From Pavlovales sp. CCMP2436 (Eukaryota > Haptophyta > Pavlovophyceae > Pavlovales), in contig MU631393.1 in assembly GCA_026770615.1 (NCBI GenBank), positions 25,239 to 41,000 of the forward strand: a DNA stretch of 15,762 bases. Direction: 5' to 3'. The translations under genes were made by a program, and so were the position numbers. The notes beneath the pieces were generated by a model that made no database searches, was not told the DNA's origin, and was given only the letters and a program-made list of their open reading frames with translations. Shown here piece by piece: positions 1 to 15,762 of this stretch. Each line of letters starts with the position of its first letter. Positions within the stretch are counted from its first letter, which is position 1.

Positions 1-3
1 GAT

Positions 4-37
4 TTGGTTAATCCCTCGCCGGCGAGGAATTAACCAA
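4..37. repeat. 34-bp near-perfect palindrome
   Basis: Two 17-base arms meet at 20/21 and pair at every position except 13 with 28. The core is CCTCGCC/GGCGAGG and the outer part is TTGGTTAAT/ATTAACCAA. It could extrude as a cruciform or mark a transposon end. The window starts here, so the left context is unknown. Confidence 0.8.
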
Positions 38-76
38 GAACAAAGTCTGGCTCCAGCAGCCCCTGCTTGCCTACCT

Positions 77-148
77 GCCCTCTCCCCCCCTCTCCCCCCC
101 CCACCCTTAACCCCCACACCCCCCTTCTCTTTCTCTCTCCCCCCCCTT
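77..148. repeat. Pyrimidine-rich low-complexity tract
   Basis: The + strand is almost only C and T, with C runs of six to eight separated by single T or A bases. It has the look of a microsatellite-like polypyrimidine tract. No gene is seen on either strand. Confidence 0.8.
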
Positions 149-848
149 GGCTGAGCTTGCCTCCCGCTTCTCATCGCATAAAATAATCTATTTGTAATAC
201 ATAATCTCCGCAGGAGGAGTGCGGTCATGCTCCGAACGAGATTATTTTGTGATATCGCTCGCAGCAGCACAGCACACCGATTCAAAGTGCGACTCTGAGG
301 AACAAGTGCAATGTCGAGACACGCCGCTTCGGATCTGGTTGGGATCGGAAATCGGAGACCCACCTAAAGACCCACCTGGAGACTGGTCTCATACCTGACG
401 GCACTTCTCATCCTGACATTTGCCTGCTGGCCGCAGCGCAAGTCGCCCTCGCGCGCGCATGTTCAGTTGATTGATCATATGCATCTCGCGCCGCGAAGTG
501 ACTCAGCGCGCACAGCTCGCTGATGGCCCGACTCACGAGTTGTTACACATTAGTACTCGCACCAGTACCATTAACTAAAGCAGCGATAAATATTTAGATT
601 AAATTTTCATTATATGAATTAATCATGAGTTATATGTATGAATTATTGAAGGAGGGTTCCGGCTGGCGATACGTTTAAAGTTCAAGTCAGGCTGAACTTG
701 GCGCTCAGACGCAGGCTCCTACGCGCTACGCCGAAGTGCTGGGGAGCTGGTAGAAGTGGTGGATGATGACAAAGAAGCCGAAAACAAAGCGCTGACGTCG
801 CTGCGCAACGCGGGACCGCCAGATAATGTTATATTTGTAATATACTAC
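149..848. other. Intergenic, no gene recognised
   Basis: GC-rich and AT-rich patches alternate (540-660 and 820-848 are AT-rich). No open frame on either strand has plausible protein composition. A 7-bp stem at about 677-698 resembles a T-arm, but no tRNA body surrounds it. Confidence 0.5.
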
Positions 849-1516
849 ACAAAAAGAACAAGTTCGAGCGGTTAGTTTTAGTTAATTACCTTTATATAAA
901 TTATATAAGTTATAATCCATGAAACAATTATTTACTGGTGCCCTGAATCTGATCAGTATCCGTCGACTAGAATTATTCCTATAGCGGTTATTCACGAGCC
1001 AGTGGCCGCTAGCCTATTATTACACAGTAATAATGCTACAGATGTTAAGTACCTATAGCCCCCTACCTGTCGTCTGACGCCATCTTAAATCCCTGTATCA
1101 GTAATATATTACTGACAGGGATTTAAGCTCTAGCTGGCTTTCTGACTGTCCTGGAAGTTCTGCTGGTCTGAGAGCAGCGTCGCCCATTGCCTGCTGCGTG
1201 TAGGCCTTAGTCGGCATCATCATACAGTACGAATATCTACATTGCCTCCCACTGCAGATTTCATGAAAGCCACCTCCATCAACGCCTAGGCGTTTGCGGG
1301 TGTGTTATAGGGGTCATACTAACTACCTAACTAACTATGTGCGTTATAATAAATAATTCATACAAGTGCATGATTAGTGCGCCTTCCTTTCTTCATCACA
1401 TGGCCTCCAGCTTGGTGCCCTGCTCTTCGGCTGGTGCCCTGCGCTTGATGCCCAGCGACCCAATAGCGTCGCGTTCTTTCGAGTTCACTGTCCACATTGG
1501 CCTGTTACTAACCGTA
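849..1516. repeat. Interspersed repeat, copy 1 (uninterrupted)
   Basis: This stretch aligns in order with 1599-3222. Shared blocks are the start (AAAAAGAACAAG then CGAGCGGTTAGTTTTAGTT), the middle (CACGAGCCAGTGGCCG at 994-1008), the TACCTGTCGTCT block, the palindrome near 1100, the TGTAGGCCTTAGTCGG block and the end (GTCCACATTGGCCTGT). Copy 1 has about 200 bp (1290-1488) that copy 2 lacks. It keeps the empty site of the large insertion seen in copy 2. No credible coding frame is present; the 62-codon frame at 1337 has no recognisable protein character. Confidence 0.8.
1084..1127. repeat. 44-bp palindrome inside repeat copy 1
   Basis: The arms CTTAAATCCCTG and CAGGGATTTAAG flank an AT-rich centre (TCAGTAATATATTACTGA), with one extra base on the left side. 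The corresponding site in copy 2 (2991-3012) keeps the central 22 bp as a perfect palindrome, but its outer left arm is separated from it by an insertion. It may be a hairpin terminus of the repeat. Confidence 0.8.
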
Positions 1517-1764
1517 AGTACTTAACTTACGTGTAACTAACTAACTTACCTTTTATATGTATTTACTTTCTCATTCTTAGAATTAGTTTGAGTTATGTAC
1601 AAAAAAGAACAAGCTCGAGCGGTTAGTTTTAGTTGACTACCTTTATATAAATTATATCCGTTATTATTCATAAAATAAACTAGTGCCTGAATCTGATTCA
1701 CTTATTCTGATCAGTATTCTTTGACTGAAATTATTCCTGGAAGTTATTCACGAGCCAGTGGCCG

Positions 1765-2729
1765 AGCATGGGGTGACACGTCACCGTCTCGCTCAGAGCT
1801 CGGGAGGCGCACCGATCTGAGAAGCAGCTGCATTACACCTGATCGCCCATAGCGATGCACCAGGCGATGAAGCAGACGAAGACGATCCTTGCGCTCTTCA
1901 GCGGCACCACGCGCGCAACCTGCCTGGACCTCGATGGCACCATGAGTGGCGGATCACGTTCTAGCCACGCGAAGTCGAGGCGGGCTCGCGCTCGCAGCCG
2001 CTGCCGCAGCCTTATTTGCGGAACAGCGAGATCGGGGCGGAGGACATCACCTCCAACCCGCGTTGACGGTCCGATCCGCCGTCAACGGATCCCACGCTGA
2101 TCGATCTGGTGCTGCACCGCCGGCGCCCGCGCCCGCACAGCAACACCTCTCGCACGCGCAGCAGACGAGACCGCACGTGCTTCCGGCAAGACGACGCAGC
2201 CGAGGACCACGGCACCCGGCAAGGCCCTCGCGGCGAGCGCATCTGTGCCGTCGCAGCGGCTGAGGTCGGCCGCCCTGGATTCGGGATCGAGCTTGGTTGA
2301 CAACTGACACCGCTCGATTCGACGACCTCCCTCTGCAACATGACCCCGCTAATCCCGGCACCACGAAGCCGAGGACCACCTCGCTTGATAGCTCTCGACC
2401 CACGACCTCACCGCTACCCATCTCGCAACTGGCATCTGCGGGAGATGCTTCGGCACCGCAATCGTCCCAATGACTTTCACTGGCATGCGGCGCACTGAGG
2501 GCTGCGTCGCTGCACGTGGCTACCCGTCGAGCCACCACAGTGGAACCCAGCTTCAACCAAACTCGAACGAAATCGGCTGCTCAGAGCTCTGCCGGCGCAC
2601 CAGTATCACCGCGTGGTGATGCTGAGGCTAGAAACAGAGTGACGATCAGATCAGACGCTGACAACCGAGGCCTCCTGGACGCAGAGACTGCGCACCCGGC
2701 GGTAGAAGGGGCATCATAACATAACATAA
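1765..2729 (+). mobile_element. 965-bp insertion with 9-bp target duplication, retroposon-like
   Basis: CAGTGGCCG occurs immediately left (1756-1764) and right (2730-2738) of this segment, but once at the matching place in repeat copy 1 (1000-1008). That copy therefore serves as the empty site. The right end is three tandem CATAA units (2715-2729), as at the 3' end of many non-LTR retrotransposons or SINEs. No terminal inverted repeat is seen. The interior is GC-rich. One frame open from 2474 ends in a TAA at 2717-2719, inside the tail, but I recognise no reverse transcriptase or endonuclease motif. It may be a 5'-truncated or non-autonomous element. Confidence 0.65.
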
Positions 2730-2819
2730 CAGTGGCCGCCAGCCTATACAGTAATGCTATAGATATTAAGTACCTATAGGCTATAGCCCCTACCTGTCGT
2801 CTAACGCCAGCTTGAATCC

Positions 2820-2988
2820 ATGGAGGCGGGGCGTGGGGGCCGGGGCGCACACACTCACACCCTTCGGTGCGAGTGCTGGTGCATGAGGGTTTGGGTCGAT
2901 CGCTCGACCTCAGCCTGACGTCGACCAAGCCAGTGACTGAACAACACCTGTTGAACCATGCTGAGCCGCTAATATATATATATATATA
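2820..2988. mobile_element. ~169-bp insertion ending in a TA run
   Basis: This segment is absent from the equivalent point of repeat copy 1 (between the AATCC and TATCAGTAAT blocks). It ends in alternating TA (about 2970-2988). It contains a hairpin at 2852-2875 (10-bp stem with one mismatch, CTTC loop). Length and simple-repeat tail suggest a SINE-like element, but there is no clear target duplication and no convincing A/B box. Confidence 0.4.
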
Positions 2989-3340
2989 TGTATCAGTAAT
3001 ATATTACTGATAGGGACTCAAGCTTTAGTTGGAGCCCCTTCTGACTGTCCTGTAGTTCTGCTGACAGTCTGAGCGCGGCGTCGCCTATTGCCTGCTGTGT
3101 GTAGGCCTTAGTCGGTATCATCATACATTACGAATATTTGCATCCACTGCAGATATCATGAAAGCCACCTCCCTCAACGCCTAGCCACCTCCCTGTCCAC
3201 ATTGGCCTGTAACTAACCGTATATATGGTGTCTTTCGACGAATCTCTATCGGACCCGTGTTTTTTGCGAGATGCAATGTCGGACTGTTCCGTATGATCTA
3301 CGGGAATTGTTTTAAGCGCCTTTTAAGAGCGCTAAGTTTG

Positions 3341-3350
3341 GGCTATAAAT
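3341..3350 (+). promoter_or_regulatory. TATA box upstream of the hydrolase fragment
   Basis: GGCTATAAAT followed by AGACGG, 90 bases before the ATG at 3440. The identical decamer lies 33 bases before the viral-type membrane protein gene at 11969. Strong TATA match; the transcription start is inferred. Confidence 0.55.
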
Positions 3351-3439
3351 AGACGGATTGGCAGTTGGTGCGGTTGGTTTAAGCGTGTTTGAGGCCCGCC
3401 CAAACAAATAACGAATGAAGTTTCGGGGGGTATGCGCAC

Positions 3440-3895
3440 ATGGGTCTCAAGCACATCCTGCAAGTGGAGTGCCCTGCGCTCTGCGAGCAATTCCACGCAC
3501 TGCCCTGGGCGGCGCATCCCCTCATCCAGAGTACGCTATTGTATGCAGCGCTGCACGTAGTGGAGGGCGAGGTGAGTGTGCGACGAGAGACCATCCCATC
3601 AGGCGACGGAGGCACGCTGGCTCTGGACTGGATGGAGCGCGAGGGAGCGCCACCGTCGGGAAACGGAGCTCCGATACTGCTGCACTTCCCAGGCCTCAGT
3701 AACTGCATGCCCACCATTGGATTCGGAGCGATGGTTGTCGGCGCCATGCAAGAGCACTGCCTCCACTACAACCTTCCCGCGCGCGCGGCCAGTGTCATCT
3801 ACCCTGGATTCGCTGGACACACCCTTGACTCCCACAAGCTGCCCGGGCTCGCGCAGAAGTGCTGCAAGCCTGCCCCGAGAAAGGAGAGGGCGTAG
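3440..3895 (+). pseudogene. Alpha/beta hydrolase (ABHD1/2/3, YheT-like), N-terminal fragment
   Basis: Residues about 20-130 read like the N-terminal half of this serine-hydrolase family. They include a segment around HPLIQSTLLYAALHV, the signature GDGGTLALDW at about 55-64, then ILLHFPGLSN where the family has its first core strand and oxyanion loop (usually LLLHGL). YPGFAGHTLDSHKLPG follows where the family has NYRGxxGxxLxSxKLxG. Homology stops there, near 3845, and the frame ends at 3895 after unrelated basic residues. The nucleophile elbow GxSxG and the catalytic Asp and His, expected in the missing ~200 residues, are absent. The 151-residue product should be catalytically dead. The ATG at 3440 gives the family-like frame; another ATG at 3415 opens a different, unconvincing frame. 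An AG/GTGAGT donor-like site at about 3569 lies inside well-matching sequence, so I do not call an intron there. Confidence 0.6.
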
Positions 3896-4090
3896 GCGGT
3901 GCCGTCGGCGAACATGGAGAAGGCGTGGAGGAAGGCCGCGAGGCTGCGGCCGTTCGTGTAGTAGCGCTGCATGTTGTACACGAAGACGGCGGGGACGGCG
4001 GCGCTCGCTGGTGTTGGATAATCGCCTCGTCGCCGCCACCCGGCGAACGTAGCGCGTGGCGCGGGCGTGCGCTCGTCATCGCGCGCACCG
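3848..4090 (-). pseudogene. Unidentified coding-like fragment
   Basis: The minus strand has an open frame with natural-looking composition, including VFVYNMQRYYTNGRSLAAFL and then FADGTAYALSFLGAGL, an aromatic and partly hydrophobic stretch that could span a membrane. The opposite strand in this interval reads as low-complexity Glu/Gly/Val. The frame has no ATG at its left end; its first in-frame ATG is the Met before QRYY. Downstream it runs into the antisense of the hydrolase fragment. The junction near 3846 therefore joins two gene pieces tail to tail. Family unknown. Confidence 0.25.
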
Positions 4091-4248
4091 AGCAAACGCT
4101 ACCAATCGCACCAGAGCGCCCTCCGCCAATGATAATTGAAATTTGGTATGGGACGACCTGTCCGTCTGACTCATTCACGTTCTGTTAGAGGCGACAAGTC
4201 TTCTGTGGGCTGAAAAAAGCAAAAAAACGGCTGGAATCGACTGGTCCG

Positions 4249-4271
4249 ATGGTCAGCAAGGTGCTGACCAT
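4249..4271. repeat. Hairpin, 10-bp perfect stem, 3-nt loop
   Basis: ATGGTCAGCA, AGG, TGCTGACCAT. It lies between the hydrolase junction and the stray LRR fragment, with A-rich runs on both sides (4212-4227 and 4284-4292). Function unknown; it could shape the 3' end of a minus-strand transcript. Confidence 0.5.
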
Positions 4272-4292
4272 TTTCGCCCAAATTAAAAAAAA

Positions 4293-4402
4293 CAGGCCGG
4301 ACTGGCGACCAGGCTTGGAGAGCCAGGCAGTCCGGATGGCCGACTCAGACTCCTTGCCAAACCTGGTGCTCTCGAGGCCAAGCTTGCTCAGCGGCGTGGT
4401 TG
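4293..4402 (-). pseudogene. Duplicate of the LRR gene 3' end
   Basis: 4293-4345 nearly repeats 4492-4546, the C-terminal codons of the LRR gene, with a 3-bp gap and a few substitutions. On the minus strand it encodes TAWLSKPGRQSGL, against TAWLSKPGRQESGL in the complete gene. Upstream codons (PLSKLGLESTRFGKE) look like a further LRR C-terminal region. The original stop is lost, so the frame reads on through the A/T-rich flank. It is probably a leftover of tandem duplication in an LRR gene cluster. Confidence 0.6.
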
Positions 4403-4479
4403 AAAATTTAAGTTTAACATTTTAGATACGGAGAATGCGTAATATTAACGCGGATATTGATACGAGATACACGCGACAT

Positions 4480-6169
4480 TTAAAGAAGATGCAGGCCGGA
4501 CTCCTGGCGACCAGGCTTGGAGAGCCAGGCAGTCCAGATGACCGACATGGGCGAGCTCAGGGAGAAAATGTTCTCCCCGAGGTCGAGCGTGGTCAGCGAC
4601 CCGTTGACCTCGAGCGCCTTGCCGAGGCCGAGCGCGCCCGCGTCGCGGATCTGGCTGTCCCTGAGATTGAGCGTGGTCAGCGACGCGTTGACCTCGAGCG
4701 CCTTGGCGAGGCCGAGCGCGCCCACGTCCCCGATCTTGTTCCGCTTGAGGTCGAGGATGTTCAGCGCCTTGCTCGACGAGAGGAAGGTGCACACGAGCAT
4801 GGCGCCCTTGTCGCCGATCTCCACGTGTGGCAGCAGCACCTCCACGACCGAGCTCGGCAGCGAGCGCACGAGCGTGTGCGCGTGGACCTCACCGATCGCG
4901 CTCGTCAGCGACAGCCGCGGAAGCGCAGAGCGTCCGAGCGCCTCGAAGCCCGCGGCCACCAGCGCCGCACCGTTTTCCACCTTGACGACTGCCTTGAGCG
5001 CGGCCACAAAGTATCGAGCGCGCACCGTCGCGTCGAGCAGCTCGGCACCGAGCAGCTCGGCACCGAGCAGCTTGACACCGAGCAGCTTGGCACCGAGCAG
5101 CTTGGCACCGAGCAGCTTGGCACCGAGCAGCTTGGCACCGAGCAGCTTGGCACCGGCTGCCTGCCGCTGCACGTCCTGCCGCTGCACGTACTGCAAGATA
5201 TTGTCGCGGTCGAGCTGCACGGCCGCCTTGGTGTCCGCGAGCGCAAATTTGAGGGCGCGCTCGATGATGGCGAACGGGAATTCCCCGTCGCGACGCGCCT
5301 TCCATGACGCATCGTTTTTGTCAGCCGCGATGAGCCCTCGGTGAGCCGCTGCACCTCGCCCTCGTGGTGCGTGTAGATGTCTGTCAGGTAGCCCGCCCCG
5401 CCCTCGACCATCGCCAGGTTCATCTCGAGCGCGCACCACGACCGGTCGAGCACGCCCTCGCCCTCCGCCGCGACGATGATGAGCGTCATGGCCGTGGCCT
5501 TGAGCGCCTTGAAGAAGGGCGAGTCCTTGATCGCGCCGAGCTCGACGGCGTGCTGCCGGATCGCGAAGGCGCAGATCCAGATCGGCTCGTCCTCGCCGTA
5601 GCCGCGGTCCTCGGCGTGCTGCACGAGCGCCTCGTACGTCTGCAGCAGCGAGTGCGACCACGCGTGCGAGAGGAACACCTTGGGCTTGCGCTCCTGCCCG
5701 CACGCGAAGAGCTCCGAGAACGAGATGCCGAGCTCGGCGCCGAGCCGCGCGAGAGGTTCACGTCGTACAGGTTGACCTCCTCGGGCTTGAGGCCTCGCAC
5801 TTCGAGCCACGCGCCGGCCGACCAGCGCCGCCCGACCCACGACCGCGAGTGCTGCTTGACGTGCTTGACGAGCAGGCCGAGCTCGCGCAGGTTGGTCGCG
5901 CGGTGCTCGGCGCCCTCGACGCGCACCGGCTGCTCTCGCGCCACCTCGGCGGCAAACGCCCGGGCCGCCGCCCTCGCCGCGACGTCGTCGTCGTGGGGCA
6001 GCGCCAAGTCGCCCGTCAACACCACCGGAGCGAACTCGCCGAGCGCCGGCTCCTCGCGCGCCGCATGCCGCAGGCCGACGGGCGCCGCCACGTGGTCGAG
6101 CTTGATGTGCACGTCGTCCGCGCCAACGCCCTTGTCGGCCTCATTCACCGCACTCTGGCAGGCCCCCAT
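4480..6169 (-). pseudogene. TIR-like (SHxW) / pentapeptide / LRR protein, N-myristoylation-type start, two frameshifts
   Basis: The chosen start at 6169 gives MGACQSA, a myristoylation signal (Gly2, small residue at 6) with an adjacent Cys suited to palmitoylation. An upstream in-frame ATG at 6214 would hide it. In order: ~130 variable residues ending LKPEEVNLYDVN; a TIR-like domain with KVFLSHAWSHS, PIWICAFAIRQH and LDRSWCALEMNLAM, the algal SHWWG-type sensor fold; a linker; eight pentapeptide units of AKLLG type (5032-5154); ribonuclease-inhibitor-type LRRs of 28 residues (LDLKRNKIGD, LNLRDSQIRD, LDLGENIFS); and a C-terminal AWLSKPGRQESGL typical of such proteins. The frame changes near 5745-5755 (before LARLGAELG) and near 5336-5342 (after QRLTEG). 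These are real indels, recoding sites or unmodelled introns. The expected full length is ~560 residues. Inferred role: membrane-associated sensor or signalling protein; ligand unknown. Confidence 0.7.
5032..5154 (-). repeat. 15-bp tandem repeat encoding pentapeptide units
   Basis: Seven full 15-bp units (CTTGGCACCGAGCAG on the + strand, with three early units varying at one or two bases) plus partial units at both ends. On the minus strand they encode AKLLG/VKLLG/AELLG, compatible with the A(D/N)Lxx pentapeptide beta-helix rule. The units nearest 5154 are identical, implying recent expansion. Confidence 0.85.
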
Positions 6170-6265
6170 GACCAAGCGGCAAGCGAGCGATTCAGTGAAA
6201 GGACCAAGCGTCACGCGAGCGATTCGTGAACGTCACTTTCACTGAATCGCCGGGCCTGCCAGAGT
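6152..6265. repeat. Split inverted repeat spanning the LRR start codon
   Basis: ACTCTGGCAGGCCC (6152-6165) pairs with GGGCCTGCCAGAGT (6252-6265), and GCGATTCAGTGAAAG (6187-6201) pairs with CTTTCACTGAATCGC (6236-6250). Both stems are perfect. The outer one includes codons 2-6 of the LRR gene and the inner one its 5' leader. It is a possible 5'-UTR hairpin on the minus transcript or a small foldback insertion. Confidence 0.75.
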
Positions 6266-6380
6266 TTAAAAGAGTCTAAAACGGAAATTCTCGCCGACGG
6301 AGTTCCAGACTGGAACACATCACCGCATCACCGCCCTCCAAAATTGGGGATCCGCAGTGGGGCGCGCCCCGGACGCGGAC

Positions 6381-6435
6381 GGGCATGGCCGTATCTGCAT
6401 GGGCATGGCCGTATGGGGCATGGCCGTATCTGCAT
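6381..6435. repeat. Short tandem repeat, GGGCATGGCCGTAT units
   Basis: Three units start at 6381, 6401 and 6416; the first and third carry the extra CTGCAT and the middle one is shorter. The repeat lies in the divergent interval between the minus-strand LRR gene and the small + ORF at 6470. Confidence 0.75.
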
Positions 6436-6469
6436 GGGCCCGTTTTAAAAGGGGCGCTTTGCCTAGCAC

Positions 6470-6673
6470 ATGAAGGCGCCGCTCACGCTCTCGACAACTG
6501 CAGCCGTATTTTTAAATCATCACAAGCACTCTTCCTCTTTTTTAAACAACGACCTTTCCGGAGTGCGATCGGAGTTCGATCGAATTTGCCGAGAGTGCGC
6601 CGGAGTTCGTCGGGCCTTAGTCGATGCGGCGCGTCACCAGTACTGCACATTCGCGTGCCAGGAAGGTACTTGA
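6470..6673 (+). CDS. Small ORF with a degenerate MYND-like Cys pattern
   Basis: 67 residues from an ATG that follows a TATA-like TTTTAAAA (6443-6450) by 19 bases. The C-terminal half has Cys40 and Cys43 (ICREC) and Cys59 and Cys63 in QYCTFACQ, the form of the last knuckle of a MYND zinc finger (YCxxxCQ). The central CxxC pair expected in MYND is missing, and the frame ends right after the last Cys, where MYND domains continue with a Trp/His segment. It may be a truncated or decayed zinc-finger gene, or chance. It is divergent from the LRR gene across about 300 bp. Confidence 0.3.
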   Translation: MKAPLTLSTTAAVFLNHHKHSSSFLNNDLSGVRSEFDRICRECAGVRRALVDAARHQYCTFACQEGT

Positions 6674-6704
6674 AGCAGTGAGCCCGACGATTCGCGAGGT
6701 CCTC

Positions 6705-6902
6705 CCGACGTGTATGAATTTTACATAATGTTTAAGTCGACGTGTCATGAATATGGAGAGACATCGTGACGATTTGGCTGGCCCTTTAAGAACGCGTGAC
6801 GCCGGGCAAAACAGCTCTCCTCCCCCTGGCCGGCTTTATTGATTTTAGATCGCATTTTATGTATTAATTTTACCTCTGATTTTCCTGAGCTGTGATAAAA
6901 TC
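6705..6902 (+). repeat. ~200-bp direct repeat, copy 1
   Basis: Nearly identical to 7010-7214, from CCGACGTGTATGAATTTTAC to GAGCTGTGATAAAATC. It differs by a few substitutions and by lacking a short ATTCGTG insertion. Non-coding by appearance (stops in all frames, AT-rich right half). Confidence 0.85.
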
Positions 6903-7009
6903 GAAAAAAAAACAAGCTTATGCGCGCGCGGCTGCGTGGCAGGAGAATGCGCGGAGGCCGGGCGCTGGTTCCGACTCACGCGGCTCTCAGCGGCTCTGCG
7001 CCGAGCACG

Positions 7010-7214
7010 CCGACGTGTATGAATTTTACATAATGTTTAAGTCGACGTGTCATGAATACGGAGAGACATCGTGATTCGTGACGATTGGCTGGCCCTTTAA
7101 GAACGCGTGACGCCGGGCAAAACAGCTCTCCTCCCCCTTGGCCGGCTTTATTGGTGTTAGATCACATTTTATTAATTAATTTTACTTCTGATTTTCCTGA
7201 GCTGTGATAAAATC
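7010..7214 (+). repeat. ~200-bp direct repeat, copy 2
   Basis: The second copy starts 305 bp after the first. The ~107-bp spacer (6903-7009) is not repeated. The extra bases near 7072-7080 (GTGATTCGTGAC) look like a local duplication. The pair could be solo ends of an element that flanked the spacer, or a tandem duplication. Confidence 0.85.
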
Positions 7215-7464
7215 AATAAAATCAAGGCTTCACTCTCGTAAAGCCGTTATTTTTCTGGTTGCGCCGCAGTTTTCGAGCTTTGGCCTTGCGGGTTTTCACA
7301 TGCACCGCACGTTGGTTACGCACCCAGGAGCGCTCGGCCGGCCAGCTGGGACTGCGCGCGCTCCTATCTCGCTTCGCTACGCGAGGCGCGCTCCGAACGA
7401 GCTGCTGCCCGGCGCGCCCATAGCGGCGGCGCGATCCGAGTCACCGATAAGCATGACTTATAAA
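7215..7464. other. Intergenic, no gene supported
   Basis: A + frame is open here from a GTG at 7204, but it has no ATG near its start and its composition is Arg/Ala/Pro-rich translated GC-rich sequence. A TATA-like TTATAAAC at 7459-7466 faces + but leads to no gene. Nothing else is seen. Confidence 0.45.
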
Positions 7465-8204
7465 CTACACGACTCGCACCGCTTTGCCTGCTGATATCAA
7501 TCGATTCACATGGCCAGCGCGGAATTGAGGCATTTGGCTACTGTTTAATAGGGCACTAGCTGCATACGGACGGGATAGAGACGCATACTGATCGATCAAA
7601 CGATGTATACCAGAATCGTACAAGCCGTTGCGCCCGCCCCTGCCATAGCCGTCCAACGCCGTGTCGCCGACGGCTGTGGCGTACGCAATGAGCGAGCCTC
7701 CATCGCGCATATCCGGCGGGATCATGGTCGCGAGGCCATCTGCGAGGTCTTTGGTCGATCGCGCCAATCCCGCGTACGAGCGGCACGCGTCGAGACTGAC
7801 GATGTTGAAGCCACTGCCGCGCGCCCGCATGCCGTCGAGGACCTCCTGCGCGTCGATGGCCCTGCGTCGGAGCGACGTGTCGACCGTGCCGCATGCCCAG
7901 TCACGTGGGATGAGATAGTTGCGGTTCTGGTACTCGCAGCCGTGGCCCGTGAAGTATAAACGACCACAGTGCCCGGCTTGAGCCACTCTTGGAAGATGGC
8001 GATGGCATTCTCGAACACATCGAGGCTGCAGTCCGTCTCGATGAGCGTGCGGAAGCCGAGGCGGCGGAGGGAGGTGGCCACGTCGGTCGCGTCGTTGACG
8101 CAGTTGCGCAGGGGGGAGCTGTTGTACGCATTTATGCCCACGAGGAGGGCTTCGCGCCGCTCACCAGGCAGGGCGCGCTGGAGCGCCGCCATGGAGAGGG
8201 CCAT
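7465..8204 (-). pseudogene. Caspase-like peptidase (family C14), one frameshift
   Basis: A cysteine protease of the caspase fold, closer to bacterial-type and orthocaspase-like members than to classical metacaspases (which usually read DSCHSG). From ATG 8204: EALLVGINAYNSSPLRNCVNDATDVA (shown here only as the LVGINxY ... NDA motif, residues 20-42), the LRRLGF segment, then KPGTVVVY. The frame changes at about 7955-7960. The second frame supplies YFTGHG with the catalytic His codon at 7942-7944, NYLIPRDW, SLDACRSY with the catalytic Cys codon at 7783-7785, then SLIAYATAVGDTAL and NGLYDSGIHRLI, the usual end of the p10-like part. The total is about 245 residues. Both catalytic residues are intact, so a single-base indel, recoding or a tiny intron separates it from a working enzyme. 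The gene may still be functional. The substrate is unknown; basic P1 specificity is usual for non-metazoan members. Confidence 0.75.
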
Positions 8205-8275
8205 CGTCGAGCCGGGGCGGTTCTCGCGGCTTTGCCTCTCGCTCGTGGGCTCGCTTACGGGAGCTGAGTCCGAGC

Positions 8276-8293
8276 TTCACGAAACTTCCAGAA
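8276..8293. promoter_or_regulatory. Perfect four-unit heat-shock element
   Basis: TTC-ac-GAA-ac-TTC-ca-GAA: four alternating inverted pentamer units with exact 2-base spacing, the canonical binding site of a heat-shock factor trimer. It lies 72 bases upstream of the ATG of the minus-strand caspase gene, with no TATA box between. All twelve consensus bases match. Confidence 0.65.
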
Positions 8294-8638
8294 AAACGGG
8301 TCTAGGGGCTTGCCAAATTTACACGCTGAAAAGCGATGGCGCTGGTTTACACGTTAGCTGTAAGCCAGCGGGACGGCGACTATGCGCCAGCCTACGCGAG
8401 GTGTCCAGATCACCAACGAGGGCCTCGTCGTCTCGGCTCGGCTTTCGTCGGCCGCGCCTCGCCACCACGAGCCGGTGCGCGGAACCCTCTTTTCGGGCTC
8501 GAGGCTACCTCGCTCACCGACGTGACGGCTGGCGGTGACGGCTCGCTGGCGGGAGAGGGGAGAGCTCGCTGGCGGAAAAGAGGTCAGGGGGGCACCCAAC
8601 GGTTTATTTTTATAATTGTTCAAGTGAAGCTAGCGGAG
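8294..8638. other. Intergenic, no gene supported
   Basis: The + frame starting at 8336 runs through the foldback element at 8639 and has Gly/Pro/Arg composition, so I do not accept it. The minus frame at 8354-8623 is similarly unconvincing. A TTTATTTTTATAATTG stretch at 8604-8619 is AT-rich and just outside the foldback. Confidence 0.4.
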
Positions 8639-8930
8639 ATTGGTGGGGATGGTGGGGTTGAAACATCCCCACCATCATCCCCACCATTCGGTCGCATACT
8701 GAGAGGCCTACTGCGGACCCCCCCAAAATGGTGGGTGAGATTTTTTTTTGATCAGGGAGTATGGCTACCAATAGCCAGCGGGACGGGATCGCCCGCGAAA
8801 TACTTTTTGGGCGGAAACATACACTGCCCACCATTTTGGGGGGGTCCGCAGTAGGCCTCTCAGTATGCGACCGAATGGTGGGATTGATGGTGGGATCGAT
8901 TCAATCCCATTAATCCCACCAATCCCACCA
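8639..8930. mobile_element. Foldback (MITE-like) element 1
   Basis: 8680-8735 and 8827-8882 are perfect 56-base inverted repeats (both include seven-base C or G runs next to AAAATGGTGGG). Outside them the homology continues imperfectly to about 8639 and 8930 as CCCACC/GGTGGG-rich arms, each of which can also fold on itself. The central 91 bases (8736-8826) have no ORF. The TTAATTAATAAATTA flank on the right is AT-rich, a typical target. The ends are approximate. Confidence 0.75.
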
Positions 8931-9026
8931 TTTTTTAATTAATAAATTATGATTATAATAAAACACCGGCCGAAACGGTCCGGGGCGGCGAATCCGCAAT
9001 GGGCGTACTGGCGGGTAAATCAGCTA

Positions 9027-9200
9027 TTATCGGCCTTTAACTGGCACGAGCATGGGGGTGCACGTGCTCGGCGCCGCATAGTAGAGCGCGCCGAGTCCGA
9101 CCGCCGCGAGCATCGGCAAGTACACCCCGGTGGCTGACTGGACAAGCTGGACAAGGGCGCCGACGCCGAGGGCGAATGCAGCGGTTGCGATCGTAGTCAT
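9027..9200 (-). CDS. 57-residue two-helix membrane protein
   Basis: From ATG 9200 the frame encodes two hydrophobic stretches, residues ~3-23 (TIATAAFALGVGALVQLV) and ~26-43 (VYLPMLAAVGLGALYYAA), then a short polar tail ending VPVKGR and TAA. On the minus strand TTTATATT lies about 11 bases before the ATG, so the leader would be very short if this is the TATA box. It sits alone between two foldback elements. Its size and topology match the other small membrane ORFs near the helicases, suggesting the same virus-derived set. No family recognised. Confidence 0.45.
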   Translation of the reverse strand: MTTIATAAFALGVGALVQLVQSATGVYLPMLAAVGLGALYYAAPSTCTPMLVPVKGR

Positions 9201-9433
9201 CGCTCAATATAAATGAATGGCGCGAGGGCGAAGGCGGCGGCGGCCATCGTTCTCTTCCCGCGAAGCCCCGAATTTTGGCGCCAGCGAGCCCTGAGCACGG
9301 CACTCCGCCTCCGCAAACCGCCGCCGCGAGCTCAAAAAATTGGACACGTTGAACAAATAGTGGTGCCGCTGCGTCGCCTCCATGTCGTGCCCCCCGCGCC
9401 CGCGCCACGTGCCCCCCCCCCCCGCGCGCTCAC
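9201..9433. other. Intergenic with a 12-base C run
   Basis: Open frames on both strands here are Arg/Pro/Ala-rich shadows. A C homopolymer lies at about 9411-9423. No gene is recognised. Confidence 0.4.
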
Positions 9434-9787
9434 GTTTGTATCTAAAGACCCGATTATGATGATTCATACGAGAATTCATACGAGCATTGTTTAAGCAATG
9501 TTTGTATGGGGGGAGTGGTGGGAGGTGGGAGTTGTCAGACAAACCTCTCCGGGGACGTGAAAGCCGCGTGTCTCACCTGTCTCGTCTCTATTAATAATTT
9601 TTTTTTTTTTTTTTTTTTTTATGAACAGAGTAAGGGAATAGCCCTACTTTGGCACCATGTCCCCCTCCCCGGAGAGGTTTGCCTGACAACTCCCACCTCC
9701 CACCACTCCCCCCATACAAACAATGCTTAAACAATGTTCGTATGAATTCTCGTATGAATCATCAGAATCGGCCTTTAGATACAAACA
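9434..9787. mobile_element. Foldback (MITE-like) element 2, poly-T loop
   Basis: The left arm 9434-9555 and right arm 9666-9787 are ~122-base inverted repeats with only a handful of mismatches. Shared blocks include GTTTGTATCTAAAG, GATTCATACGAGAATTCATA, GTATGGGGGGAGTGGTGGGA and AAACCTCTCCGGGGA. The ~110-base loop carries a 23-T run (9598-9620). No ORF is found. Each arm also contains a small internal stem (ATTGTTTAAGCAAT). It is unrelated in sequence to foldback element 1 apart from GGTGGG motifs. Confidence 0.8.
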
Positions 9788-9804
9788 AAGCTTAAACATG
9801 GAGT

Positions 9805-9909
9805 CTATGTAATTAGTGCACGGGCGGTCGTCGGAGCAGCCGCCCGGGTGCGCTGCCACGCCAAGTAGCCCAGTACGCCCGCACACGCCAGCAAGAGCGC
9901 CTCCATCAT
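9805..9909 (-). CDS. 34-residue single-helix membrane peptide
   Basis: ATG ATG at 9909/9906, one hydrophobic segment (EALLLACAGVLGYLAW) followed by a basic QRTR and a polar tail, stop TAG at 9805. It is 56 bases downstream of the helicase-paralog stop on the same strand and ends just before foldback 2. The pattern of helix then positive charges fits a type III membrane micropeptide, but a frame this short could be chance. Confidence 0.3.
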   Translation of the reverse strand: MMEALLLACAGVLGYLAWQRTRAAAPTTARALIT

Positions 9910-9965
9910 GCAGCGCGCAGGGGGGTCGCTTTCGACCGGCAGTCGCGAATCTTTTCGTCAGGAGG

Positions 9966-11723
9966 CTACTCGTCCTCCACGCGCGCAAAGCCGTACCACA
10001 GCTTGCACTTGGAGCGGCCCTCCACCATGTGCGGCAGGCAGCCGAGCCCGCCGTTGAAGCGCTGCTTGAGGAAGCACCCGAGGCTCTTGGGGTTCTTCCA
10101 CTGCAGGCCCTCGGTACCCGCGGCCAGTTTCATCTCGTTAAACAACTCAGTAGCGGTCCGGCCCTCCTTATCGGCGCACTTGTCCACCCGCCAGTACGCG
10201 TCGAAGGCCCCGGCCGGCGTGGTGGAGGCGCACTCCGCCGCGTACTCGTGCTTGCCGTCGTAGAGCGGGTCGAGCGCCGCGTACTGCCCCTTGCGCGCGC
10301 GGTAGTGGGCGTAGAGCGCGGCGACGAGCGCCGCCCGGTAGCGGGGGTCCGTCTCGAAGAGCGCCTGCACGTACTGCTCGTTCTCGAACGCCGCGTAGAC
10401 CTTGACGTGCGCCTTCTGGCCGTAGGCGGCCCGGGCCTGGTCGGGCGTGCGCACAAACTTGGACGGCATGCGCATCGCGAGGAGGCGGTCGGCGAGCGCC
10501 CCGTCGAACGGCTTGAAGTCGAGGCGGCTGTTGGTCAGCAGCACCACGAGCCCGCGGAACTTGGTCTCGACCTCGTGCGCGTACTTTTTGGAGCAGCTGA
10601 TCGAGACGCCGTTGCCGCCGCTCAGCTCCTTGTAGGCGTTGCCGTCCAGCAGGCCGTCGACCTCCTCGGTGACGACGACGGCGGCGCGGGCGGCGCGCTC
10701 CCACGACTCGTTGTTGCCGCTGAGCCCCCGCTTGCCCACGACCAGGGCCTCCGCCTTGACCACGAGCGCCGGGGCGACCAGGCGCAGGAGCGCGAAGAAG
10801 AGCAACTTGCCCTCGGTGCCGGCGCCGTTGAGCACGATGAACTCGCGGCACTTGTGCTCGCGCTCGAAGAAGGCGGGGGCGACGCGGTCGAGCACGGTGT
10901 CCCGCAGGGGGCCGAAGATGGCCTGCAGCAGGGCCACCACGTCCCGGGCGATGCACTGCAGCTCGGTCTCGCCGGCGCCGGGTGGTTCGAAGCGCGAGCG
11001 CAGCGCCACGTGGCGCGCGTTGACCGCGTAGGTGGGCGGCATCCACGCGCACGGGGGCTTGCCGGGGGCCGACTCGGCCAGGTAGTGCCCGGTCCAGTGG
11101 AGCAGCGCCGCGTGCGCGCCCGGCGCCGGGATCGGCCAGTGGAGCACCGCGTCGTCCCACACGCGCTGCTCGTGCGCGATGGCCGTGTGCGCACCGGTCT
11201 CGAGGTCGAGCATCTGCCCGTGCGCAAAGGGCAGCAGGTGCGGGGGGTGGCGCATCATGTAGCCGTCGGCAAAGTCGGCGCGCGACACCTTCACGCCGGG
11301 GTGCTTGGAGGCGTAGTCGGCGAGCTCGTCGTAGAGGCGCACGCAGCGGGGGTTGAGGCCCAGCTGCCCGTCGAGGGCGTTGGCGTACTCCTTGAAGGCG
11401 TATTTGTCCCGGCTCCAGGTGTGGTCGGCGATGTCGCGCACCAACAGGATGCGCTTCTCGTCGACGACCATCCAGGGCTGGCCGGAGAAGCGTTCGATGA
11501 TCAGGTCGACGATGTCGCACACCTTGGTCGGGCGCGGGTGCTCGTCCTCGGCGAAGAGGACGTCGGCGGTCAGGGCCTCGTCCACGGACTCGCAGTACTC
11601 GTCGTTGTCCGCGTCGAAGGGCAGCTCGAACGGCTTGACGCGCGCCACGAGCGCGATGCCGAGCGCCGCCTCGACCGCCGCGCTGGCCGCGAGGGCGATG
11701 GCCGGGAGGTCGAGCGCGCGCAT
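9966..11723 (-). CDS. SF3 (D5-type) helicase paralog, lacking the polymerase-like N-terminus, Walker A altered
   Basis: 585 residues, collinear with the C-terminal part of the gene at the right edge (from its residue 256) and largely identical to it. Preserved: TEEVDGLLDG (Walker B), SGGNGVSISCSKKYAHE, LVVLLTNSRLDF (motif C Asn), LADRLL (Arg finger region), AGAFDAYWRVD and the terminal GFARVEDE. Walker A reads GAGTEGKL: Lys306 stays but the Mg-coordinating Ser/Thr is Leu307 (codon TTG at 10803-10805), so ATPase activity should be impaired. The start ATG corresponds to an internal Met of the long paralog. Homology to the paralog extends ~40 bases upstream (GLGRI) but in another frame, across an apparent 11-base deletion. 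The gene is thus a 5'-truncated duplicate whose remaining frame is still open, perhaps kept as an accessory or regulatory form. Confidence 0.75.
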   Translation of the reverse strand: MRALDLPAIALAASAAVEAALGIALVARVKPFELPFDADNDEYCESVDEALTADVLFAEDEHPRPTKVCDIVDLIIERFSGQPWMVVDEKRILLVRDIADHTWSRDKYAFKEYANALDGQLGLNPRCVRLYDELADYASKHPGVKVSRADFADGYMMRHPPHLLPFAHGQMLDLETGAHTAIAHEQRVWDDAVLHWPIPAPGAHAALLHWTGHYLAESAPGKPPCAWMPPTYAVNARHVALRSRFEPPGAGETELQCIARDVVALLQAIFGPLRDTVLDRVAPAFFEREHKCREFIVLNGAGTEGKLLFFALLRLVAPALVVKAEALVVGKRGLSGNNESWERAARAAVVVTEEVDGLLDGNAYKELSGGNGVSISCSKKYAHEVETKFRGLVVLLTNSRLDFKPFDGALADRLLAMRMPSKFVRTPDQARAAYGQKAHVKVYAAFENEQYVQALFETDPRYRAALVAALYAHYRARKGQYAALDPLYDGKHEYAAECASTTPAGAFDAYWRVDKCADKEGRTATELFNEMKLAAGTEGLQWKNPKSLGCFLKQRFNGGLGCLPHMVEGRSKCKLWYGFARVEDE

Positions 11724-11928
11724 GACGCAGCACCTCGTCCTCGCGGGCGATGCGCCCGAGCCCGAGACAGCATGAAGGCCCTCGCATGAAGGCCCTCGCC
11801 CCTGCAGCCGCCGGCCAGCCCGAACTGAATAGAACTGAATGGGCTAAAGCTCGCTTTTTTTTAGCATGGGCCCAACTAGAGCGCCTCGGACAGGCAGCCA
11901 CAGATGCGCCAAGCTAGGCGCGAGCTGG
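11724..11928. other. Divergent intergenic: remnant of lost helicase 5' part and a 14-bp duplication
   Basis: 11724-11765 on the minus strand still encodes LGLGRI followed by six or so residues aligned to LCVGRIYDD of the long paralog, in a frame offset from the current gene. Next to it, CATGAAGGCCCTCG occurs twice in tandem (11771-11784 and 11785-11798), at the edge of the homology. The rest is the shared upstream region of two divergent genes. Confidence 0.55.
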
Positions 11929-11937
11929 CTATAAATT
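11929..11937 (+). promoter_or_regulatory. TATA box of the 130-residue membrane protein gene
   Basis: CTATAAATT, part of GGCTATAAAT (11927-11936), 31 bases before the ATG at 11969. The 5' leader would be only a few bases if transcription starts at the usual distance, a compact arrangement common in viral genes. Confidence 0.65.
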
Positions 11938-11968
11938 CGCAGACTTTTTACACGAGTCAGATAGTCAG

Positions 11969-12361
11969 ATGCGCTTCGATGACGACCCGCACGACCTGCT
12001 CGGGCGCATCGGCCCTCTAGCGGTGATAGATACGGTCGGCACGCTGGCGATCGCCGCGCTCGCCGCATCGGCCGCGCGCTGGCCGCTGGTGCCGACCGTG
12101 GCCGCCGCGCTGGTGCTCGGCGAGGCCGCGCACCTGGCCCTGGGGGTCGACACCCCTGTCACCCTCGCGCTAAGCAGCGCTGGCGCCCTAGCCGCGCGGC
12201 GTGTCGCTCGCGCGCCTTCCCAAAATCAAGCAAAAAAGGGGGCGAGAAGGGGCCGCCCACCCGTTCCTTGCAGTGGCGACCCCGATACGGCGCTGGCCAA
12301 GGTGTCGCCGTATCATTTTAACGAGAGTCCGAGGCATGCGACATACTATGAGGCCGCCTAG
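11969..12361 (+). CDS. 130-residue membrane protein, algal giant-virus type
   Basis: From ATG 11969: a charged head (RFDDDPHDLLGRIG), a first hydrophobic helix at ~15-36 (LAVIDTVGTLAIAALAAS), a second at ~40-58 ending LVLGEAAHLALGV, then DTPVTLALSS and a basic, soluble tail. The order G-x-A/I-x-D-T-x3-I-x-A, then LGE-x2-H-x3-GV-x-T, resembles a small two-helix membrane protein I associate with algal giant viruses and related elements, where the second motif reads like a HxxFxVxT segment. That match is from memory. It is divergent from the truncated helicase and has its own TATA box. The frame is intact. Role unknown; likely a virion or host-membrane component. Confidence 0.6.
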   Translation: MRFDDDPHDLLGRIGPLAVIDTVGTLAIAALAASAARWPLVPTVAAALVLGEAAHLALGVDTPVTLALSSAGALAARRVARAPSQNQAKKGARRGRPPVPCSGDPDTALAKVSPYHFNESPRHATYYEAA

Positions 12362-12375
12362 TATCCAGATCAACG

Positions 12376-12385
12376 CTCTATAAAT
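12376..12385 (+). promoter_or_regulatory. TATA box of the helical/Pro-Glu-repeat ORF
   Basis: CTCTATAAAT, 50 bases before the ATG at 12436 and 14 bases after the stop of the preceding + gene. It gives the two + genes separate promoters despite the tight spacing. Confidence 0.55.
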
Positions 12386-12435
12386 GATAGCCGCTGTTGT
12401 CCCATCACCACGAGTCTGGCACGCCCGCCATACTG

Positions 12436-12684
12436 ATGAGCTACTTGAATTACATTCGACTCGAAAATACCGAGCGCGCCAAGACCAGAACTCAAATCGA
12501 AATTATTTCGGTTGAAATTCAAAAGAAGCTCGCCGCTATCTGTGCTCGCTTCATCGAATCGGCGCATGACGCGGCGCTCAAACGTAAGCACACATTGCTC
12601 GCCCTCGAGGAGGCGACGCCCGCCCGTGAGCCCGCCCGTGAGCCCGCCAGTGAGCCCGCCCGCGAGCCCGCCCGCGTCCCGTAG
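12436..12684 (+). CDS. Helical small protein with Pro-Ala-Arg-Glu repeats, ends at an in-frame amber codon
   Basis: 82 residues from the first ATG after the TATA box. Residues ~1-60 are charged and helix-forming (SYLNYIRLENTERAKTRTQ, then IQKKLAAICARFIESAHDAA), probably a coiled coil or amphipathic bundle. Residues ~63-82 are PARE/PASE repeats from a 12-bp tandem repeat (12614-12674). The TAG at 12682-12684 ends it, but the same frame stays open for 85 further codons with a compatible acidic composition. A minus-strand frame across this region (12370-12825) starts with a hydrophobic run; I consider it antisense because the TATA box and helical sequence are on +. Family unknown. Confidence 0.5.
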   Translation: MSYLNYIRLENTERAKTRTQIEIISVEIQKKLAAICARFIESAHDAALKRKHTLLALEEATPAREPAREPASEPAREPARVP

Positions 12685-12942
12685 ACGCGCGCGCACGTGG
12701 GCGCACACGAGGCCCACCAGCTCGACTGTGCCGAGGATCAAGTCGGCGAGCTGAACGCCGGCGAGCAGGACAACGAGGAGGAGGGCGGAGATAGCCTGGG
12801 CCAAGTGGAGGACAGCGAGACGCATCGTTCGTCCACAGCGTCAGAGCCACACGTCGTGCGCGAATCTTTTAAAGGTTCTCGTCCCACGTCTTGCAACGCG
12901 CCGCCTACTCGTGCGTCTGTAATTTCATTCGCATCCGACTAA
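12685..12942 (+). other. Same-frame continuation after the amber codon
   Basis: 85 sense codons then TAA, in the frame of the preceding ORF, without an ATG of its own. It reads as an acidic linker (EDQVGELNAGEQDNEEEGG) followed by Ser/Arg/Pro-rich residues ending SVISFASD. Either the upstream TAG is a recent nonsense mutation (one transition from CAG) or it is read through. T-rich runs follow the TAA (12947-12966). Confidence 0.4.
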
Positions 12943-12965
12943 AGTTTTTTTTTAGATTTTTTTTT

Positions 12966-13178
12966 CTAGTCAGACCATTGAATTTTTCTAAATTGTCCAG
13001 CGCTTCTGCACGGCAGCGCGCGCAAACGACGCGCTCGCTCGAGAGTGGGCGGCGCTTCGGGCGGCGGTGGGCGGGCTTCGAGGTCGATCGGAAAATCCTT
13101 CATGTCTCCGGCGCGGAGCGTGCATTTGGCAGCGCGCATGCGGACACATACACGCGCGCTGCGAATTTTTTGGGTCAT
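12966..13178 (-). CDS. Small basic ORF downstream of the helicase
   Basis: 70 residues from ATG 13178, 59 bases after the long helicase stop on the same strand. The sequence is basic with three Cys (MTQKIRSARVCVRM, KCTLRAGDMKDFPID) and a Pro-rich middle (ARPPPPEAPP). It could be a nucleic-acid-binding protein, but there is no recognised domain. The frame is open further upstream into the antisense of the helicase end, so the start is only the most plausible Met. Confidence 0.35.
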   Translation of the reverse strand: MTQKIRSARVCVRMRAAKCTLRAGDMKDFPIDLEARPPPPEAPPTLERARRLRALPCRSAGQFRKIQWSD

Positions 13179-13237
13179 TTTTTTTACCCGCTCTTCGCTA
13201 GCCACGACCCGCGTAGCCGGAGCACTCGTAGCGCCTC

Positions 13238-15762
13238 CTACTCGTCGTCGACGCGGGCGAAGCCGTACCAATTCTTGGTGCGTGCGCGGCCCTCCATCAT
13301 CCGGGGCAAGCAGTCGAGCCCGCCGTTGAAGCGCTGCGACAAAAACCACCCGAAGCTTAACGAGTTCTTCCATTGCAGCTCGCCTGTGCCCGCAGCCATC
13401 TTCATCTCGTTAAACATCTCCTTAGCGGTCCGGCCCTCTTGGGCAGCTGAAGCATCCACCCTCCAGTACGCGTCGAATGCACCCGCAGGCGTGCTCGAGG
13501 AGCACTGTGCGCTGTACTCCTTTTTACCGTCGTAGCGGGCGTCGAGCTGCGCGTACTGCCCCTTGCGCTTGCGGTAGTGCGCGTACAAAGCTGCGACGAG
13601 TGCTGCAAGGTAGCGCGGGTCGGTGTCGAAAAGCCCTTGCATGTACTGCTCATCCTCGAATGCCGCGTAAACTTTGACATGCGCCTTCTGGCCGTACGCA
13701 GCCTTAGCTTGCTCGGCCGAGCGCACGAATTTGGACGGCATGCGCACGGCGATAATCCTGTCGGAGAGCGCCTCGTCAAACGGCTTGAAGTCGAGGCGGC
13801 TGTTCGTCAGCAGCACAACGAGCCCGCAGAAATTGGTTTCGATCTCGTGGCCGTACTTTTTCGAGCAGCAGATCGAGACACCGTTGCCTCCACTCAGGTC
13901 TTTGTAGGCGTTGCCGTCCAGGACGCCATCGACCTCCTCAGTGACGACGATCGCGGCCCCCTTTGCGCGCTCCCACGACTCGTTGTTGCCGCTGAGCCCC
14001 CGCCCACCTACGGCGAGTGCCTCCGCCTTGACGACGAGTGCCGGGGCGGCCTTCCGCAGTAGCGAGAAGAAAAGCGATTTGCCCTCGGCACCGGCGCCAT
14101 TCAGCACGATGAACTCGCGGCGCTTATGCTTGCGCTCAAAGAATGCAGCACAGACGCGGTCGAGCACGGTGTCGCGAATGGGCCCAAGGATGGTCTCGAT
14201 CAAAGAGCCTACGTCCTTTGCGATGCACTGCAGCACGGTCTCGCCCGCGCCAGGCGGGTCGAAGCACTTGCGTAGCTGCACATGGCTCGTGTTGATCGAG
14301 TAGGTCGGCGGCATCCATTTGCGCTCCTGGTCGCACATGTAGTGCCCGGCCCAATGTAGAAGCTCTTGGTATTCGTGCGGTTCAGGGATCGGCCATTGCA
14401 GCACCGCGCTGCTCCAGATGCGCTGCTCGGGCGAGATGGCCGCGCGCGAGCCCGACTCGAGGTTGAGCATCTGCCCGTGTGAGAAGGGCATCGAGTGCGG
14501 GCAGTAGTTCATCATGTAACCGCTGGCGAAGACCGTCCCCGGCACCGTCGAGGACGCATCCTTGGTGGCAAAGTCGGCAAGCTCGTCATAGAGCCGTGTA
14601 CTCCTGGGGTCGATGCCGAGCTTGCCTTCGATGGCCTTGGCGTACTCCTTGAAGGCGTACCTGTCCTTGCTCCATGTACCGTCGGTCATGTCGCGCACCA
14701 CGAGGACGCGCTCCTCGTCCGAAGGAGAGACGACAATCCACGGCTTGTCGTATTTCTGTGCGATCAGTGCGACAATAGCCGCGGGTTTTGTCGGGCGCGG
14801 GTGCTCGTCGTCCGCGAAGAGCGCGTCTGCTGCCATGGCTGCTTCCACGGTGTAGCAGCAGTCGCCAGTCGCAGGGTCGAGCGGCGGCTCAAACCGCTTG
14901 ACGCGCGCCACGAGCCCCAGGCCGAGCGTGTGCTTGACCGCCGCACTGGCCTCGATGGCGATCGCATTGAGGTCCAGCGGACGCATGTCGATGTCGTGCT
15001 TGAGCTGGTGCGTGTCGTCGTAGATGCGGCCGACGCAGAGCGAGCCCGCGCACTCAAAGGTCTCGACTACCACGGAGAGCGCGCAATCCTCAAGCGTGTC
15101 CACGGCTACACGGCGCACTTCTTCTATGGAGGCGCACTCGCCGAGGACCGCGCGGATCGGCGCGGAGAGCTCGCTCGCAAAGAGGGCACGGTCGATCGAG
15201 CGCATCTCCGAGCGCAGCGCGTGCATATTGCTGTGCCACTTGTCCATCTCCTGCGAGTAGCCGTTCATCACCTTTGAGATCATATCCTTGTGGCAGCAGG
15301 CGAGCTTGAGCCAGGCGTCACGGTCGTGCACGATTGCCTCGAGCTCAGGCGCCTCGATGCCCACGACCTGGGAGAGTGCCAAGCAGATCGTCGGCGCGCA
15401 CCGTTCGAAGTCAACGTCCTCAGCGGCCTCGTGGCAGAGCAGCGCGCGCAGTCCTCTCGGCGTGTGCTGTACCGAGGCGCCCGTTGCATAGAAGCGCCCG
15501 AGGCCGCGTTTGCGGTACCCGTGCGCGTAGTAGAAGCCGTTCGCGTCCCGCTCGGCACTCGACAGCATCTCGAGCAAGTGGAGGACGGGCGGCTTCTGCT
15601 TACGCGCGGCCTTCAGTATCTTGCGCAGCGCGAGTACGTCGACGTACTCGCGCTGCGTCTCGTTAGCAGGCGGCCTGTGCGTCTGCAGCGCGCGCATGAT
15701 CTTGGCGCGGTCGTGTCCGCCATCAGTACGGACGCGCGCGTTCTTCTCCAATGCGTCGGAGG
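13238..15762 (-). CDS. Fusion of TV-Pol-like polymerase domain and SF3 helicase (Polinton-like virus type), 5' end open
   Basis: Reads leftward from the edge; the frame is open to 15762 with no ATG until 15697, so the start is there (819 residues) or outside. Numbering from codon 15751-15749: residues 75-125 hold YAHGYRKRGLGRFYATGASVQ and DVDFERCAPT (Asp112 and Asp114, motif A of the TV-Pol palm), KDMISKVMNGYS at 155-166 (motif B) and GRIYDDTHQL at 241-250 (motif C position). Then a connector, and the SF3 ATPase: GAGAEGKS with Lys558/Ser559, TEEVDG at 604-609, LLTN650 (motif C) and SDR665. The C-terminal AGAFDAYWRVD region and GFARVDDE are shared with the paralog. Role: synthesis plus unwinding in replication of a DNA virus or self-replicating element. 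The helicase part is certain; the polymerase assignment rests on three short motifs. Confidence 0.8.
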   Translation of the reverse strand, partial: SDALEKNARVRTDGGHDRAKIMRALQTHRPPANETQREYVDVLALRKILKAARKQKPPVLHLLEMLSSAERDANGFYYAHGYRKRGLGRFYATGASVQHTPRGLRALLCHEAAEDVDFERCAPTICLALSQVVGIEAPELEAIVHDRDAWLKLACCHKDMISKVMNGYSQEMDKWHSNMHALRSEMRSIDRALFASELSAPIRAVLGECASIEEVRRVAVDTLEDCALSVVVETFECAGSLCVGRIYDDTHQLKHDIDMRPLDLNAIAIEASAAVKHTLGLGLVARVKRFEPPLDPATGDCCYTVEAAMAADALFADDEHPRPTKPAAIVALIAQKYDKPWIVVSPSDEERVLVVRDMTDGTWSKDRYAFKEYAKAIEGKLGIDPRSTRLYDELADFATKDASSTVPGTVFASGYMMNYCPHSMPFSHGQMLNLESGSRAAISPEQRIWSSAVLQWPIPEPHEYQELLHWAGHYMCDQERKWMPPTYSINTSHVQLRKCFDPPGAGETVLQCIAKDVGSLIETILGPIRDTVLDRVCAAFFERKHKRREFIVLNGAGAEGKSLFFSLLRKAAPALVVKAEALAVGGRGLSGNNESWERAKGAAIVVTEEVDGVLDGNAYKDLSGGNGVSICCSKKYGHEIETNFCGLVVLLTNSRLDFKPFDEALSDRIIAVRMPSKFVRSAEQAKAAYGQKAHVKVYAAFEDEQYMQGLFDTDPRYLAALVAALYAHYRKRKGQYAQLDARYDGKKEYSAQCSSSTPAGAFDAYWRVDASAAQEGRTAKEMFNEMKMAAGTGELQWKNSLSFGWFLSQRFNGGLDCLPRMMEGRARTKNWYGFARVDDE

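Follow-up and report, generated by a model that had tools for sequence, protein, structure and literature searches.

A TV-Pol-like/SF3 helicase gene family in the genome of Pavlovales sp. CCMP2436 and the elements to which it may belong

The window analysed here (the whole stretch of 15,762 nt from contig MU631393.1 of Pavlovales sp. CCMP2436) carries at its right end a long open frame in which a polymerase-like region is joined to an SF3 helicase, and this raises the question of what kind of element, viral or transposon-like, such a gene serves. It is possible that the gene is part of a virus of a little-known kind, settled in the alga. In the reading that we prefer, and to which we give about an even chance for its two parts jointly, the frame encodes the replication protein of a multicopy endogenous mriyavirus-like element, the membership of the window copy being judged from its sister copies, and the product would be a primase/polymerase-helicase in which a divergent TV-Pol-like palm domain (related to family A) precedes a D5-like SF3 helicase.

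The open frame and its surroundings

The TV-Pol-like/SF3 helicase fusion gene (copy 2; 13238..15760, minus strand) runs without a stop through 840 codons, from 15760 down to 13238, and is still open at the right edge of the window, past which it continues; in the closest copy (locus L025, 96% amino acid identity) the ATG of the frame is situated 13 residues further upstream. Resampling the stretch 1000 times with a first-order Markov model gives open runs of at most 396 codons; this, together with a codon-position GC of 0.63/0.44/0.82 and a dN/dS of 0.23-0.60 against 18 other copies, identifies the frame as a real gene. The intact polymerase-helicase frame of more than 800 codons, as claimed in the original prediction, is therefore confirmed, and all motifs named there are present in the order given (palm motifs A, B and C, then those of the helicase). 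By residue of the gene, and all on the minus strand, these are DVDFERC at 115 (palm motif A, DVDFERCAPT, 115-124; 15389..15418), KVMNGYS at 163 (fingers segment, 163-169; 15254..15274), RIYDDTH at 245 (palm motif C, 245-251; 15008..15028), GAGAEGKS at 555 (Walker A, 555-562; 14075..14098), TEEVDG at 607 (Walker B, 607-612; 13925..13942), LLTNSR at 650 (SF3 motif C, LLTN, 650-653; 13802..13813) and LSDRI at 665 (SDR, 666-668; 13757..13765). We take the helicase set to be that of a D5-like SF3 helicase. At residues 506-688 the protein has a match to phrog_1156 (labelled DNA primase; E 1.7e-12), a PHROG shared by five of the six members of the gene family, P0006 stopping short of the helicase; the same part matches four more PHROGs below 1e-4 (three labelled DNA primase, one unknown function). 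Pfam matches of the helicase are weak (DUF5906 in three of six members, best E 1.2e-4).

Concerning the surroundings, the rightward extension of the contig that had been proposed as a way to further viral genes was run and yields only N from 41001 to at least 50500, a run of 9.5 kb or more, and the 10 kb to the left of the window are N as well. Because its flanks are runs of N, the window copy itself cannot be tied to capsid or Rep genes, and the element reading is drawn from sister copies. The genome is algal-like, given its 13 chlorophyll a/b-binding matches, in agreement with the supposed algal-type chromosome. The supposed broken host-type genes are also found nearby: a gene with LRR repeats (4480-6232), downstream of the TV-Pol gene and on the same strand, lies in pieces, and a caspase/metacaspase domain (Peptidase_C14; 7465-8276) is split over two frames. 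Upstream of the copies L026, L030 and L032, related LRR frames occur in an orientation opposite to that of the TV-Pol gene. A frame adjoining another copy (L025 1084-2379, minus strand) matches a protein kinase (E 5.5e-8) and, weakly, the MLKL N-terminus (E 7.7e-4, below its cut-off). The window also contains a palindromic element (8604-8958, arms of 132 nt, 80% complementary), which may be a foldback element or serve as an origin-like hairpin; its core is found again some 130-375 bp upstream of the HNH-like gene described below in L025, L026, L027, L030, L032, L034, L036 and L039, and away from that gene in L033, L035 and L040.

The N-terminal region and its relation to TV-Pol

The TV-Pol family, as described by Iyer, Abhiman and Aravind in 2008 (PMC2579912), is characterized by two palm aspartates (motifs A and C), fingers with a conserved Asp and RxxxK, an invariant template-contacting Arg in a beta-hairpin before motif A, a two-helix thumb and an RRM-like palm; in a subset of the family, a D5-like helicase is fused to the C-terminus. 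The window gene resembles this family in the order of its palm aspartates (A, C) and, like the fused subset, in the D5-like SF3 helicase C-terminal of the polymerase-like part, whereas its fingers lack RxxxK (K158 is kept) and its motif C reads YDD.

In sequence comparison, the N-terminal TV-Pol-like region (residues 30-300, the stretch modelled; 14861..15673, minus strand) is similar to a TV-Pol-type frame of the same genome (hereafter the sister TV-Pol, from the L044 element), whose own identity as TV-Pol is judged from motifs; motif A pairs with DIDQANAIPT of this sister. DVD 115-117 is kept in all members that cover it (five of six) and D248 in all six. Motif C is YDD in the window copy as against YDG or FDG in all five database relatives (P0002-P0006), which are the close relatives found among 5.8 billion proteins by a search that in part scored only candidates sharing most words. 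The fingers of the gene family read KDMISK or KEMISK (KEMISM in P0006), i.e., RxxxK is absent and the lysine K158 stays in place, and those of the sister TV-Pol read RDAAK. The protein of phage Ma-LMM01 (MAP_030, a 507-codon frame and likely the reference TV-Pol) equally has no Arg four positions before its lysine; compared with the window N-terminus, it has GRFYATG...PRGLRALL in register at a low score, and the overall result is mixed and weak. Only part of this region before motif A aligns with the sister TV-Pol, and it is modelled at low confidence.

The N-terminus had no significant match in Pfam, PDB sequences or PHROG. The full-length AlphaFold model, built from six sequences, reached a pLDDT of 38 and was set aside, and Foldseek against the PDB returned no relevant row. 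That matches would be solely to primase-type D5 proteins, with no polymerase relation, is true of the helicase half and untrue of the N-terminus, and the joining of a TV-Pol-like domain to an SF3 helicase is borne out by the sequence match to the sister and, weakly, by structure. Scanned against IMG/VR, neither the gene nor the sister TV-Pol nor the two Rep-like genes described below gave a match, and tblastn against phages and plasmids gave none at E 0.01; phages at E 10 gave weak helicase matches only. Two further distant TV-Pol matches exist in the genome (C258:42370-43056, 25%, E 2.4e-4; C40:46473-46781, 31%, E 9.6e-4), the former convergent to a gene of the Rep-like type Y described below.

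Copies of the gene and their neighbours

Within the 119 Mb (703 contigs) searched, the window gene has at least 67 matches, grouped into 27 listed places, a grouping that omits two distant matches on C38 and C12. Among the matches listed, the window copy alone stays open across the whole query, and most copies are broken. A second, 5'-truncated copy is situated in the window itself (9966-11724, minus strand), where it matches residues 259-840 with 68% amino acid identity over 588 columns; its Walker A is GAGTEGKL, the serine of GKS being replaced by leucine, and P0005 (an MMETSP transcript protein) is 94% identical to it over 584 aa. Just downstream of this copy lies another palindrome (9434-9786, arms of 106-122 nt, 95-96% complementary). 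The dN/dS set comprised 18 copies, namely the truncated one and 17 of those fetched, L041 and the unfetched places being left out. The dS to the window copy is 0.036 for L025 and 0.19-0.59 for the other 17; dN/dS remains within the range given above in all 18 comparisons. The gene was thus under purifying selection, and the recent copying of a sublineage was followed by decay of most copies. Recent activity, as originally suggested, finds partial support in these dS values.

Of the fetched loci L025-L042, 18 in all, 13 have an HNH-like gene 5' of the TV-Pol gene and in the same orientation, in two cases an incomplete one. In L019 the HNH-like gene has the opposite orientation, and none is seen in L013 or the window. 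Across the genome, the HNH-like gene has 36 matches. The version of the sister element matches an HNH endonuclease PHROG (E 6e-6), and the window-family version has no PHROG match. Between the HNH-like and TV-Pol genes of several copies, iteron-like short repeated units (CGTCTCTTAGCATG...; L034, about 3340-3560) were noticed by eye in the alignment.

Downstream of the TV-Pol gene and in the opposite direction, 5 of the 18 loci possess a gene Y (FITLNTNR, LHAHVYL, HYLSKQ), beyond which a longer gene X (RLFHFHML, AYVKKQ) follows in L025 and L040; X is found without Y in L026, and upstream on the same strand in L039. X and Y are related to each other (hhalign probability 88.5, E 2.7e-6) and have neither a Pfam match nor a PDB match of note. 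HxH is present in all five Y copies and in two of the three X copies covering it, and YxxK in all four X copies and two of the five Y copies (the other Y being cut, shifted or changed there). By the motif definition of HUH Reps in the pertinent passage of PMC11253617 (HUH, then Yx2-3K), both would be HUH-type Rep proteins. A reading of X as a possible capsid gene was given up, since X is related to Y and contains HFH and YVKK stretches. The fullest linked copy, L025, consists of the HNH-like gene, the TV-Pol-SF3 gene and then, oppositely directed, the short and long HUH-motif Rep-like genes. The spacer between the TV-Pol-SF3 gene and the Rep-like gene in L025 is shared by the window (11958..12840), where it holds two frames (12373-12840, minus; 11958-12360, plus), the coding strand being uncertain.

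Concerning linkage, a Y gene is found no more than 2 kb from the TV-Pol gene at 5 of the 27 listed places and is convergent to it every time (0.028 expected); an NCLDV-type capsid match (PF04451) with a score near the cut-off lies within 10 kb at two of them (C377 and C536; 0.046 expected), and the contig of the window has no PF04451 match. In C377 the TV-Pol gene, Y, a 300-codon frame and the capsid match, this last beyond the Rep-like gene, are all contained within 8.6 kb; the 300-codon frame has no Pfam match, and our guess is that it is SSB-like. Y and capsid are found within 10 kb of each other on three contigs, as are VLTF3 and capsid. VLTF3 has 16 matches genome-wide and none within 25 kb of the 27 listed copies; on C103, a stretch of 22 kb contains VLTF3, capsid and Y, with no TV-Pol match.

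Candidate elements and what they would imply

According to the passages on Polinton-like viruses in PMC4642659, members with a TVpol-S3H fusion are already known, and the fusion itself is therefore not new; the window gene shares it with PgVV-type Polinton-like viruses and Sputnik-type virophages (PMC4642659 and PMC3671162, in the parts on these groups). That it is the replication gene of an integrated Polinton-like virus we regard as unlikely. The A32-like packaging ATPase (PF04665), searched as marker, has at least 142 matches in the genome, an abundance that speaks for such a virus; within 20 kb of the 27 listed copies, however, only C392 has one among the matches listed (18 kb away; about 1.4 expected by arithmetic), which is about chance level and unlike the PgVV type. 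The Polinton-like context assumed in the original prediction is thus not upheld by this marker, some sister copies adjoining HUH-motif Rep-like genes and NCLDV-type capsid matches instead. The genome as such seems to contain a great many Polinton-like or related proviruses, most of them at a distance from the TV-Pol-SF3 gene.

The nearest layout, compared by published description, is that of the mriyaviruses. In the passages of PMC11253617 on Gamadviridae (haptophyte mriyaviruses), HUH_long and HUH lie next to each other (genes 10 and 11 in Pleurochrysis endemic virus 2, PEV2), and the SF3 helicase, sometimes frameshifted, has an N-terminal domain of no known similarity; capsid and VLTF3 are of Nucleocytoviricota type, and the group is described as lacking a DNA polymerase. 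By layout, the alga equally has an SF3 helicase with a long N-terminal part, and short and long HUH-motif proteins adjacent on one strand, and its genome contains NCLDV-type capsid and VLTF3 matches. Despite this similarity, the gene of the alga has a TV-Pol-like domain (of putative activity) and is shorter than SF3_hel2 of PEV2 (gene about 4.6 kb). For the N-terminal domain of gamadvirus SF3_hel2, the same passages report that structural comparison gave no match, an argument against simply equating it with a TV-Pol. Among the open-licence PMC papers searched, none was found that names mriyaviruses together with TVpol or the transposon-virus polymerase.

A less likely alternative is that the HNH-like nuclease and TV-Pol-SF3 form a small mobile element of their own, a replicative transposon as understood by Iyer et al., which has frequently inserted next to mriyavirus-like proviruses. 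It would account for the fact that only the HNH-like gene and TV-Pol-SF3 are common to most fetched copies, that homology drops at the stop codon, where two or more kinds of 3' flank follow, and that 13 of the 19 Y places sit on contigs without the TV-Pol-SF3 gene; the sister L044, too, has an HNH-like gene, TV-Pol and SF3 and no Rep-like match in 8 kb. Against it stands the convergent layout shared by all five close Y neighbours and by the distant TV-Pol match on C258, because random insertion would not fix orientation. It is very improbable that the protein is a D5-type helicase with a relic or unrelated N-terminus and no polymerase activity, a view that has been proposed for the N-terminus of gamadvirus SF3_hel2. 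The absent RxxxK, the unusual YDD of the window copy, the broken state of most copies, the missing Pfam polymerase match and the weak score against the Ma-LMM01 protein would fit such a relic, whereas both palm aspartates are kept in every covering family member, dN/dS stays below 1 in 18 of 18 comparisons, and the similarity to the sister TV-Pol persists.

In a mriyavirus-like element, the HUH protein would most probably nick one strand and thereby start rolling-circle-type replication, the SF3 hexamer or ring would unwind the DNA, and the TV-Pol-like domain would prime or extend it. Observed in this scheme are the linkage and the sequence features; catalysis, the HUH chemistry and the place of the window copy in such an element are inferred. 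That an algal mriyavirus-like lineage has its own TV-Pol-type primase-polymerase on the SF3 helicase, beside HUH nickases, and thus two initiation chemistries in one replicon, we put forward as a rather doubtful idea. If it is true, the N-terminal domain of gamadvirus SF3_hel2, so far unexplained, would have arisen by decay from a TV-Pol-type polymerase, and some mriyaviruses would be wrongly described as lacking a polymerase. In the passages of PMC11253617 concerned, the mriyaviruses are proposed as nearest to the giant-virus ancestor. A priming polymerase would then be combined with a rolling-circle nickase, a kind of pairing called unseen outside mriyaviruses in that same text. For comparison, this one algal genome offers both the divergent gene family and a sister closer to the canonical type, and among the copies are intact as well as decaying ones. 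If confirmed, the linkage of a TV-Pol-like polymerase-helicase to HUH-type and capsid genes would point to a route by which such small viruses could make their own DNA.
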